Assembly (NCBI RefSeq): GCF_036194065.1
Contig: NZ_CP108095.1
Location: 7,440,001-7,504,000, forward strand
Length of the DNA stretch: 64,000 bases
Reading direction: 5' to 3'
From: Streptomyces sp. NBC_00239
GTDB taxonomy: Bacteria > Actinomycetota > Actinomycetes > Streptomycetales > Streptomycetaceae
Position 1 is the first letter of the stretch. Each line of letters begins with the position of its first letter. The translations under genes were made by a program, and so were the position numbers. Shown in pieces: positions 1 through 64,000 of the stretch. Below the pieces are notes generated by a model that did not search any database, was not told where the DNA came from, and was given only the letters and a program-made list of their open reading frames with translations.

Positions 1-561
1 CAGTTCCACCCGGCCGCGGCCGGCCAGCGGGTGCGCCGCCGACATGCGCACGCAGAACGGCTCCTTCTGGATGAGCGTACGGGCCGCCGTGCCCGCCGGC
101 AGCGGCACTTCGTGGTCGTTGACCTCGCCGTACGCGATGACGTCGTACTGGCCGGCGCCCAGCATCCGGGTCAGCGCGGTCGCCGAGTCCTCCAGGCTCA
201 CCGCGATGTCCTGACCCTCCATCACGTCATCGATCTGGACCAGCAGTTCGTCGAGCAGTACCAGCAGGATGCAGCCGAGCCGCAGCGGTGTGTCGGTGGC
301 GACGGCCCGGGCTCCGGCGACCAGTTCGTCCATCTCGCCGAGCACCCGGCGGGCCTTGGAGAGCACGAACTCGCCCAGCGGGGTGGGCTCGACGCCGTTG
401 CGGCCGCGGACGAAGAGCTCGCCGCCCGCGACCCGTTCGATGCGGCGGAGCTGGGCGGACAGGGCAGGCTGCGACACCCCGAGGCGGTGGGCCGCGCGTC
501 CCAGACTTCCCGCTTCCGCTATCCGGCAGACCGCTTCCAGATGCCTCAACTCCAGCTGCAT
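1..561 (-). CDS. LysR-family transcriptional regulator (C-terminus outside window)
   Basis: The N-terminal 187 codons are present and the gene continues past the left edge. Reading starts MQLELRHLEAVCRIAEAGS and gives a classic LysR winged helix (GRAAHRLGVSQPALSAQLRR, about residues 20-40), followed by the beginning of the periplasmic-binding-like effector domain. LysR proteins bind DNA as tetramers and respond to a small co-inducer; the ligand cannot be told from this fragment. It is divergent from the M4 protease gene with about 135 bp between starts, so it may control that gene, which is inference only. The ATG start gives a family-typical N-terminus. Confidence 0.9.
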   Translation of the reverse strand, partial: MQLELRHLEAVCRIAEAGSLGRAAHRLGVSQPALSAQLRRIERVAGGELFVRGRNGVEPTPLGEFVLSKARRVLGEMDELVAGARAVATDTPLRLGCILLVLLDELLVQIDDVMEGQDIAVSLEDSATALTRMLGAGQYDVIAYGEVNDHEVPLPAGTAARTLIQKEPFCVRMSAAHPLAGRGRVEL

Positions 562-696
562 TTCAGCAGCGTACGGTCCGCGCGGCGACGGCACCATAAC
601 CCGCGTCTTATGCCCGATGAGATGTCCCTGACATGTGCCGTTCACACCCATACTCGGCGCGTCCCCACCCCGTCTCCCCCCACGAACGGAGCAGAC

Positions 697-2883
697 GTGC
701 AGTCCACCAGACTGACCGCCACCGTGGCGGCCCTGGCGTTGACCGCGAGCCTCGCCGGCGCGATCGCCGGCACCGCCTCGGCCGCCCCCCGCCAGCAGCC
801 CGTGCCTCCCCAGCAGGGCAAGTCCCTGGCGCTCGCCGCCGCCGACCGGGCCGCCGCGAGCGGCCTCGACGGCCTGCGGCACGGCGCCGACGAGGACCTC
901 GTCCGCACCGCGGTGACCCCCTGGGCGAACGGCCTCTACTACGCCGCCTACGAGCGCACCTACCGCGGCCTGCCCGTGGTGGGCGGCGACGCTGTCGTCC
1001 TCACCGACAGCCGGGGCAAGGTCCGCGACATCGCCGCGGCCGCCGCGCCCGCCATCCGCGTCGGCACCACGGCCAAGGTCACCAAGGCCGCCGCCCTCGC
1101 CACCGCCCGCAAGCAGCTCGCCAAGGTCGAGAGCGCGAGCGCGCCCCGGCTGACGGTCCTCATCAAGGGCGGCAAGGCCGTACTCGCCTGGCGCACCACG
1201 GTCAGCGGCCGCACCGCCAAGAACGCGCCGAGCGTCCTCGACACCTTCGTGGACGCCCGCACCGGCGCCGTCACCCGGTCCACCGACAAGATCCTGCACG
1301 CGGACGGCCGCGGCTACCACAACGGCAACGTCACCATCGACACCGCCGCGTCCTCGATGACCGACACCAGCCGCGGCGGCTTCAAGTGCGGCGGCCAGAA
1401 CGGCAGCGCGTACACCGGATCCTCGCCCTGGGGCAACGGCGGCGCCAACGACCTCGTGACCGCCTGCGTCGACATCATGTACGCGGCCCAGCGCGAGTCC
1501 GACATGCTCAAGAACTGGTTCGGGTACAACGGGATCAACGGCCAGGGCGGCATGGTCCCCGCCCGCGCCGGCCTCAGCGAGGTCAACGCCTACTACGACG
1601 GCACCAAGACCACGTACGGCCGCAACCAGAACCAGACCAACCAGCTCACCGGCATCGACGTCGTGGCACACGAGTACGGCCACGAGATCTTCGACAAGAC
1701 GCCGGGCAGCTCGGGTTCGAGCAACGAGAACGGTGGGATGAACGAATCCACCGGTGACATCTTCGGCGCGCTGACCGAGCACTACGCGAACAACCCGAAC
1801 GACACCCCGGACTACACCGTCGGCGAGAAGCTGAACTTCCTCGGCGACAACAAGCCCATCCGGTACATGTACAACCCGTCGCTCGCCAACAACGACCCCA
1901 ACTGTTACAACCAGTTGACCTCCGGCACCGAGGTGCACGCCGCGGCCGGACCGCAGAACCACTGGTTCTACCTGCTGGCCGAGGGCTCCAGCCCGGGCGG
2001 CGGCAAGCCGAACAGCCCCATATGCAGCGGCGGTCCCTCGTCCGTGACGGGCATCGGCATCCAGAAGGCCGGCAAGATCTTCATGGGCGCCCTGCTCGCC
2101 AAGACCTCGTCCTGGAACCACGCGGCCGCCCGCAGGGCCACCCTGGCGAGCGCCAAGAACACGTACGGAAGCGCCGAGTGCCTCGCGGTCAAGACCGCCT
2201 GGGACGCCATCCGGGTCCCCGCCCAGTCCGGCGAGACCGACTGCGGCGGCACCACCACCCCGGACTTCTCGCTCGCCCTGAACCCGGCCGCCGGCTCGGT
2301 CCAGGCCGGCGGCTCGGTGACCTCCACCGTCAACACGAGCACCACCGGCGGCAGCGCGCAGACCGTCCAGCTCTCCGCGACCGGACAGCCCGGTGGCGTC
2401 ACGGTCGGCTTCAGCCCGTCCTCGGTGACCTCCGGCGGCTCCTCCACCATGACGGTCTCGGTGGCCGCGGGCACGGCGAACGGCACGTACCCGATCACCG
2501 TCAAGGGCACCGGCACCGCCACCCACTCGGTCACCTACAACCTGACGGTGGGCACGACCACCCCGCCGACCGGCTGTGACAACCCCGAGAACACCTACCA
2601 GGGCACCCTGAGCTCCGGCCAGGCCGCGGTCCAGCCGAACGGCTCGTACTACTACTCGGCGACCTCCGGCGCCCACGTGGGCTGCCTGCGCGGCCCGGCC
2701 GGCACCGACTTCGACCTCTACCTGCAGAAGTGGAACGGCTCGGGCTGGGTGGACGTGGCCGTCTCCGGCAGCGCGGGCGAGAACGAGGACATCCGCTACA
2801 ACGGCACCGCCGGCTACTACCGCTACGTGGTGGACGCCTACAGCGGCTCCGGCACCTACACCCTGGGTCTGAGCGCCCCGTAA
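697..2883 (+). CDS. Secreted M4-family (thermolysin-like) zinc metalloprotease
   Basis: A 728-residue preproenzyme starting at GTG 697 with GGAG about 5 nt upstream; the open frame reaches further back, but only this start exposes a Sec signal peptide ending TASAAP. Order of parts: signal peptide, FTP/PepSY-type propeptide (to about residue 200), M4 catalytic domain, a short Ig-like linker and a C-terminal pre-peptidase (PPC) beta-domain ending GSGTYTLGL. The zinc motif HEYGH is at residues 325-329, the third ligand lies in NESTGD about 20 residues on, and the late catalytic His is in TEVHAAAGPQNHW. All M4 catalytic features are intact, so an active extracellular endopeptidase is expected. 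The PPC domain is usually removed after export. Confidence 0.95.
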   Translation: MQSTRLTATVAALALTASLAGAIAGTASAAPRQQPVPPQQGKSLALAAADRAAASGLDGLRHGADEDLVRTAVTPWANGLYYAAYERTYRGLPVVGGDAVVLTDSRGKVRDIAAAAAPAIRVGTTAKVTKAAALATARKQLAKVESASAPRLTVLIKGGKAVLAWRTTVSGRTAKNAPSVLDTFVDARTGAVTRSTDKILHADGRGYHNGNVTIDTAASSMTDTSRGGFKCGGQNGSAYTGSSPWGNGGANDLVTACVDIMYAAQRESDMLKNWFGYNGINGQGGMVPARAGLSEVNAYYDGTKTTYGRNQNQTNQLTGIDVVAHEYGHEIFDKTPGSSGSSNENGGMNESTGDIFGALTEHYANNPNDTPDYTVGEKLNFLGDNKPIRYMYNPSLANNDPNCYNQLTSGTEVHAAAGPQNHWFYLLAEGSSPGGGKPNSPICSGGPSSVTGIGIQKAGKIFMGALLAKTSSWNHAAARRATLASAKNTYGSAECLAVKTAWDAIRVPAQSGETDCGGTTTPDFSLALNPAAGSVQAGGSVTSTVNTSTTGGSAQTVQLSATGQPGGVTVGFSPSSVTSGGSSTMTVSVAAGTANGTYPITVKGTGTATHSVTYNLTVGTTTPPTGCDNPENTYQGTLSSGQAAVQPNGSYYYSATSGAHVGCLRGPAGTDFDLYLQKWNGSGWVDVAVSGSAGENEDIRYNGTAGYYRYVVDAYSGSGTYTLGLSAP

Positions 2884-2970
2884 TACCGGGCAGCGCTCCG
2901 TAGGACCGGCGGGCCCGGGACCACCGGGAGCGCCGGGAGCAAGGGGAAACAGGGAGAGGAACGCCCTCCG

Positions 2971-2999
2971 CCGGGCGGCCGGTTCAGCCGGCCGCCCGG
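2971..2999. terminator. Perfect 12-bp inverted repeat between convergent genes
   Basis: CCGGGCGGCCGG (2971-2982) and its exact reverse complement (2988-2999) are separated by 5 nt. The repeat overlaps the stop codon of the minus-strand DUF2087 gene and lies about 90 bp past the protease stop, so it can serve as a bidirectional terminator. There is no U-tract, as is common in Streptomyces. Confidence 0.7.
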
Positions 3000-3271
3000 C
3001 CGGCGCGCCGGTACGCGCTGCCGTCCCGCGTCCGGGCCAGGTGACCGCCGATGACCAGATAGCGGCGCAGCGCCGAGCAGTCCTCGTGGACCGTGCGCAG
3101 CGCCTCGTTCACCTCAGGCTCGGAGTAGACGCGTTCCGGCTCGAAGAGGGTGTCCGCCAGATGGGCGAGCAACTGCTCGCGGCGGGCCGGACGGCGGGGG
3201 ATCGACTGGAGGCGACCCTGCCGGAACAGGTCGGCGACGCCTCGGGACTGCGGGGAAACGGTCTCTGACAT
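2984..3271 (-). CDS. DUF2087 domain protein
   Basis: A 95-residue protein starting MSETVSPQSRGV, with GGGAGAGG upstream of the ATG at 3271; an upstream in-frame extension to 3385 is Pro/Ala/Arg-rich and looks non-coding. The segment from LFRQGRLQ to the end, with EPERVYSEPEVNEALR, HEDCSALRRYLV and RDGSAYRR, matches the DUF2087 pattern, a small basic wHTH-like domain often found in regulators. Its function is unknown. It lies convergent to the protease gene and downstream of the TetR operon, separated from it by a strong hairpin. Confidence 0.85.
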   Translation of the reverse strand: MSETVSPQSRGVADLFRQGRLQSIPRRPARREQLLAHLADTLFEPERVYSEPEVNEALRTVHEDCSALRRYLVIGGHLARTRDGSAYRRAGRAAG

Positions 3272-3293
3272 GCGGGAAGCCTCTCCCGCCGAA

Positions 3294-3330
3294 CGGCCCC
3301 CGGCAACGGAATTTCCGCTGCCGGGGGCCG
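3294..3330 (-). terminator. 12-bp-arm hairpin after the TetR gene
   Basis: CGGCCCCCGGCA (3294-3305) pairs perfectly with 3319-3330; the 13-nt loop contains a further CGGAA/TTCCG mini-repeat. It sits between the 3' end of the TetR gene and the DUF2087 start, where it would end the TetR transcript. Confidence 0.65.
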
Positions 3331-3408
3331 CTGCGCTGCCAGGCGGTGGGGGCCCGCGCCGCTGACGCGCCCGCGCTGGGGGCACGGGCTACGCCTCGCG
3401 GGCACGCG

Positions 3409-4023
3409 CTACGCGTCGGGGCCGAGGAGTCCCAGCGCCACCCGGCGCAGCTCGGCGTCCGTCGCCGCCGACCGGTGTGCGGCGATCCCGGTGCGGAACA
3501 GGGCCGCGCCCTCCATCAGCATCACGAACGTCTCGGCCCGCGCCCGGCAGTCCGCCGCCGGCCGCCCCGGATCGCGCCGTGCGACGAACCCGGCGACGTG
3601 GCCCGCGTACCCGGCGTAGAAGGCGCGTACGGCGGCCGCGGCCGTCTCGTCGCGGGCCGCCAGCGCCCAGATCTCGGTGAACAGCCGTACCAGGTGCGGG
3701 TCGTCGTGGTCGGCGAGCAGCACCGTGTCCAGCACCGCCGCGGCGTCGGGGCACGGCCCGGCGTCCGGCCCGTCCGCGGACAGGGCGGCGACCCGTTCCA
3801 GGGCGGTGGCGAGGACCCCGTCGAGCAGGGCGGCCAGCAGGTCGGCGCGCGAGGGGAAGTAGTACTGGAGGTGGCCCAGCCGTACCCCCGCCTCGGCCGC
3901 GACGGCCCGCATGGTCAGTTCGGCGCCGCCGCCCGTCGCCAGGATGCGTTCCGCCGCGTCGAGCAGCGCGGTCCGGCGGCGGTGTCCCTTGGGGGTGGGC
4001 GCGGGCGACGCGGGCGGCGTCAC
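3409..4023 (-). CDS. TetR-family transcriptional regulator
   Basis: 204 residues. The N-terminal HTH (about residues 15-60) contains LTMRAVAAEAGVRLGHLQYYFPSRADLL, the TetR recognition helix followed by the conserved YYFPSR turn. The C-terminal ligand domain is divergent, so the ligand is unknown. The start is taken as GTG 4023 because GTGA overlaps the stop of the upstream saccharopine-dehydrogenase-like gene, giving translational coupling. TetR proteins of this arrangement usually repress their own operon; the two palindromes at 5155-5192 are the obvious targets. Confidence 0.93.
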   Translation of the reverse strand: MTPPASPAPTPKGHRRRTALLDAAERILATGGGAELTMRAVAAEAGVRLGHLQYYFPSRADLLAALLDGVLATALERVAALSADGPDAGPCPDAAAVLDTVLLADHDDPHLVRLFTEIWALAARDETAAAAVRAFYAGYAGHVAGFVARRDPGRPAADCRARAETFVMLMEGAALFRTGIAAHRSAATDAELRRVALGLLGPDA

Positions 4024-5144
4024 GCGGCCACGCCCTCGGCGGCCGCCGCCACGGACAGGTCCACCCCCAGCGCGGCCAGCGCCCCCGGCACCGCCTCGGG
4101 CAGCGGCGTGAGTTCGGGGAAGCCGACGCCGTCCTGCGCGGGCGCGCCGTCCGTGCCGAGCACCCGCCGCAGCCCCAGCATCGCCCCCACGGCCGTCAGA
4201 TGGCTCTGCCCCCGCGGGTCGGCGACGGTCGCGGTCAGCGTGCGGCCGGCGTGCGCGACGTCGATCCGGAGCCGGGCGACACCGCCTTCGCCGGGGGAGT
4301 GGAGCAGCGAGCGGCGGGCCGGCGCCCACCGTTCCCCGCCGCCCCAGCGGAAGAAGCCTGCACGCCGGGCCGCCAGCAGCGCGGAGGTGGCGGCCGCGGA
4401 ACTGAACCCGATCCGGGTGGCGGCCGTGGCCGTGCCGAGCGTGAGCGGCAGGGTGAACTGCTCCGGGGTGTCGATCCGGGCGACCCGGGTCCGGTCGGCG
4501 CCGACGAGCACCGTACGGGTGTCGCTCAGCGGGACCGCGAGGCGCCGCCGACCGGCGTCCACCACCTCGAACGGGATGCCGAGGCGGTCCATGAACTCGA
4601 CCGAGTCGGTGCCCGCGCGGTCGGCGGTGTCCCAGCGGATCGCCGTCTCGACGGTGTCCGCACCGCCCAGCCGGGCCGCCAGCGCGGCGGCGACCAGGCT
4701 GCTCACGCCGCCCATCCAGGCGGACGACAGCAGGACGGGCGCGGTCGGGCGCAGCGTCGCCGCGAGCGCGGCGGCGCGCTGCAGCCGGGCCGTCCAGCGC
4801 GTGATGTCGACGTACGGGACGCCGGCGGCGACGGCCGCGCGCAGTACCCGGTCCTCGGGGTCGTTGACCGAGCCGACGACGGCCCGTACGGCCGCGTGGA
4901 AGGGGGCGGGGTCGCCGAGGTCCCAGCGGCGCACCTCGCCGCCCAGCTCCCCGGCCAGTGCGGCGCCGCGCGCGGGGGTGCGCCCGGTGAGCAGGACGGG
5001 CAGGCCGTCGGCGGCGGCGAGCCGGGCGATCTCGGCGCCGACCGTGCCGTAGCCGCCGGTGACCAGCACCGGGCCCGAGGGGTCGTGGCGCAGGGTGTCG
5101 TGCGGGCCGCGGTGGTGCGGGGAAGGCGTGGCGGAGGAGGTCAT
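4020..5144 (-). CDS. Saccharopine dehydrogenase-like NAD(P)-binding oxidoreductase
   Basis: 374 residues from ATG 5144. A Rossmann glycine motif, VLVTGGYGTVG, lies at about residues 26-36, and the N-terminal half follows the saccharopine dehydrogenase NADP-binding pattern (LTGR, then VRAVVGSVND and VPYVDITRW). The C-terminal half is the variable substrate domain. Family members reduce or rearrange many small substrates, so the substrate here is unknown. It is the first gene of a two-gene operon with a TetR regulator that starts inside its stop codon. An alternative in-frame ATG at 5171 would lie inside the operator region and is less likely. Confidence 0.85.
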   Translation of the reverse strand: MTSSATPSPHHRGPHDTLRHDPSGPVLVTGGYGTVGAEIARLAAADGLPVLLTGRTPARGAALAGELGGEVRRWDLGDPAPFHAAVRAVVGSVNDPEDRVLRAAVAAGVPYVDITRWTARLQRAAALAATLRPTAPVLLSSAWMGGVSSLVAAALAARLGGADTVETAIRWDTADRAGTDSVEFMDRLGIPFEVVDAGRRRLAVPLSDTRTVLVGADRTRVARIDTPEQFTLPLTLGTATAATRIGFSSAAATSALLAARRAGFFRWGGGERWAPARRSLLHSPGEGGVARLRIDVAHAGRTLTATVADPRGQSHLTAVGAMLGLRRVLGTDGAPAQDGVGFPELTPLPEAVPGALAALGVDLSVAAAAEGVAA

Positions 5145-5154
5145 GACTCCACTA

Positions 5155-5192
5155 TAGGTCGCCTGACCCAAAAATATAGGTTGATCGACCTA
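5155..5192. promoter_or_regulatory. Two TetR-type operators, 22 bp apart
   Basis: TAGGTCGCCTGACCCA (5155-5170) and TAGGTTGATCGACCTA (5177-5192) are both near-palindromes with TAGGT...ACCTA half-sites. They start 22 bp apart (two helical turns), directly upstream of the saccharopine-dehydrogenase-like/TetR operon start at 5144. Binding by the encoded TetR protein is inferred. Confidence 0.65.
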
Positions 5193-5203
5193 AAAAGGGG
5201 TCG

Positions 5204-5232
5204 CAAAAAACCTCCCGCGGCTGCGGGAGGTT
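5204..5232 (-). terminator. Rho-independent terminator of the methyltransferase gene
   Basis: AACCTCCCGC (5209-5218) pairs with GCGGGAGGTT (5223-5232). On the minus strand the hairpin is followed by a run of T (the A-run at 5205-5210), making a classical intrinsic terminator about 30 bp past the stop at 5260. Confidence 0.85.
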
Positions 5233-5259
5233 CCTTGGCGGTCGGGGCGGGGGCCGGTC

Positions 5260-6450
5260 TCAGCGGTTCTTGACCGCCCGCAGGACCACGAACTTCGGGT
5301 CGCCCGCGACGGTTTCGCAGTTCCCGAACAGGCGCCGGAGCTTGAGGTGGTAGGCGAGGTGCCGGTTGCCGACCACCCACAGCTCGCCACCGGGGCGCAG
5401 CGCCCGGCGGGCCTGCGTGAACATCCGCCAGGCGGTGGTGTCGGTGGTGGCCTGGTGGGAGTGGAACGGCGGGTTGTTCAGCACCAGGTCCAGCGAGCCC
5501 TCGGGCAGCCCCGCGAGCCCGTCGCCGACCAGGAACTCCGCGGCTCCGACCGGCAGGTTCGCCTGGAAGGTGGCCCGGGCCGAGGCCACCGCCTGGTACG
5601 ACTCGTCCGTGAAGACGAGCGAGGCCGCCGGGTTGGCGCGGGCGGCCGCCGTGCCGAGCACGCCGTTGCCGCAGCCGAGGTCCGCGATCCGGTCGGCTCC
5701 GCGGTCACGGGGCAGGTGGGCCAGGAAGAACCGGGTCCCGATGTCGAGGCGGTCCGCGCAGAACACGCCCGCGTGACTGGTGACGGCCAGTCCGGCCGCG
5801 GCGCCCTCGTCCTCGTCGAGGACGTACGAGATCGGCCACGGGCCGGCCGGCGGCTTCTCGGCGGGCTTCGGCGTGCAGAAGATCAGCCGGGCCTTCTTCA
5901 CGGCGAGCGAGGTCCGGGTGTGGCCCAGGATCTTCTCGAAGAGCTTCAGGGTCGAGGTGTGGATCTCCTTGACCATGCCGGTGCCGACCACCACCGTGTC
6001 CGCGTGCACGTGCGGCGCGACCCGGTACAGCAGGTCCTCCAGCAGCGCGAGGCTCTTCGGTACCCGGATCACCAGGACGTCGACGCGCTCCGGCGGCGCG
6101 TCCTGGGTGCTGAGCAGCCGGACCGCCTCCGGCGGCACCCCGGCCCGCTCCAGATTGGCCCGGGTGGCCTGCTGGGCGAGGTAGGAGTCGGAGATCTGGG
6201 TGAGGGTGGCGGCCTCGCCGCGGGCGGCGAGGGCCGTGGTGAGCGTGCCCCAGCGGTCGCCGAAGACGGTGAGGTGACGGCCGTCCAGTGCCACCGGGCC
6301 GTCGTCACCCACCTCGCCGGCGAGGTACCGGAGCAGGTACTCGTCGGCGGCGTCCCAGGCGCGCAGCTGCTCGCGCGGGTCCTCGGGGAATCGGGTGAGG
6401 TCGAATTCGCCCCATGACGTCGTGAAACGGTTCTCAGTGGTGCCAGTCAT
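5260..6450 (-). CDS. RlmG/RsmC-type class I SAM-dependent methyltransferase
   Basis: 396 residues beginning MTGTTENRFTTSWGEFDL. It has the duplicated layout of 23S/16S rRNA guanine-N2 methyltransferases: an N-terminal degenerate methyltransferase-like half, then a catalytic half with the SAM motif IADLGCGNGVLG (about residue 260) and the N/G-methylase signature NNPPF at 325-329. Modification of a guanine in rRNA is the likely role; the exact position is not deducible. An in-frame start further upstream (6498) exists, but the shorter form begins like the family. It is a single-gene unit with its own terminator. Confidence 0.85.
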   Translation of the reverse strand: MTGTTENRFTTSWGEFDLTRFPEDPREQLRAWDAADEYLLRYLAGEVGDDGPVALDGRHLTVFGDRWGTLTTALAARGEAATLTQISDSYLAQQATRANLERAGVPPEAVRLLSTQDAPPERVDVLVIRVPKSLALLEDLLYRVAPHVHADTVVVGTGMVKEIHTSTLKLFEKILGHTRTSLAVKKARLIFCTPKPAEKPPAGPWPISYVLDEDEGAAAGLAVTSHAGVFCADRLDIGTRFFLAHLPRDRGADRIADLGCGNGVLGTAAARANPAASLVFTDESYQAVASARATFQANLPVGAAEFLVGDGLAGLPEGSLDLVLNNPPFHSHQATTDTTAWRMFTQARRALRPGGELWVVGNRHLAYHLKLRRLFGNCETVAGDPKFVVLRAVKNR

Positions 6451-6583
6451 CGTGCTGCCCAGGCTAGCCGAGCCCGCGCGCCCCGCCGCCCACCGCACCG
6501 CGGCCGGCCCCCGCGGGAGGGCGGGGACCGGTCCGGGCGGACGCTCGTGCCGTGCTGTTGTGCGGCGGACTCCTGCCGCGCCG

Positions 6584-6937
6584 TCACTCGGCGGGGAACT
6601 CGCCGGCCATCGCCGCGGCGATCCTCAGGTGCGGGGCGGCCTCGGCCGCCCGGCCCTGCCGCTCCAGGGTCCGCCCCAGCATCAGCTGTGCGTAGTCCTC
6701 GACCGGCCAGCGCTCCAGGATGCCCCGCAGCTCCGTCTCCGCCCGCCGCAGCTGCGCCGAGTGGTAGTAGGCGCGGGCCAGCAGCAGGCGGGGCGCCAGC
6801 TGCTCCGGGGCCTGTGCGGCCAGTCCGTCGAGCACCTGTGCGGCCGTCGCGTACTCCTTCGCTTCGAAGAAGAGCTGGGCCCGCTCCCAGCGCTCGGCTG
6901 CCGTCCCGTGCTCGTAGTACGTCGTACGGTCGCTCAT
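6584..6937 (-). CDS. Tetratricopeptide-repeat protein
   Basis: 117 residues from ATG 6937, preceded by GGAAAGGG. Two to three TPR units are visible (ERAQLFFEAKEYATAAQVLDGL, LLLARAYYHSAQLRRAETELRGIL, LMLGRTLERQGRAAEAAPHLRIA) with no other domain, signal peptide or membrane segment. TPR proteins are protein-binding scaffolds; the partner is unknown. It is divergent from the pirin gene with about 135 bp between starts, and sits apart from the methyltransferase gene (about 130 bp gap). Confidence 0.85.
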   Translation of the reverse strand: MSDRTTYYEHGTAAERWERAQLFFEAKEYATAAQVLDGLAAQAPEQLAPRLLLARAYYHSAQLRRAETELRGILERWPVEDYAQLMLGRTLERQGRAAEAAPHLRIAAAMAGEFPAE

Positions 6938-7073
6938 GACGCCCTTTCCGGTGGCCGGCCCGCCTCTCGCGCGCCGTTCGGTCGGTAAACCACACCGGTA
7001 GGTTGAAAATTCCACAAACTCCGCTGGCGTGCACACCGTCCGCCGCGCCGCCCGCGGGACTAGGTTGTCGTCC

Positions 7074-8039
7074 ATGAGCAATCTCGATCGCCAGGCCGCC
7101 CTTTCGGTGTGCGGCGGCCGCGGCTTCGTCGTCGCCGAACCCGTACGGGAACTCCTCACCCCGCGCCGTGTCCAACTGGGCGAGTCCACCGAGGTCCGCC
7201 GGCTCCTGCCGAACCTCGGCCGCCGGATGGTGGGCGCCTGGTGCTTCGTCGACCACTACGGTCCCGACGACATCGCCGACGAGCCCGGCATGCAGGTCCC
7301 GCCGCACCCGCACATGGGCCTCCAGACGGTCAGCTGGCTGCACGAGGGCGAGGTGCTGCACCGCGACAGCACGGGCAGCCTCGAAACCATCCGGCCCCGC
7401 GAACTGGGCCTGATGACCTCCGGCCGGGCCATCAGCCACTCCGAGGAGAGCCCGAAGCAGCACGCCCGCATGCTGCACGGCGCGCAGCTGTGGGTCGCCC
7501 TCCCGGACGCCCACCGCAACGTGGAGCCGCACTTCCAGCACCACGCCGACCTGCCGCAGGTCACGGCGCCGGGCCTGACCGCGACCGTGCTCATGGGCAC
7601 CCTGGACGGCGCCACCTCCCCGGGAACCACGTACACCCCACTGGTCGGCGCCGACCTCACGCTCGCCGCGGGCGCGGAGGCGAACCTCCCGCTCGACCCG
7701 GACTTCGAGTACGCCGTCCTCACCATGTCCGGCGAAGCCCGCGTCGACGGCGTCCCGGTGACACCCGGCTCCATGCTCTACCTCGGCTGCGGCCGCACCG
7801 AACTCCCCCTGCACGCCCTCTCCGACGCAGGCCTGATGCTCCTGGGCGGCGAACCCTTCGAGGAGGAGATCGTCATGTTCTGGAACTGGATCGGCCGGTC
7901 ACACGATGATATCGCGCAGGCTCGCGAAGACTGGATGACAGGCACCCGCTTCGGCGAGGTCAAGGGCTACGACGGCCCCCCGATCCCGGCCCCCGAACTC
8001 CCCCCGACCCACCTGAAGCCCAGGGGAAGGGTCCGCTGA
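7074..8039 (+). CDS. Pirin-family protein; its 3' end is the element attachment site
   Basis: 321 residues. The cupin metal ligands are present in PPHPHMGLQTVSWLHEGE (His78, His80), followed by the pirin pattern GLMTSGRAISHSEESP. Pirins are non-heme iron cupins, some with quercetinase activity, others transcriptional cofactors. The last 163 bp (from 7877) are repeated at 20610-20772, so the present 3' end was probably supplied by an integrating element that restored the frame: the C-terminus FWNWIGRSHDDIAQAREDW differs from the right-hand copy by only a few residues. The start at 7074 was chosen over upstream in-frame starts because the sequence before it is not protein-like. Confidence 0.93.
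   Translation: MSNLDRQAALSVCGGRGFVVAEPVRELLTPRRVQLGESTEVRRLLPNLGRRMVGAWCFVDHYGPDDIADEPGMQVPPHPHMGLQTVSWLHEGEVLHRDSTGSLETIRPRELGLMTSGRAISHSEESPKQHARMLHGAQLWVALPDAHRNVEPHFQHHADLPQVTAPGLTATVLMGTLDGATSPGTTYTPLVGADLTLAAGAEANLPLDPDFEYAVLTMSGEARVDGVPVTPGSMLYLGCGRTELPLHALSDAGLMLLGGEPFEEEIVMFWNWIGRSHDDIAQAREDWMTGTRFGEVKGYDGPPIPAPELPPTHLKPRGRVR
7877..8039 (+). repeat. Left attachment repeat (attL): pirin 3' end
   Basis: 163 bp matching 20610-20772 with no insertion or deletion. It opens with an identical 18-bp block beginning GTTCTGGAACTGG, then further identical blocks broken by single, mostly silent substitutions; sequence upstream of 7877 is unrelated to that upstream of 20610. The crossover lies inside the first identical blocks. 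Confidence 0.8.
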
Positions 8040-8126
8040 ACTGCCCTTATGTGCGGATCCGGGCCAGGCATCGAGGCCGTTTCCCGAGGGGCATCGGATC
8101 GTCGGTCGATGTGTTTCGTCGACTGG

Positions 8127-8290
8127 TGCTCAGCGGGGGCGGATCGAGCCGTTGCTGCCGGGCCGGACGCCGAAGCGGCTGTGACCGGCCCGCCGCAGGA
8201 GCATGCCTTCCGATGCTCCTGCGGCGGGCTGACGACCAAATTCCATCTCGCGGCCGACGGCATTCGCCATCACGCCTGGGCAGGCCGATG
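8127..8290 (+). pseudogene. Remnant of an IS5-type transposase
   Basis: Two short pieces survive in different frames. RGRIEPLLPGRTPKRL ends in a stop and matches the N-terminus of Streptomyces IS5-group DDE transposases. GGLTTKFHLAADG, about 40 bp further on, matches the segment just after the first catalytic Asp region. The intervening several hundred base pairs and the whole C-terminus are missing, so nothing functional remains. It lies about 90 bp past the left attachment repeat. Confidence 0.65.
8188..8229. repeat. Perfect 17-bp inverted repeat, 8-nt spacer
   Basis: GCCCGCCGCAGGAGCAT (8188-8204) and its exact reverse complement (8213-8229) flank GCCTTCCG. It lies inside the transposase remnant, exactly where the two conserved pieces are joined, so it may mark the deletion point. 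It could also terminate pirin transcription. Confidence 0.75.
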
Positions 8291-9056
8291 ACACGCATCG
8301 CTCCCCATCCCAAACGGCTGAGCAGCACCTCCACCACGGGATCGCGCACCCAGGGCGCCCGGTCGGCATCTCTCGGGACCGTGGTCACTGCAGTCGACGC
8401 CTTGCAAGGACCCCTGGTCCGGGTCGAGGAGTGCACTGAACGGCGGGGTTCTGTCGGATGTCTGTCAACCTGCCCAACCTCTGCCCACACGCGGACGGTG
8501 CTGGCCGGTCGCCCGCTGCGACCATCCGTCCCAGCGGGGCAATGCAAGCCCGACAGGGCTGATGAGCTGCCGACCCCATGTGCTCGAGGCGTAAGCCAGC
8601 ACGACGGTGCCAAGCGAGTGGTACCGAGCCGCCGTTGCCGCCTCCGGTGCCGGTACCCACCCGTTGGTGGACATGCCACTGGGAAGGTTGGGACCCCACA
8701 CGCGCTTCCAGGGATGCAACTTGTCTCTGCATCCGGATTCATGGGTCTGTTGTCGATCACATCGTCTAGATTCGTGTGCAGTCGGGATATGGCTGGTTGC
8801 GTACGTCCGACCTTCGAACGATCACAACGTAGGGGTCAATGTTGCGACATGGGGATGGGGCCGGGGCGCGCGAGGCCCGTGGCGCTGCCGAGCGGATCGA
8901 CACTCGTCCGTGCGTCCGCCCGGAGGGTGGGGTGGCCCGAGTCGCACGTGAGGTGACACCTCGCCCGGCCGTAATCGGCCTGAGTGGACTCCGGGCCGCC
9001 ACGAGTGTGCGGACGTCCGTTGGTCGCTGGGGCGGCTACCTCGAGGGCGGTCGCGC
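8291..9056. other. Gene-free stretch ahead of the defence operon
   Basis: About 770 bp with no convincing gene on either strand. Several open frames cross it, but none has a recognisable motif or a plausible start. It must hold the promoter of the operon starting at 9057. The base composition is visibly less GC-rich than the flanking genes near 8700-8850. Confidence 0.5.
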
Positions 9057-12000
9057 GTGACCATCATGCAGGCCTGGACCCCGGACGCAGATCTCGTGCG
9101 GCAAGTCCGGCAGCAGTTCGACAAAGCCCTCGACTCGTACCGTGCCAACGCCCACCTCGTCACCGAGCACGCCAATCACGAGGAGTCCATCAGGGTCGGC
9201 GGATATGCACATCGGACTCTCCTGGAGCTGGTCCAGAACGCCGCCGACGCGATGTCGGGAAGTGGCGAGAACGCCGGGGAGCTCGGTGGCCGTGTCGAGA
9301 TCGTCCTCGACACGGAGAACGAGACGCTGTACTGCGCCAACGCAGGACGTCCGTTCTCCAAGGACGGACTGACCACGATCACGCACGCGCATCTCAGCGG
9401 CAAGCGGGGCGACGAGATCGGGCGCTTCGGCCTGGGTTTCAAGTCCGTCCTGGCCGTCTCGCCGGCTCCGCAGGTCTTCAGCCGTTCGGTGTCGTTCGAG
9501 TTCAACTCGCGTACGGCTCGAGAGGAGATCGGTCGAATCGCGCCCTCCGCGAGGCGGCATCCGGTGCTGCGCACCCCCACCGTCGTCGATCCGTTCGCTG
9601 CGTTCGCTTCGGATCCGATCCTCGACGAGCTCGCCGGCTGGGCCTCCACCGTGGTGAAGCTCCCGCACGCGGCGAACCTCGGCCGTCTGCGCCAGGAGAT
9701 CGAGTCGTTCCCGTCGGAGTTCCTTCTCTTCGTCGGCGCCGTCCGGCAGGTCAGACTGCGGGTGCTCGGGGCGGCCGCGTTCGAGACGAGCCACACGTCC
9801 CGTGACTTCGGCGGGGGTGTCTTCAAGATCGAGACCCCGGACGGGTCCGGGGAGGAGTGGATCGTCGAGGACCGCATGCACATGCCGTCCGCAGTGGCCC
9901 GCAAGGAGGTCGGGGAGGCCGTTTCCCGCAACGAGGTCAAGGTCACCGTCGCCGTCCCGAGGCGGCGGGCCCAGCAGCGCGTCGGACGGTTCTGGTCCTA
10001 CTTCCCGCTCCAGGACCAGACGTCCGCGTCCGCGCTGTTCAACGCTCCGTGGAGCGTGAACGACGACCGGACCACGCTGCTCGAGAACGACTACAACCGG
10101 GAGATCCTCAAGACGCTCTCGGGCATGTTCGTCGGCCTGCTGCCGCGGGTGACCCAGCCGGACGACCCGGCCGCACACCTCGACTACATGCCCGCGCGAG
10201 GACGGGAGCCGCTGTCGTTCGGCGACAAGCTGCTCTGCGCCCACGTTCCGGCGATCGCGGGCGGTCGCGAGCTGGTCCCCGACACCACGGGGACCCTCGT
10301 GAGCGCCGCCGATCTGCGCCCCCTGGACTTCGCCGTCGAGGTCGCCCCGGACATCCACCAGGCGTGGGGCATCTCCCCGCACACCGCCACCGACGTACCG
10401 CACTGGCGGTGTTACACCTCGCCGCAGCGCATCACCCGCCTGCGGCAGCTGTTCATCACCTCGAGTCCGCACGGCGGCATCGATGCCACCGACAGGGACA
10501 TGAAGCGCGCCCTCGAAGGGATCCCCAAGCGAGGGCTCCTCTCCTGGCTGCGCGAGTGGGCCGAGGGGCCGGATCCGGTGTCCGCCGCCAACGCCTTCAG
10601 GTTCGTGGTCGGCAAGAAGTCGTCCCTGCCTGGCAGCGACCTGGCCAAGGTCATCCCCACTCTCGACGACATGCGGGCACTGGCCGACAGGAACATCGTC
10701 TTCCTGCACCAGGAGGAAGGCGTCGAGATCGAGGGCGCGATCTTCGTCTCCCCGGCCTTCCTGAGTCAGCCGGGTGTCGAGCAAGAGCTCCGCAAGGCGG
10801 GGTTCCGGGATCTGGACCCGCGGGCCATCCTCAACGCACGGCTCGCGGCCCTCTCGGCCACTGCGGGCGAGGACGAGCTCACCAAGCTGTGGGACGCCGT
10901 CGAAGGGCTGTCCACCGGTGAGGCCGCCAAGGCCCTGGCCGCCCACTCGACCACCATCAAGGTCCCGACCGGTGACGGTGAGTGGGCCTGGCCCCGCACG
11001 GTGTTCGACCTCCCCGAACCGCTGGGTGAGGAGCACGCGCCGAGGACCCTGGACCGCGGACGCTGCATGCCCGAGGTGGCACATGCGCTCGGCGTGGTAC
11101 GAGTGCCAATGAGCCGCTATTCCGCGGAGGACGAGCCGGCGATCGAGGAGTACCGGGAATGGATCCTCACCACGCTCAACGCCGCGCAGGGTCCGGGCGA
11201 GAGACCGATAGGGAACATCGATTTCTACCCCGGTGAGGGGCCGGGCCCGTTCTCAGTGCTGCCCATCCTGCTGGAAGCGGGTGCGTCGCAGAAGTTGCGC
11301 GAGACCTGGACCGTCGGCCTGCTCGAGGCAGGCGACAGCGAGTGGACGTGTGAGGACCTCGACACGGGTCGCACGCACGTGGTGCCGTCTCCCGTCCGCT
11401 GGGCGGTGGACCGCGCGGGTCTGCTCCAGACGACGCGGGGGTACCGTCGACCGTCCGAGGTGGTCGCCCCCTCGCTCGTCAGGTACGAGAAGTTGCTGCC
11501 GCTGTTGAAGGGCTCGCGTCGGGTGGCGGAGGCGCTGGAGCTTCCGGACGAGATCGAAGCGGTGCCGGCCCAGATTCTCGAGGAGGCACTCGCGGCTGAA
11601 CTGTTCCCGTCGAGCCTCGACGACGCCCTGTTGGTCGAGTTCATCACCGTGACGTGCCGGATCGCCTACCCGGCCGGCCGTCCGCCGAGCATCCCGGCCC
11701 GGGTGAAGCGGGCCGTCGAATCGCGTGCACCCGTCTCTGTGTATCTCGCCACCTCGGACGAGCAGCAGCAGTTCCTCTCCTCGCGGGAGCGGCCGTACCT
11801 GCGCGTGACGGAGGCCCAGGCGGCCGACCTCGTCGCGACGGTGGGGTGCCGCCGGTTCGAGGACAGCTTCGCGTTCTCGATGGTGATCGACGGCGATCAG
11901 CAGGGAGAGCGGATCGTCGACCTCTTCACCGGTCTGCGCAACACGCACGCCGCCAGCAGGCTGGCCAACGCCACCCTCGCCCGGGCGATCCAGGTGGTCA

Positions 12001-13775
12001 AGCGGACGACCACGGAGGACGGGGTCGAGGACAAGCCGCTGCCGTGGCACCTCGAGGGGACGGCTCTGGTCGTGGCGGGTAGCGACGCCGACGAACGTCG
12101 GCTGCTCGGCTTCGTCAACGAGGCCTTTGAGCTGCGTCTGAACAACGCCGACCTCGACGGCGTACTCAAGACCGGTCTCGACCACCATCTCCAGGAACTT
12201 CGACAGGAGGCCAAGGCCGCCGCCAACGACGCCGATCGGCTCGACGTCTACTTCGGGCCGGACGACCTGCGTGATGCTCTGCCCAAGGGCTTGTGGCAGG
12301 CGCTGGAGGCGCAGGGACTGATCGACAACCGGTCGTCCGTCGCGGATCTCTTCCTCACCGTGTACGGCTCGGACGCGATCAGCACCCTCGCGGAGCAGTT
12401 CCGGCAGGTGGGCTTCAACGACGTGCCGACCCAGTGGGCAGGCAGCGCCACCACTATCTCCTGGTTGCGGAAGATGGGCTTCGGATCCCAGTACGCGGGC
12501 CGCCGCAGGGAGCACCAGGAGCAGGAGTTCGTCGTCCCCGGCGCAGTGAAGCTCAACCCCCTGCACCCGTTCCAGCAGCGGGTCAGTCGTCAACTCAAGG
12601 ACGTCCTCGTGCTGCGGGATGCCAGGGGCCGACATCTCAAGGCGATGGTGGAGCTGCCGACGGGAGCGGGCAAGACGCGTGTCGCTGCGGAGACCGTCCT
12701 GCGGCTCTTCACCGAGGATGAGCTGCGAGGGCCGGTCCTGTGGATCGCGCAGTCCCTCGAGCTGTGCGAGCAGGCTGTCCAGACCTGGACCACCGTCTGG
12801 AGGGGGCTCGGGGACGAGCGCCCGCTGACCGTGGGGCGGCTCTGGGAAGGCAACACGGTCCACGAACCGGACACGGAGTTCAGTCTCGTCGTCGCCACGG
12901 ACGCCAAGCTCGACGCCGTCCTCGGCAGTGCGGAATACGAGTGGCTCGCCGAGGCATCTGCGGTCATCGTCGACGAGGGGCACCGAGCCGGCGGTTCCGA
13001 GCGGTACACACGCATTCTGGAATGGCTCGGTGTGGCCGGGCGTGGGTGGGACCGTCCTCTGGTCGGGCTGTCCGCGACGCCTTTCAAGGGCACCTCCGAA
13101 GAGGCGACCAGGGCCCTGGTCAACCGGTTCGGAAACCGTAAGCTGGACGCCTTCGACGCCGACGTCGACGCGTACAGGAAGCTTGCGGAGCTCGGTGTGC
13201 TCGCACGGGTCGAGCACCAGGTGCTGGACGGCATCGAGGTCGAGTTGGGGCCGCAGGAGATCGCCGAGGTCACCAGGCAGCGCAGGATCAGCCCCACCGT
13301 CCTGGAGCGCATCGGTAGGGATCAGGCACGCATGGCGAAGCTCGTCGACCACATCATGGGGCTGGACGAGGACTGGCCCGTGCTCGTGTTCACCCCGAAC
13401 GTGCTCTCGGCCCAAGTGCTCGCCGCCACACTGCGCTACCGCGGGGTCGAGGCGGCATCGGTGAGCGGACAGAGCGGCAGGCAGGAACGCCGCGACATCA
13501 TCAAGAAATTCAAGGACAACGAGATCCGTGTCCTCGCCAACTGCGACCTGCTGATCCAAGGGTTCGACGCCCCGGGCGTCCGCGCCCTCTACATCGCCCG
13601 ACCGACCTTCAGCCCCAACGCCTACATCCAGATGGCTGGGCGTGGGCTGCGCGGTCCGGCCAACGGCGGAAAGGCGGAGTGCCTCATCGTGGACATGGCC
13701 GACAACTTCGGCGATGTCAACGAGTTGCTCGGCTACCGCGAGTACGAAGACCTCTGGAAGGAACAGCACGCGTGA
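9057..13775 (+). CDS. Sacsin-type HATPase fused to SF2 (DEAD/DEAH) helicase
   Basis: 1572 residues, first gene of the DISARM-like operon. Residues 45-140 form an HSP90/sacsin-type GHKL ATPase: the N-box ELVQNAADA (Glu57, Asn61, Asp64) and the glycine box IGRFGLGFKS (121-130) are intact. A long central region is unassigned. The C-terminal 400 residues are a superfamily-2 helicase: Walker A PTGAGKT (Lys1206), Walker B DEGH (1306-1309), motif III SATP (about 1338) and motif VI QMAGRGLRG (1525). Both ATP sites look competent. Start GTG 9057 follows GAGGG; an ATG three codons on is possible. The stop overlaps the next start (GTGA). The fusion resembles neither DrmD nor DrmE of described DISARM classes. 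Confidence 0.85.
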   Translation: MTIMQAWTPDADLVRQVRQQFDKALDSYRANAHLVTEHANHEESIRVGGYAHRTLLELVQNAADAMSGSGENAGELGGRVEIVLDTENETLYCANAGRPFSKDGLTTITHAHLSGKRGDEIGRFGLGFKSVLAVSPAPQVFSRSVSFEFNSRTAREEIGRIAPSARRHPVLRTPTVVDPFAAFASDPILDELAGWASTVVKLPHAANLGRLRQEIESFPSEFLLFVGAVRQVRLRVLGAAAFETSHTSRDFGGGVFKIETPDGSGEEWIVEDRMHMPSAVARKEVGEAVSRNEVKVTVAVPRRRAQQRVGRFWSYFPLQDQTSASALFNAPWSVNDDRTTLLENDYNREILKTLSGMFVGLLPRVTQPDDPAAHLDYMPARGREPLSFGDKLLCAHVPAIAGGRELVPDTTGTLVSAADLRPLDFAVEVAPDIHQAWGISPHTATDVPHWRCYTSPQRITRLRQLFITSSPHGGIDATDRDMKRALEGIPKRGLLSWLREWAEGPDPVSAANAFRFVVGKKSSLPGSDLAKVIPTLDDMRALADRNIVFLHQEEGVEIEGAIFVSPAFLSQPGVEQELRKAGFRDLDPRAILNARLAALSATAGEDELTKLWDAVEGLSTGEAAKALAAHSTTIKVPTGDGEWAWPRTVFDLPEPLGEEHAPRTLDRGRCMPEVAHALGVVRVPMSRYSAEDEPAIEEYREWILTTLNAAQGPGERPIGNIDFYPGEGPGPFSVLPILLEAGASQKLRETWTVGLLEAGDSEWTCEDLDTGRTHVVPSPVRWAVDRAGLLQTTRGYRRPSEVVAPSLVRYEKLLPLLKGSRRVAEALELPDEIEAVPAQILEEALAAELFPSSLDDALLVEFITVTCRIAYPAGRPPSIPARVKRAVESRAPVSVYLATSDEQQQFLSSRERPYLRVTEAQAADLVATVGCRRFEDSFAFSMVIDGDQQGERIVDLFTGLRNTHAASRLANATLARAIQVVKRTTTEDGVEDKPLPWHLEGTALVVAGSDADERRLLGFVNEAFELRLNNADLDGVLKTGLDHHLQELRQEAKAAANDADRLDVYFGPDDLRDALPKGLWQALEAQGLIDNRSSVADLFLTVYGSDAISTLAEQFRQVGFNDVPTQWAGSATTISWLRKMGFGSQYAGRRREHQEQEFVVPGAVKLNPLHPFQQRVSRQLKDVLVLRDARGRHLKAMVELPTGAGKTRVAAETVLRLFTEDELRGPVLWIAQSLELCEQAVQTWTTVWRGLGDERPLTVGRLWEGNTVHEPDTEFSLVVATDAKLDAVLGSAEYEWLAEASAVIVDEGHRAGGSERYTRILEWLGVAGRGWDRPLVGLSATPFKGTSEEATRALVNRFGNRKLDAFDADVDAYRKLAELGVLARVEHQVLDGIEVELGPQEIAEVTRQRRISPTVLERIGRDQARMAKLVDHIMGLDEDWPVLVFTPNVLSAQVLAATLRYRGVEAASVSGQSGRQERRDIIKKFKDNEIRVLANCDLLIQGFDAPGVRALYIARPTFSPNAYIQMAGRGLRGPANGGKAECLIVDMADNFGDVNELLGYREYEDLWKEQHA

Positions 13776-15295
13776 TCCTGGTTCCCGATCTCGCGGACAT
13801 CGAGAAGTCCGCGACCAGTGACGCCGAGCGCCGGGTCGCCCGTCTGCTTCGAGGGATCGAGGGCGACCCCGACGCGGTCGCCTTCCACTCGGTGAAGCTG
13901 CGCTCCCACGAGTACAAGCAGCAGGCGGAGGCGGACTTCGTCATCCTGTGGAATAAGGTCGTCATCGTCGTCGAGGTGAAGGGCGGCGGTGTCCGGAAGT
14001 ACGACGGAGCCTGGTACAGCGTCGACCGTCGCAACGACTGGCACAAGCTGACCCGCTCGCCCATGGAGCAGGCCCGCACGGCCATGTACGCCCTGCGGGA
14101 CATCCTGAAGGAAGAGGGCATCGGCTGGTTCGCCCACGAGGCTGTCGTCGTCACGCCCGACATCGACCCGCTCCCGCACTCGGTCGAGTGGAAGCCGACT
14201 CACTGGCTGGCCAAGGACTCGATGAGCGTGGAGGGTTTGGCCGGTGCGCTCGACGCGATCGCGGCAGCCTCGCGGACTGCTCCCCACGGCCAGAGGCTGG
14301 CCCGGATGGAGGACGTGCGGGCGCGCCTGTTCGGCGAGTTCACCCGGATGCCCGTGATCGACGCCCAGCGTGGTGCGGTCATCGAGGAGCAGAACCGTGC
14401 GACGGCCGGCCAGGCCAGGGTCCTTGCCTCGCTGGCACGCAACCCGCGGGTGATGGTGTTCGGCGGCGCGGGCACGGGCAAGTCTCTCGTCCTGGTCGAG
14501 GCGGCCAAGCAGGAGGCCGCTCGGGGCAGGTCGGTCCTGGTCACCTTCGGCTCGCCGGAACTCGTCCGGTTCTTCACCCCTCACCTGGCCGGTCGCGAGA
14601 ACATCGACGTGGTGCCCTTCGGAAAGCTGGAGCCGACCCGGGCCTACGACGTGGTGTTCCTCGACGAGGCCCAGGACCTGATGACGGCCGAGGCCATGGA
14701 CACCCTCGACGAGGTCGTCGCGGGTGGGCGGGCCGGAGGCCGCTGGCGGATGTTCCTCGACACGAACAACCAAGCACACGTCGACGGGGGCTTCGACGAG
14801 GACGTCCTCGAACTGATCACCCCTGAGGCCCTGACGGTCGACCTGGACCTCAACGTCCGCAACACTCGGGCGATCGTGCACATGGTGCAGGAGTACCTCG
14901 CAGCGGACGTCGGAGATCCGGGCATCGTCCACGGGGAGCGGGTCCAGTGGCACACGCCGGCCAGGACCGCCGACCTCGCCGCAGCTGACGCGGTGGCGCG
15001 ACGGTTGGTGGCCGACGGAGTCCGTGGCCAGGACATATGGATCATCAGTACGGCGTCGGACGAGGCACCCCGCGAATTGCCGGGCGGGTACGTGGTGACG
15101 AGTCCCAGGTATGCCAAGGGACTGGAGGCGGAACACGTCGTCGTCTGCGACCTTCCCCGTTCCTTCGACAACGTCGGCACCGCGGCGTTCTACGTGGCGG
15201 TGACGCGCGCCCGCGTCTCCCTGCACATCGTCGCCTCCAGAGAGGACCGGCGGCGCCTGCAGCAGCTCCTGCCCCAGCGGTCGGTGACCGCGTGA
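13772..15295 (+). CDS. NERD-domain nuclease fused to UvrD/DUF2075-like helicase
   Basis: 507 residues, starting GTG 13772 inside the stop of the preceding gene. The N-terminus is a nuclease-related domain (NERD): EADFVILW then VVEVKGG supplies the PD-(D/E)XK-type triad Asp55, Glu68, Lys70. Next comes a superfamily-1-like motor: Walker A GGAGTGKS (Lys237), Walker B FLDEAQDL (Asp298/Glu299) and, near the C-terminus, VTRARVSLHIVAS, as in UvrD motif VI. It is the only clear nuclease candidate of the operon and so the likely effector that cuts DNA. The frame upstream of 13772 is antisense-like noise and was excluded. The 3' end overlaps the next gene by 4 nt. Confidence 0.85.
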   Translation: MILVPDLADIEKSATSDAERRVARLLRGIEGDPDAVAFHSVKLRSHEYKQQAEADFVILWNKVVIVVEVKGGGVRKYDGAWYSVDRRNDWHKLTRSPMEQARTAMYALRDILKEEGIGWFAHEAVVVTPDIDPLPHSVEWKPTHWLAKDSMSVEGLAGALDAIAAASRTAPHGQRLARMEDVRARLFGEFTRMPVIDAQRGAVIEEQNRATAGQARVLASLARNPRVMVFGGAGTGKSLVLVEAAKQEAARGRSVLVTFGSPELVRFFTPHLAGRENIDVVPFGKLEPTRAYDVVFLDEAQDLMTAEAMDTLDEVVAGGRAGGRWRMFLDTNNQAHVDGGFDEDVLELITPEALTVDLDLNVRNTRAIVHMVQEYLAADVGDPGIVHGERVQWHTPARTADLAAADAVARRLVADGVRGQDIWIISTASDEAPRELPGGYVVTSPRYAKGLEAEHVVVCDLPRSFDNVGTAAFYVAVTRARVSLHIVASREDRRRLQQLLPQRSVTA

Positions 15296-18200
15296 ACAGG
15301 ACCAGGGCGCAGGATCTCGCGTTGAAGCACCTCCGTGCGGCCTACCTCGGGCCGGAGGGAGGCGAGGACGAGGTCGTCACCAACCTGCCGGACCGCCAGT
15401 ACTGCGTCGGGATGCTGTTTCCCGCCGGGTCATTGCTGCCTTCCACGAGGGAGGCACCTGGTGACGAGGAGGTGTCGTCGGACGTGGCCGAGGGAGAGGT
15501 CGAGGAAGCCGGCGCGGGGGTGCCGCTCGCGGAGGACTGGCGGCCCTCCTCGGTCGCGATCTCGTTCGTCACGGACCGGGAAACCGTCCTGTGCGACTTC
15601 TCGGCCGGCACCTATCGGCGGGTCACCGAGGACGGGCCTCCGCGTTGGCAACGAGTGCCCTTCGCGTGCGCCGGGGTCGAGCTGTCGGCGGATCGACCGC
15701 CGCGGGAGTTCCGCGCGGGTGAGGTGTCGTTGGAGCTCGGATCGAGGTGGCGGCCCTACGGCAACGCCCACCTCGTGACGGTGCACGTACGCGTCCAGTC
15801 CCCCTCCACCGGCGACGACCGCTCCGACATCGCCCTGATGCTCTTCCAGACAGCGCTCGGCGTGAGGCCCGCGCCCGGGGGGACGATCCGCGAGTACGAC
15901 GTGACGCGGTCGTTCGACGCGGATCCGGAGTCCGCCGAGCTGCGCCTGCGCTACCGCGACAAGAAGGTGTACGCGGTCGGTCACGGCATGGCGGCGGAGT
16001 GGGATGTGTCGGACGGCGTGTGCACGCGTGTCTTCCTCGACCCTGTCCCGGCGTTCGTCGTACCCGCGGTCGAGACCACCGGCTTCCCACCCGGGTCCGC
16101 GGCGGCCAAGGCACTTCGCCTCGACCTCCTCGAGCGGATCGACCGGGAACCGGACGAGGTCCTGGCCACGTTGGACGTGTTCGTGGCGGCCTTCGCGGAC
16201 TGGGTCACCGAACAGGAGGCACAGGCCGAGGGCCACGGCGACGACACCCCGATCGCCAGGGCGATCACCGGCCGGGCGCGTGCCGCCGTGCGGCGCATGG
16301 AGGCGGGCGTCGCCCTCCTGCGCGAACCGGAGCAGGACTCCTTGCGGAAGGCCTTCGCGCTCGCCATGGCCGCGATGCGGCTGCAGATGCGCCGGACCGG
16401 GATGAAGCACGGTCAGGACCCGGCCGGGGTGACGGAGCCGAGCTGGCGCCCCTTCCAGCTCGGCTTCCTGCTAGTGGCACTCGCCTCGACCGTCGACGAC
16501 GCGCACGAGGACCGGGAGCTCGTCGACCTGATCTGGTTCCCGACCGGCGGCGGTAAGACGGAGGCCTATCTGGGGCTGGCGGCGATCGAGATCTTCCACC
16601 GGCGGATCGTGCACGGCACGGCGGGCGCCGGCACCGCCGTGATCACCCGGTACACGCTCCGCCTCCTGACGTCCCAGCAGTTCCAACGCGCCGCCTCGCT
16701 CGTGTGCGCGATGGAGGTCCTGCGGCGCAGCGATCCCAGGGCTGTGGGGATGGCCAGGTTCTCCATCGGCCTGTGGGTCGGCAACGAGGTCACCCCGGCG
16801 ACCAGGAGAGACGCCAAGAACGCACTCGACCGCCTGTGCAAGGCCTCCCGGCCCAAGGAGGCGAACGAGTTCCAGGTCGAGAGCTGTCCCTGGTGCGACA
16901 CCCCGATCCTGCCCCAGACCAAGGACCACGACCGGGCCCGGTATGGCTTCCGACTCGTCGGCCGTGACGTAGTCATCCACTGCACGAACACGGAGTGCCC
17001 GTTCGCCGACGAACTCCCCGTGGGCGTGGTCGACGAGGTGCTCTACGAGGAACCCCCGACCATCCTGCTGGCCACGGTGGACAAGTTCGCCCGTCTGCAG
17101 TTCAAGCCCGAGGCGGGAAGCCTGCTCGGCCTCGACACCATGTTCCGGCAGCCCTCGTTGATCATCCAGGACGAGCTGCACTTGTTGTCGGGACCGCTCG
17201 GGACCACGGTCGCCGTGTTCGACGCCGTGATCAAGATGCTGCTGGGCAAGCACGGTTCGCAACCCAAGATCGTCGCCTCGACGGCCACCATCCGTGCGTC
17301 GGACGAGCAGGTACGAGGGCTCTACGGGCGCGACGTCGCCCTGTACCCGCCGACCGGGCTCGAAGGGGACCGTACGTTCTTCTCCCGTGCCGTGGATAGC
17401 GGCGAGGGCCGCCTGTACGTCGGCCTGATGCCGCAGTCCGTCTCGCAGGTCTCCGCGGTGATTGCCGCGGTCGCCCCCCTCGTCGAGGTCCCCGAGGTGC
17501 TTGTCGCCGAAGCCGAGCCCGAGCCCGGGACGGAGGCGAAGCGCGACCCGTACTGGACGGTCGTGATGTACCACAACAGCCTGCGGGAGCTCGGTCGCTC
17601 AGGAACCCTCGTGGTCGACGACGTGAACGGGCGCCTGGAGCCCCGGTCGGAGCGCTTGGGCCTTCCGCTGCGTCGGGTGAGGGCCGACCGCGTGCTGGAG
17701 CTGACCAGTCGCCGGGGCCCCGAGGAACTCCCCAACGACCTGCGGGAGCTGGGCCGCAGCGTGGACGACGGAGATCGTGCCGTCGATGTCGTCCTGTCCT
17801 CCAACATGCTGTCCGTCGGCATCGACGTGCCGCGACTGGCGGTGATGCTCATGGTCGGGCAACCGAAGACGACCTCCGAGTACATCCAGGCCACAAGCCG
17901 CGTCGGCCGCGGGAAGAACAACGGCATCGTCACGACCCTGTTCCGTTCGAACCGGGCCCGCGACCGGTCGCACTTCGAGACCTTCCGCGGCTACCACCAG
18001 ACGCTCTACCGCAACGTCGAACCGACGAGCGTCACCCCCTGGTCGGTGGCTTCCCGGGAGCGATCGTTGGCTGGCGCCCTGGTGGCGCTGGTAAGGCACT
18101 CCTTCTCCTCCCTCGCGGACAACGACAGCGCGTCGCGTCTGGACCTGTCCGACGATTTGCTGCGCGGGGCACTCGACGGCCTGGTCGTCGGCTTCGTCGG

Positions 18201-18480
18201 CCGGGTGGCCCGCTCCGAGGAAGTGGAGGCCGAGGAGACCGAGACGGAGGTGTGGCGGCTCCTGCACGACTGGGACCGCCGTGCCCGTCTCGCACGCGAG
18301 GCCGGGGCCGTCCTGTCCTACGACCGCAGGAAGTCGGACGACGCGGCGCTGCTGAAGCGGTTCGGTCAGCCCGGGGAGGGATGGCTCGTCGGCGACTCGA
18401 TGCGATCCGTCGAGCCGAATGTCGCCGTACAGGTGCGTGAGCCGATGGAAGGAGGCAACCGTGGAGCGGATTCTGCATGA
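15292..18480 (+). CDS. drmA: DrmA-like DISARM helicase
   Basis: 1062 residues from GTG 15292 (GTGA overlap with the gene before). The helicase core has Walker A FPTGGGKTEA (Lys422), the unusual Walker B box QDELHLLSG (Asp627 to His630), STAT (about 663), NMLSVGIDVPRL and motif VI YIQATSRVGRG (about 866). DELH, the TGGGKTEA loop and a Cys-pair segment between them (CPWC, then CTNTECPF) are hallmarks of DrmA, the DNA-binding helicase of DISARM. In DISARM, DrmA and DrmB form the core complex that engages invading DNA. The N-terminal 350 residues are variable. Its end overlaps the DrmB-like gene by 20 nt. Confidence 0.85.
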   Translation: MNRTRAQDLALKHLRAAYLGPEGGEDEVVTNLPDRQYCVGMLFPAGSLLPSTREAPGDEEVSSDVAEGEVEEAGAGVPLAEDWRPSSVAISFVTDRETVLCDFSAGTYRRVTEDGPPRWQRVPFACAGVELSADRPPREFRAGEVSLELGSRWRPYGNAHLVTVHVRVQSPSTGDDRSDIALMLFQTALGVRPAPGGTIREYDVTRSFDADPESAELRLRYRDKKVYAVGHGMAAEWDVSDGVCTRVFLDPVPAFVVPAVETTGFPPGSAAAKALRLDLLERIDREPDEVLATLDVFVAAFADWVTEQEAQAEGHGDDTPIARAITGRARAAVRRMEAGVALLREPEQDSLRKAFALAMAAMRLQMRRTGMKHGQDPAGVTEPSWRPFQLGFLLVALASTVDDAHEDRELVDLIWFPTGGGKTEAYLGLAAIEIFHRRIVHGTAGAGTAVITRYTLRLLTSQQFQRAASLVCAMEVLRRSDPRAVGMARFSIGLWVGNEVTPATRRDAKNALDRLCKASRPKEANEFQVESCPWCDTPILPQTKDHDRARYGFRLVGRDVVIHCTNTECPFADELPVGVVDEVLYEEPPTILLATVDKFARLQFKPEAGSLLGLDTMFRQPSLIIQDELHLLSGPLGTTVAVFDAVIKMLLGKHGSQPKIVASTATIRASDEQVRGLYGRDVALYPPTGLEGDRTFFSRAVDSGEGRLYVGLMPQSVSQVSAVIAAVAPLVEVPEVLVAEAEPEPGTEAKRDPYWTVVMYHNSLRELGRSGTLVVDDVNGRLEPRSERLGLPLRRVRADRVLELTSRRGPEELPNDLRELGRSVDDGDRAVDVVLSSNMLSVGIDVPRLAVMLMVGQPKTTSEYIQATSRVGRGKNNGIVTTLFRSNRARDRSHFETFRGYHQTLYRNVEPTSVTPWSVASRERSLAGALVALVRHSFSSLADNDSASRLDLSDDLLRGALDGLVVGFVGRVARSEEVEAEETETEVWRLLHDWDRRARLAREAGAVLSYDRRKSDDAALLKRFGQPGEGWLVGDSMRSVEPNVAVQVREPMEGGNRGADSA

Positions 18481-20281
18481 TCTGCGGCTGTCGGAGACCC
18501 TGTCACCCTTCGGTGTTGGGGCGATCGTCGACGTGCTCGGGGAGTCTCTGATCGCACCCGACACCTCGTGGTGGGACCACAAGTACTCCCGCGAGATCAG
18601 TTGTGAGCGACTCTTGTCGCGGCTCGGCCCAGGCGTCCTGCGACAGGCGCCGGCTCATTCGGGGCACGCCGCCAAGGAGACCCCGCACCTGCTGTACTGG
18701 CGCTTCCCCGCCTGGCGGTTCTGCGAGCGGTGCACGAAGCTCTCGCAGCTGACCGGCAGAGACAAGGGGCGTTGGAAGAACAGCTGTGGGTGCGGCGGGG
18801 CCCTCGTACCCATGCGCTACGTTGCCGTGTGCCAGAAGGGCAGCCACATCCAGGACGTCCCCTGGTTCAAATGGGCCCACCGCGGCAACGACGCGGGCGT
18901 CACCGAGGCCGTGCGGTTCTGCCGCGCCTACAAGGAACTGCACTTCGAGCGCTCGTCCCGTCGCGGAGAGGGACTGGGGGCGCTCAGCGTCCACTGCACC
19001 GGATGCAACCGCTCCCGCCCGCTCTCCGAGCTGGTCGGGAAGGACTCGCTGCACCGGGATGGCATCCGGTGCGACGGCACGCAGCCATGGGAGGAGCCGA
19101 AGCCAGGGCAGATCTGCGAGCACCGCCTGGTCGCCGTGCAGCGAGGCGCGACCGGCAACTACATGGCCGATCACAAGTCGGCCCTCGACATTCCGGAGGA
19201 GCGCCCAAGGGCCGATCGGACGACGGACCTGATCCGCGGCCATGTCTATTTCGAGAAGGTCGTGGCCGACAACGGTGGTCCGCAGGCGGAGATGGTCGCC
19301 GGATGGATCGCGGACGAGATCGAAGGGGTCTCGGCGGACGACGTCCTGGCTCTTGCGGCCCGTGGCGACAAGCCTGACGAGGAGGCTGTGTTCCTCGACC
19401 TCAAGGACGGGGAATGGGCAGCGTTCCTCACGAAACTCGACAGTGGCAGGGACCCTGGTGTCGGTGACTTCGTCGTCGACGGCTGGCGGGTGTCCGAGGC
19501 ACAGGGTCGGCCTTCGGCCCTCACGAGCCGCCTCGTTTCCGTGGGGCAGGTGCGTCGTGTCCGCGAGGTTAGGGCACTTCTCGGTTTCCGGCGTCACGAC
19601 GCCGACGCGGACCTAGTGAGGGCCGACCTCGGCCGTGACAAGAAGCGCAAACCCGTCTATCCGGCCGTCGAGCTGTACGGCGAGGGGATCTTCTTCCGGT
19701 TCGACGAGGAACGCATCTCCGAGTGGGAAGTCCTGCCCGAGGTCCGCAAGCGAGCCGCGATCCTGGCAGGGCGTCGTGACGCCACTCCGTGGGCGCAGCG
19801 CCTGGACGTCCCGGAGCCGCGTTTCGTCGCGCTCCACACGCTCTCCCACCTGCTGATCCGCAGGCTCGCCTTCGCGAGCGGGTACTCGTCGGCAGCTCTC
19901 CAGGAGCGTATCTACGCCAATTCGGGGAGGCCGGACCGTACGGCCGGCATCCTCATCTACACGGCGGCGGGGGATGCGCAGGGGACCCTCGGCGGTCTCG
20001 TCCGGTTGGGTGCGCCGGACAAGGTCCTGCCGCTGATGCTGGCCGCGTTGAGTGACGGCGACGTCTGCTCCAACGATCCGGTCTGCATCGAGAGCGATCG
20101 GCAGGGCTCTTCGCAGCTCAACCTGTCGGCCTGTCACGGGTGCGCCCTTGTCAGCGAGACGTCCTGCGAGACGGGAAACCGTCTGCTGGACCGGCAGCTC
20201 CTCCTCGGAGGGAGGAACGTGCCCGGCTTCCTGGAGCATGCGCTCGACCAGGTCCGGTCGTGGACGGGCTCGACCACCTGA
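18461..20281 (+). CDS. drmB: DrmB-like DUF1998 zinc protein
   Basis: 606 residues from GTG 18461, which is preceded at ideal spacing by GGAAGGAGG and lies within the end of the DrmA-like gene. It begins LRLSETLSPFGVGAIVDV, then carries Cys clusters FCERC, SCGCG, CQKG, HCTGC and CEH, and ends in the DUF1998 signature SNDPVCIES, LSACHGCALV and SETSCETGNRLLDR. DUF1998 proteins (DrmB, MrfA C-terminus) partner SF2 helicases and coordinate zinc. In DISARM, DrmB stabilises DrmA on DNA. This is the last gene of the operon; its stop lies at the very edge of the broken integrase on the opposite strand. Confidence 0.87.
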   Translation: MERILHDLRLSETLSPFGVGAIVDVLGESLIAPDTSWWDHKYSREISCERLLSRLGPGVLRQAPAHSGHAAKETPHLLYWRFPAWRFCERCTKLSQLTGRDKGRWKNSCGCGGALVPMRYVAVCQKGSHIQDVPWFKWAHRGNDAGVTEAVRFCRAYKELHFERSSRRGEGLGALSVHCTGCNRSRPLSELVGKDSLHRDGIRCDGTQPWEEPKPGQICEHRLVAVQRGATGNYMADHKSALDIPEERPRADRTTDLIRGHVYFEKVVADNGGPQAEMVAGWIADEIEGVSADDVLALAARGDKPDEEAVFLDLKDGEWAAFLTKLDSGRDPGVGDFVVDGWRVSEAQGRPSALTSRLVSVGQVRRVREVRALLGFRRHDADADLVRADLGRDKKRKPVYPAVELYGEGIFFRFDEERISEWEVLPEVRKRAAILAGRRDATPWAQRLDVPEPRFVALHTLSHLLIRRLAFASGYSSAALQERIYANSGRPDRTAGILIYTAAGDAQGTLGGLVRLGAPDKVLPLMLAALSDGDVCSNDPVCIESDRQGSSQLNLSACHGCALVSETSCETGNRLLDRQLLLGGRNVPGFLEHALDQVRSWTGSTT

Positions 20282-20511
20282 GCTGCCTGTTGTCGTTCGG
20301 CGTCTTTTGCGGCCCGCTTCTCCTGGTAGATCTTGGTGAGGCGGGCGATCGCCTTGTCCTGGGTGGGGAAGCCGGCTTCCTCCGTCTGCTTACCGGCCGA
20401 GCTGCGGTAGCGGATCTTGTACTCGTGCGGGCACTTCGACCAGCGGGGCCGCGGGTGCTAGCAGTCCTTGTAGAAGGTGCCCATGCCGAGGGGGAGCGAC
20501 TTCGTTGCCAT
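20282..20511 (-). pseudogene. 5' fragment of a tyrosine-type site-specific integrase
   Basis: Reading leftward from ATG 20511 gives MATKSLPLGMGTFYKDC, a TAG stop at 20458-20460, then in the same frame RWSKCPHEYKIRYRSSAGKQ, FPTQDKAIARLTKIYQEKR. This is the characteristic N-terminal arm domain of Streptomyces tyrosine integrases, in which the interrupted position is normally an acidic residue (a GAG to TAG change fits). The core-binding and catalytic domains are missing; the fragment ends where the DrmB-like gene stops. The gene lies next to the right attachment repeat, as integrases normally do. Confidence 0.75.
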
Positions 20512-20535
20512 GCGGTGCGGGACTCCTCGGGCGCC

Positions 20536-20555
20536 AATGCTGACCTTTTGCTGAC
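20536..20555. repeat. Integrase arm-like repeat, copy 1
   Basis: AATGCTGACCTTTTGCTGAC contains TGCTGAC twice in tandem. It lies between the integrase start and the right attachment repeat and matches 20930-20949 with one substitution. Such tandem short repeats beside an integrase gene resemble arm-type integrase sites. Confidence 0.6.
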
Positions 20556-20609
20556 GCCGGAGGGTCCACCACGTTCCTGACCTGCACGAAGACGGATATC
20601 TCGTGTTAC

Positions 20610-20772
20610 GTTCTGGAACTGGATCGGGCGGTCACACGAGGATATCGCGCAGGCCCGCGAAGACTGGATGAACGGGACGAGGTTCGGTGAGGTGAAGGGC
20701 TACGACGGCGCTCCGATTCCGGCCCCCGAGCTGCCTCCGACACACCTGAAACCGCGTGGTCGGGCACGCTGA
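20610..20772 (+). repeat. Right attachment repeat (attR): displaced pirin 3' end
   Basis: 163 bp encoding the last 53 residues of a pirin (FWNWIGRSHEDIAQAREDW to the stop) without any upstream gene. It is co-linear with 7877-8039 and differs by scattered, mainly silent substitutions. Its reading frame is open and under-diverged, consistent with being the former native gene end. Confidence 0.8.
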
Positions 20773-20879
20773 GCTGCGGAAATATTGAACCGTGCAGAGG
20801 TGTCGTGATCGCGGTTAAGCGTTCCGTTTGTTGGTGTCGCCTGAGCGTCGATCGCGACTCCCGCCGGGCCTTGAGGGGT

Positions 20880-20910
20880 GCGGGCGCCCGTCCCGTCTGT
20901 GGGCGCCCGC
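20880..20910. terminator. 10-bp-arm hairpin past the displaced pirin end
   Basis: GCGGGCGCCC (20880-20889) pairs with GGGCGCCCGC (20901-20910) around an 11-nt loop, followed by a T-rich stretch. It sits about 110 bp past the displaced pirin stop and may be the original terminator of that gene. Confidence 0.6.
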
Positions 20911-20929
20911 GGGAGGCCGTTTGTCTTTG

Positions 20930-20949
20930 AATGCTGACCCTTTGCTGAC
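20930..20949. repeat. Integrase arm-like repeat, copy 2
   Basis: AATGCTGACCCTTTGCTGAC, one substitution from 20536-20555 and in the same orientation. It lies outside the right attachment repeat, so the two copies flank that repeat as arm sites flank a core in attP. Confidence 0.6.
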
Positions 20950-21836
20950 TTTTCTGATTGAGCGTCAAGAGTGTGATCCCCCAGCTCGTGACACCTGGTC
21001 GGCGCTCTGGCGTGTCGTCGATCGTAGGGTCTCTGTTGTTCGGCGCTGACCCGAGGGCAGCGGCGCTGGGTGTGCTCGGTGGGTGGGCGAGCAGCTAAAC
21101 GATTGGCTCGGTGGCTCGTGGGGAATCCACAGGCCGGTCTTGAGCCTCAACGGCGACAACGTCGATGTCGACCGCCCGACAGGTGAAGGCCAAAGATGTC
21201 CGGATCGAGCCGCCGGGCAACGGGAGCCGCGGGTCGGAGAGGCTCGTGGTTCGTCGCCCGTCCCCCGAATCCTCACCCCTGGAGGCTGCGCCGCTCGCCC
21301 CGTTTATGGAGCGTGCACCGGTTCATTGGGAGCCGATGGCCCTGTCGTCGTCGCGACCTTCCGTGCTGTCTGGCGCGCCTTCATCGCGCAGGATCGCGAC
21401 CCGGCGTTCCGCATGTCGGATCTTCAACGGCAGGCGGCTTGTGCAGCAGCGGGCATGTTCCTCGATGCGCAGCCGCACCAGAATTGGACGTGCGCTCGCA
21501 GGCGGCGGCGCATCGCCGCAACTTCTGGAGGATGCCGCTGGACGCGGGGGAGCTTGCCGATGAGCCCTGCCCCGGCCCGCACGGCGGGGCGGCAACGGGC
21601 GAGTCCGGGCAAGGTGCCGTCGGGGTGGCGCAACGGCCAGGGTCTGCTGGTAGCTGGGGCGGTCCGGAGACCGCGCCAGCCCGTGAACGGCCCGGATCTT
21701 GGTCCATGCCCGTACTGCTTCTCGGGCTGCTTGGAGGGAACGGTGTGGAGCTACCACTGACCGGCGAGCGTCAGAAGCATCGTCCACGTGTCGGCACCGC
21801 AGTGGGTTGACGGTGGTCGTGGCGCGACAGTTGCGC
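20950..21836. other. Gene-free stretch between element and stress island
   Basis: Nearly 900 bp with no supportable gene. The open frames on both strands are Arg/Ala/Pro-rich translations without motifs or starts with ribosome-binding sites. It is probably decayed mobile DNA at the junction; I cannot name a parent element. Confidence 0.5.
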
Positions 21837-23552
21837 TCAGGTTCCTGGTTCGGCTGGATGGCTGCTGCCCGCGGCGCGTTGCCAGCTCCGGTAGGCGGCA
21901 ACGGCTGTGGGGAGCGTGGGGAAGATGCGCTCCGGGCCGATCTTCGCTGTCATGCCGTAGGCGTCGAGGGGGCGGCGCAGGTCCTGCTTGACGCGGGCGA
22001 GGGCGAAGACGATGTCCCGGTGGGTGAGTTCGGAGCGCAGGGCCTCGACGGCGTCGAGGGCGGTGATGTCGACCTCGACGTTGGCCTCGGTGTTCAGGAC
22101 GAACCAGTGCACAGGTTCGTCCTGGACCGCCACCGAGGCCAGCGCCCGGCGGCGGAAGTCCTCGGCGTTCGCGAAGAACAACGGTGAGTCGTAGCGGTAG
22201 ATGAGGAGGCCGGGGATGGTGCGCGCGCTCGGATAGTCGTCGACGTCGTGCATGCCGGCCAGGCCCGGGACGATTCCCTCGACGGCGTCGTGGGGTCGGG
22301 CGACCCGCGTGAGGAGTTCGGCGACGGACAGCGCCACGGCGAGGAGCACGCCGTACAGGATGCCGAGGGCGAGGACGCCGAGTCCGCAGCCGAGGGCGAG
22401 CAGGAACTCCCGGCGTCGGAAGGCTGCCAGCCTGCGGAATTCGCTCACCTCGACGAGGCGCAGGGCGGCATAGACGACGATGGCGCCGAGGGCGGCGGAG
22501 GGGGTGTGGGCGAGCACCGGGCCGAGGAAGAGGAGGACGCCGGCCACGCAGGCGGCGCCGACGAGGGAGTACACCTGGGTACGGGCTCCCGAGGAGTCCG
22601 CGAGGGCGGTGCGGCTGGCGCTGCTGCTGACCGGGAAGCCGTGCAGGACTCCGGCGCCGAGGTTCGCCGTGCCGAGGGCCAGCAGCTCGCGGTTGGCGTC
22701 CAGGGGGTGTGGGTCGTCGTGCCGGGCGAAGGCGCGTGCGGTCAGGACCACGTCGGTGTAGCCGACGAGCAGAACGCCGAGAGCCGGGAGCACCAGGTCG
22801 GTGAGGTCAGCCAGCCGGGGCAGGGCGAACCCCGGCAAGCCGGTCGGGATCGCGTCGATGACGTCGATCCCCTGGTCCTCGTCCAGTGCGAAGACCGTCA
22901 CCACCGCTGTGGCGAGAACGAGGACAACGAGTGGTCCCGGCAGAGCACGCCACAGCAGAGGCAGGGTGAACAGAAGGAGCAGGCAGCCCGCGGCCATGAC
23001 GGTCGTGGGCCAGTGCAGGTCGCCGATGTGCCGGAGGAACGAGAAGAGCTGGGGGAAGAACCCCGATCCGCCGCCGCTGGTCCCGGTGAGGCGGGGCAGC
23101 TGATCCACGATCATGATGAAGGCGACTCCAGCCAGGTAGCCGACTAGCACGGGCCTGGAGAGAAGGTCGGCCAGGAAGCCGAGCCGGACGGCCCACGCGA
23201 CCAGACAGAGCAGGCCGACGGCGAGGGCCAGGGCTGCGGCGAGCGCCGCGTAGCGCGTGGGGTCGCCGGCTGCGAGCGGCCCGACGGCCACGGCGGTCAT
23301 GAGGGCGGTGGTCGACTCCGGTCCGACGGACAGCAGGCGCGAGGTGCCGCTCACGGCATACAGGACCATGGCCGGCAGGACGGCCCACAGGCCGACGACC
23401 GGGGGAAGACCTGCCACGCCCGCGTAGGCCATGACCTGGGGGACCAGGTAGGCGGCGACCGTGATCCCGGCCAGGACGTCGCCGCGTATCCAGTTACTCC
23501 GGTAGCCACGGAAGGCGGGCGGGATCGCAGCGATCCGTTCGTGCTTCGGCAT
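21837..23552 (-). CDS. SulP-family anion transporter with STAS domain
   Basis: 571 residues from ATG 23552, with GGAGG at good spacing. Ten to twelve hydrophobic helices span residues 20-420 (GDVLAGITVAAYLVPQVMAYAGVAGLPP is the SulP opening signature, followed by GTSRLLSVGPESTTALM). A cytoplasmic STAS domain fills the C-terminus (TIPGLLIYRYDSPLFFANAEDFRRR, NVEVDITALDAVEAL). SulP proteins carry sulfate, bicarbonate or other anions; the substrate cannot be assigned. It is the last gene of a minus-strand run (SHOCT, PNPOx, SulP) starting from the palindrome-bearing promoter near 24540. SulP-type genes occur in DosR-type regulons. Confidence 0.93.
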   Translation of the reverse strand: MPKHERIAAIPPAFRGYRSNWIRGDVLAGITVAAYLVPQVMAYAGVAGLPPVVGLWAVLPAMVLYAVSGTSRLLSVGPESTTALMTAVAVGPLAAGDPTRYAALAAALALAVGLLCLVAWAVRLGFLADLLSRPVLVGYLAGVAFIMIVDQLPRLTGTSGGGSGFFPQLFSFLRHIGDLHWPTTVMAAGCLLLLFTLPLLWRALPGPLVVLVLATAVVTVFALDEDQGIDVIDAIPTGLPGFALPRLADLTDLVLPALGVLLVGYTDVVLTARAFARHDDPHPLDANRELLALGTANLGAGVLHGFPVSSSASRTALADSSGARTQVYSLVGAACVAGVLLFLGPVLAHTPSAALGAIVVYAALRLVEVSEFRRLAAFRRREFLLALGCGLGVLALGILYGVLLAVALSVAELLTRVARPHDAVEGIVPGLAGMHDVDDYPSARTIPGLLIYRYDSPLFFANAEDFRRRALASVAVQDEPVHWFVLNTEANVEVDITALDAVEALRSELTHRDIVFALARVKQDLRRPLDAYGMTAKIGPERIFPTLPTAVAAYRSWQRAAGSSHPAEPGT

Positions 23553-23642
23553 GGCACCTCCGGAACTCCATGCGGGCCTGTGCCTCACCATGGTGCCGGG
23601 CGGGGGGCTGCAAGGAGGTGAAGCGCGCGAGTGGGCCGACCT

Positions 23643-24113
23643 CTACGGGCTGCCCTCACGCAGCCGGAAGCCGGTGATCAGGTCGGGCCTGATACGGATG
23701 GCGCCCGATGCGGTGCCCTCGACCCAAGGCTGCAGGAGGTGCGCGTAGCGCTCGATCTCGCTGGAGGCGGTGACGGCGGTGGCGTAGCCGGTGGCTACCA
23801 CGCTCCACCCCAAGTGCGCGCCTTGATCGAAGACGTCGGCTTCGTACGCGACGACTACACCCGCATCTGCCTGAGCTGCGAGCAAGGCCCCCAGCGTCGA
23901 GCCGTCCTGGACCCGGACGATGATGTCGCCTGCGTCGAGAAGGTGGTTGACGGGGCGCACCGCGGGCAGCGCGTGACGGGTGAACACGATCCGGCCCAAT
24001 TCGACCGTGCCCAGCAGCCGCAGCGCCTCGTCAGCGCTGAGCTCTTCCATCTGCCGTCTCGGCATGCTGACGGAAGGCGAGCTGGTGATCGTACCGGCCG
24101 GGTCGCTCTTCAT
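23643..24113 (-). CDS. Pyridoxamine 5'-phosphate oxidase-fold protein
   Basis: About 156 residues. MEELSADEALRLLGTVELGRIVFTRHALPAVRPVNHLLD is the opening of the FMN/F420-binding split-barrel family seen repeatedly in DosR-type regulons, and the rest (GWSVVATGYATAV, ERYAHLLQPWVEG) fits throughout. Such proteins bind flavin-type cofactors and reduce or sequester small molecules; the reaction is unknown. I chose ATG 24113 because GAGG stands 8 nt upstream; ATG 24122 and ATG 24065 are in-frame alternatives. It lies between a SHOCT protein and the SulP transporter on the same strand. Confidence 0.88.
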   Translation of the reverse strand: MKSDPAGTITSSPSVSMPRRQMEELSADEALRLLGTVELGRIVFTRHALPAVRPVNHLLDAGDIIVRVQDGSTLGALLAAQADAGVVVAYEADVFDQGAHLGWSVVATGYATAVTASSEIERYAHLLQPWVEGTASGAIRIRPDLITGFRLREGSP

Positions 24114-24171
24114 CGTGGGCATCCTCGGTCAAGCGGGCGGGACGCCGGTGCCCTTGCCCGCTGTCGGCTTC

Positions 24172-24456
24172 TCAAAGGGGCGCGGGCCCAGGGGCGTGGC
24201 TTCGCAGCACCGCAAGCCGCCGGCTGTACTCCTCGTCGTCGATCTCGCCTCTGGCGAATCGTTCCGCGAGAAGCCTCTCGGCCCCCCTGTCGGAGGCTGC
24301 GTACGGCGCGGCTGTTGTGCGCCCGTCCGCACCATCTCGCCTGAGAGCGCGGACCACGAGGACGGTTGCTGCGACGATCAGAGTCCAGACGATCAGCGTG
24401 GTGAGGGACATGGCGAACCAGCCCCAAGCCCCCATGCCATGGCCGTTCCAGTACAT
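24172..24456 (-). CDS. Small membrane protein with SHOCT domain
   Basis: 94 residues starting MYWNGHGMGAWGWFAMSL. One transmembrane helix (about residues 12-35, TTLIVWTLIVAATVLVVRAL) is followed by a linker and a C-terminal SHOCT motif (AERLLAERFARGEIDDEEYSRRLAVL). SHOCT is a short oligomerisation domain common in small actinobacterial membrane proteins. It is the first gene of the minus-strand run reading toward SulP and sits directly behind the paired palindromes at 24539-24573. Confidence 0.88.
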   Translation of the reverse strand: MYWNGHGMGAWGWFAMSLTTLIVWTLIVAATVLVVRALRRDGADGRTTAAPYAASDRGAERLLAERFARGEIDDEEYSRRLAVLRSHAPGPAPL

Positions 24457-24538
24457 CGCGCACCTGCCAGGTGGACGGGTCGACGGCCGCGAGCCGGCCA
24501 TCTGATGCAAGGATCTCTGGCTGCGCCGTCCCCGGCAT

Positions 24539-24573
24539 GGGCCGGTCGGCCCATAGACGGGACCGGAGGGCCC
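24539..24573. promoter_or_regulatory. Paired DevR/OsdR-like boxes, divergent promoter
   Basis: GGGCCGGTCGGCCC (24539-24552) and GGGACCGGAGGGCCC (24559-24573), centres about 20 bp apart. They lie between the divergent SHOCT gene (start 24456) and the cyclic-nucleotide-fold gene (start 24631). The motif recurs through the island. Binding by the regulator at 25851 is inferred. Confidence 0.7.
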
Positions 24574-24630
24574 ATGCCCGAGCCGGCGGGAACACCAAGA
24601 CTGAAGACGGACTCGAACAGGAGGCCGTTC

Positions 24631-25095
24631 ATGAGTACCCCTTCACCCACCCGTATCTCCGAGGCCTTGCCCGCCGACTGCCGTTCCCGTCTGATGGAAC
24701 TGGCCCGGGAGGTCAACTTCGACGAGGGGACCCGACTCTTTCGCGAGGGTGGCCACGCCGATCGGTTCTGGATCGTCAGGTCCGGCACCGTGACCTTGGA
24801 CGTCCACGTGCCCGGGCGGCGCGCCGCCGTCATCGAGAGCCTCGGCGCCGGCCAGCTGGTCGGCTGCTCGTGGCTCTTCAAGCCCTACTCCTGGCGCCTG
24901 GGCGCCGAGGCGATGACGCCCGTCCGTGCGTACGAGTTCGACGCGGAGCGCGTACGGACGCTGATGGACGCCGACGCCGCCTTCGGCTCTGCCCTGGGCC
25001 ACTGGGTCGGGCAGGTCCTCGCCAACCGGCTGCAGGCCGCCCGCGTGCGCCTTCTCGACCTGTACGCGCCCTACGGCAGCGGCAGCTTCCTTTGA
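24631..25095 (+). CDS. Cyclic nucleotide-binding-fold (Crp-type) domain protein without HTH
   Basis: 154 residues from ATG 24631. A single CNMP-binding beta-roll is visible: FDEGTRLFREGGHADRFWIVRSGTVTLDVHV, then ESLGAGQLVGCSWLF. There is no helix-turn-helix; after the roll only an amphipathic C-helix remains. It could therefore be a stand-alone sensor or adaptor. The usual Arg-Ser/Thr phosphate cassette of true cAMP sites is not obvious, so the ligand may differ. It forms a pair with the CBS/BON gene 26 bp downstream; the same pair recurs at 49121/49602. Confidence 0.88.
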   Translation: MSTPSPTRISEALPADCRSRLMELAREVNFDEGTRLFREGGHADRFWIVRSGTVTLDVHVPGRRAAVIESLGAGQLVGCSWLFKPYSWRLGAEAMTPVRAYEFDAERVRTLMDADAAFGSALGHWVGQVLANRLQAARVRLLDLYAPYGSGSFL

Positions 25096-25121
25096 TCGTC
25101 CGTACCGCAAAGGAGCCGGCC

Positions 25122-25760
25122 ATGCCCGCATCCCGCTACACCGTCAGTGACGTCATGACGCACACGGCCGTCGCCATCGGCCGCGAGGCGTCCTACAAGG
25201 AGATCGTCGAGCTGATGAACCAGTGGAAGGTCAGCGCGGTTCCCGTCCTGGAAGGCGAGGGCCGCGTCGTCGGAGTCGTCTCCGAGGCCGACCTGCTGCC
25301 GAAGGAGGAGTTCCGGCGTACGGACCCCGCGCTGCCCGAGCAGCTGGAGGAAGCGTCGAAGGCCGGAGCGGTTCTGGCCGAGGAGCTCATGTCGAGCCCG
25401 GCGATCACCGTGCACCCCGACGCGCCCGTCGCCGAAGCTGCAAGGATCATGGCGCGCAAGCACGTCAAGCGCCTGCCCGTGGTGAACGCGCTCGGGATGC
25501 TGGAGGGTGTGGTCAGCCGCAGCGACCTCTTGAAGGTGTTCCTGCGGCCCGACGAGGAGCTCGAGGAGGAGATCCGCCAGACCGTGCTCACCGAACTGGC
25601 ACCCGGTGTGACCTTGGAATTCGTCGTACAAGACGGCGTCGTCACTCTTCGCGGCCCGCTGCGGGATCGGGCCTTGGTCCCCCTGCTCGCACGGGCGATC
25701 CGCGCGGTCGAGGGCGTCGTGGACGTCCGGATGGAGCTGGAAAGCACCATCACTGCCTAG
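25122..25760 (+). CDS. CBS-pair protein with C-terminal BON-like domain
   Basis: 212 residues, with AAAGGAG upstream of ATG 25122. Two CBS motifs lie at about 8-60 (VSDVMTHTAVAI, VPVLEGEGRVVGVVSEADLL) and 85-140 (ELMSSPAITVHPDA, LPVVNALGMLEGVVSRSDLL), followed by a BON-like segment from about 160 (FVVQDGVVTLRGPL, VEGVVDVRMEL). CBS pairs bind adenosyl nucleotides and report energy state. It is co-directional with, and 90 bp ahead of, the response regulator. The intact copy shows what the broken paralogue at 49602 has lost. Confidence 0.92.
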   Translation: MPASRYTVSDVMTHTAVAIGREASYKEIVELMNQWKVSAVPVLEGEGRVVGVVSEADLLPKEEFRRTDPALPEQLEEASKAGAVLAEELMSSPAITVHPDAPVAEAARIMARKHVKRLPVVNALGMLEGVVSRSDLLKVFLRPDEELEEEIRQTVLTELAPGVTLEFVVQDGVVTLRGPLRDRALVPLLARAIRAVEGVVDVRMELESTITA

Positions 25761-25850
25761 CGAGCCTGCTCGTCGGTCACGGGTGCATTGTGCGTCTTCC
25801 TGAGATAATTCGGAGGGAAACGCACAGCACGGACCGAGCCAGGGGCGATC

Positions 25851-26546
25851 ATGTCCGAGGATCCGAACACGTCCGCGGGGGCGCCTATCAAGGTGTTCCT
25901 CCTCGATGACCACGAGGTGGTCCGTCGCGGGCTGCGGGACCTCCTGGACGCAGAGCCGGACATCACGGTCGTAGGCGAAGCCGGAACGGCCGAGCAGGCG
26001 CTCGCCCGCGGGCCGGCGCTCCGTCCGGACGTCGCCGTACTCGACGTGCGGCTACCCGACAGTGACGGCATCACCGTCTGCCGCGAGCTGCGCTCACGCA
26101 TGCCGGGCCTGGCCTGTTTGATGCTGACCTCGTTCGACGACGAGGACGCCCTCTTGGACGCGATCATGGCAGGGGCTTCCGGCTACGTCCTGAAGCAGAT
26201 CAAGGGCTCCGATCTGGTCTCGGCCGTACGCACGGTCGCCACCGGACAGTCCATGCTGGACCCTGCAACCACCGCCCGCCTGATGCACTCCCTGCGCGAC
26301 CCGCTAACGGCGAAGGCACCGGAGGACGCCCGCCTGGCCGCTCTGTCCGAACGGGAGCGTGCCGTCCTGGAGCTCATCGGCGAGGGCCTCACGAATCGGC
26401 AGATCGCCAAGCAGCTCTACCTGTCCGAGAAGACGGTCAAGAACCACATCTCACGGCTCCTGGGCAAGCTCGGAGTGGAGCGGCGGGTCCAGGCGGCCGT
26501 GATCGCCGCCCAAGTGCGCGAGCACGATGCCGGGACGGCGAAGTAG
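25851..26546 (+). CDS. osdR: NarL/DevR-type response regulator
   Basis: 231 residues. The receiver domain (12-130) has the acidic pair Asp19/Asp20, phospho-acceptor Asp65 in VLDVRLPDSDG, the LTSF switch and the conserved Lys in VLKQIKG. The C-terminus is a LuxR/NarL HTH (LTNRQIAKQLYLSEKTVKNHISRLLGKLGV, about 175-205). Gene order and partner fit DevR/DosR of mycobacteria and OsdR of S. coelicolor, which control hypoxia/dormancy genes including USP, CBS and nitroreductase genes, the very families around it. It is convergent with its putative kinase (18 bp apart). It probably recognises the repeated GGGnCC palindromes; this is inference. Confidence 0.93.
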   Translation: MSEDPNTSAGAPIKVFLLDDHEVVRRGLRDLLDAEPDITVVGEAGTAEQALARGPALRPDVAVLDVRLPDSDGITVCRELRSRMPGLACLMLTSFDDEDALLDAIMAGASGYVLKQIKGSDLVSAVRTVATGQSMLDPATTARLMHSLRDPLTAKAPEDARLAALSERERAVLELIGEGLTNRQIAKQLYLSEKTVKNHISRLLGKLGVERRVQAAVIAAQVREHDAGTAK

Positions 26547-26564
26547 GCAGGAACCCGGCGACGG

Positions 26565-28295
26565 TCAGCGCGGTGGCGGGACCAGAGGTACCTGCCACTC
26601 CAGGCGAGTGCCCCGCTCCCCATCGCGCCGCGCCGCGGCCTCCATCTGGCCGCTGAGCCGTTCGGCACGCTCGGCCAGGTTCCGAAGTCCGCTGCGGCGA
26701 CCGCCTGCGGGCAGGCCGACGCCGTTATCGGTCACGGTGACCGTCAGGTTCCCGTCGGCCGCAACGATCGAGACCTCCGCCCGCGTCGCCTCGGCATGGC
26801 GGGCGACGTTGCTGAGAGCTTCCCCCACCACAGCGAGGGCCTCGTCCGCGACGGTCGACGGTACGTCCGTGTCGATCAGCCCCTCCACCCGCAGAGCCGG
26901 GGCGAAGCCAAGGGCCGCCGAGGCCTCATCCAGGGCCTTGACCAGACGGGAGCGCATCTTGTTCGCCTCACCCGGGGCCTCGTGCTCGCGCAGGCCGAAG
27001 ATGGTCGATCGGATGATCTTGATGGTGACGTCCAGGTCGTCAACGGCCCGCGCGAGGCGTTCGGACGCCTGGGGGTGGTCGACGAAGCGCTGCGCGCTCT
27101 GGAGGGTCATGCCGGTGGCGAAAAGGCGCTGGATGGCCAGGTCGTGCAGGTCGCGGGCGATGCGGTCGTGGTCCTCCAGCAGGTTCATCTGCTCGGCGTC
27201 GTGGCGCCGGTCGGCGAGCTCCAACGCGAGGGCGGCCTGGCCTGCGAACCCCGGAAGCGCGGCGACTTCGGCGGTGGCGAACACGGGGCGGCCGTGCTTG
27301 CGAGCCAAAATCAGGACGCCGCTCAGTTTTTCCTTGGTGCCGACGGTGACGGCGGCCGCCGGGCCGAAGCCCGTCCACCTCTCCGGTTGCACGGTGACGC
27401 GCTCGTCGGTCGCCACGTCGGGGACCGTGATGAGGCCGTCGCGGGCCAGGGCGGCCTCCGCGAGAGTGCCCTGGGTACTGGGCAGGACGATCCCGCAGTG
27501 TGCCTCTGCTCCCTCCCCGAAGGCGAGGGAGCCTCGCAGTTCACCGGAGGACCCGAGCAGGTAGAAGACGCCCATATCGGCGCTGGCGATGTCCTTGGCC
27601 CGCTCCAGCATGCCTTCGAGGACCTCCTCCTCGGGCGCTCCGGAGAGCAGGGCGCTGGTGACGTCGGAACTCGCCTCCAGCCAGCGCTCACGCAACCGGA
27701 CCTCCTCGAAGAGCCGGGCGTTCTCGATGGCGATGCCGGCCGCGACGGCAAGGGTGGACAGGACCGCCTCGTCCTCGGCGTCGAACTCTGCTCCGCCGCG
27801 CTTCTCGGTCAGATAGAGGTTGCCGAAGACCTCCTCGCGGACCCGGATCGGGACACCGAGGAAGGAGTGCATCGGCGGGTGGTGGTCCGGGAACCCGTAC
27901 GAAGCCGGGTGCTTGGACAGCTCCGACAGCCGCAGCGGCTCGGGATGGCGGATCAGCTCGCCGAGGATGCCGTGGCCGGAGGGCAAGTCTCCGATCTGTG
28001 CGCGGAGGTCGTCGCTGATGCCGACGGGAAGGAACTCGGCCAGCTTTTTGTCGTTCCCGATGACGCCGAGAGCCCCATATTCGGCGTCCACGAGCACCAC
28101 GGCAGCCTCGACGATCCCGCGCAGCACCTGCGGCAGGTCAAGCTCCCGGCCCACGGACATGACGGCCTCAAGCAGACCGTTCAGCCGATCTCGCGTGCCT
28201 CTGACCTCGTCGATCCGTACCTGCAGCTCATCCAGCAGTTCGTCGAGCCGCAGTCGAGGAACACCGCTCCGGGTGGGCTGTTCCCCTGCGCTCAT
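26565..28295 (-). CDS. osdK: Two-GAF histidine kinase (DevS/DosT/OsdK-like)
   Basis: 576 residues; ATG 28295 sits 5 nt after GGAGG, better than the GTG two codons earlier. The order is a short N-terminal helix, GAF1 (about 45-200), GAF2 (about 215-365), a HisKA_3 dimerisation helix with ARDLHDLAIQRLFATGM (His384), and a HATPase_c ending DNGVGLPAGGRRSGLRNLAERA. No membrane segment is present. GAF1 has FPDHHPPMHSFLGVPIRVREEVFGNLYLTEK, closely like DevS/DosT, where the HHPPM region carries the proximal heme His, so heme-based gas or redox sensing is plausible. It is convergent with its cognate regulator. Confidence 0.93.
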   Translation of the reverse strand: MSAGEQPTRSGVPRLRLDELLDELQVRIDEVRGTRDRLNGLLEAVMSVGRELDLPQVLRGIVEAAVVLVDAEYGALGVIGNDKKLAEFLPVGISDDLRAQIGDLPSGHGILGELIRHPEPLRLSELSKHPASYGFPDHHPPMHSFLGVPIRVREEVFGNLYLTEKRGGAEFDAEDEAVLSTLAVAAGIAIENARLFEEVRLRERWLEASSDVTSALLSGAPEEEVLEGMLERAKDIASADMGVFYLLGSSGELRGSLAFGEGAEAHCGIVLPSTQGTLAEAALARDGLITVPDVATDERVTVQPERWTGFGPAAAVTVGTKEKLSGVLILARKHGRPVFATAEVAALPGFAGQAALALELADRRHDAEQMNLLEDHDRIARDLHDLAIQRLFATGMTLQSAQRFVDHPQASERLARAVDDLDVTIKIIRSTIFGLREHEAPGEANKMRSRLVKALDEASAALGFAPALRVEGLIDTDVPSTVADEALAVVGEALSNVARHAEATRAEVSIVAADGNLTVTVTDNGVGLPAGGRRSGLRNLAERAERLSGQMEAAARRDGERGTRLEWQVPLVPPPR

Positions 28296-28374
28296 GCCCA
28301 CCTCCGGCCGGAAGTGATGGCGAGACGGCCATCGCTTCCACGGTATCTCCGGCCGGATGGCTCGGCCTTCCCAC

Positions 28375-28659
28375 TCAGGGGGAGGTCATTGCACCATTCG
28401 GGCTCTCCTCGTGCCCGGGCGTACCGGTTTCGTCGTGCAGATGCCGGACGTGGGCGTCCGGGCCGGGGAAGAACACGCTGGTACGACCTGTGTCCGACCA
28501 GCGCACGTCGTACGGCGGGGTGCCGTCCTCGTGGTGCAGGGCGATGACTTCTCCGTCCCGGCCCGGCGTTCCGACGGTGGGGCCGCCCACGACGATCTGG
28601 TCGCCCACCTCGGCGTGGATCCCGTGTCCGTGGGACAGCGGATTCGCGTTCATGTTCAT
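28375..28659 (-). CDS. DUF1918 domain protein
   Basis: 94 residues. HAEVGDQIVVGGPTVGTPGRDGEVIAL, PPYDVRWSDTGRTSVFFPGPDAHV is the full DUF1918 pattern, a small SH3-like barrel frequent in actinobacterial stress operons. Function unknown. Its ATG overlaps the stop of the P-type ATPase (ATGA), making it the last gene of the USP-USP-ATPase operon. The extra tail after the domain (HLHDETGTPGHEESP) is unstructured. Confidence 0.88.
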   Translation of the reverse strand: MNMNANPLSHGHGIHAEVGDQIVVGGPTVGTPGRDGEVIALHHEDGTPPYDVRWSDTGRTSVFFPGPDAHVRHLHDETGTPGHEESPNGAMTSP

Positions 28660-31232
28660 GCCTTTCTGTGGAATGCGCCTCTCAGGAGCCGGGCAGCGAC
28701 GAATGCCGCGAGGGCTGCCGCGGCGGCGAGCCCGGTGCCGGCCCAGCCCACCGGCTGGGTGTCCAGCAGCGACTGCAGAGCGGGAACGTGCAGGGCAGCC
28801 ATCGCAAGGAGGGCGGAGGCCGCCACGGAGGCGGGGAGGAAGAGGTTCTGGGTGGTGAGCAGCCTGGCCCTCAGACCCAGGGCCACGCCCAGCTGAGCCC
28901 CGAGCAGAGACAGGAAGAGCACGCTCTGCCAGGGCAGGCCCATGGCGCGCGCGCCGATACCGGCGATCAGGCTGAACGCTGTCACGGCGATGGCGAGGAC
29001 GAGAAGGCGTTGCCACACGCCTGCGGCCAGGATGTGCTGTCCGGGCGGCCTGGGCGGGCGCCGCATGACCTCCGGCGCGGCCGGTTCGGCGCCCATGGCC
29101 ACGCCGGTCAGGCCGTGGGTGAGGAGGTTGATCCACAGGATCTGCCCCGCCCGAAGAGGGAGGGCGAGGCCGAGCAGGGGACCGGCCAGCATCACGAGGA
29201 TCTCGGCGGTTCCGCCGGCCATGGCGTAGACGAGGAAGCGCCGGATGTTGTCGTAGACGCGGCGGCCTTCCTCGACGGCCGTGACCACGGTGGAGAGCTC
29301 GTCGTCCGTGAGGACGAGGTCGGCGGCCTGGCGGGCCACCTCGGTACCGCGCGCGCCCATGGCGACGCCGATGTCGGCCTGGCGGAGGGCGGGACCGTCG
29401 TTGACGCCGTCCCCGGTCATGGCGGTCACGGCGCCGCGGGCGCGCCAGGCGTGGACGATGTCCAGCTTCTGCTGTGGATCGGTCCGGGCGAAGACGCGTA
29501 CCTCGGTGAGGTCGGTGTCCGGTGCTGCGGCCAGCTCGGGTCCGGTGACGACCGCATCGGCTGGACCGTCCTCGACGAGGCCGATGCGTACGGCTATGGC
29601 GTGGGCCGTCGCGGGGTGGTCGCCGGTGATCATGACCGGGGTGATGCCGGCGGCGCGGCAGGCTGCCAAGGTGGCCGCGGCTGCCTCTTTCGGCGGATCG
29701 CTGATGGCGATCAGGCCGAGAAGGCTCAGGCCGTGTTCCGCCTCGGCGGCGGGCAGGCTCCACTGGAGCCGTTCGGCGCCTGCCACCGCCAGGACCCTGA
29801 ATCCGTGCGCGGCCAGCTCGGCGGCCTGTCGGCGGGCCTGGTCCAAGACCTCGGGCGGCTCGGCGAGCACCGCGGGCGCCAGGACGGTCTCCGGCGCTCC
29901 CTTGAGGCAGACCAGGACGTTGCCGTCGGGCAGGTGGTGCAGGGTGGTCATCCGTTTGCGCAGGCTGTCGAAGGGGGCTTCTCCGATCCGAGGGCAGGCC
30001 TGGTGCAGATCGGCGGGGTCGGGGCAGTCGGCCTTGGCAGCCGCTGCAAGCAGTGCGGCCTCCATGGGATCGCCCACGGCAGTCCACGCGCCGGAACCGC
30101 TCTGGGGCGGTTTCAGGCTCGCGTCGTTGCACAGGGCTGCCGTGGTGAGCAATTCCTGGAGCGGGCGGAGCCGCTCGGGTGTCAGGGAGCGTTCGGCGCG
30201 GGTCAGGTTTCCGTGGGGTTCGTATCCGCTGCCGGATACGTCCGCGGTTCCCGACGGCGTCCACACGTGCTGGACGACCATGCGGCCCTCGGTGAGGGTT
30301 CCGGTTTTGTCGGTGGCGAGCACGCTCACCGATCCGAGCGTCTCTACCGCCGGCAGGCGTCGGACCAGGGCGCCCCGGGCCGCCATGCGGCGGGCTCCGA
30401 GGGCGAGGGCGAGGGTGACCACGGCGGGCAGGGACTCGGGCACCGCGGCGACGGCCAGGCTGATGGCGGTGACCGCCATCGTGCTCACGCCGAGGCCGCG
30501 GACGAGGCCCAGGGCGAAGAACAGCACGCACAAGGCGAGGGTGACGGCGGCCAGAACGCGGCCGAGGGAGGCGAGGCGGCGCTGGAGCGGTGTCGGCTCG
30601 TGGCCCCCGTCGAGGAGGACTGCGATCCGGCCGAGGGCGCTGGCGGATCCTGTGGCGGTGGCGGTCGCGACACCCCGCCCCCGCACCACGACGGTGCCGG
30701 CGCTGACCGTGTCACCCGTGGCCTTGGCGACGGGTTCCGATTCGCCGGTGAGCATGGACTCGTCCATCAGGAGGGCGGACGCCTCGGCGAGATCGGCATC
30801 TGCGGCGACGATGTCTCCCTCCCCGAGCAGCAGGCTGTCACCCGGCACCACGAGCGCTGCCGACACCTCGTAGGCCGCGCCGTCACGCCGTACCCGGGCG
30901 TGGGGGACCGAGAGAGCGGAGAGCGCGGCGACCGCGCGGTCCGCCCGGACCTCCTGGGCTACTCCCACCGTCGTGTTGAAGACGACCACCAGTCCGATGA
31001 CGACGGCGTCCGGGTGGTCGCCGATCGCGATGGTCAGGAGTGCGGCACCGAGCAGCACCATGATCAGCGGATCGCGCAGCTGGGCCAGTACCCGGCGGTG
31101 GAGGGGCGTAGGCCGCGGGGGTGCCACCTCGTTGCGGCCGTACCGGGCCAGTCGGCGTTCGGCTTCGGCCTGCGTCAGCCCCGCCGGAGTGGAGGAGCCG
31201 GCGGACGGCATTTCGATCGCGCGGCTGGTCAT
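28656..31232 (-). CDS. P-type cation-transporting ATPase (P2-type)
   Basis: 858 residues. Visible parts are the N-terminal cation-ATPase domain (LTQAEAERRLARYGRNEVAPPRPTPLHRR), the actuator with MDESMLTGESEPV, helix M4 AVPESLPAVVTLAL, the phosphorylation site ATDKTGTLTEG (Asp308), MITGDHPATA and the hinge MTGDGVNDGPALRQADIGVAMG, and six C-terminal helices. The PESLPAVV form of M4 is that of Ca/Mn-type P2 ATPases (Mtb CtpF, also in the DosR regulon). Ion not provable. Third gene of a minus-strand operon beginning at 33008; it starts 7 bp after the USP stop and overlaps DUF1918 at its end. Confidence 0.95.
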   Translation of the reverse strand: MTSRAIEMPSAGSSTPAGLTQAEAERRLARYGRNEVAPPRPTPLHRRVLAQLRDPLIMVLLGAALLTIAIGDHPDAVVIGLVVVFNTTVGVAQEVRADRAVAALSALSVPHARVRRDGAAYEVSAALVVPGDSLLLGEGDIVAADADLAEASALLMDESMLTGESEPVAKATGDTVSAGTVVVRGRGVATATATGSASALGRIAVLLDGGHEPTPLQRRLASLGRVLAAVTLALCVLFFALGLVRGLGVSTMAVTAISLAVAAVPESLPAVVTLALALGARRMAARGALVRRLPAVETLGSVSVLATDKTGTLTEGRMVVQHVWTPSGTADVSGSGYEPHGNLTRAERSLTPERLRPLQELLTTAALCNDASLKPPQSGSGAWTAVGDPMEAALLAAAAKADCPDPADLHQACPRIGEAPFDSLRKRMTTLHHLPDGNVLVCLKGAPETVLAPAVLAEPPEVLDQARRQAAELAAHGFRVLAVAGAERLQWSLPAAEAEHGLSLLGLIAISDPPKEAAAATLAACRAAGITPVMITGDHPATAHAIAVRIGLVEDGPADAVVTGPELAAAPDTDLTEVRVFARTDPQQKLDIVHAWRARGAVTAMTGDGVNDGPALRQADIGVAMGARGTEVARQAADLVLTDDELSTVVTAVEEGRRVYDNIRRFLVYAMAGGTAEILVMLAGPLLGLALPLRAGQILWINLLTHGLTGVAMGAEPAAPEVMRRPPRPPGQHILAAGVWQRLLVLAIAVTAFSLIAGIGARAMGLPWQSVLFLSLLGAQLGVALGLRARLLTTQNLFLPASVAASALLAMAALHVPALQSLLDTQPVGWAGTGLAAAAALAAFVAARLLRGAFHRKA

Positions 31233-31239
31233 GGCGGGT

Positions 31240-32103
31240 TCATCCGGTGGGGATGGTGATCACCGGGCAGTGCGCGCGGTGCAGGAGCCCGTGGACGACG
31301 GATCCGATCCGCATGCCGCTGTATCCGCCGCGGCCGCGGCGGCCCACGACGACGGCCAGGGCGTGCTCGGCGGCCCGGGCCAGTTCCTCGACGGGGTGGC
31401 CGGTGAGGACCTCGTGGGTGACGTGCACGTCCGGGTACTTCTCGGCCAGGCCGGCGGTGGCCTCGGAGAGCAGGGTGCGCTGGGCGTGCAGCGCCACCTC
31501 CTCGTCGTCCAGCATGATGAGCGGCAGCTGCCACACGCAGACGACCCGCAGCGCCGCCCCTCGAAGGTCGGCCTCGTCGAAGGCGAAGGTCAGCGCGGCC
31601 GTGGCGGACGCGCTGCCGTCGATCCCGGCGACGACATAGGGCGGCTGCTGGCTGATGTGCTCGGCGTCGCCCACGACGACGACCGGGCAACGGGCGTGGG
31701 CGGTGACGGGGACCACGAGGGAGCCGGCGCTGAAGAACTCGGCGGTTCGGCTCAGGTGCCGGGAGCCGAGGACGATCATGCGGGCTTCTCGCGCCGTGCC
31801 GCCCAGTACGGGGGCGGGGAAGCCGCTCAGCAGGTCACCGTTGACAGCCACCTCGGGGTGGCGGTCACGTACCCAGTTGCACGCTTGTTCGAGCCGGTCG
31901 GATCCGGCCTGCCTCAGGGCCGTCTGGCGGGGCGTGTCGTCGACGTGTTGGGTGTCGTGCTGGGGCGGTACGGCGAGCACCAGGCGCAGCGGGAGCCGGC
32001 GCCGTTGCGCCTCGTCGGCGGCCCAGGCCAGGGCGAGGTGCCAGTCCCTGTCCGGGTCGATGCCCACGACGATGTCGCGGCTTGCTGACGGGTGGCTGGT
32101 CAT
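31240..32103 (-). CDS. Universal stress protein, two tandem USP domains
   Basis: 287 residues. The first domain begins RDIVVGIDPDRDWHLALAWAADEA; the second ends with the ATP-binding loop VVGRRGRGGYSGMRIGSVVHGLLHRAHCPVITI, with GX2GX9G(S/T)-type spacing preserved. The first domain's loop (VLGSRHLSRTAEFFSAGSLV) is degenerate. Tandem USPs of this kind are among the most strongly DosR-controlled genes in mycobacteria. Its start overlaps the stop of the previous USP gene (ATGA), and the ATPase follows 7 bp later. Confidence 0.92.
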   Translation of the reverse strand: MTSHPSASRDIVVGIDPDRDWHLALAWAADEAQRRRLPLRLVLAVPPQHDTQHVDDTPRQTALRQAGSDRLEQACNWVRDRHPEVAVNGDLLSGFPAPVLGGTAREARMIVLGSRHLSRTAEFFSAGSLVVPVTAHARCPVVVVGDAEHISQQPPYVVAGIDGSASATAALTFAFDEADLRGAALRVVCVWQLPLIMLDDEEVALHAQRTLLSEATAGLAEKYPDVHVTHEVLTGHPVEELARAAEHALAVVVGRRGRGGYSGMRIGSVVHGLLHRAHCPVITIPTG

Positions 32104-33008
32104 GACTGACTCCCGAAGTCGCTGCCGGTCCGGGGGATGAGGAGGACGGGGCAGTGGGCGTGGTGCAGCAGGCTGTGCGTGGCCTTGCCCAGGCTGGGGG
32201 CGAGTCCGAGGGGCCCGGGCACCCGGCGGCCGCCCATGACGAGGAGGTCGGCGTGTCGGGACGCCTCGACCAGGACGCCGGCCACGGAGATGCTCTTCTC
32301 CGCATCGGCCTGCACCTCCAGGTCGGGGAACTCGCCGCGGATCACGTCCGTGACGGCCCGAAGGGTGTCCGCGTGCCCGCCGGCGATCTCGTCCACGCCG
32401 TCGAGCATGCTGACCACTTCACCGACCGACTGGAGCACGTTCCACACGTGCAGTAGCCGCAGGGAAGCCTTGTGCAGCTCGGCTTCCCGGGCGGCGTACC
32501 GGGCGATCAGGAGGTCGTGCTCATCGCGGATCGCTGCGAGGACCGTGCCGCTCTCCTCGGCCCCGTCGATGCCTCGGACGACGATGACGGGCGTCATGGC
32601 GATGGCCGCGGTCCCCAGCCCGACCGAGCCGAGCATGAGGGAGTTGAACCCGCCCAGGCCGCGATTGCCCACCACGACCGTGCCGTGGAGCCCGCCGGCC
32701 CGGTGCAGGGTGTCGACGGCGCCGGCGCGGCTGAATTCAGTGGTCACGGTCAGCCCGGGGTACTCGGCCGACACAGCCTTCGCCGTGTGGTCCAGGAGCG
32801 CCCGGCCGTTGACGCGGACCCGTTCGATGGTCTCCGCCGACAGGTACAAGGCCCTGCCGTCGGTGTCGGCGCCGTAAACGATGTGCAGGGGACGGTCACG
32901 GCGCACGGCCTCCTTGCCCGCCCATAGGGCGGCGACGCGTGCCGACTCCGAGCCGTCCACGCCGACCGTGACCGAGCTGGTGTCCGGGGTGTGGAAGATG
33001 CTTTCCAC
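32100..33008 (-). CDS. Universal stress protein, two USP domains
   Basis: 302 residues from GTG 33008, chosen because GGGAGGA lies 4-5 nt upstream; longer frames run into the regulatory region. Two USP domains are recognisable: SVTVGVDGSESARVAALWAGKEA and VVGNRGLGGFNSLMLGSVG in the first, and LVMGGRRVPGPLGLAPSLGKATHSLLHHAHCPVLLI in the second, whose glycine loop is divergent. First gene of the operon USP-USP-P-type ATPase-DUF1918. The promoter region with two GGGACC palindromes lies immediately upstream and is shared with the divergent CBS gene. Confidence 0.92.
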   Translation of the reverse strand: MESIFHTPDTSSVTVGVDGSESARVAALWAGKEAVRRDRPLHIVYGADTDGRALYLSAETIERVRVNGRALLDHTAKAVSAEYPGLTVTTEFSRAGAVDTLHRAGGLHGTVVVGNRGLGGFNSLMLGSVGLGTAAIAMTPVIVVRGIDGAEESGTVLAAIRDEHDLLIARYAAREAELHKASLRLLHVWNVLQSVGEVVSMLDGVDEIAGGHADTLRAVTDVIRGEFPDLEVQADAEKSISVAGVLVEASRHADLLVMGGRRVPGPLGLAPSLGKATHSLLHHAHCPVLLIPRTGSDFGSQS

Positions 33009-33097
33009 GATTCCTCCCAACCGAGAAGCCGATGAGGGACACCACTCACGCTGGCACCGTCGACGCCCTGCGAAGAGGGCCGCCCGGGACCCCAGGC

Positions 33098-33170
33098 GGG
33101 ACCAAAGGTCCCCACCGTCACGGCCCGGCACCCCGGATCCCCACGGCCCCTGGACGGGACCGTTCGGCCC
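33098..33170. promoter_or_regulatory. Two DevR/OsdR-like boxes in a divergent promoter
   Basis: GGGACCAAAGGTCCC (33098-33112, a perfect palindrome) and GGGACCGTTCGGCCC (33156-33170). The first is about 90 bp from the minus-strand USP start (33008), the second about 90 bp from the plus-strand CBS start (33259), so each divergent promoter has its own box at the same distance. Confidence 0.75.
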
Positions 33171-33258
33171 TCGCTCACCAGCGGTCACCGGCGGATGGTT
33201 GGAGGGACACCCACTCCGAACATCAGCCTCACGTGATACGGCGGAACAGGAGGGCCTC

Positions 33259-33924
33259 ATGAAGCACCTCAAGGTGGCGGACCTCATGACTGACGAGGTC
33301 GTCTCCGTTGTCCCGGGCACCGCCTTCAAGGACGTCGCGAAGCTCCTCGCCCAGTACGACATCTCCGGAGTCCCCGTCTTGGACGACGAGGACCGCGTGG
33401 TGGGCGTCGTCTCGCAGACCGACCTGCTGGCCCACACAGTGTCCGGCTCCCATCCCGCCGAGCAGAGCAGCACAGTGGCTGGGCCGCCGTCCGCGGGCGA
33501 CGTCATGTCCACGCCCGCGGTCGCCGTCCATGCCGAAGAGACAGTGGCTGACGCCGCCCGGCTGATGACCAGACGCGGTATCGAACGCCTCCCCGTCGTG
33601 GACGTGGAGGACCGGCTCGTCGGCATCGTCACCCGCCGGGACCTGCTCCGCATGTTCCTGCGCCCGGACTCCGAGATACGCCGACGCGTCACCGACGAGG
33701 TCCTCACCGAGGTACTCGGTGTGCCACCCGGTGACATCGACGTCCACGTGGTGGACGGCATCGTCACCCTGGACGGCCATGTCGAGCGCCGCAGTCAGCT
33801 CCCCGCACTTCTCAGCCTCGTCGAACAGCTCGACGGGGTCGTCGCCGTGGCATCACGCGTCACCGCCCGCACCGACGACACGGCAACCCACGCGGACCAC
33901 GCCCGGCACGCCATGCCGTGGTGA
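33259..33924 (+). CDS. CBS-pair/BON-like protein
   Basis: 221 residues from ATG 33259 (AGGAGGG upstream). CBS1 has VADLMTDEVVSVVPGTAFKDVAKLL and VPVLDDEDRVVGVVSQTDLL; CBS2 has DVMSTPAVAVHAEET and LPVVDVEDRLVGIVTRRDLL; the C-terminal BON-like part is DIDVHVVDGIVTLDGHV, LDGVVAVASRV. It opens the plus-strand operon CBS-USP-CBS-CBS. Likely role: nucleotide-sensing partner of the stress operon; target unknown. Confidence 0.92.
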   Translation: MKHLKVADLMTDEVVSVVPGTAFKDVAKLLAQYDISGVPVLDDEDRVVGVVSQTDLLAHTVSGSHPAEQSSTVAGPPSAGDVMSTPAVAVHAEETVADAARLMTRRGIERLPVVDVEDRLVGIVTRRDLLRMFLRPDSEIRRRVTDEVLTEVLGVPPGDIDVHVVDGIVTLDGHVERRSQLPALLSLVEQLDGVVAVASRVTARTDDTATHADHARHAMPW

Positions 33925-33957
33925 TGAGCGCCGGACCGCACGAAGGGAATCGCAGCC

Positions 33958-34896
33958 ATGCAGAAGCACGTGACCGTCGGAGTCGACGGCTCCCCGGAAA
34001 GCCGGGCAGCAGCACGCTGGGCCGCACAGGAGGCCGTCCTGCGGCAGGTGCCGCTGCGCCTCGTGCACGCCGTCGACTGGCCCCTGGACCCGGTGTTCCC
34101 CGGACTGGGCCGCCAGGACGTGGACCGCTGGGCCGACCAGGCCCTGACCGAAGCCGCGCAAGAGCTGCACGGGCGCCACCCGAACTTGGAGATCACGACC
34201 CGCTGCCTGACAGCACGGCCCGCCGCCGCCCTCGCGGCCGAGGCCGCCGACGCCGGGCTGCTGGTCCTGGGATCGCGCGGCCTGGGCGGTCTGGTCGGTT
34301 TCATCGTCGGCTCGGTGGCGTTGTCCACCGTGGTCGCGACCGACACCCCGGTTGTCCTCCTTCGCGTCGCCGACGACCCGGCCGGCCCGGGCACCGGCTC
34401 CAGCGGCGAGGTCGTCGTCGGCGTTGACATCCACGAAGCGTGCGACCGGGTACTCACCTTCGCCTTCGAAGAGGCGGCTCGGCGCGACTGCCCACTGCGG
34501 GCCGTACACGGCTGGAAGATGCCGCCCGCCTACAGTTACGTCCCCTTCTTCGACCCGGACAACGAACGGGACATCGGCAGGAGCGTCACACACATGGTGG
34601 ACGACATGCTGTTGCCTTGGCGGCACAAGTTCCCCCACGTGAACGTCAGCCACAGCGTGTTCATGGGATCCGCGGGTGATCATCTCGTCCGGGCCGCGCA
34701 GGGCGCGCAACTCGTCGTCGTAGGACGCCATGTGCGCCGCTCCGCCCTCGGTGCGCACCTGGGCTCGGTCGCCCACGCGGTCCTTCACCACGCAGCAGCC
34801 CCCGTGGCCGTCATCGCCCACGACGGAAGGAGCGCTACCGGTACCGGCCGTCCCGTCGAGGAGGAAGACCATGAAGCACCTGCGCACCATCGATGA
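33958..34896 (+). CDS. Universal stress protein, two USP domains
   Basis: 312 residues. Domain 1: HVTVGVDGSPESRAAARWAAQEAVL with ATP loop VLGSRGLGGLVGFIVGSVALSTV; domain 2: EVVVGVDIHEACDRVLTFAFEEA with VVGRHVRRSALGAHLGSVAHAVLHHAAAPVAVI. Domain 1 has the intact GxxG..GS loop of ATP-binding USPs. The final 26 nt overlap the next CBS gene, so the two are co-translated. Confidence 0.93.
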   Translation: MQKHVTVGVDGSPESRAAARWAAQEAVLRQVPLRLVHAVDWPLDPVFPGLGRQDVDRWADQALTEAAQELHGRHPNLEITTRCLTARPAAALAAEAADAGLLVLGSRGLGGLVGFIVGSVALSTVVATDTPVVLLRVADDPAGPGTGSSGEVVVGVDIHEACDRVLTFAFEEAARRDCPLRAVHGWKMPPAYSYVPFFDPDNERDIGRSVTHMVDDMLLPWRHKFPHVNVSHSVFMGSAGDHLVRAAQGAQLVVVGRHVRRSALGAHLGSVAHAVLHHAAAPVAVIAHDGRSATGTGRPVEEEDHEAPAHHR

Positions 34897-35473
34897 CGTC
34901 ATGACACACGCCGTGATCTCCATCGACCGAGGAACCGCGTTCAAGGACATCGTGGAAGCGCTGCGGATGTGGAACGTAAGCGCGCTCCCAGTTCTGACCC
35001 AGGACGGACAGGTGGTCGGCGTCGTCTCCGAAGCCGATCTGCTGCTCAAGGCCCAAGGCGCCGACACGCCCCACGACTCCACCGCCGAGCAGCTGATGAC
35101 CCGCCCGGCCGTGACCGTCACGAAGGACGCCACCATCCCCACCGCGGCGCGTTTGATGGCCCGCGGGCACCTCAAGCGCCTTCCCGTGGTCGACGGCGAC
35201 GGCCGCCTCGTCGGCGTCGTCAGCCGCGGCGACCTGCTCAAGGTCTTCCTGCGCCCCGACGAGGACATCGGCGCCGAGATCCGCGAGATGATCACCTACC
35301 AGCTGATCCCGCACGCTTCCGCCGAGGTTCACGTCCACGTCGCCAACGGCATCGCCTACCTCAACGGGTCGCTGGCGGACCCCGCGATGGAAGACGTCGT
35401 CGTACGTGCCGCCGGCACCGTACCGGGCGTCGTCGACGTCAAGGCGGATTTCACCGTCCCCGTATCCGCATGA
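34871..35473 (+). CDS. CBS-pair/BON-like protein
   Basis: 200 residues; ATG 34871 lies within the end of the USP gene. CBS1: IDDVMTHAVISIDRGTAFKDIVEAL, LPVLTQDGQVVGVVSEADLL; CBS2: QLMTRPAVTVTKDATI, LPVVDGDGRLVGVVSRGDLLKVFLRPD; BON-like C-terminus AEVHVHVANGIAYLNGSL, VPGVVDVKADF. It is closely similar to the CBS proteins at 25122 and 35487, pointing to local amplification of this family. Confidence 0.92.
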   Translation: MKHLRTIDDVMTHAVISIDRGTAFKDIVEALRMWNVSALPVLTQDGQVVGVVSEADLLLKAQGADTPHDSTAEQLMTRPAVTVTKDATIPTAARLMARGHLKRLPVVDGDGRLVGVVSRGDLLKVFLRPDEDIGAEIREMITYQLIPHASAEVHVHVANGIAYLNGSLADPAMEDVVVRAAGTVPGVVDVKADFTVPVSA

Positions 35474-35486
35474 GGGCACGATCGTC

Positions 35487-36083
35487 ATGCGACACCGCAG
35501 CGTCTCGGACCTGATGACGCACACCGCCGTCACCGTCCGGCGTACGACCGCGTTCAAGGAGATCGCCCGGCTCCTGAAGGAGTTCGACATCACCGCCATG
35601 CCCGTGATCGACGAATCCGGGCACCCGGTCGGCGTCGTCTCCGAAGCCGACCTTCTCCGTCGGCGGCCCGCCGGTGGCGCCGCAACAGCCGAGGAGTTGA
35701 TGACCAGCCCGGCCGTCACGGCCCGACCCGAGTGGAGCGTGGTCCGCGCGGCCCGCGTCATGCAGCGGCACCGGGTCAAACGGCTGCCGGTCGTCGACGC
35801 GGAAGGCCGGGTGGTCGGCGTACTCAGCCGCAGCGATCTGATCCAGCTCTTCCTCCGCCGCGACCACGCGATACAGGAAGAGATCCTCGAAGACGTCCTG
35901 ACCCGGACACTCCACCTCCCTCCCTCGGCCATCACCGTCGAAGTCGACGACGGCCTGGTGACCCTCAGCGGCACCGTGCCGCGGCCCGGACTGCTGCCCG
36001 TGGTGATCCGCCTCTGCCAGAGCGTCGACGGGGTCGTCGACGTCGACAACAGACTCACCTGCACGGAGGCCGAACAGGGCTGA
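35487..36083 (+). CDS. CBS-pair/BON-like protein
   Basis: 198 residues from ATG 35487, 13 bp after the previous stop. CBS1: VSDLMTHTAVTVRRTTAFKEIARLL, MPVIDESGHPVGVVSEADLL; CBS2: ELMTSPAVTARPEW, LPVVDAEGRVVGVLSRSDLIQLFLRRD; BON-like tail ITVEVDDGLVTLSGTV, VDGVVDVDNRL. Last gene of the plus-strand operon; a pair of regulatory palindromes follows 11 bp after its stop and belongs to the nitroreductase gene. Confidence 0.92.
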   Translation: MRHRSVSDLMTHTAVTVRRTTAFKEIARLLKEFDITAMPVIDESGHPVGVVSEADLLRRRPAGGAATAEELMTSPAVTARPEWSVVRAARVMQRHRVKRLPVVDAEGRVVGVLSRSDLIQLFLRRDHAIQEEILEDVLTRTLHLPPSAITVEVDDGLVTLSGTVPRPGLLPVVIRLCQSVDGVVDVDNRLTCTEAEQG

Positions 36084-36094
36084 CCGGGCAAGGA

Positions 36095-36129
36095 GGGCCG
36101 GTCGGTCCCAGGTTGGGCCGCTCGGTCCT
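36095..36129. promoter_or_regulatory. Paired DevR/OsdR-like boxes ahead of the nitroreductase
   Basis: GGGCCGGTCGGTCCC (36095-36109) and GGGCCGCTCGGTCCT (36115-36129), exactly 20 bp apart, about 105-140 bp before ATG 36235. This spacing puts both boxes on the same face of the helix, as in strong DevR promoters. Confidence 0.75.
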
Positions 36130-36234
36130 TTCCAAGGGCCTCGCAGGAGGCAGAGCCTGAAAGCAGCCGACTATCGGGCCCCACCGGTCGCCGTCGTGGC
36201 GCACGACTGAGGCCACATAGACAGGACCAGTCCC

Positions 36235-37248
36235 ATGACCGCAACACACCTCGACCCCGACACCGTCATCCGGCTCGTCGGCGACGCCGTCACTGCCCCG
36301 TCCATGCACAACGCCCAGCCGTGGAAGTTCGTGTTCCATGTCGGCAGCGGCGCCCTCGCTCTCTACGGCGACCCGGAACGCGCCATGACCCGAACCGACT
36401 CGAACCACCGTGGCCTCCACCTGGGTTGCGCCGCAGCACTGTTCAACCTGCGCGTGTCCGCGGCCTGGATCGGTCTGCCGGTTCGCGTGCAGCTCTTGCC
36501 CGACGACGCCGAACCATGGCTGCTCGCCATGGTGACCATCGACGGAACGACGGGCGTGGACCGCGAGCTGGCCTCCCTGCACGACGCCATCCGGCGTCGG
36601 CACACCAGCCGGTACCCCTTCAGCGAGGAGCCGGTGCCGACGGCACTGCTGGACGGGCTGTGGGCTGCGGCCCACTTGGAGGGCTGCCGGCTGACCGTCC
36701 CTGATACGTGGCACGTCGACACCGTGCTCGGGCTGGTCCGGGACGCCGAACACCGCGAGGAGATCGATCCGCTCGCGCAGGCGGAAACCGCGGCCTGGAC
36801 CTCCCACACCCAGAGTGCTGCAGACACACGTCGGGACGGCATTCCCGCCTCCGCATTCGGACCCAAGGGCTCCGGCGGTCCCACCCCCGTACGCGACTTC
36901 GGTTGGGCCAACCCGATACCGGATCGCGGCTGGGCCGTGTTCGAGAAGCGGCCGCAGCTGGCTCTGCTGAGCACCGAGGGGGACACGAAAGCTGACTGGA
37001 TGCGGGCCGGCCAGGCAATGGAGCGCGTCCTTCTGCAGGCCACCGCTGACGGACTTGCCACGTCGATGACGTCCCATCCCCTGGAATGGCCGGAGCTGCG
37101 GTGGACGGTGCGAGACCCGGTCGCGGCCATGGGGCACGTGCAGATGGTCTTCCGCCTCGGCTACGGCCCCGCAGGCCCCGACACGCCCCGTCGCCCGTTG
37201 ACCGAGGTCCTGGAAGTCCGGGAGTTGAAAGCGGTGGAAGACGCGTAG
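36235..37248 (+). CDS. Acg-type nitroreductase-fold protein
   Basis: 337 residues. The opening VIRLVGDAVTAPSMHNAQPWKFVFHVG and the SNHRGLHLGCAAALFNLRV motif are those of the Acg family (Mtb Rv2032 and relatives), duplicated nitroreductase folds with only one FMN site. Acg proteins are strictly DosR-controlled in mycobacteria and are thought to bind FMN without a known reductase activity. C-terminal half: ATADGLATSMTSHPLEWPELR, GHVQMVFRLGYG. Monocistronic, preceded by paired boxes, and convergent with the ABC permease. Confidence 0.92.
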   Translation: MTATHLDPDTVIRLVGDAVTAPSMHNAQPWKFVFHVGSGALALYGDPERAMTRTDSNHRGLHLGCAAALFNLRVSAAWIGLPVRVQLLPDDAEPWLLAMVTIDGTTGVDRELASLHDAIRRRHTSRYPFSEEPVPTALLDGLWAAAHLEGCRLTVPDTWHVDTVLGLVRDAEHREEIDPLAQAETAAWTSHTQSAADTRRDGIPASAFGPKGSGGPTPVRDFGWANPIPDRGWAVFEKRPQLALLSTEGDTKADWMRAGQAMERVLLQATADGLATSMTSHPLEWPELRWTVRDPVAAMGHVQMVFRLGYGPAGPDTPRRPLTEVLEVRELKAVEDA

Positions 37249-37269
37249 ACGCTCGAATGGCGAACCCGC

Positions 37270-38091
37270 TCAGGGCGCCAGGTCTCGGCGTTGGAGCAGC
37301 ACATGCGCCAGCAGGACGCCCACCACTCCAGTTCCGACAAGGATCCCGAGCTGGGGCCAGAGCACGTCGCCTTCTGCCAGGGCGTCGCCCGGGGCGTAGT
37401 AATGGAACGGGCTGAGGAACCTCAGCGATGCTGCCGGCGACCAGGCCAGCGCGATGAAGTTGACGGCGAATCCCACGGCTCCGATCGCGATGGTCGCGCC
37501 GATCACCTGGGCCCGCCGCCGTCCCGCCGCCGATACGGCCATCGCCGGACCGATCAGGCACAGGGCGAAGCCCAGACCCATGACCCCGGCGGCGAGCACC
37601 CCGCCGACCGGCACCTCACGGTGGATGTCCGGTGACAGCGCCACCCCCACCGCGACAGTGAGGGTCGCTGCCAGGTTCAGGGCCAGCGCCGCGAGCACCA
37701 GTGCGGCGCTCCGCTCGGTCAGCAGCCGGGTACGGCTGACGGGACGCACCATGACGAGTTCCACCGTTCCGGATTCCACGTCCGCGGCCACGGCGGCCGC
37801 GGCGAGCGAGCCGATCGCGGTGAGCTGCATGGCGATCCAGAAGGGGTGGGTGAGGCCGGCGCCCAGCAGCCCGGGGTAGCTGGCGATCGACACGTCGCCG
37901 CTGGATCCGCTGAAGGCCCGGTAGGCGGAGGGCGGTCCCTTCCCGCCCGCGGAGAAGAGCTGCCCGGGAGGAATCGCGTTGGCGACCATCACGATGAGCG
38001 CCTCGAAGACGACCATCCCGACGATCAGGGCGGCCAGCGTCCGGCGCCGCCGGTACAGGGCGAGCCACAACAGCGGCGATTGCCGTCTCAC
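37270..38091 (-). CDS. ABC-2-type transporter permease
   Basis: 273 residues from GTG 38091, whose GTGA overlaps the stop of the ATPase gene. Six hydrophobic segments are visible, for example ALIVGMVVFEALIVMVANAI, FWIAMQLTAIGSLAAAAVAAD, LVLAALALNLAATLTVAVGVAL, LGILVGTGVVGVLLAHVLL, with the ABC-2 pattern VESGTVELVMVRPVSRTRLL after helix 2. It works with the ATPase immediately upstream as an exporter; the substrate is unknown. The longer open frame reaching 38856 is antisense to nothing real but overlaps the ATPase and was rejected. Confidence 0.9.
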   Translation of the reverse strand: MRRQSPLLWLALYRRRRTLAALIVGMVVFEALIVMVANAIPPGQLFSAGGKGPPSAYRAFSGSSGDVSIASYPGLLGAGLTHPFWIAMQLTAIGSLAAAAVAADVESGTVELVMVRPVSRTRLLTERSAALVLAALALNLAATLTVAVGVALSPDIHREVPVGGVLAAGVMGLGFALCLIGPAMAVSAAGRRRAQVIGATIAIGAVGFAVNFIALAWSPAASLRFLSPFHYYAPGDALAEGDVLWPQLGILVGTGVVGVLLAHVLLQRRDLAP

Positions 38092-39005
38092 GGCTCCTCC
38101 CGCACGGCGCCGTTGCGGTACAGGTCCATGAAGGCCTCGTCCAGCCCGGCTTCTTCCACCGTGATGTCGGCTACCGGCAGGCCGAGCAGTGTGCGCAGGG
38201 CGCCCACCACTTCGCTCGGTGGTACGAGCAGCTCCACCCGGTCCCCCTGCCAGCGAGGGGCCCAGCGGTCTGCATCGCCCAGGGGCCGTGCCCCCCGGTC
38301 GTCCGCGAAGGACAGCCTGATCCGGCGGGCACGGGCCTCGCGCAGGCCGGCCACGCTCTGGACCGTGACCAGTCGTCCGTCCCGGATGATCGCCACCCGG
38401 CCGCACGTGCGTTGCACCTCCGGCAGGATGTGGCTGGAGAGCAGGACGGTGCGTCCGGCGGCGGCCGCCTCGCCCAGCAGTGCGAAGAACGTCTCCTGCA
38501 CCAAGGGGTCCAGCCCCTCGGTCGGTTCGTCGAGCACCACCAGGTGCGGGTCGTGCTGCATCGCCTGCACCAGCCCGAGCTTCTGCTTCATGCCCCGCGA
38601 GTAGCCTCCGACGGGGCGGGCGAGGATCTCGGGCGTCAGCCCCAGCCGGTCGCACAGCTCGCCGCGGCGGGGCACGGGTGCTCCCTGGAGCGCGGACAGC
38701 AGATCGAGCGTTTCCGCTCCGGAGAGTTCCGGGTACAGGCGCAGTTCGCCCGGCAGGTACCCCAGGTGCGGGGCCACCTTGCTGTGATCGGTGATCGGGT
38801 CCCGCCCGAGCACTCGAACACGTCCTTCGGTGGGACGAAGCAGCCCGGTGAGACATCGCAGAGTGGTCGTCTTCCCCGCACCGTTCGGTCCGAGGAAGCC
38901 GAACACCTCGCCTGGTCGCACGGTGAGGTTCAGGCGGTCGATTCCCGTCACCGGCCCGTACCTCTTGGTCAGTCCGGTCAGCTCGATCGCCGGCCCGTCG
39001 CTCAT
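38088..39005 (-). CDS. ABC transporter ATP-binding protein
   Basis: 305 residues from ATG 39005. Walker A GPNGAGKTT (39-47), Q-loop region LGYLPGELRLYPELSG, signature GGYSRGMKQKLGL, Walker B LVVLDEPTEGLDP and the H-loop LLSSHILPEV are all intact; the C-terminus has the DUF4162-like tail common in drug/antibiotic exporters. Forms an exporter with the permease translated from its stop codon. It follows the DUF1876 gene by 37 bp and probably belongs to the flavodoxin operon. Confidence 0.93.
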   Translation of the reverse strand: MSDGPAIELTGLTKRYGPVTGIDRLNLTVRPGEVFGFLGPNGAGKTTTLRCLTGLLRPTEGRVRVLGRDPITDHSKVAPHLGYLPGELRLYPELSGAETLDLLSALQGAPVPRRGELCDRLGLTPEILARPVGGYSRGMKQKLGLVQAMQHDPHLVVLDEPTEGLDPLVQETFFALLGEAAAAGRTVLLSSHILPEVQRTCGRVAIIRDGRLVTVQSVAGLREARARRIRLSFADDRGARPLGDADRWAPRWQGDRVELLVPPSEVVGALRTLLGLPVADITVEEAGLDEAFMDLYRNGAVREEP

Positions 39006-39042
39006 GGATCCAGTCTGGGCCCGCTGCCGGAGACCCGCCCGC

Positions 39043-39327
39043 TCATCCAATGTCGTAGGCCGTGAGGGGGGCGTGCTGCGGTGCGGCCCCGGCTGCTGCC
39101 ATGTCGCCGTAGGCGGTGCGCTTGAGCTGTTCCGCAAGGTTTTCCAGTGCTCGGGCGGCCGCGAGTTCGTCGCCGATCTCGGGCACGTCCTTGTCCGTCG
39201 GGTTGCAGCGTGCGGTGCCTTGGCCCGTGAGACGCGTGGTGCCGGTGTCGAGTTCGACGCGGACCTTGGTCGTGTGCTCTTCCTCGAAGAGGTAGAGGTG
39301 GGTCTTCCATTCGCTCGTGTGCGACAT
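39043..39327 (-). CDS. DUF1876 protein
   Basis: 94 residues. WKTHLYLFEEEHTTKVRVELDTGTTRLTGQGTARCNPTD, VPEIGDELAAARALENLAEQL is the complete DUF1876 fold (dsRBD-like, Mtb Rv1738/Rv2632c type). Rv1738 is one of the most strongly hypoxia-induced mycobacterial genes and resembles ribosome-hibernation factors, so a role in translational dormancy is a reasonable inference. It follows an Rv1733c-like gene by 13 bp. Confidence 0.9.
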   Translation of the reverse strand: MSHTSEWKTHLYLFEEEHTTKVRVELDTGTTRLTGQGTARCNPTDKDVPEIGDELAAARALENLAEQLKRTAYGDMAAAGAAPQHAPLTAYDIG

Positions 39328-39340
39328 GGTGTGCCTCCGG

Positions 39341-39658
39341 TCAGATCAGGGAGCAGCGGTGCGGGGGCTGCGAGGGGTAGTGCCACGTGGCGGCTGCCAC
39401 GGTGACCGGCCGGCTGCTCGGCTGGTCTCCCGCCCGGTAGGTGGTCTCGCCGACCGTGGTGGCCGTCACGGTGTACCGGTGGCTCGAGAGCTTCTCGGCG
39501 GTGCGGTGGCCGTCCGTCCAGGCAGCGCGCCCGAGGGCGAAACCGGCGATGACGGCCAGGAGGCAGGTCAGCGCGAAGGCGGCATGCATGTGGGTCCGGG
39601 TGCGGTCGGCGTCACGCCTGAGCGGGTTGGCGCCCGTCCCTTTCGTCCGGTGGTGCAT
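39341..39658 (-). CDS. Short Rv1733c-like membrane protein
   Basis: 105 residues. NPLRRDADRTRTHMHAAFALTCLLAVIAGFALGRAAW gives the NPLxRxxDR entry and first transmembrane helix of the Rv1733c family, another DosR-regulon protein; VTATTVGETTY and VTVAAATWHYPSQP match the extracytoplasmic part. Family members are about 200 residues with a second C-terminal helix, absent here, so this copy is short or truncated. Located between flavodoxin and DUF1876 genes, all on the minus strand. Confidence 0.75.
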   Translation of the reverse strand: MHHRTKGTGANPLRRDADRTRTHMHAAFALTCLLAVIAGFALGRAAWTDGHRTAEKLSSHRYTVTATTVGETTYRAGDQPSSRPVTVAAATWHYPSQPPHRCSLI

Positions 39659-39700
39659 GGCACGCCTCCGTGCTGGTGCGTGCCGAGCGGTGCCGTCCCT

Positions 39701-40153
39701 TCAGGCGGCGACGAGCTCGGCGCTGATGTGGTGGGCCCAGTTCTGGATCCGTTCGGGGTTGCGGAAGTCTCCGCCCTTGCCTTCGTGGAGCAGCGCCTTG
39801 GCGAGGAATCCCGGGGTGTGGGCCGTGATGCTGCCGCCGAAGGTCATGTGCTCGCGTGCTCCGATCAGCTGCATCTCCCGGGCGACGGCGGAGACCGGGG
39901 GGATGTCGTCTTCTTCGGCGGAGCGGTCGAGCGGGCCGCTGCTGAACATCCACACCGGGCGGTGCCGGAGGGATTCGGCGTTGCGTTCTGCGCAGTGCTT
40001 GGCCTTGCTGCTCCAGTGGCCGGCGTATAGGGAGCCGCCGAGGACGACGGCGTCGAGACCGTCCTCGCGGAGGGTCTTGCCGATCTGTTCGGCAATGCCG
40101 GCGGTGGCGCCGTGCTTGGTGCCGTAGGCGACCAGGACTCGCTTGGTGCTCAT
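39701..40153 (-). CDS. Flavodoxin-domain protein
   Basis: 150 residues. KRVLVAYGTKHGATAGIAEQIGKTL carries the flavodoxin FMN-phosphate loop (T-K-H-G-A-T); GGSLYAGHWSSKAK and MFSSGPLDRSAEEDD provide the second and third FMN loops. The closest pattern is the HemG/protoporphyrinogen-oxidase-like flavodoxins. First gene of a probable minus-strand operon (flavodoxin, Rv1733c-like, DUF1876, ABC ATPase, permease) with paired boxes 70-105 bp upstream, inside the 3' end of the broken PEP synthase gene. Confidence 0.9.
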   Translation of the reverse strand: MSTKRVLVAYGTKHGATAGIAEQIGKTLREDGLDAVVLGGSLYAGHWSSKAKHCAERNAESLRHRPVWMFSSGPLDRSAEEDDIPPVSAVAREMQLIGAREHMTFGGSITAHTPGFLAKALLHEGKGGDFRNPERIQNWAHHISAELVAA

Positions 40154-40196
40154 GGCGGGTACTCCTTGGTTCCATGGTGCGTGGCTGCTGCCACTG

Positions 40197-41389
40197 TCAC
40201 GCGGCCGACGGCTGCTCCGCTTGGGCCGGACGGATCCCTGCGGGGACCATTCGGTCCTCCCCGTAGCGGCTCTCCTCGGCGACGGCGACGTGCTGCTTGA
40301 CGGCGGCGAAGCTGTCCGGGGCCACGGAGATCGAGTCGATCCCGGCCCGGACGAGGAAGGCGGCGTAGGCCGGGTCGTCGCTGGGCCGCTGGCCGCACAG
40401 GTCCACCGGACGTCCCAGGGTCTGGACCCGTGGGAGGAGGATCCGGATGAGGTCGGTGACGGCAGGGTCGTTCTCGTCGAACACGTCGGCGAGGGCTTCG
40501 GAGTCGCGGTCGACTCCGAGGGTGAGCTGGGTGAGGTCGTTGCTGCCGATGGAGAAGCCGTCGAAGCGCTCGGCGAAGTCCTGGGCGAGAAGGATGTTGG
40601 AGGGGATCTCGGCCATCACGTAGACCTTGAGACCGTTCTCGCCGCGCCGCAGTCCTTCCGCCGCCATTACCTCCAGGACCTTGTCGGCTTCCAGCAGGGT
40701 GCGGCAGAAGGGGATCATGACGATGACGTTGGTCAGGCCCATCTCCTCGCGTACCCGGCGCAGAGCCTGGCATTCGAGGGCGAAGCCTTCCCGGTAGCCG
40801 TCGCTGTAGTAGCGGCTGGCACCCCGCCATCCGATCATCGGATTGGCCTCCACCGGTTCGAAGGGGCGGCCCCCGAGGAGCTTGGCGTACTCGTTGGTCT
40901 TGAAGTCGCTGGTACGGACGATGACGGGGTCGGGCCAGCGGGAGGCGGCGATCCGGGCGATCCCGTACGCGAGCCGGTCGGTGAGGTACCGGCCCCGGTC
41001 GAGGTAGCCCTGAGCTGGTCGACGGCGCAGCGGTCGGCGGCACCCAGGCGCTCCGGATGCAGCAGGGCCATGGGGTGGACCTTGACCTGGTGCGCGACGA
41101 TGAATTCCAGGCGGGCCAGGCCCACCCCGTCCGCGGGCAGCCGCCACCAGCGGAAGGCGGCACCGTCGTGGAAGCGGTCGAGCTGCTCTTGGATGCGGGT
41201 GCGCAGGCCGTGTCCGTCGAGCAGTTCCTCGTAAGCGTCGGCGGTCGTGGCGAAGCCGGGCGGCACACGCAGGCCGGCAGCGGTCAGCCCTCTGGTCAGC
41301 TCCCCCAGGGAGGCGTTCTTGCCGCCGACCCGGCCGACGTCGCCCCGGCCGAGCTCGGTGAACGGTACGACGCGTCGCATGTGTCCCAT
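40197..41389 (-). pseudogene. ppsA: Internally deleted, frameshifted PEP synthase
   Basis: The N-terminus (RRVVPFTELGRGDVGRVGGKNASLGELTRG, about 75 codons from ATG 41389, good GGAGG) is that of pyruvate,water dikinase, but it jumps directly to FRWWRLPADGVGLARLEFIV in the PEP-binding barrel. The ATP-grasp domain and the phosphohistidine swivelling domain, roughly 350-400 residues, are missing. A 1-2-nt frameshift near 41011 then moves the frame to GYLDRGRYLTDRLAYGIARI, after which the C-terminal barrel is intact to FAAVKQHVAVAEES. No catalysis is possible. Intact homologues are part of Streptomyces stress clusters. The 3' end now hosts the flavodoxin promoter boxes. Confidence 0.88.
40223..40258. 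promoter_or_regulatory. Paired DevR/OsdR-like boxes ahead of the flavodoxin operon
   Basis: GGGCCGGACGGATCCC (40223-40238) and GGGACCATTCGGTCCT (40243-40258), 20 bp apart, 70-105 bp before ATG 40153. They lie within the extreme 3' coding end of the PEP synthase remnant. Confidence 0.7.
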
Positions 41390-41984
41390 GACGTCCTCCG
41401 GGGGCTGCGTGTCGGCAGGGATCAGTACGGCAGGGGGCGGCCGGACGGCGTGCGCAGATCCAGCGGGGCGGGCTTGTGAGGCTGCTTGGGCCGGGTCTGG
41501 ATCCCAATGCGCTGCATCGTGGTCACCCTCTTCGGAAGGCGGCGCCTGATTGGCGTCCGGGTTCCACGTTCACGCGGCAGGCCACCGGAGCCGCAGTGCT
41601 GAGAGGGCCATTCACAGGGGGCCGAGTGGGCCGCTGCGGTACGGGGCCGATCGGCCCAGGGCCTGGCGCTGAGCAGGGGCCCGGACCTGGCATGACTCTG
41701 TTCGACCCGCTAAGGGGTATCAACATCGGTGTCGCGCGCAGGAGTCCGGCGTCGCGGGTGGCGCGGACGGGGGGGGGTACGGCGACGATGTCGCCGAGGG
41801 AGGCGACCCCGCCGGTGTCGGTGCGGCCCGGCGTCGAGGGCTCGGGGGCGGGCGGTGGCGGCGTCGAAGGGGGCCCGGCCGTCGATGTCGTCGGCGAGGT
41901 AGCGGGGCGGCCGCTGCGCCGCGGCTCAGAAGGCCGTGGCCCACTACCCGTACGCCAGGCGTACCCAGGCGTACCCAGGCGGGA
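41390..41984. other. Gene-free stretch upstream of the PEP synthase remnant
   Basis: Almost 600 bp without a supportable gene. It contains one DevR/OsdR-like box (GGGCCGATCGGCCC, 41644-41657), a run of nine G (41769-41777) and a tandem CCAGGCGTAC repeat (41955-41980). A translation reading RRRYLADDIDGRAPFDAATARP on the minus strand near 41880 looks faintly protein-like, but I cannot name it. Confidence 0.5.
41644..41657. promoter_or_regulatory. Single DevR/OsdR-like box
   Basis: GGGCCGATCGGCCC, a perfect 14-bp palindrome, 255 bp before the PEP synthase start. A second, convincing partner at 20 bp is not visible. Confidence 0.55.
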
Positions 41985-42434
41985 TCACTCGGCGGGGGTG
42001 TCCGCCCGGACGATGGTGATCGGGCACGGCGCGTGGAGCGCCGCCTGCTGGCTCACCGAACCGAGCAGCGCTCGGCTGAAGCCGCCGCGGCCGCGGCTGC
42101 CCACGACCAGCATGGCCGCACCCTCTGCCGCATCCACCAGGACGTCGACCGGATTGCCGCGCACCAGGCGCTGGTGCACGGAGGCGGCGCCGTCCTCACC
42201 GAGAACCGTGCGAACCTCCTCGACCAGACGCCGTTCGGCCTCCTCCTCGTCGAACGTGGCGTCGACCGCCGGGGCGGACCACGACGCGGCACCGGGCACG
42301 TCCCACGCCGCGACCGCCTCTACTCGCCCGCCCACCAGCCCTGCATATCGGACTGCCCAGCGCAGCGCGGCCTGGGACGAGGGCGATCCGTCGACGCCCG
42401 CCACGATCCGCGGAGCCTCATGCTGCCTGTCCAT
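41985..42434 (-). CDS. Universal stress protein, single domain
   Basis: 149 residues from ATG 42434 (GGAAGG 9 nt upstream; a GTG three codons earlier overlaps that site). RIVAGVDGSPSSQAALRWAVRYAG opens the USP fold and VVGSRGRGGFSRALLGSVSQQAALHAPCPITIV is a textbook ATP-binding loop (G2xG9xGS). This is the only single-domain USP in the island. It lies 84 bp behind the GH65 gene and could be the last gene of that operon. Confidence 0.93.
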   Translation of the reverse strand: MDRQHEAPRIVAGVDGSPSSQAALRWAVRYAGLVGGRVEAVAAWDVPGAASWSAPAVDATFDEEEAERRLVEEVRTVLGEDGAASVHQRLVRGNPVDVLVDAAEGAAMLVVGSRGRGGFSRALLGSVSQQAALHAPCPITIVRADTPAE

Positions 42435-42518
42435 CCCGTTCACCCTTCCAACGGCTGATACATCCACAGTGTGCGCATCGGGAACGCACCGCCACGCGAG
42501 CATGCGGTGGTTGCCCTG

Positions 42519-44918
42519 TCAGCCCTTCGGCAACCGGAACCACCGCTCCTGGCCTGCGGCAATGCATTCCTTCCGGTCTCCGGGCAGCACCAAGGGCACC
42601 GGGCCCAGCAGGGACCAGGGGACGCTGATGCCGAGCCGGCCGGGCCGGAACCGGATACGGATGTCCCGGTGCCCCAGGTAGGAGATCGAGAACGAGGACC
42701 CAGGCACTTCGGAGAAGGGCACCGGGTCGATGTGCAGGCCGTCGTCGTGGGGCTCGAGTCCGACGATGCCGCGCTCGACGAGGTCGAGGGTGCCACCCAT
42801 GGCACCGAGGTGGATCCCCTCACCAGTGGTGCCGCCCTGAACGTCGGTGATGTCACTGAGCAGGGCTTCCTGGCAGTAGCGCCACGCGTCCGGGCCCTGC
42901 TCCCGGGCGAGGACCCAGCCGTGGACGAGGCTGCTGAGCGTGGAGCCGTGGCAGGTGCGCCGCAGGTAGTAGGTCACCGTTCTGCGCCAGAGGTCGTCGT
43001 CAAGGCGGTATCCGAGCCGAATCAACAGCTGTTCGAGTTCTGTGGGGCGGAAGAGGTAGCCGAGCATGAGGGTGTCGGCCTGCTTGGAAGCCTGGTAGCG
43101 GTTTGGCGTGTCGCCTTCGGCTTCCAGGATGCGGTCCAGGCGGCGGATGTCGTGGTAGCGGGCGCGGTAGCCGTCCCAGTCGAGCTCGGCGAGGTCCCCG
43201 TAGCCGTGGAACTGGCTGATCACGTCGCGATGGAAGGGCACGTACAGGCGGCGGGACACGTCCTCCCAGACGGTGAGGTCGTCGGGGCCGATGCCGAGAT
43301 GCGTGAGGAGCTCTGCCCTCCGGGCCGCCGGGAGTTCCCCGTACAGGTCGAGGGCGCGGGCCAGTACCCACGCGGCGGTGACGTTGGTGTAGGCGTTGTC
43401 GTCGATGCCGGGAACAGCGGCGTCCGGGTAGGCGTCGTGATACTCGTCCGGGCCGACGACGCCGCGGATCCGGTAGCGGCCGAGGCGGGTATCCCACGCC
43501 GCCGCGTCCGCCCAGAAGCGGGCTGTGTGCAGGAGGAGTTCGGCGCCCGGGCCGTGCATGAAACCGGCGTCACCGGTGGCCTGCCCGTACTGCCACACGT
43601 TCCAGGCGATGGCCGACCCCACGTGGTGCTGGAGGTGCGAGTGGTCCGGAAGCCAGCGGCCGGAGCGCGGATTGAGGTGCAGTCGCTGCGTCTCCTCGGC
43701 GCCGGAACTTCCGCTCTGCCAGGGAAACATCGCCCCTTTCGCCCCAGCACGGCGGGCAGCCTCCCGAGCCGCAGGGAGCCGGCGGTGCCGGTACATCAAC
43801 AGGGCGCGCGCGGTCTCGGGGAGGTGGAGGGCGAGGTAGGGCAGGACGAACAGCTCGTCCCAGAAGACGTGGCCGCGGTACGCCTCGCCGTGGAGGCCGC
43901 GGGCGGGGACGCCGGCGTCGAGCTCCGCGGTGTGCGGCGAGAGGGTCTGCAGGACGTGGAAGGCGTGCAGCCGCAGAACCTTGCCCGTCTCTCCGGGTAC
44001 CTTCAACTCTCCTTCGCTCCACAGGCGTTGCCAGGAGGCCCGGTGGGACGCCAGCAGGGAGGGGAAGTCCGGGGCGTGCGTGGCGCAGTCGATGCTCCGC
44101 AGCAGCGGATCGGCCGAAGGGCGGTCGAGCGACGTGCACAGGGCGGCGGTCTTTGCGACGACGACCGGGGCGGCCCGCTTGATCGGCAAGACGAATGTCT
44201 GCGTGGCGGTGGTGGCCGTGCATGCCCGGCCCACCGGTGCCACGGGACGTGCTGATGTCCGGACTGCGAGCCCGATCCGTACTCGGGAGGTGGTTGTGGT
44301 GCAGGACAACCAGGCGGTGCCCTCCGCCTCCACTCCGGCCCGGTGCTCGACGAGATGCCGCCCGGCCAGGGCGCGGTAGCGCTCGACTCCCGCGTTGGTG
44401 ACGTCTCCGTCGAGCACGGACTCGATCTCGATCCTGCCGCTCCAGCCGTACGCTCTGAGCACCGTGTTCTGCGCGGCCAGGTTCGGGTCGCCCATGTGGA
44501 CGAGGCGGGTGTGGGTGACGCCCAAGCGGCGGCCTTCGGCGTCGTGGAAGAGCATGCGGCGGGTGAGCGTGCCGGCGTGCAGGTCCAGCGACACGTGACT
44601 GTGGCGCAGGGTCGGGTGGTCGGGTGTGAGCCAGTCGCCGGGCGGCGCACCCTCGGGCAGGCAGCGGTATCTCAGGGCGGTCCAGTCCGGCAGCCGGACC
44701 ATGTCCTCGTTGGAGACCGTTCGTCCGCCGACGGTGGAGGCGAGCCGGTTGTAACAGCCGGCGAGGTAGGTGCCCGGGTAGTGGACGTCGTCGGCGACGC
44801 TTTCGGGGGCTGAACCGCGGGTGGCGAAGCGGCCGTTGCCCAGGGTGCACAGGGACTCGACCAGCCGCTCGGTTTTGGGGTCGTAGCGGGGGTACTCCCA
44901 GCGCCAGACGGTGGTCAC
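42519..44918 (-). CDS. Glycoside hydrolase family 65 (disaccharide phosphorylase-type)
   Basis: 799 residues from GTG 44918 (GTGA overlap with the HAD gene). Domains follow the GH65 order: N-terminal beta-sandwich (about 1-290), linker helices, alpha/alpha-barrel with FWDELFVLPYLAL and the catalytic general acid in GVVGPDEYHD (Glu492), phosphate-site residues KQADTLML (about Lys612/Gln613), then a C-terminal beta-sheet. GH65 enzymes phosphorolyse trehalose, maltose, kojibiose or similar to beta-glucose 1-phosphate; the neighbouring beta-phosphoglucomutase-like gene supplies the next step. Trehalose is an attractive substrate for a dormancy island, but it cannot be proved from sequence. Confidence 0.92.
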   Translation of the reverse strand: MTTVWRWEYPRYDPKTERLVESLCTLGNGRFATRGSAPESVADDVHYPGTYLAGCYNRLASTVGGRTVSNEDMVRLPDWTALRYRCLPEGAPPGDWLTPDHPTLRHSHVSLDLHAGTLTRRMLFHDAEGRRLGVTHTRLVHMGDPNLAAQNTVLRAYGWSGRIEIESVLDGDVTNAGVERYRALAGRHLVEHRAGVEAEGTAWLSCTTTTSRVRIGLAVRTSARPVAPVGRACTATTATQTFVLPIKRAAPVVVAKTAALCTSLDRPSADPLLRSIDCATHAPDFPSLLASHRASWQRLWSEGELKVPGETGKVLRLHAFHVLQTLSPHTAELDAGVPARGLHGEAYRGHVFWDELFVLPYLALHLPETARALLMYRHRRLPAAREAARRAGAKGAMFPWQSGSSGAEETQRLHLNPRSGRWLPDHSHLQHHVGSAIAWNVWQYGQATGDAGFMHGPGAELLLHTARFWADAAAWDTRLGRYRIRGVVGPDEYHDAYPDAAVPGIDDNAYTNVTAAWVLARALDLYGELPAARRAELLTHLGIGPDDLTVWEDVSRRLYVPFHRDVISQFHGYGDLAELDWDGYRARYHDIRRLDRILEAEGDTPNRYQASKQADTLMLGYLFRPTELEQLLIRLGYRLDDDLWRRTVTYYLRRTCHGSTLSSLVHGWVLAREQGPDAWRYCQEALLSDITDVQGGTTGEGIHLGAMGGTLDLVERGIVGLEPHDDGLHIDPVPFSEVPGSSFSISYLGHRDIRIRFRPGRLGISVPWSLLGPVPLVLPGDRKECIAAGQERWFRLPKG

Positions 44919-45673
44919 GCGCGTTCGCCTTCGAGTGCGGCGGGCAGCCCGCCGAGGTCCGGGAGGACGAGGTGAGCACCATGTGCGCGCAGGGCGTCCC
45001 TCATGTGCGGGTCGTCTTCGCGGTTGAGTCCCACCACGAGGCGGAAACGGCCTCGGTGTCCGGCTTCGACGCCGGCGAGTGCATCCTCCACCACGGCGGT
45101 GTGTGCGGGAGTCACGCCGAGGCGGCCGGCAGCTTCGAGGAAGAGGGCAGGGTCGGGTTTGCCCGGCAGGGCGAGTGCGGCCGCGTCCTGGCCGTCCGCC
45201 AAGGCGTCGAAGTATGCGAGGAGATCTGCGGATTCCAGGAGCGAGCGGGCGTGCCGGGAGGCCGAGACGGCTGCGCACAGGATCGCCTTCTCCCGCAGTT
45301 CCCGGAGCGCGGGCCGCACGTCGTCGAAGACACGGACGCCTTCGGTCCGCAGCATCCTGGAGAAGGCTTCCTCCTTGCGGGCGGCGACCGCGTGGACAGT
45401 GGCGCACCCGGGCGGATCCTCCGAGCTTCCGGGCGGAAGGTCGATGTGCCGGGCAGTCAGGAATGCGCGTACGCCATCGAGGCGGGAGCGGCCGTCGACC
45501 AGGTCCCGGTACTCGCGGACTGCGTCGAACGGGCGCGGTCGTGCACCGGCGCGCGATGGCTGCCACTCGGGGAGGCAGCCGTCGAAGGTCTCCTTCCAGG
45601 CAGCCGCGTGGCGGTCCGCCGTAGCGAGGAGCACTCCGTCGGTGTCGAAGACGACCGCGCGTAGGTCGTTCAT
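44915..45673 (-). CDS. HAD hydrolase, beta-phosphoglucomutase type
   Basis: 252 residues from ATG 45673. VVFDTDGVLLATADRHAAAWKETF gives the HAD nucleophile pair Asp10/Asp12; the cap holds VDGRSRLDGVRAFL, typical of beta-PGM; then AAVSASRHARSLL, GKPDPALFLEAA and VVEDALAGVEAGHRG complete motifs II-IV. Beta-PGM converts beta-glucose 1-phosphate to glucose 6-phosphate, so the GH65/HAD pair forms a phosphorolytic disaccharide route. Start and stop both overlap neighbours by 4 nt. Confidence 0.92.
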   Translation of the reverse strand: MNDLRAVVFDTDGVLLATADRHAAAWKETFDGCLPEWQPSRAGARPRPFDAVREYRDLVDGRSRLDGVRAFLTARHIDLPPGSSEDPPGCATVHAVAARKEEAFSRMLRTEGVRVFDDVRPALRELREKAILCAAVSASRHARSLLESADLLAYFDALADGQDAAALALPGKPDPALFLEAAGRLGVTPAHTAVVEDALAGVEAGHRGRFRLVVGLNREDDPHMRDALRAHGAHLVLPDLGGLPAALEGERA

Positions 45674-46365
45674 GAGTCGTGCACCACGCGACGGCCGGTG
45701 ATGCGGGCGGGGGTGAGCTTCATCCAGTGGGTGCGCGGGCCGCCGGCCCAGGGCTGGGAGCGGGCCGTGGTGTTGAGGTGTTGAATTTCGTGCTGGTCCG
45801 TGACGGCTGCCAGTTCGCCCACCGCCAGCACGCTCCAACCAGTGGCGGTCACGTCGTCGATGTTGTCGATCTCGAAGGCGACCTCGGTTCCGGCGGCCCT
45901 GGCCGTGACGGCTTCCGCGGAGGTGCGGAAGGCGATGTCGGGTCCTGTGATCAGGTAGTTGACGGGGAGGACGGCGGGGCCGTCGGGGGTGAAGATGGCG
46001 ATGCGGCCCACGCCGTGCGTGTTCAGCAGGCGCCGGCATTCGGGCTCGTCCAGCGGCACGAGGGTACTGTCGCGCCGGGCGGTGGATCGGCCGGCGACGC
46101 GATGGGCGCTGGCGCCGGTCAGGTCGTCGACGGTGAGGCCGAGGGCGTCGGCCACCCGTACGAGGGTGCCGATGGCAGGACTGGCGGCGTGCTCCTCCAG
46201 GTAGGCGATGTACGTCCCGTCAGCGCCGCACCGCCGGCCCAGTTCGTCGCGGCTCAGTCCGAGGGCTTCGCGGCGGGCCGCCAGGCGGCGGCCCAGGTCG
46301 GTGCGTCCGGCCATCTCGTCGGACTGCTGCGGGTGGGTGCTCGGTGTGCTCTTCACGGCACTCAC
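45670..46365 (-). CDS. XRE HTH fused to pyridoxamine-oxidase-fold domain
   Basis: 231 residues. I take GTG 46365 because GTGA overlaps the preceding ADH stop; MAGRTDLG fifteen codons in is an alternative. Residues 20-75 are an XRE/Cro HTH (LGRRLAARREALGLSRDELGRRCGADGTYIAYLEEHAASPAIGTLVRVADALG); from about 95 a split-barrel flavin fold follows (LDEPECRRLLNTHGVGRIAIFTPDGPAVLPVNYLITG, GWSVLAVGELAAV). The fusion suggests a flavin- or redox-responsive repressor, inferred only. It lies inside the ADH-HAD-GH65 operon, all joined by 4-nt overlaps. Confidence 0.88.
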   Translation of the reverse strand: MSAVKSTPSTHPQQSDEMAGRTDLGRRLAARREALGLSRDELGRRCGADGTYIAYLEEHAASPAIGTLVRVADALGLTVDDLTGASAHRVAGRSTARRDSTLVPLDEPECRRLLNTHGVGRIAIFTPDGPAVLPVNYLITGPDIAFRTSAEAVTARAAGTEVAFEIDNIDDVTATGWSVLAVGELAAVTDQHEIQHLNTTARSQPWAGGPRTHWMKLTPARITGRRVVHDS

Positions 46366-47438
46366 TGCTCCTGGGGCGGTACGGCGACGGTGTCGTGCTG
46401 CGGTCCGCCGAGTACGACCTTGAGGGCGCCGGTCTCGCCGGCGCGGGAGAAGACGTCGTACGCCTCTTCCATCTGGTCCAGCTCGAACCGGTGCGTGACC
46501 ATCGCGGCGCCGGGCAGGCGGCCGGCGGCCATCATGCGCAGCAGCATGGGAGTCGAGTGGGTGTCGACGAGGCCGGTGGTGATGGTGACATCCTTGATCC
46601 ACAGGTCTTCGAGGTGGAGGACGGCGGGCTTGCCGTGCACGCCGATGTTGGCGACCCGGCCGCCCGGGCGGACCATGCGGGTGCACATCTCGAAGGCTTC
46701 GGGCACGCCGACGGCCTCGATGACGACATCCGCGCCGAGCCCGTCCGTGAGGTCCCCCACCAGCTGCTCCGGCTCCTCCTGCGCGCTGACGGTCGCATCG
46801 GCCCCGAGGTCCCGCGCAGCTGCCAGGCGGGGAGCCGCGAGGTCGACGGCGACGATCCGGGACGGGCTGTATAGCTGTGCCGTGGCGATGGCGGCCAGGC
46901 CGATGGGTCCGGCGCCGACCACGACGACCGCGTCGCCCGGGCGCACGTTGCCGTTGAGGACACCCACCTCGTACGAGGTCGGGAAGATGTCCGCGAGCAG
47001 TACCGCTTCGTGGCTCGCCAGAGCGCTGGGAAGGGGATGGACGGAGAGGTCGGCGAAGGGAACGCGGACGTACTCGGCCTGGGTGCCGTCGATGGTGTGG
47101 CCCAGGACCCAGCCGCCTCCTCCGCGGCACTGGCCGTAGTGTCCTTCACGGCAGAAGCGGCAGCGGCCGCACGCGGAGATGCAGGAGATCAGGACGCGGT
47201 CACCGGGGCGGACGCTGCGGACATCGCCGCCGGTTTCGACGACGGTCCCCACGGCCTCGTGACCCAGGATCCGTCCGGGTGTCACCTCGGGGACGTCGCC
47301 CTTGATGATGTGCAGGTCGGTGCCGCAGATGGTGACGGCGTCGACCCGGACGATCGCGTCGGCAGCGTCCTTGATGGAGGGGTCCGGGACATCCTGCCAG
47401 GAGGTCTGTCCGGGCCCGTGGAAGACGAGTGCCTTCAT
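46362..47438 (-). CDS. Zinc-dependent alcohol dehydrogenase (MDR family)
   Basis: 358 residues from ATG 47438. Catalytic zinc ligands Cys38 (TICGTDLH) and His60-Glu61 (GHEAVG), the structural-zinc loop [19 protein letters not shown], and the Rossmann motif [13 protein letters not shown] are all present. The family acts on alcohols or aldehydes with NAD(P). First gene of the four-gene operon ADH, XRE-PNPOx, HAD, GH65; its promoter is shared with the divergent beta-CASP gene and contains two strong palindromes. The related Adh family is hypoxia-induced in mycobacteria. Confidence 0.93.
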
Positions 47439-47513
47439 GGCGCGGCCTTCTCTCTGTGTGCTGTGCGGGAGGGGGTCACCGTCAGGCTGTGCCTGTGCCC
47501 CTCTGTCCCGCTT

Positions 47514-47549
47514 GGGCCGGTCGGCCCCTACCCGGGACCCGTAGGTCCC
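47514..47549. promoter_or_regulatory. Paired DevR/OsdR-like boxes, divergent promoter
   Basis: GGGCCGGTCGGCCC (47514-47527) and GGGACCCGTAGGTCCC (47534-47549), centres 21 bp apart, between the ADH start (47438, minus) and the beta-CASP start (47604, plus). Both are essentially perfect palindromes. Confidence 0.75.
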
Positions 47550-47603
47550 CAGCGGAGAGGGCGTTCCGGTGCGACGGTGGAGACAGAAAGGAGGGCTGTT
47601 GCC

Positions 47604-49025
47604 ATGTCCCAGTCAGCCCCGTCTCCTGCTTCCGCCCGCCCGGCCCTACTGAGGTTCCTCGGCGGAGTGCGGACGGTCACCGGCAGCAAGTTCCTTGTCG
47701 AGAGCGACCACGCCCGGATCCTCGTCGACTGCGGACTCTTCCAGGGTGTCGCGGACCTACGACGCCGCAACTGGGACAAGCTGCCCTGCGACGCCTCCGA
47801 CATCCACGCCGTCGTCGTGACCCACGCCCACCTGGACCACTGCGGCTACCTACCGCGGCTGGTCCGGCACGGATTCCGCGGCCCGATCCTCACCAGCGCC
47901 ACCACGGCCCGTCTCGCCGAGATCGTGCTCCGTGACAGCGCCCGCCTCCAGATGGAGGCCGCCGAGCACGCCAACCAGCACGGTTGGTCCAAGCATCGGC
48001 CTGCCAAACCGCTCTACGACGATGACGACGTCGACCAAACGGTGAAGTTCTTCGACCCGGTACCGGTGGGCAGCGAGATCGAGATCATGGCTGGCACAAA
48101 GCTGATGCTGCACCACGGGGGCCACATCCTCGGCTCCGCCTGGGCCCACCTGACGCTGGAGGACGGCCACACCCTCGCCCTCAGCGGCGACCTCGGCCGC
48201 CCCGGCCACCCGCTCCTGCTGCCACCCGAACCGTTCTCCGGCGCCGACGTCCTGCTGATGGAGTCGACGTACGGCAACCGTCACCACGACCAGGAGAGCG
48301 CGAAGCGCGAATTCGCCTCGGTGATCACGCGCGCACTGTCCCGTGGCGGGACGGTCGTCATCCCGGCCTTCGCGATCGACCGCACCGAGGTCGTCCTGCA
48401 CGAGCTGGCCACCCTGCGCAGCGATGGCACCCTGCCCCTCCACGTACCCGTCTACGTCGACAGCCCCATGGCCCTGGCGGCACTGGACGTCTACCGCGAC
48501 GCCGTACGAGCCCACTCGCCCGAGCTGCGCCCCGAGATCCTCGCCCGCGGCGAGGCGGCGATCAGCCCGGAGCCCTTCCTGGCCGCCCGCACCGTCCAGG
48601 AGTCGATCGACATCAACAACACCACCGGACCGGCGATCATCGTCTCGTCCGCCGGGATGGCCACCGGCGGCCGCGTGCTGCACCACCTCCACCGGCTCCT
48701 GCCGGATCCGCGCAACGCCGTGGTCATCGTCGGCTTCGCCGCCGCCGGCACCCGCTCCCGCGACCTCGTTGACGGCGCCCGCACGCTCAAGATGTTCGGC
48801 GAATACGTCCCCGTCCGCGCCGAGGTCGCCGACGTCCCGCACTTCTCCGCGCACGCCGACGCCGACCAGATCATCGACTGGCTGCGCACCGCCCCCGCCC
48901 CGCACACCACCTACCTCGTCCACGGCGAGGAGACCGCCGCCGAAACCCTTCGGGACCGCATCGACGACGAGCTGGGATGGACGGCCGTCGTACCCAAGTC
49001 CGGGGAGGCCGTCCTGGTCCGCTGA
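47604..49025 (+). CDS. Metallo-beta-lactamase/beta-CASP-fold hydrolase
   Basis: 473 residues from ATG 47604 (AAAGGAGGG upstream). The MBL metal motif THAHLDHCG (His74, His76, Asp78, His79) is followed by [14 protein letters not shown], a beta-CASP insert ([27 protein letters not shown]) and the C-terminal RMMBL part [34 protein letters not shown]. This is the CPSF-73-like ribonuclease/exonuclease architecture; Mtb Rv2752c-like and DosR-region homologues are known. RNA processing under stress is the likely role. Confidence 0.92.
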
Positions 49026-49028
49026 CCG

Positions 49029-49043
49029 GGGCCGGACGGTCCC
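49029..49043. promoter_or_regulatory. DevR/OsdR-like box ahead of the second CNMP-fold gene
   Basis: GGGCCGGACGGTCCC, palindromic, about 80 bp before ATG 49121. A weak second site around 49049-49063 (CACCGTGCGGCCC) lies at the expected 20-bp spacing. Confidence 0.65.
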
Positions 49044-49120
49044 CGCGGTGTGCACCGTGCGGCCCTCCCGGAGACGGTGGCTCACCGAGCAGGGTGGATG
49101 CGAAGGGTTGGAGGCACTCC

Positions 49121-49591
49121 ATGAGCACCATGCACACCGTCCTCGAAGCGATGGCACCGGAAGCCCGCGAAGCCCTGCTCGCCCACTCCCACCAGGTGAC
49201 ATTCCCGGCCGGCACCCGCATCTTCAACGAACGTCGACGGGCCGAGAAGTTCTGGATCATTCAGTGCGGCACCGTGGACCTCGACACCCACGTCCCCGGC
49301 CACAAGAACGTGGTCGTCGACACCCTCGGCTACGGCGAGCTCCTCGGCTGGTCCTGGATGTTCCCGCCCTACAGCTGGCACCTCGGCGCCACCGCCTCCC
49401 ACGAGGTGCGCGCCCTGGAGTTCGACGCCGCGGCCGTACGGGAGCTGTGCAACGAGGACTCGGCCGTCGGCCGGTCCGTCTCCACCGCGGTGGCCGCCGT
49501 CATAGCCGACCGGCTCGACTCCGTCCGGACCCGCCTCCTCGACCTGTTCGCCCCTCACGGCCGCGGCACCCCGCTCGCCTACGCACGCTGA
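49121..49591 (+). CDS. Cyclic nucleotide-binding-fold protein without HTH (paralogue of 24631)
   Basis: 156 residues. VTFPAGTRIFNERRRAEKFWIIQCGTVDLDTHVPGHKNVVVDTLGYGELLGWSWMFPPYSWHLGA is a single CNMP-type beta-roll, aligned along its length with the protein at 24631. No DNA-binding domain. As there, a CBS/BON gene follows directly (10 bp), so the two-gene cassette has been duplicated within the island; here the CBS partner is broken. Confidence 0.88.
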   Translation: MSTMHTVLEAMAPEAREALLAHSHQVTFPAGTRIFNERRRAEKFWIIQCGTVDLDTHVPGHKNVVVDTLGYGELLGWSWMFPPYSWHLGATASHEVRALEFDAAAVRELCNEDSAVGRSVSTAVAAVIADRLDSVRTRLLDLFAPHGRGTPLAYAR

Positions 49592-49601
49592 GGACCCCGC
49601 C

Positions 49602-50241
49602 ATGACTTCCACCCCGTACACCGTCGCCGACGTCATGACCACCAAGGTCATCGCCGTCACCCCCTCGACCGGCTTCAAGGACATCGCCACCGCGATGGAA
49701 CGGTGGAAGGTGACCGCCCTACCCGTCATCGAGGGCGAGGGCCGTGTCGTCGGCGTGGTCTCCGAGGCCGATCTCCTACCCAAGGAGGAGTTCCACGAGC
49801 ACCGCCCGGGCCTGATCGAACAGATGCGCCGCCTCGGTGACACCGCCAAGGCCGGCTCTACCCGCGCCGAGAACATGATGACCACCCCGGCTGTCACGAT
49901 CCGTCCCGACGCCACCCTGCCTCAGGCAGCCCGCCTCATGGCCGACCGGCACATCAAGCGCCTCCCGGTCGTCGACGCCTACGGCACCCTCAAGGGCATC
50001 GTCAGCCGCGCCGACCGACGAAGAACTCGCCACCGAGATCCGCCGCACCGTCGTCGAACGCCTCTTCCCCCTCTCCCACGAAACCGTCAAGGTCACCGTG
50101 GCCCAAGGAATTGCCACCCTGGCCGGCGCGGTCCGCGACGGCAACCTGATTCCCCTGGCCCAACGCCTCGCCCACTCTGTCGAGGGTGTCGTCGACGTCC
50201 ACTGCCGACTCGAGCATCCTGCCGACGCCACCCGCTCCTGA
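49602..50241 (+). pseudogene. CBS/BON protein broken by a small deletion
   Basis: Both CBS motifs are present (VADVMTTKVIAVTPSTGF, LPVIEGEGRVVGVVSEADLL; MMTTPAVTIRPDA, LPVVDAYGTLKGIVSRAD), but the frame breaks at about 50013. Compared with intact paralogues, which read SRSDLLKVFLRPDEE, about 23 nt are missing between two CGAC tetranucleotides. In the next frame the BON-like part continues faultlessly (ELATEIRRTVVERLF, VKVTVAQGIATLAGAV, VEGVVDVHCRL) to a TGA at 50239-50241. The break is recent, since the downstream frame carries no other lesion. Confidence 0.88.
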
Positions 50242-50302
50242 CCGCCCACAGGGCGGGGGTGCAACGTGTTGTACCGAGCAGCGGGACTGACGGGCGTTGG
50301 GC

Positions 50303-51000
50303 TCAGGCCGCGGCCCTCGCGACGGGCGGCCGCCTCCGCGAGCCGAACGTCGAGTCGAAGGTGCGACAGCGTGTCGTAGGCACGAGCAGGTACGGCGCCC
50401 CTGACCCTGCGATCGAGTGGAGGCCGGTCTGCCCGGCGGCGAGGGCGTCGTACGGGGTGGGGAAGTCGAGGCTGTCGAACACGTAGTAGAAGGGCAGCAC
50501 GGTCCATGCGACGAGCTGGAGGTGTGCGCGGACGGCGGCGCTCTCGATCGCGTGGCGATGTGTCGCCCGACTGGTCATGCTGCTCTTGCAGTCGATCATT
50601 GCGACGTGGCGCTCCTTGGCGGCAAGGAGGTCGGGAGTCCACCGAAGGGAGCGGTGGACAGCGCCATGTAGCGGCCGTCGTTGCCGGCGAGGGCCTGGCA
50701 GTACTTCAGGCTGGCCCAGTGCTTGGCGAGTCCTCGCCCGGCTCCTTGGCGGGCGAGGACGTTGGCCCGTCCCAGGGAGTGCAGGACGTCCCAGGGGGTG
50801 AGCTGGAGCGATATGCCGAGTGGTTTGATGAGTAGGGGCCGGAGTTCTGGTTTGCGGCGGAGAGGAGCCTGGCCCTTCTCCCGCTTGGCCTTGTCGTCCG
50901 CGGTCGCGGCTTTCGCAAAGCTGCCCGCCGGATCCGATGTCGAGTGAACGGCCGCGTTCCACGGCTGCGCAAGATCCCTCAGCACGTCTGCTCGCTTCAC
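50303..51000 (-). pseudogene. Frameshifted PD-(D/E)XK-like nuclease gene
   Basis: From GTG 51000 (VKRADVLRDLAQPWNAAVHST, GGGGGAA upstream) the frame is protein-like to about 50640 (LKYCQALAGNDGRYMALSTAPFGG), then the coherent reading jumps to the next frame: WTPDLLAAKERHVAMIDCKSSMTSRATHRHAIESAAV, continuing to a stop at 50303. PD...IDCKS fits the PD-(D/E)XK nuclease core. One small indel near 50635-50650, or a sequencing error, explains it. I do not recognise the family by name; similar proteins occur on actinomycete mobile elements. It is unrelated to the stress island genes. Confidence 0.65.
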
Positions 51001-51096
51001 GCTGCTTCCCCCTCGTTCATCACTGGCTGATCCGTCCACGTGGACGGTGGCCGGCTGCTGCACTGAGACCGTCAACAAGCAAGGAGACAGACCGGC

Positions 51097-51534
51097 ATGA
51101 TCGAACGAGTTCGCGGCGTCCTCGTCACAGCTGACGACACGATGCTGGTCATCCGCCGAACTAAGCCCGGCATCCCCGTGTACTGGGTATTGCCCGGTGG
51201 CGGCGTCGAGCCCAGCGACGTGTCACGGGAGGCCGCTCTCCACCGGGAGATCCACGAGGAGATCGCGGGGAAGGCCGACATAGTCCGGCACCTCCACACG
51301 ATGGAGTCCGACGGCGAACGCCAGCTCTTCTACCTCGCCCGCATCGCGACGCGGTCCTTCGAGGACCGCACCGGCCCCGAGTTCAGCGCCGAGGGACGCG
51401 GCGAGTACGCGCTGGAGGAGATCGCGTTGACCGTCGAGGGCCTCGACGGCATCGACCTCAAGCCCGAGGGGATCGCCCACGTCCTCCGGGGCGCCATCAG
51501 CGCCGGCACTCTTCGGGCTGAGGCTGCGAAGTAG
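51097..51534 (+). CDS. NUDIX hydrolase
   Basis: 145 residues. The Nudix box lies in LPGGGVEPSDVSREAALHREIHEEIAG, with the catalytic REIHEE core intact; the usual Glu of the first half is replaced by Asp. Upstream ERVRGVLVTADDTMLVIRRTKPGIPVYW is the normal N-terminal strand set. NUDIX enzymes hydrolyse nucleoside diphosphates linked to another moiety; substrate unknown. It stands alone between the broken nuclease gene (divergent) and the desaturase. Confidence 0.92.
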   Translation: MIERVRGVLVTADDTMLVIRRTKPGIPVYWVLPGGGVEPSDVSREAALHREIHEEIAGKADIVRHLHTMESDGERQLFYLARIATRSFEDRTGPEFSAEGRGEYALEEIALTVEGLDGIDLKPEGIAHVLRGAISAGTLRAEAAK

Positions 51535-51934
51535 CTGTCCGTCCTCGTGGACTTGCCGTCGGGGCCAACGCCGAGGTGACCGCGCCGGCCTCCGCTGGGC
51601 ACCTGAGGCCGGCCCCGTGCGAGAGACGACCGGTCTCTCACGACTTGCCCGAGACGCCGACCAGTCAGGCACGTCCGCGACTGCCACGGCGAGGTAGGGC
51701 TGCCTTTCGGCACCGGGCGACTCGCGAGGTGCTCGGTCGGGTACGTCTGCCCTGAGCTTCACGCGCCCGAGGAGTGCGCCGAGACAGAGGTCAAAGCGGC
51801 AACGGAAGCCGACCGTAGGAAGAATCCCCGGTCGGCGACCGGTGGGCGGGTCGGCGTGCGGAGCGAGAACGGCCGTCTCACCGAACCCGGCGGTGCCGCC
51901 GGTAGGGCCGGAAGATCTGAACCGATACCGGGAA
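51535..51934. other. Intergenic stretch between NUDIX and desaturase genes
   Basis: 400 bp between convergent genes with no gene visible. It holds GAGAGAC-n5-GTCTCTC (51621-51639), a plausible terminator for the NUDIX gene, a CCGGTC/GACCGG hairpin (51828-51842) and a further hairpin at 51887-51902. Confidence 0.5.
51887..51902 (-). terminator. Short GC hairpin past the desaturase stop
   Basis: CCGGCGG (51887-51893) pairs with CCGCCGG (51896-51902), about 30 bp past the desaturase stop on the minus strand. No U-tract; moderate support. Confidence 0.45.
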
Positions 51935-53053
51935 TCAGGCCGCGACGAGCTCCTGCTCGAGGTCCGGCGTTTCGACCTTGGGCTTCTTGTTCGGCAGCGA
52001 GAGCCGGAAGACCTTGTGCCAGGCGGAGAACACCTGCTTGGGCAGCGGGCCGGTGACGTACTCCAGCTCGTACTTCTCGAACAGCGCGCGCACCTTCACC
52101 GCGACCTCGGCATACCGGTTGCTCGGCAGGTCCGGGAACAGGTGGTGCTCGATCTGGTGCGACAGGTTGCCGGTCATGAAATGCATGGCCTTGCTGCCGC
52201 TGATGTTCGCCGAGCCCATCATCTGGCGCAGGTACCACTGGCCGCGCGTCTCGCCCTCGATCGACCGGCGCTCGAAGACCTGCACTCCCTCGGGGAAGTG
52301 CCCGCACATGATCACCGAGTGGGACCAGATGTTGCGGACCAGGTTCGCGGTGAACGTGGCGGCGAGCGTGGTGAGGAACGACGGGCCCGACAGCAGCGGG
52401 TGGATCACGTAGTCCTTGAGCACCTGCTTGCGGATCTTGCGGCCGACGGCCCTGGCCCGCGCGCGGAACTCCGGGTGCTTGCGGCGGCTCTTGTGCAGGT
52501 TCCTGCCGAGCTCCAGGTCGTACGCTGCGATGCCGTACTCGAAGAAGCAGGCGTTGATGAAGTTCCACAGCGGCTGGCCGAGGTGGATCGGGTGCCACCG
52601 CTGGTCCTCGTCGACGCGCATGATGCCGTAGCCGAGATCGTTGTCCTTGCCCATCACGTTGGTGTACGTGTGGTGCAGCTCGTTGTGCGAATGCTTCCAC
52701 TGCTCGGAGGGCGAGACGTGGTCCCACTCCCAGGTGGTGGAGTGGATCTTCGGGTCTCGCATCCAGTCCCACTGGCCGTGCAGGACGTTGTGACCGATCT
52801 CCATGTTGTCCATGATCTTCGCCACGGACAGACCGGCGGTGCCGAGCAGCCACGCGGGCGGGAAGATCGAGAACAGCAGCACGCCCCTGCTGACCAGCTC
52901 GAGCTTGCGCTGCGCCGAGATGACCTTGCGGATGTAGGCGGCGTCCTTTTCGCCGCGGCTGGCGATCACCTCGTCGCGGATCGCGTCCAGCTCGCGGCCG
53001 AGCTCCTCGATCTGCTCCGCGGTCAGGTGGGCGGTGGGGTCGATGGCGGTCAA
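51935..53053 (-). CDS. Membrane fatty-acid desaturase (DesA3-like)
   Basis: 372 residues. The three histidine boxes are intact: GHNVLHG (His88, His92), HSHNELHH (His123, His127, His128) and HQIEHH (His299, His303, His304), with hydrophobic segments about 55-75 and 225-250. This is the acyl-CoA/acyl-lipid delta-9 type, like Mtb DesA3 (Rv3229c). Electrons come from the oxidoreductase encoded 7 bp upstream, as with Rv3230c. It introduces a cis double bond into membrane fatty acids, a cold or fluidity response. Second gene of the operon; convergent with the NUDIX gene. Confidence 0.95.
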   Translation of the reverse strand: MTAIDPTAHLTAEQIEELGRELDAIRDEVIASRGEKDAAYIRKVISAQRKLELVSRGVLLFSIFPPAWLLGTAGLSVAKIMDNMEIGHNVLHGQWDWMRDPKIHSTTWEWDHVSPSEQWKHSHNELHHTYTNVMGKDNDLGYGIMRVDEDQRWHPIHLGQPLWNFINACFFEYGIAAYDLELGRNLHKSRRKHPEFRARARAVGRKIRKQVLKDYVIHPLLSGPSFLTTLAATFTANLVRNIWSHSVIMCGHFPEGVQVFERRSIEGETRGQWYLRQMMGSANISGSKAMHFMTGNLSHQIEHHLFPDLPSNRYAEVAVKVRALFEKYELEYVTGPLPKQVFSAWHKVFRLSLPNKKPKVETPDLEQELVAA

Positions 53054-53060
53054 GGTGCTC

Positions 53061-54116
53061 CTACCGTTCGATGTCGCAGGGGCCCGCCGCGGCGGACACG
53101 CAGGTCTGGATGAGGACGCCCGGCTCGGCCTCGGTGATCTCGCCGGTGCGCAGGTCGCGGACGGCGCCCGCCTTGAGCGGCGTGACGCAGCCGAAGCAGA
53201 TGCCCATGCGGCACCCGGACGGCATCAGCACGCCGGCCTCCTCGCCGACGTCCAGCAGCGGCGTGGCGCCGTCCGCGTCGACGGTCTTGCCGGTGGCGCT
53301 GAACGTGACCTCGCCGCCGTCGCCGGCGACGACGATGCCGGGGCGGAAGCGTTCGGTGTGCAGGCGCTCGTGGACGCCGTGCTCGGTCCAGTGCTCTTCG
53401 GCGGCGTCGAGCAGGCCCGCGGGCCCGCACGCCCATGTCTCGCGCTCGGCCCAGTCGGGCACCAGTTCGTCGAGGCGGGCGATGTCGAGCATGCCGTCCG
53501 TGTCGGTGTGCACCTCGGTGAGCCGCAGCTTCCCCTCCGCGACCAGGTCGTGCAGTTCGCTGCGGAAGATCACGTCCTGCGGCTGTGGCGCGCAGTGGAC
53601 CATGACGACGTCGTCGAACCCGCCGTCGCGCAGCATGCCCATCACGGGCGTGATGCCGCTGCCGGCCGTCAGGTAGAGCACCTTGGCGGGCTTGGCCTGC
53701 GGAAGCACGAAGTCGCCGGTCGGCTGGTCGAGCTGGATCAGCGTGCCGGCTTTCGCCCTGCGGACCAGGTGGTTGCTGACCTTGCCGTCCGGGATCGCCT
53801 TCACGGTGATCGTGACGCGGCCGTCCTGGCGGTTTGTCGGCGAGGTGATGGAGTAGGCACGCCACAGGCGCACCCCGTCGACGTCGACCCCGATCCGCAC
53901 GTACTGACCGGCCGTGTGACCGCGCCAGCCCCTGCCCGGCCTGATCACGATGGTCGCGGCGTCACCCGTCTCGGGGTGCACGGCCTCGATGCGCCCACGC
54001 AGGTCGGCGCCCGCACGCAGCGGGCTGACCAGGTCGAGGTAGTCGGACGGCAGCAGCGGCGTCGTGACCATCTCCAGCAGTTTCCACGCCCTACTGCGGA
54101 GGGCTGCACTCGTCAT
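53061..54116 (-). CDS. Ferredoxin reductase with C-terminal 2Fe-2S domain (desaturase partner)
   Basis: 351 residues. FAD-binding domain with RAYSITSPT, NAD-binding domain with LTAGSGITPVMGML and the ACGPAGLLDA motif, and a plant-type 2Fe-2S domain with CRMGICFGC then a distant Cys in IQTCVSAA. The order and length match Mtb Rv3230c, the NADPH-dependent electron donor of DesA3. It is first in the operon, with a 7-bp gap to the desaturase, and divergent from the PucR-type regulator, which likely controls it. Confidence 0.95.
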   Translation of the reverse strand: MTSAALRSRAWKLLEMVTTPLLPSDYLDLVSPLRAGADLRGRIEAVHPETGDAATIVIRPGRGWRGHTAGQYVRIGVDVDGVRLWRAYSITSPTNRQDGRVTITVKAIPDGKVSNHLVRRAKAGTLIQLDQPTGDFVLPQAKPAKVLYLTAGSGITPVMGMLRDGGFDDVVMVHCAPQPQDVIFRSELHDLVAEGKLRLTEVHTDTDGMLDIARLDELVPDWAERETWACGPAGLLDAAEEHWTEHGVHERLHTERFRPGIVVAGDGGEVTFSATGKTVDADGATPLLDVGEEAGVLMPSGCRMGICFGCVTPLKAGAVRDLRTGEITEAEPGVLIQTCVSAAAGPCDIER

Positions 54117-54135
54117 GACACCAGCTTGATGCGCT

Positions 54136-54168
54136 GCAAGGCGTAAAGTCCTGACCGCAAGACGTAAA
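54136..54168. promoter_or_regulatory. Two direct repeats between desaturase operon and its regulator
   Basis: GCAAGGCGTAAA (54136-54147) and GCAAGACGTAAA (54157-54168), offset by 21 bp (two turns), in the 86-bp region between divergent starts 54116 and 54203. They are candidate binding sites for the PucR-type protein and could also overlap one promoter. Confidence 0.6.
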
Positions 54169-54202
54169 TCTGGTCGGCTGAATTGTTCGCAGGGAATAAA
54201 CC

Positions 54203-55342
54203 ATGAGCTACCCCATCCGGAGGGTCACCGACCTGGCCCTGGATCAGGCGGCGGTCACCGCCATCCGGGCCGGGCTGAAGACCACCGCCGACGAGGTCGT
54301 CCAGGCGATCATCGACGAGGTGCCTCCCTACGCCAACGCCCTTTCGGGCCGCATGGGCGTCACCATCCGCCGAGCGGTCCGCACCGCCCTGGGGCACTAT
54401 CTGGACCTCGCGAGCGGGACCGCCACGGGCGGCGACGCCGGTGACGCGGCCTACGAGCTGGGCCGCGGCGAGGTGCGCGACGGGCGTTCGATGGACGCCC
54501 TGCTCAGCGCCTACCGCGTCGGCGCCCGCGTGGCCTGGCGATGCCTGGCAGCGGGTGCCGTACCGGCAGGTCTGCCCGCTGCCGAGGTCGCCAAGTTCGC
54601 CGAGCTGACCTTTGCCTACATCGACGAGCTCTCCGCCGCGAGCGCCGCGGGCCACGCCGACGAACTGGCTGCCCGGGGCCGGGAGCACGAGCGCCACCTG
54701 GAACACCTGGCCCGCGACCTCCTCGCCGGCGCGAGCCCGGACGTGCTGCTGGCCTCTGTGCAACGGGCCGGTTGGCAGCCTCCGGTTTCGCTGACCGCCG
54801 TCCTGCTGCCCGCCGCCCAGGCCCGTCCTGCCTACCGCGCGCTCGACCCGAGCACCCTCGTCCTCGACGATCTGCCGGACGCCTTCGGTGTGCTGCTCGT
54901 CCCCGATGCCGACCGGCCACATCTCTTGCGGCAGCTGACCGACCGCACCGCCGTGGTCGGCCCGGCCCGGCCATGGACCCGTGCGTCCGCCTCGTACGCA
55001 CGAGCCGCACGCGCGCGCTCCCTCTCCTCCGACATCCGCGACACCGAGGACCACCTGCCCGAGCTGGTGCTGAGCGCCGACGTGGACGCGTTCGCAGACC
55101 TGCGGGCCCGAGCCCTCGCACCGTTGCGGACCTTGCCTGTCGCGACCGCACGGCGGCTGGAGGAGACGTTGAGGGCGTGGCTGCTTCACCACGGCAGGCG
55201 GGACGAGGTGGCGGCGGCGTTGTTCGTCCATCCCCAGACCGTCCGGTACCGGATGTCGCAGCTGCGGGAGCTGTTTCCGGATCTCGCATCGCCACACCGG
55301 GTCCTCGAGCTGACGATGGCGGTCGGCCTTCGGGCCAGCTGA
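54203..55342 (+). CDS. PucR/CdaR-family helix-turn-helix regulator
   Basis: 379 residues. The N-terminal 170 residues form an RsbRD-like helical domain (EVPPYANALSGRMGVTIRRAVRTAL, RDGRSMDALLSAYRVGARVAWR), followed by a GGDEF-like middle region and the C-terminal PucR HTH (LRAWLLHHGRRDEVAAALFVHPQTVRYRMSQLRELF). Such proteins often control the divergent desaturase operon in actinobacteria, fitting the gene order here. Ligand unknown. Confidence 0.92.
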   Translation: MSYPIRRVTDLALDQAAVTAIRAGLKTTADEVVQAIIDEVPPYANALSGRMGVTIRRAVRTALGHYLDLASGTATGGDAGDAAYELGRGEVRDGRSMDALLSAYRVGARVAWRCLAAGAVPAGLPAAEVAKFAELTFAYIDELSAASAAGHADELAARGREHERHLEHLARDLLAGASPDVLLASVQRAGWQPPVSLTAVLLPAAQARPAYRALDPSTLVLDDLPDAFGVLLVPDADRPHLLRQLTDRTAVVGPARPWTRASASYARAARARSLSSDIRDTEDHLPELVLSADVDAFADLRARALAPLRTLPVATARRLEETLRAWLLHHGRRDEVAAALFVHPQTVRYRMSQLRELFPDLASPHRVLELTMAVGLRAS

Positions 55343-55540
55343 CGCGTACCTCGACCACGGGAAAGGGGCTGGCTGTACCGGGAGGAACAGAAAGGATCGA
55401 CACCCGCGTCGTCGCCGCTGCGGTGGCCGCCCCCTCGTACGCCTCGAACGGCGCCCTCCGCCTCCGTTTGCCGACGTACCCTTGGGGGCCGCGCTGCTTT
55501 TCCGTGCCGCGCCCCGACGCGGAAGAGGAGGCCCATCGCC

Positions 55541-56518
55541 ATGCATCAGCAGCCGCACGCCGGCTCGTCGGGCGGGCACAGCTTCCGGACCAACGAAGTG
55601 GACGTCGCACGCGACTGGTTGAAGGCGGCCTACGGGACGCGCCTGCGCATGAAGACGCCCGCCCCCCGCAGGTCCTTCCGCTACACCCGCACCAACGCCG
55701 GTCCGGTGTCGCTCAGCACGCTCTCGCTGCCCACGGAGTACGCCTACGCCACCGATCCCCTCGGGGCCGTGGCGGTCACGCACGTGGTCCGCGGCCGCAT
55801 GGCCCGGGAGTGCGCGGACGACGTCACCGAAGCCGGGCCGGGCGACGTCCTCGCGATCTCACAGCCCCACCTCCCCTACGCGGGCCGGGTGTACTCGGCC
55901 GAGCTGCGTGCCGTGACGGTACCGATCGCGCTCGTGGAGGAACTCGCGGGCCGCTCGTTCGGGCAGACCGCCCGCCCGCTGCGCTTCAGCCGCTTCACTC
56001 CCGTCTCCAAGGCCATGGCCGACCAGTGGAAGAGGACCGTCGCCTACGTCGAGGAGAGCGTCCTGGCCCTGCCGGCGGGCAGCGCACCGCTCGTGGTCGA
56101 CGCCGCCGCCAGGATGCTCGCCGCAACCCTGCTGGCCGCGTTCCCCACCGATGCCCACCCCGATCCCTTGCTCGCGGACACCCGCGACGCGACGCCGGAG
56201 ACCCTCCGCCGGGCCGTCGCCTTCATCGAGTCGCAACCGGCCGCCGAAATCGGCCTGGCCGACATGGCCGCTGCCGCCGGTGTCACCCCCCGGGCCCTCC
56301 AGTACGCGTTCCGGAGCCACCTCGGCACCACACCGACGGCCTACCTGCGCCGCGTGCGCCTGGCCTTGGCCCATGCCGACCTGGTCGCGGCGGATCCCGC
56401 GCGGGACACCGTCACGGACATCGCGAACCGCTGGGGCTTTCACCACCAGGGGCGCTTCTCCGCCGCCTACCGAAAGGCCTACGGGACGGTTCCCCGGCGC
56501 ACGCTCGCCGGGAGCTGA
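55541..56518 (+). CDS. AraC-family transcriptional regulator
   Basis: 325 residues from ATG 55541 (GGAAGAGGAGG upstream). The N-terminal cupin-like domain (AVTHVVRGRMAREC, DVLAISQPHLPYAG) belongs to the AraC_binding_2 type; the C-terminal pair of HTHs is complete (IGLADMAAAAGVTPRALQYAFRSHLGTTPTAYLRRVRLALAH, VTDIANRWGFHHQGRFSAAYRKAYGTVPR). Probably senses an aromatic or similar small molecule. No co-directional partner gene; target unknown. Confidence 0.93.
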   Translation: MHQQPHAGSSGGHSFRTNEVDVARDWLKAAYGTRLRMKTPAPRRSFRYTRTNAGPVSLSTLSLPTEYAYATDPLGAVAVTHVVRGRMARECADDVTEAGPGDVLAISQPHLPYAGRVYSAELRAVTVPIALVEELAGRSFGQTARPLRFSRFTPVSKAMADQWKRTVAYVEESVLALPAGSAPLVVDAAARMLAATLLAAFPTDAHPDPLLADTRDATPETLRRAVAFIESQPAAEIGLADMAAAAGVTPRALQYAFRSHLGTTPTAYLRRVRLALAHADLVAADPARDTVTDIANRWGFHHQGRFSAAYRKAYGTVPRRTLAGS

Positions 56519-56908
56519 GGAGTCGGCGTCGGGCTCGTCCCCTCCGTCCGCCGGTCTCGTGCCGCGCCGGAGAACGAGGAGGTGCTCGTCGCGGTTGGCC
56601 ACATCGAAGCCCGCTTCGCGCAGGATCACGGCGAGGGCCGTCTGGAGCGCCTTGTGCAGGCCCGCCAGAGACGTGAACCGCGACAGGTCCTTCTCGTGTC
56701 CGTGGACCTGGACGGTCGGCCGCAGCACCTCACGGGCGACCCAGCCCACCATGACCCCCTCGGGGACCGGAAACACGCGGAGTCCGTCCCCCTCCCGCGG
56801 CGACGTGTCGAACCCTGCCCGGGACAGGACGCGCCGGACCCGCGCACAGTCGTCGTCGCCCCCTTCCTCGGAGGGTTCGGTGATCGGTTCGGCCTGCGGA
56901 GGTGACAT
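55859..56908 (-). CDS. Hypothetical protein whose frame runs antisense into AraC
   Basis: The first 115 codons or so (56908 to about 56560) look like a genuine protein: CARVRRVLSRAGFDTSPREGDGLRVFPVPEGVMVGWVAREVL, VQVHGHEKDLSRFTSLAGLHKALQTALAVILREAGFDV, EHLLVL. After that the reading becomes Gly/Ala/Arg-rich and antisense to the AraC gene, with no stop until 55859. The true C-terminus is probably near 56520 and the normal stop lost, or a small frameshift hides it. No family recognised. Confidence 0.5.
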   Translation of the reverse strand: MSPPQAEPITEPSEEGGDDDCARVRRVLSRAGFDTSPREGDGLRVFPVPEGVMVGWVAREVLRPTVQVHGHEKDLSRFTSLAGLHKALQTALAVILREAGFDVANRDEHLLVLRRGTRPADGGDEPDADSSAPGERAPGNRPVGLSVGGGEAPLVVKAPAVRDVRDGVPRGIRRDQVGMGQGQAHAAQVGRRCGAEVAPERVLEGPGGDTGGSGHVGQADFGGRLRLDEGDGPAEGLRRRVAGVREQGIGVGIGGERGQQGCGEHPGGGVDHERCAARRQGQDALLDVGDGPLPLVGHGLGDGSEAAEAQRAGGLPERAAREFLHERDRYRHGTQLGRVHPARVGEVGL

Positions 56909-57035
56909 GTGCCCACTTCAGCCTGCCCGAGCCCGGGGCGAAAGCCGCTGCGCGAAGGGATCCGCGCACACCCGCCGGAAAACGAAGCAGCCGTCCGCGG
57001 CGCCCGTGTGAGACCGGACATGCGGGGCAGGCGCC

Positions 57036-57173
57036 GTGCGCGCCGTCGCCCCTGTGGCCGACGGCTACCACTACCGGATCACCCTTGACGACGACGTGCT
57101 CGACGTCCAAGACCCGTACCTCTCCGACGGCCGGCGGGCACTGATCCGCACCGTCCTCGGCGAAGGCGCCTGA
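57036..57173 (+). CDS. Possible 45-residue ORF
   Basis: GTG 57036 to TGA 57173 reads RAVAPVADGYHYRITLDDDVLDVQDPYLSDGRR and so on, compositionally more protein-like than its surroundings. No ribosome-binding site of note and no family recognised; it could be a fragment of a larger lost gene. Confidence 0.3.
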   Translation: MRAVAPVADGYHYRITLDDDVLDVQDPYLSDGRRALIRTVLGEGA

Positions 57174-57193
57174 CCGGCTGTACCCCGGTCCGC

Positions 57194-57916
57194 TCAACGG
57201 CGGGCCCGGACAACGGCGGTGGAACCGTCGGAGCGGGCGGCGGGCGATTCCCAGGGCGGCCGTGCGCCCGGCCGGGTCCAGGCCGCCAGGGCCTCGGCGT
57301 CCACGCAGACGATGCCGCACGCGGCTGCGTACTCGAGAGCCGGCGCGGTGAAGGAACTGGTGGTCACGACGATGGCCACATCGGCGTCGTGGACGGCGAA
57401 GCACGTTCCGCCGAAGCGCTGCACGTCCTGCGAGCCGACCCGGTTGTCCTCGGCGTAGTGCTTGCACTGCACTACGACGCGCAGCCCGTCCGGGGTCGTG
57501 GCGATCACATCGGCGCCCAGGTCGCCCGCGCCTCCCACCACTTCCACCGGGGTGCAGCCGTCCCGTGCGCAGAGTGCGGCGATGGTGTGCTCGAAGCCGT
57601 CGGCATCGACCGCGGCGTGGTCCAGCGCCGCGGCGCCCACGTCCGGCAGGTCCGTCGCGGGCCGTGCGCCCGGCTCGGGATGCGTGCGCCGCCGGACGGG
57701 CGACACGCTCCACCCGGCGAACGCCACGCCCAGCAGCAGCAGCACCGCCGCGACCACGGGCAGGACCGGTATCCCGGTCCCGGCAGCCGCGGTGGCCTTG
57801 ATGAAGACGGCCGTCCCGCCCACGGCGGTCCCGGCGAGTCCCACGGCGAGCACCACGTCGCGCCCGAGCGGTGCGCCGTGGGGCCGGACTCCTCTTTTGC
57901 TTTCCCTCGGCTCCAT
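57194..57916 (-). CDS. Membrane-anchored Mrr-type restriction endonuclease-like protein
   Basis: 240 residues. Two transmembrane helices (about 20-41, 50-70) precede a cytosolic Mrr_cat domain: FEHTIAALCARDG (Glu109), GDLGADVIAT (Asp136) and VVVQCKHY (Gln150, Lys152) give the PD-(D/E)XK core E...D...QxK. Mrr-type enzymes cut modified DNA; membrane-bound actinobacterial versions are poorly characterised. It is followed 4 bp later by a small membrane protein gene. No methylase partner nearby. Confidence 0.88.
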   Translation of the reverse strand: MEPRESKRGVRPHGAPLGRDVVLAVGLAGTAVGGTAVFIKATAAAGTGIPVLPVVAAVLLLLGVAFAGWSVSPVRRRTHPEPGARPATDLPDVGAAALDHAAVDADGFEHTIAALCARDGCTPVEVVGGAGDLGADVIATTPDGLRVVVQCKHYAEDNRVGSQDVQRFGGTCFAVHDADVAIVVTTSSFTAPALEYAAACGIVCVDAEALAAWTRPGARPPWESPAARSDGSTAVVRARR

Positions 57917-57920
57917 GCGG

Positions 57921-58109
57921 TCAGCGCCTGCGGCCCCGCCCGCGGGCCGCCCACCCGTTGCCGATGCCGGCGACGTGCAGCGCGAGCGCGGCGAGGCCGA
58001 TCAGCATGAAGTTGGTCGAACTCAGCACGTCGTCGGTGGTGATGTGAGCGGCGTTGATCAGGAACGCGATGAAGAACAGCACTGCGGCGGTGATGCCGAG
58101 CATGTCCAT
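57921..58109 (-). CDS. Small two-helix membrane protein
   Basis: 62 residues from ATG 58109 (AAAGGGG upstream). MDMLGITAAVLFFIAFLINAAH and TNFMLIGLAALALHVAGI form two transmembrane helices; the tail is Arg/Gly-rich. No family name offered. It precedes the Mrr-like gene on the same strand. Confidence 0.75.
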   Translation of the reverse strand: MDMLGITAAVLFFIAFLINAAHITTDDVLSSTNFMLIGLAALALHVAGIGNGWAARGRGRRR

Positions 58110-58212
58110 GCCCCTTTCGGTCGGTGACGGCCGTGTTCCCCGTAAGGGCCGGATCATGAGCCGCCGCTCCGGTCCGATTCGCCGCGCCGCGGGTGGCGAC
58201 GAGCAGAAGCCG

Positions 58213-58686
58213 TCAGAGCCCCAGCTCCCCGGCCTTGCCGGACACCAGCCGCGAGGCTTCTATCTCGGCCCACACGGCCTTCCCGGTTCCGTGCGCCTGG
58301 GCGCCCCAGCGATCGGACAGCCGCTCCACTATGGACAGCCCGCGGCCGCCCGGGATGCCGCGCTGCGGGGCCGGGTGGCGGGCGGGAAGCGTCGTCGTGC
58401 CGTCGCACACCTCGATGCGCAGGGCCGACTCGTCGGCAGTGAGGACGAGTTGGTCGCAGCCGCCCCCGTGCAGGGACGCGTTGGTCAGGAGTTCGGACAC
58501 CACGAGCAGGGCGTCCTCGGAGGTCTCGGTCCCGTCCCACCCCCAGTCCTGGAGGGCGTGGCGCGTGAAGTCGCGGCCCTTGGCCACGGGGCCGCGGACG
58601 CCCGTCAGGGCGAGCCGACGGCGCTGCCCCGCGGCGGGAGGGCCGGCACTCACTGGATCGCCCGCCTCCGGTTCCTTGGTCTCCAC
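58213..58686 (-). CDS. Anti-sigma-type ATP-binding protein (HATPase_c_2)
   Basis: 157 residues from GTG 58686, the last start before the conserved part; upstream frame is low-complexity. LLVVSELLTNASLHGGG is the N-box, VCDGTTTLPARH and RGIPGGRGLSIVERLSDRWG the G-boxes of RsbW/SpoIIAB-like kinases. In Streptomyces such proteins hold stress sigma factors or phosphorylate STAS antagonists. Separate from, but next to, the MEDS/STAS/sigma cluster. Confidence 0.9.
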   Translation of the reverse strand: METKEPEAGDPVSAGPPAAGQRRRLALTGVRGPVAKGRDFTRHALQDWGWDGTETSEDALLVVSELLTNASLHGGGCDQLVLTADESALRIEVCDGTTTLPARHPAPQRGIPGGRGLSIVERLSDRWGAQAHGTGKAVWAEIEASRLVSGKAGELGL

Positions 58687-58841
58687 TGCGGTCCCACCCC
58701 CGTGTTCGCCCTGGTCTCTTCTCCCGGTACCCGGTCCCCGGCCCCCGCATGGCCGCCGGCGGTGTTCCCGGCCGGCCCGTACGCCCGTCGGCGATCCGGG
58801 GAGCCCGAGCATGGTCGTGACAGTGTAGGGGACCCTCCCTC

Positions 58842-59798
58842 TCAGGCGGTTGCCACGTGAAGCCGCAGCGTGAAGCCGCTGGCCGTGGCGCGGATCTCGA
58901 CCAGGTCGCAGAGCTGGTGGATCATCCACAGGCCGCGGCCGCCCCGGGCCGAGGCCAGGGAAGGGCGCCGGCGCCCGGCCAGCGGATCGGCGAGGCGGCC
59001 ACCGTCGTGGATCTCCGCGACGACGTCCGACCCGGGGCCGGCGGTCGTCCACAGGCGCAGGGTGCCCTTCCCGCCCCCGTGCGCCAGGGAGTTGGCAGCA
59101 GCTTCGCTGACGGCCAGGACGAGGTCGCCGCGCCGCGCCGCGGTCAGGGCCGTCCCGCGTGCCCAACTCTCGGCCTGCGCACGCACATCGGCCAGCTCCC
59201 CGTGGGAGTACTCGAGCCGGAGCACCTCACCGTCGGGTTCGGGCAGGGGGCGATCGCAGTCCGCGGAGACCGCCGAGGCATCGGTGTACTCCGCGCTCGG
59301 CAGGTCCCGGCCGCTCTCGATGAGCGTCGGGTGCGTGCGCCGGGCGTCGGCCACCACCGCGGACTCCAGCCCCTGTACGTCGTACGGGCACAGGATCGTG
59401 GCCGCCCGGCCGGCGAAGGCCGTGTTGATGAGGGCCTCGTGGCGGGTGGCCTCCAGTACCTCGGCGGGGGAGCGGCCGGGCCAGATCGGCTCGCCGACGA
59501 TCCGGGCGGCCCGGCCGTCGTGCCGGTCGGCGAAGTCCTGCAGGGCGGCCAGGATCCGGCCGGGATTGCGACCCAGCTCCGTCATGTCCGTCCAGACGAC
59601 CTCTGACCTGCTCGTGCCGAGGCTCTCGCGCAGCGCGTCCAGATGCGGGCCGGGCACCGCGACGAGGACGGGCTCGCCGGCCGACAGGGCGGCACGTACG
59701 AAACCGCCCACGCCGGTCACGTACTCGGCGGTGCCCGCGTAGAAGAGGGCGGGGTGAACGAAGGCCCCGGGCCCGGTGGTCGCAGGAACAGTGATCAT
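58842..59798 (-). CDS. MEDS-domain sensor with anti-sigma HATPase
   Basis: 318 residues from ATG 59798 (ATGA overlap with the STAS gene stop). Residues 10-170 are a MEDS domain (HPALFYAGTAEYVTGVGGFVRAALSAGEPVLVAVPGPHLDAL, ILCPYDVQGL), a sensor for methanogenic/DcmR-type signals; the C-terminal HATPase_c_2 contains LAVSEAAANSLAHGGGKG and RGGRGLWMIHQLCD. It probably controls a sigma factor through the STAS protein encoded just upstream. Confidence 0.92.
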   Translation of the reverse strand: MITVPATTGPGAFVHPALFYAGTAEYVTGVGGFVRAALSAGEPVLVAVPGPHLDALRESLGTSRSEVVWTDMTELGRNPGRILAALQDFADRHDGRAARIVGEPIWPGRSPAEVLEATRHEALINTAFAGRAATILCPYDVQGLESAVVADARRTHPTLIESGRDLPSAEYTDASAVSADCDRPLPEPDGEVLRLEYSHGELADVRAQAESWARGTALTAARRGDLVLAVSEAAANSLAHGGGKGTLRLWTTAGPGSDVVAEIHDGGRLADPLAGRRRPSLASARGGRGLWMIHQLCDLVEIRATASGFTLRLHVATA

Positions 59799-60109
59799 GC
59801 TGCGACCTCCAGCGCGGCGCATTCGTCCGGGAACATCTCCGCTACCTTGCGCAGCGAGTACGGCGGGTCGTGGAGCAGCAGGCGACGCCCCTGCCGGTTC
59901 AGGGTGACCGACGCCTGGACCAGGGCGGCGACGGCAGCCGTGTCCAGGAAGACCACGGCGGAGAGATCGAGATGGACGACGGGGCCGGGGGCCGCGGTCA
60001 CGGCGCAGAGGGCGGCGGTCAGGGCCTGCCGGGTGTCGAGGTCTCCGCTTCCGCTCAGGCGCGCACCGGGCCGGTCCGGCAACGGCAGGGCGGTCAGCGT
60101 CGTCGTCAT
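59795..60109 (-). CDS. STAS-domain anti-anti-sigma factor
   Basis: 104 residues from ATG 60109 (GGAGAACGGAC upstream). VVHLDLSAVVFLDTAAVAALVQA is the STAS core; the phosphorylatable Ser of classical RsbV (DSSGL) is Thr in LDTAAV. Stop overlaps the MEDS start, so the two are coupled. Likely the antagonist arm of partner switching for the sigma factor at 60193. Confidence 0.92.
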   Translation of the reverse strand: MTTTLTALPLPDRPGARLSGSGDLDTRQALTAALCAVTAAPGPVVHLDLSAVVFLDTAAVAALVQASVTLNRQGRRLLLHDPPYSLRKVAEMFPDECAALEVAA

Positions 60110-60192
60110 GTCCGTTCTCCTTCCCGTTCCTGTCCCCACACACTGTACGGCCGAACCCGCAACCTCCCCGGCGGGGACGTCACGGCCGGCGC

Positions 60193-61107
60193 CTACACCG
60201 CGAGCATGCCGGTGCGCAGCCGGGCCAGGATCCGCGACAGGAGGCGGGAGACCTGCATCTGGGAGATGCCCAGCTCGGCGCCGATCTCCGCCTGGGTCTT
60301 CTCCTCGCCGAAGCGCATCTGCAGGATGCGCCGGTCACGCTCGGTCAGTTGCTCCAGCAGCGGAGCGAGCGTGCGGAAGTCCTCGAAGAGCTCGATCGCG
60401 GGATCGACGTCGCCGACGCGCTCCGCGAGCGGCCGGGGCGTCCGGCTCGTCGTGGACTCCGTGTCGCCGTCCGCACCGGAGGTGTCGAGGGAGCCGCTCG
60501 TGTAGCCGTTCGCAGCCACCAGACCGTCGATGACCTCATCCTCGGACAGTTCCAGGTGCTCCGCGACCTCCTTGACCGTCGGCGCCCGCCCCAGGACGTC
60601 GGTCAGGGCCTCCTGGGCCTTCGCCAGCTCCGTACGCAGTTCCTGCAGGCGGCGGGGGACGTGGACCGCCCAGGTGGTGTCGCGGAAGTAGCGCTTGATC
60701 TCCCCCGTGATGTAAGGGAGGGCGAGGGTGGAGAACTCGACCTCGCGCTCGAGGTCGTAGCGGTCGATGGCCTTGATGAGGCCGATCGTCCCCACCTGGA
60801 TGATGTCGTCCATGTCGAGACTGCCGCCCGGTGCGCGGGAGCGGAACCGGCGCGCGGCGAACTGCACCAGCGAGAGGTTCATCTCGATCAAGGTGTTGCG
60901 CGCGTATTGGTACTCGCGCGTCCCCTCCTCCAGGCTCCGCAGCCTCCGGAAGAAGAGCCGCGACAGTTCGCGTGCGTCGGCGGGCGCCATCTCACGGGGA
61001 ACCTCCACCCGCAGCGGTTCCAGATCCTGCGGCGGCGCTCCCGGGGTGCCCGTGACGTGTGCGTCCGTTCCCTGAACGGGGCCTTCAACAGTGGCCGAGC
61101 GAGACAT
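60193..61107 (-). CDS. SigB/SigF-family RNA polymerase sigma factor
   Basis: 304 residues. Region 2 (NLSLVQFAARRFRSRAPGGSLDMDDIIQVGTIGLIKAIDRYD, FSTLALPYITGEIKRYFRDTTWAVHVPRRLQEL), region 3 (EVAEHLELSEDEVIDGL) and region 4 (LTERDRRILQMRFGEEKTQAEIGAELGISQMQVSRLLSRIL) are complete. The family governs osmotic, oxidative and developmental stress in Streptomyces and is controlled by anti-sigma ATPases; candidates flank it at 58213, 58842 and 61171. Confidence 0.95.
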   Translation of the reverse strand: MSRSATVEGPVQGTDAHVTGTPGAPPQDLEPLRVEVPREMAPADARELSRLFFRRLRSLEEGTREYQYARNTLIEMNLSLVQFAARRFRSRAPGGSLDMDDIIQVGTIGLIKAIDRYDLEREVEFSTLALPYITGEIKRYFRDTTWAVHVPRRLQELRTELAKAQEALTDVLGRAPTVKEVAEHLELSEDEVIDGLVAANGYTSGSLDTSGADGDTESTTSRTPRPLAERVGDVDPAIELFEDFRTLAPLLEQLTERDRRILQMRFGEEKTQAEIGAELGISQMQVSRLLSRILARLRTGMLAV

Positions 61108-61170
61108 GGCGGCCGCTCCCTCCCAGTTGACTGACGGCTGTCCGGGCCCTTATGCCCCGGCTTCGCGGTT

Positions 61171-61614
61171 CTACGCACTTGAGTTCAGCCCGTCCTCCCC
61201 GTGCGGGTCCGCCCCGCCGGCCGGCCGGAAGCACGCGGTGATCGCCTTGCCCCCGTGGCAGGCGTGGACGTCGAGCGAATCGGCCAGGGCGTCGACGATC
61301 CCCAGTCCGCGCCCGGACGTGGCGTTCGCGTCGGCGTTGCACGGGCGCGGGCCGGGCAGGTGCGGATCGGCATCGGCGACGCTCACGTGGAGGCAGCGGC
61401 CGTCCCACGTCAGCACCAGATGGGCGGTGCCGAGCGCGTGCCGGTGCGCGTTGGTGACGAGTTCGGAGACGCAGAGCAGCACGGAGTCCACGGTGTCCGG
61501 CGCCGAACGGTTCCACGGGAGCGACGCCAGATGCCCCGCAGTCCACTGCCTCGCTGCGCGCACGCCCTCCGCAATCGGAAACGAACGTGCCCAGCCCACC
61601 GCCTTGACCGACAT
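61171..61614 (-). CDS. Anti-sigma-type ATP-binding protein
   Basis: 147 residues. [24 protein letters not shown] (N-box) and [30 protein letters not shown] (G-boxes) mark the RsbW-like HATPase_c_2 fold. It lies 63 bp upstream of, and on the same strand as, the sigma factor, as anti-sigma genes often do. Divergent from the poly-HAMP kinase. Confidence 0.92.
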
Positions 61615-61824
61615 TCCTCACCCCGTCTCTGCCGTTGTACCGTGCGTCACCCCCGCGTCTACCCCGAAGCCGTGCCGACAGCCGCGGTTTTCCCGAGCAA
61701 GGGGCGGGAAGGCCGGTTCGGGCCGTGGACGGTCTCGGGGGCGAAGGCGGCCGCCGGGGGATTAGCCTGTCGGGGGACGTTCGAGGCCTCGGGCACGGCC
61801 TGGTCACAGGGAGATGGGGCAGGG

Positions 61825-64000
<2,176 letters not shown>

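Follow-up and report, generated by a model that had tools for sequence, protein, structure and literature searches.

Work on the solved DrmAB complex proposes that DISARM systems spare self DNA by structure sensing together with methylation (PMC9142583). Several other described systems bring similar enzymes together. In ARMADA type II operons (Bell et al. 2025, PMC12458937), the SF2 helicase is BrxHII-like, the YprA helicase is unsplit and includes a Vsr-type nuclease domain, the SF1 helicase is a RelE-SF1 protein, and a PglX-like methylase is encoded as well; TALON, which is rare and found largely in Chloroflexota, has TPR-CSD and TBP genes and a YprA that is ARMADA-like (PMC12458937). The passages on MORC/paraMORC restriction loci in Iyer et al. 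(2008, PMC2292703) place a GHKL ATPase, an SF2 helicase, a nuclease and often a C5 methylase and Vsr together, with ATPase and helicase as separate genes and DrmAB unmentioned; for the MORC family the same paper gives the motif GhXhhpXXRhl, located in the S5 domain.

The operon analyzed here, in a window of 64,000 nucleotides of Streptomyces sp. NBC_00239, resembles each of these in part. With DISARM (class 1 and class 2) it shares a DrmA-like and a DrmB gene that are separate and adjacent, the trigger-loop position and an equivalent of Val1296, but it has no DrmC motif and its same-order relatives have no DrmD relative; a GHKL-SF2 fusion and a NERD-SF1 helicase are present instead, DrmA is without its N-terminal domain, and methylase is absent at the window and variable in relatives. 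Three helicases (SF2, YprA, and GajB-like SF1) in one operon recall ARMADA type II; profile searches of the window operon, however, found no BrxHII-like helicase, PglX-like methylase or unsplit YprA, and this gene content, with DrmA and DrmB as separate genes, rules out ARMADA as its name. Like TALON, it has both a helicase of the YprA family and a gene for a NERD-type nuclease, whereas its profile searches revealed no TPR-CSD, TBP or ARMADA-like YprA, and DrmA and DrmB are again separate. A GHKL ATPase, an SF2 helicase, a nuclease and, often, a C5 methylase in one neighborhood are also what it has in common with the MORC/paraMORC loci, from which the fusion of ATPase and helicase and the presence of DrmAB set it apart. 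A sequence-only reading of this DNA had called the system unclassified; consistent with this, searches at the level of profiles rather than system rules found no dedicated PADLOC or NCBIfam family for the first two proteins, and a search of main texts in the literature returned no description of this four-gene operon. We favor, with a probability of roughly 0.55, the reading that it is a new DISARM-like variant directed against incoming DNA, one that recognizes the structure of DNA and for which a methylation mark is optional.

All four genes are on the forward strand with GTG starts: g1 (9057-13775, 1572 aa; a sacsin/Hsp90-like GHKL ATPase, a long middle region and a RadD-like SF2 helicase), g2 (13772-15295, 507 aa; a NERD nuclease fused to an SF1 helicase), g3 (15292-18480, 1062 aa; a DrmA-like YprA-family helicase), and g4 (18461-20281, 606 aa; a DrmB-like OB/DUF1998 protein). 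The open reading frame (ORF) coordinates bear out the operon as first read, with GTGA overlaps joining g1/g2 and g2/g3 and a 20-nt overlap between g3 and g4; the starts of g2, g3 and g4 are retained from that reading, and longer in-frame ORFs are available for all three. Third-position G+C of 0.85 to 0.88 indicates that g1 to g4 are coding, and the claim of intact catalytic motifs held as well: all four frames are open, and the motifs are also kept in aligned relatives. The gene-free stretch 5' of g1 (8733..8929), a candidate control region, has 76% identity with the same place in Streptomyces exfoliatus (blastn, 150/198 positions).

The DrmA-DrmB core is supported by PADLOC profiles and by fold. 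The g3 protein matches PADLOC DrmA (657 bits) and Pfam Helicase_C, with a DEAD match about at the cut-off, and reaches 809 bits against the NCBI DrmA equivalog model, below its cut-off of 950, which counts against the structure-sensing reading. When its predicted model was compared with solved structures, DrmA was the nearest, followed by MrfA. The g4 protein matches Pfam MZB (DUF1998), PADLOC DrmB (222 bits), NCBIfam DrmB_fam (403 bits, cut-off 240) and the solved 7s9v_B (E 5.5e-64), and its relatives keep the conserved cysteines (alignment of 47 loci and the window). Since the g3 model aligns from residue 4, corresponding to residue 134 of Serratia DrmA, there is no room for the N-terminal EVE-like domain of that class 1 protein, which is missing from g3 in the fold alignment; the in-frame upstream extension, with its 85 residues, could not accommodate one. 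At the trigger-loop position, g3 has an acidic loop (residues 45-82; 15424..15537, forward strand) that is predicted to be disordered (pLDDT about 25-30 at residues 51-80), is placed by alignments against residues 176-232 of Serratia DrmA, and is present in 48/48 sequences with a length of 31-45 aa and a median charge of -12. Position, charge and predicted disorder, rather than a sequence match, suggest that it is the counterpart of the DrmA trigger loop and may function as such; that basis, and the other low-confidence stretches of the same model (838-873, 886-916, and 1038-1062), count against the structure-sensing reading. Loci with a methylase in view do not differ in loop length from those lacking one (medians 39 and 38, from 37 and 11 sequences).

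Profile matches likewise uphold the assignment of the other two genes as a GHKL-helicase and a NERD-helicase. The N-terminus of g1 (residues 12-366) matches positions 8-355 (348 positions) of the 1538-position PADLOC profile TmtA with 181 bits. TmtA is presumably the Tiamat protein, and the likeness to Tiamat lies in this GHKL ATPase N-terminus, whereas full-length TmtA is not matched and the g1 helicase part falls outside the match. NCBIfam P_loop_sacsin gives 71.3 bits (cut-off 50), and the Pfam SACS match is below threshold. Comparison of the predicted model, which returned mostly sacsin and Hsp90 and barely probes beyond about residue 404, delimits a GHKL and middle domain at residues 30-404 (9144..10268, forward strand) by the aligned ranges of Hsp90 structures; alignments to sacsin SR1 reach at most residues 30-249. 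The usual GHKL G1 box is D.G.G; in g1 it is AN.G, and because all aligned sequences share this form it does not reflect decay of the window copy. The SF2 helicase (residues 1169-1553; 12561..13715, forward strand) is defined by Pfam ResIII and Helicase_C and the motifs PTGAGKT, DEGH, SATPF and QMAGRGLR, and its best solved relative is RadD (E 1.6e-17). In g2, the NERD nuclease domain occupies residues 17-127 (Pfam NERD 44.3 bits, cut-off 22.1), PADLOC RTasNERD-Hel scores 67 bits, and E19, D55, E68, K70, K237, D298, E299, R479 and R481 are near-invariant across 48 sequences.

Relatives were retrieved via g1 using two peptide patterns, so that loci with a diverged g1 were missed; this gave 62 loci, in most of which about 3.5 kb was visible downstream of g4, and their genes were called with a home-made codon-position caller. 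All four genes occur in order at 57/62 loci from many genera of actinobacteria, which is far beyond chance and confirms the conserved order for which the sequence-only reading had proposed a neighborhood search. The conservation alignment and operon tree comprise the window and 47 loci, namely those with passing calls for all four genes; this left out 10 same-order loci. At two loci the match to g1 is drawn out, to 5.9 kb at L004 and 5.2 kb at L024, and at L004 the N-terminal part of g1 is a separate 394-codon ORF; g1 may be broken there. The neighbor scan covered 120/216 neighboring ORFs, nearest first, with family results for the first 25 of 170. An extra gene at L056 and L061, considered as a methylase, proved to be a GajB-like UvrD helicase. 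The further expectation of conserved order in unrelated mobile elements found no such backing: there was one weak plasmid match (33% over 40%), and the ten phage records listed out of 370 match in the helicase part only.

That the system lacks a methylase, as initially claimed, is correct for the window locus and incorrect for the system. From 29 kb upstream to about 63 kb downstream, the window locus has no relative of the query C5 methylases, Vsr, N6 methylase or DrmD, and a PADLOC scan of 8 neighboring ORFs gave no DrmE match. The sole match in that scan was 5260-6498 (mad2 71.8 bits, type II methylase model 16.7 bits), which by eye is an rRNA methylase-like gene. A C5 methylase is in view, however, at 41/57 same-order loci (within 2 kb at 36), lying downstream of g4 within 2 kb at 28 of those 41, and loci where none is in view are spread across the operon tree (47 loci and the window); the lack of a methylase is therefore not a property of the system. 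These C5 methylases match DrmMII models, but DruM and type II models give better E-values. The reported absence of DrmC and DrmD agrees with our searches: a motif test, as distinct from a profile test, found no HKD/PLD motif in 620 non-core ORFs, the six frames of the 62 loci, or the window with about 20 kb on each side, and tblastn with one DrmD relative matched only L050 and L064, neither of which is same-order. GCCGGC, counted because of NaeI neighbors, occurs 125 times in the window against a shuffle mean of 94.6, a count reached by 0/100 shuffles and uninformative on methylation.

From the observed gene order, homology, folds, motif conservation and methylase statistics, we infer a defense role, a substrate, an order of action and partner contacts as follows. 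DrmA-DrmB would load on single-stranded or 5'-overhang DNA, such as phage or plasmid DNA entering or replicating, and the acidic trigger loop of DrmA would act as the gate. The GHKL-SF2 protein might then clamp and remodel or unwind the captured DNA or complex in the manner of Hsp90 or MutL, and the NERD-SF1 protein would unwind and cut the captured DNA, replacing the usual nuclease. Self DNA would be spared first by structure, chromosomal double-stranded DNA being unable to displace the loop, and in most relatives the neighboring C5 methylase would add a mark that lowers DrmAB activity. More tentatively, methylation may have been abandoned in the window clade, the Nocardia loci and other methylase-free loci, where DrmAB and the GHKL clamp-helicase would sense structure alone, with ATPase proofreading before the NERD cut and methylases as interchangeable add-ons.

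Because a linked methylase is present at 41/57 loci, methylation is perhaps more important than the structure-sensing reading allows. We consider it rather unlikely that the operon carries out methylation-dependent restriction in which a C5 mark is needed for self safety and, at loci without a linked methylase, one acts from elsewhere in the genome, such as the family member at C1:5187039-5188262 of the window genome. Consistent with such a dependence, Val1040 of g3 (18409..18411, forward strand) aligns with Val1296 of Serratia DrmA, the proposed methylation sensor, and this position is V in 47/48 sequences, with a gap in the remaining one. In the related branch fusion-UvrD-DrmA-DrmB, a methylase was found in 14/14 sampled Streptomyces regions and in all 15 fetched regions, two of which overlap and share one gene. 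The methylase family is also carried elsewhere in the assembly by 9/17 genomes without a methylase in view (the window genome included) versus 23/285 Streptomyces genomes without the operon; in the genus sample the family is present in 3/6 operon genomes, linked in one of them, versus the same 23/285 (Fisher p 0.011). The right-flank, methylase-family and one further search covered 291 genomes, and another covered 295. Methylase and core distances correlate weakly yet beyond permutation (r 0.31-0.53, p at most 0.001; 23 of 28 loci, near-identical loci having been merged), and this loose following of the core points to an exchangeable module.

The window locus is located among housekeeping-type genes, not in a defense island, which counts against a defense reading. 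Such a stretch would suit a DNA repair or replication-fork module in which RadD-like and MrfA-like helicases act with a nuclease at stalled forks, and among solved structures RadD is closest to the g1 helicase and MrfA, after DrmA itself, to the g3 fold; we regard this explanation as improbable. The operon is bounded by diverged 173-nt direct repeats, of which the left copy (7872..8044, forward strand) is the 3' end of a pirin-like gene and the right copy (20605..20777, forward strand) is a pirin C-terminal fragment open in frame. The copies are 83% identical in the repeat search, were found independently by a pirin-gene search, and do not tell which came first; the pirin-like gene itself, named by eye, spans 7029-8039. 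Each of the pirin regions fetched from 20 relatives has the pirin 3' end in a single copy. When the right flank was used to look for the empty site, it hit SulP-gene DNA, and the five regions fetched contained no pirin DNA. PhiC31 attB is a known pirin-gene site; as an insertion site here it was rejected, the pattern search being no better than chance. Alternatively, the window copy could be an island left stranded, silent or decaying, after loss of its methylase. These repeats, the scatter of methylase-free loci over the tree and the lack, by eye, of an integrase among translated ORFs up to 31 kb would fit, but this explanation is highly improbable given four open frames, intact motifs and a g1 that is 50-81% identical to same-order relatives over almost its full length.

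Same-order operons with and without a linked methylase are natural comparisons for self-sparing in DISARM, and they make that question testable. The operon widens the range of DrmAB partners to include a chaperone-type ATPase and a NERD nuclease-helicase, and our results suggest that DrmAB recurs as a module alongside different SF1 helicases.

Open reading frame calls and profile searches bear out the sequence-only reading of a four-gene operon on the plus strand at window positions 9057-20281, encoding a GHKL ATPase-SF2 helicase (g1, 1572 aa), a NERD nuclease-SF1 helicase (g2, 507 aa), a DrmA-like protein (g3, 1062 aa) and a DrmB-like protein (g4, 606 aa); gene positions, lengths, the GTGA and 20-nt overlaps and the domain make-up all agree, and GTG is the start used for all four. 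In a protein search, 2209 of 7992 scored proteins were g1 relatives, and the 120 listed among them were 63-100% identical across 91-100% of the length. Scanning species genomes with an alignment of 20 g1 rows retrieved 62 loci, 57 of which carry all four genes in the order and strand seen in the window, counting L030, in which a contig end cuts g4, and L004 and L024, in which g1 is stretched. By their titles, these same-order loci come from 26 named genera and a few further lineages, all Actinomycetota. Two loci lack g2 (L050 and L064), two have an added UvrD helicase between g1 and g3 with the NERD gene last (L056 and L061), and L063 is a fragment. Protein distances between the four genes correlate at 0.88-0.95 (48 sequences). 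Among Streptomyces, six of 295 genomes carry g1 of the window type (at least 62% identity); a DrmA at least 69% identical occurs in exactly those six and in none other of 291. The four-gene operon is therefore inherited as one unit.

A C5 methylase is in view, that is, within a fetched flank mostly reaching only about 3.5 kb downstream of g4, in 41 of the 57 same-order loci; it lies at most 2 kb from the operon in 36 and downstream of g4, no more than 2 kb away, in 28, and it is on the same strand in 23. Vsr is in view in 31 of the 57, and a C5 or N6 methylase in 44 of 61 loci (all but the fragment). One family accounts for 32 of the 36 methylase proteins called by motif, and since this main family occurs in just 26 of 291 Streptomyces genomes, its nearness to the operon is not due to chance. 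Same-order loci without a methylase in view are spread across the operon tree; nine of the 17 genomes concerned, the window genome included, hold the main family elsewhere in the assembly. Judging from coordinates, its distance from the operon may be only some 7 kb in L026 and L046, and in L008 and L030 it may sit at a neighbouring contig edge. The other eight of the 17, and genome G234, each hold some other C5 methylase. Where the methylase is present, its distances correlate with those of the core at 0.31-0.53 (permutation p ≤0.001), compared with 0.87-0.94 for the core pairs computed. In our reading, the methylase accompanies the operon often and is exchangeable. A NaeI-like nuclease is found near the operon in seven loci (L010, L018, L022, L026, L032, L055 and L059), six of which also show a C5 methylase in view; the seven nucleases fall in one cluster, and the Pfam NaeI profile matched 4 of 120 neighbouring ORFs scanned and also the one in L026. 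These neighbours suggest GCCGGC as a methylation site of the main family.

More distant branches show related arrangements. A g1 relative at 33-42% identity occurs in 50 further Streptomyces genomes, the match in two of them covering the helicase part only. The order g1-UvrD helicase-DrmA-DrmB was found in 14 of 15 such regions fetched, and a C5 methylase relative in all 15, the overlapping L091 and L103 sharing one. In the two inspected by eye, L089 and L093, a helix-turn-helix/GHKL-like gene with partner genes stands between the C5 methylase and g1-UvrD-DrmA-DrmB; that of L093 (e.g., L093:3934-6084) matches the PADLOC candidate PDC-M33A. A similar gene adjoins Nocardia operon copies (L012:21346-23478). 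Outside Streptomyces, L061 is of the g1-UvrD-DrmA-DrmB kind with a methylase in view; L056, of the same kind, had none in the locus flank searched. DrmA at 42-45% identity occurs in about 32 other Streptomyces genomes of 291. In all three such regions fetched (L129-L131), the gene upstream of DrmA matches MzaA, divergently oriented in L129; L129 and L130 continue with a DrmB-like ORF, recognized by eye, and an SF1-type helicase of 363-367 aa that weakly matches NERD+UvrD. The pairing of DrmAB with an SF1 helicase is thus a recurrent one. In the Microbacterium loci L050 and L064, the genes for a methylase and a DrmD-like helicase run divergently from g1-DrmA-DrmB. In L050 the methylase matches Eco57I, and a further helicase, identified by eye, comes after these two genes; the L050 arrangement looks ARMADA-like.

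Upstream of the operon, the window encodes a metalloprotease, an rRNA methylase-like protein and a pirin; downstream of it, a SulP transporter. These neighbours, named by eye from translations, resemble housekeeping genes. Positions 8733-8929, upstream of g1, hold no called gene and are conserved in S. exfoliatus. Two 173-nt direct repeats of the pirin gene 3' end (7872-8044 and 20605-20777; 83% alike, 12,733 nt apart) bracket the operon, whereas this end is single in all 20 pirin regions fetched from relatives, which suggests insertion at the pirin end, a possible integration site, accompanied by a second copy. A right-flank search of 291 genomes and five fetched regions yielded no empty, pre-insertion site.

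The DISARM class definitions applied here derive partly from general knowledge and partly from the papers cited below. Iyer et al. (2008, PMC2292703), in the portion consulted, describe restriction loci in which GHKL ATPases stand together with nucleases, methylases and helicases of SF2, and a passage of Bell et al. (2024, PMC11090510) mentions a DISARM-like system next to McrBC. Bell et al. (2025, PMC12458937) assign many uncharacterised classes to the DISARM-like clade; a search of the main text for GHKL, HATPase and sacsin found none of these words. By comparison with the texts consulted, our verdict is that the g1-g4 arrangement is a new form within an already known DISARM-like kind.
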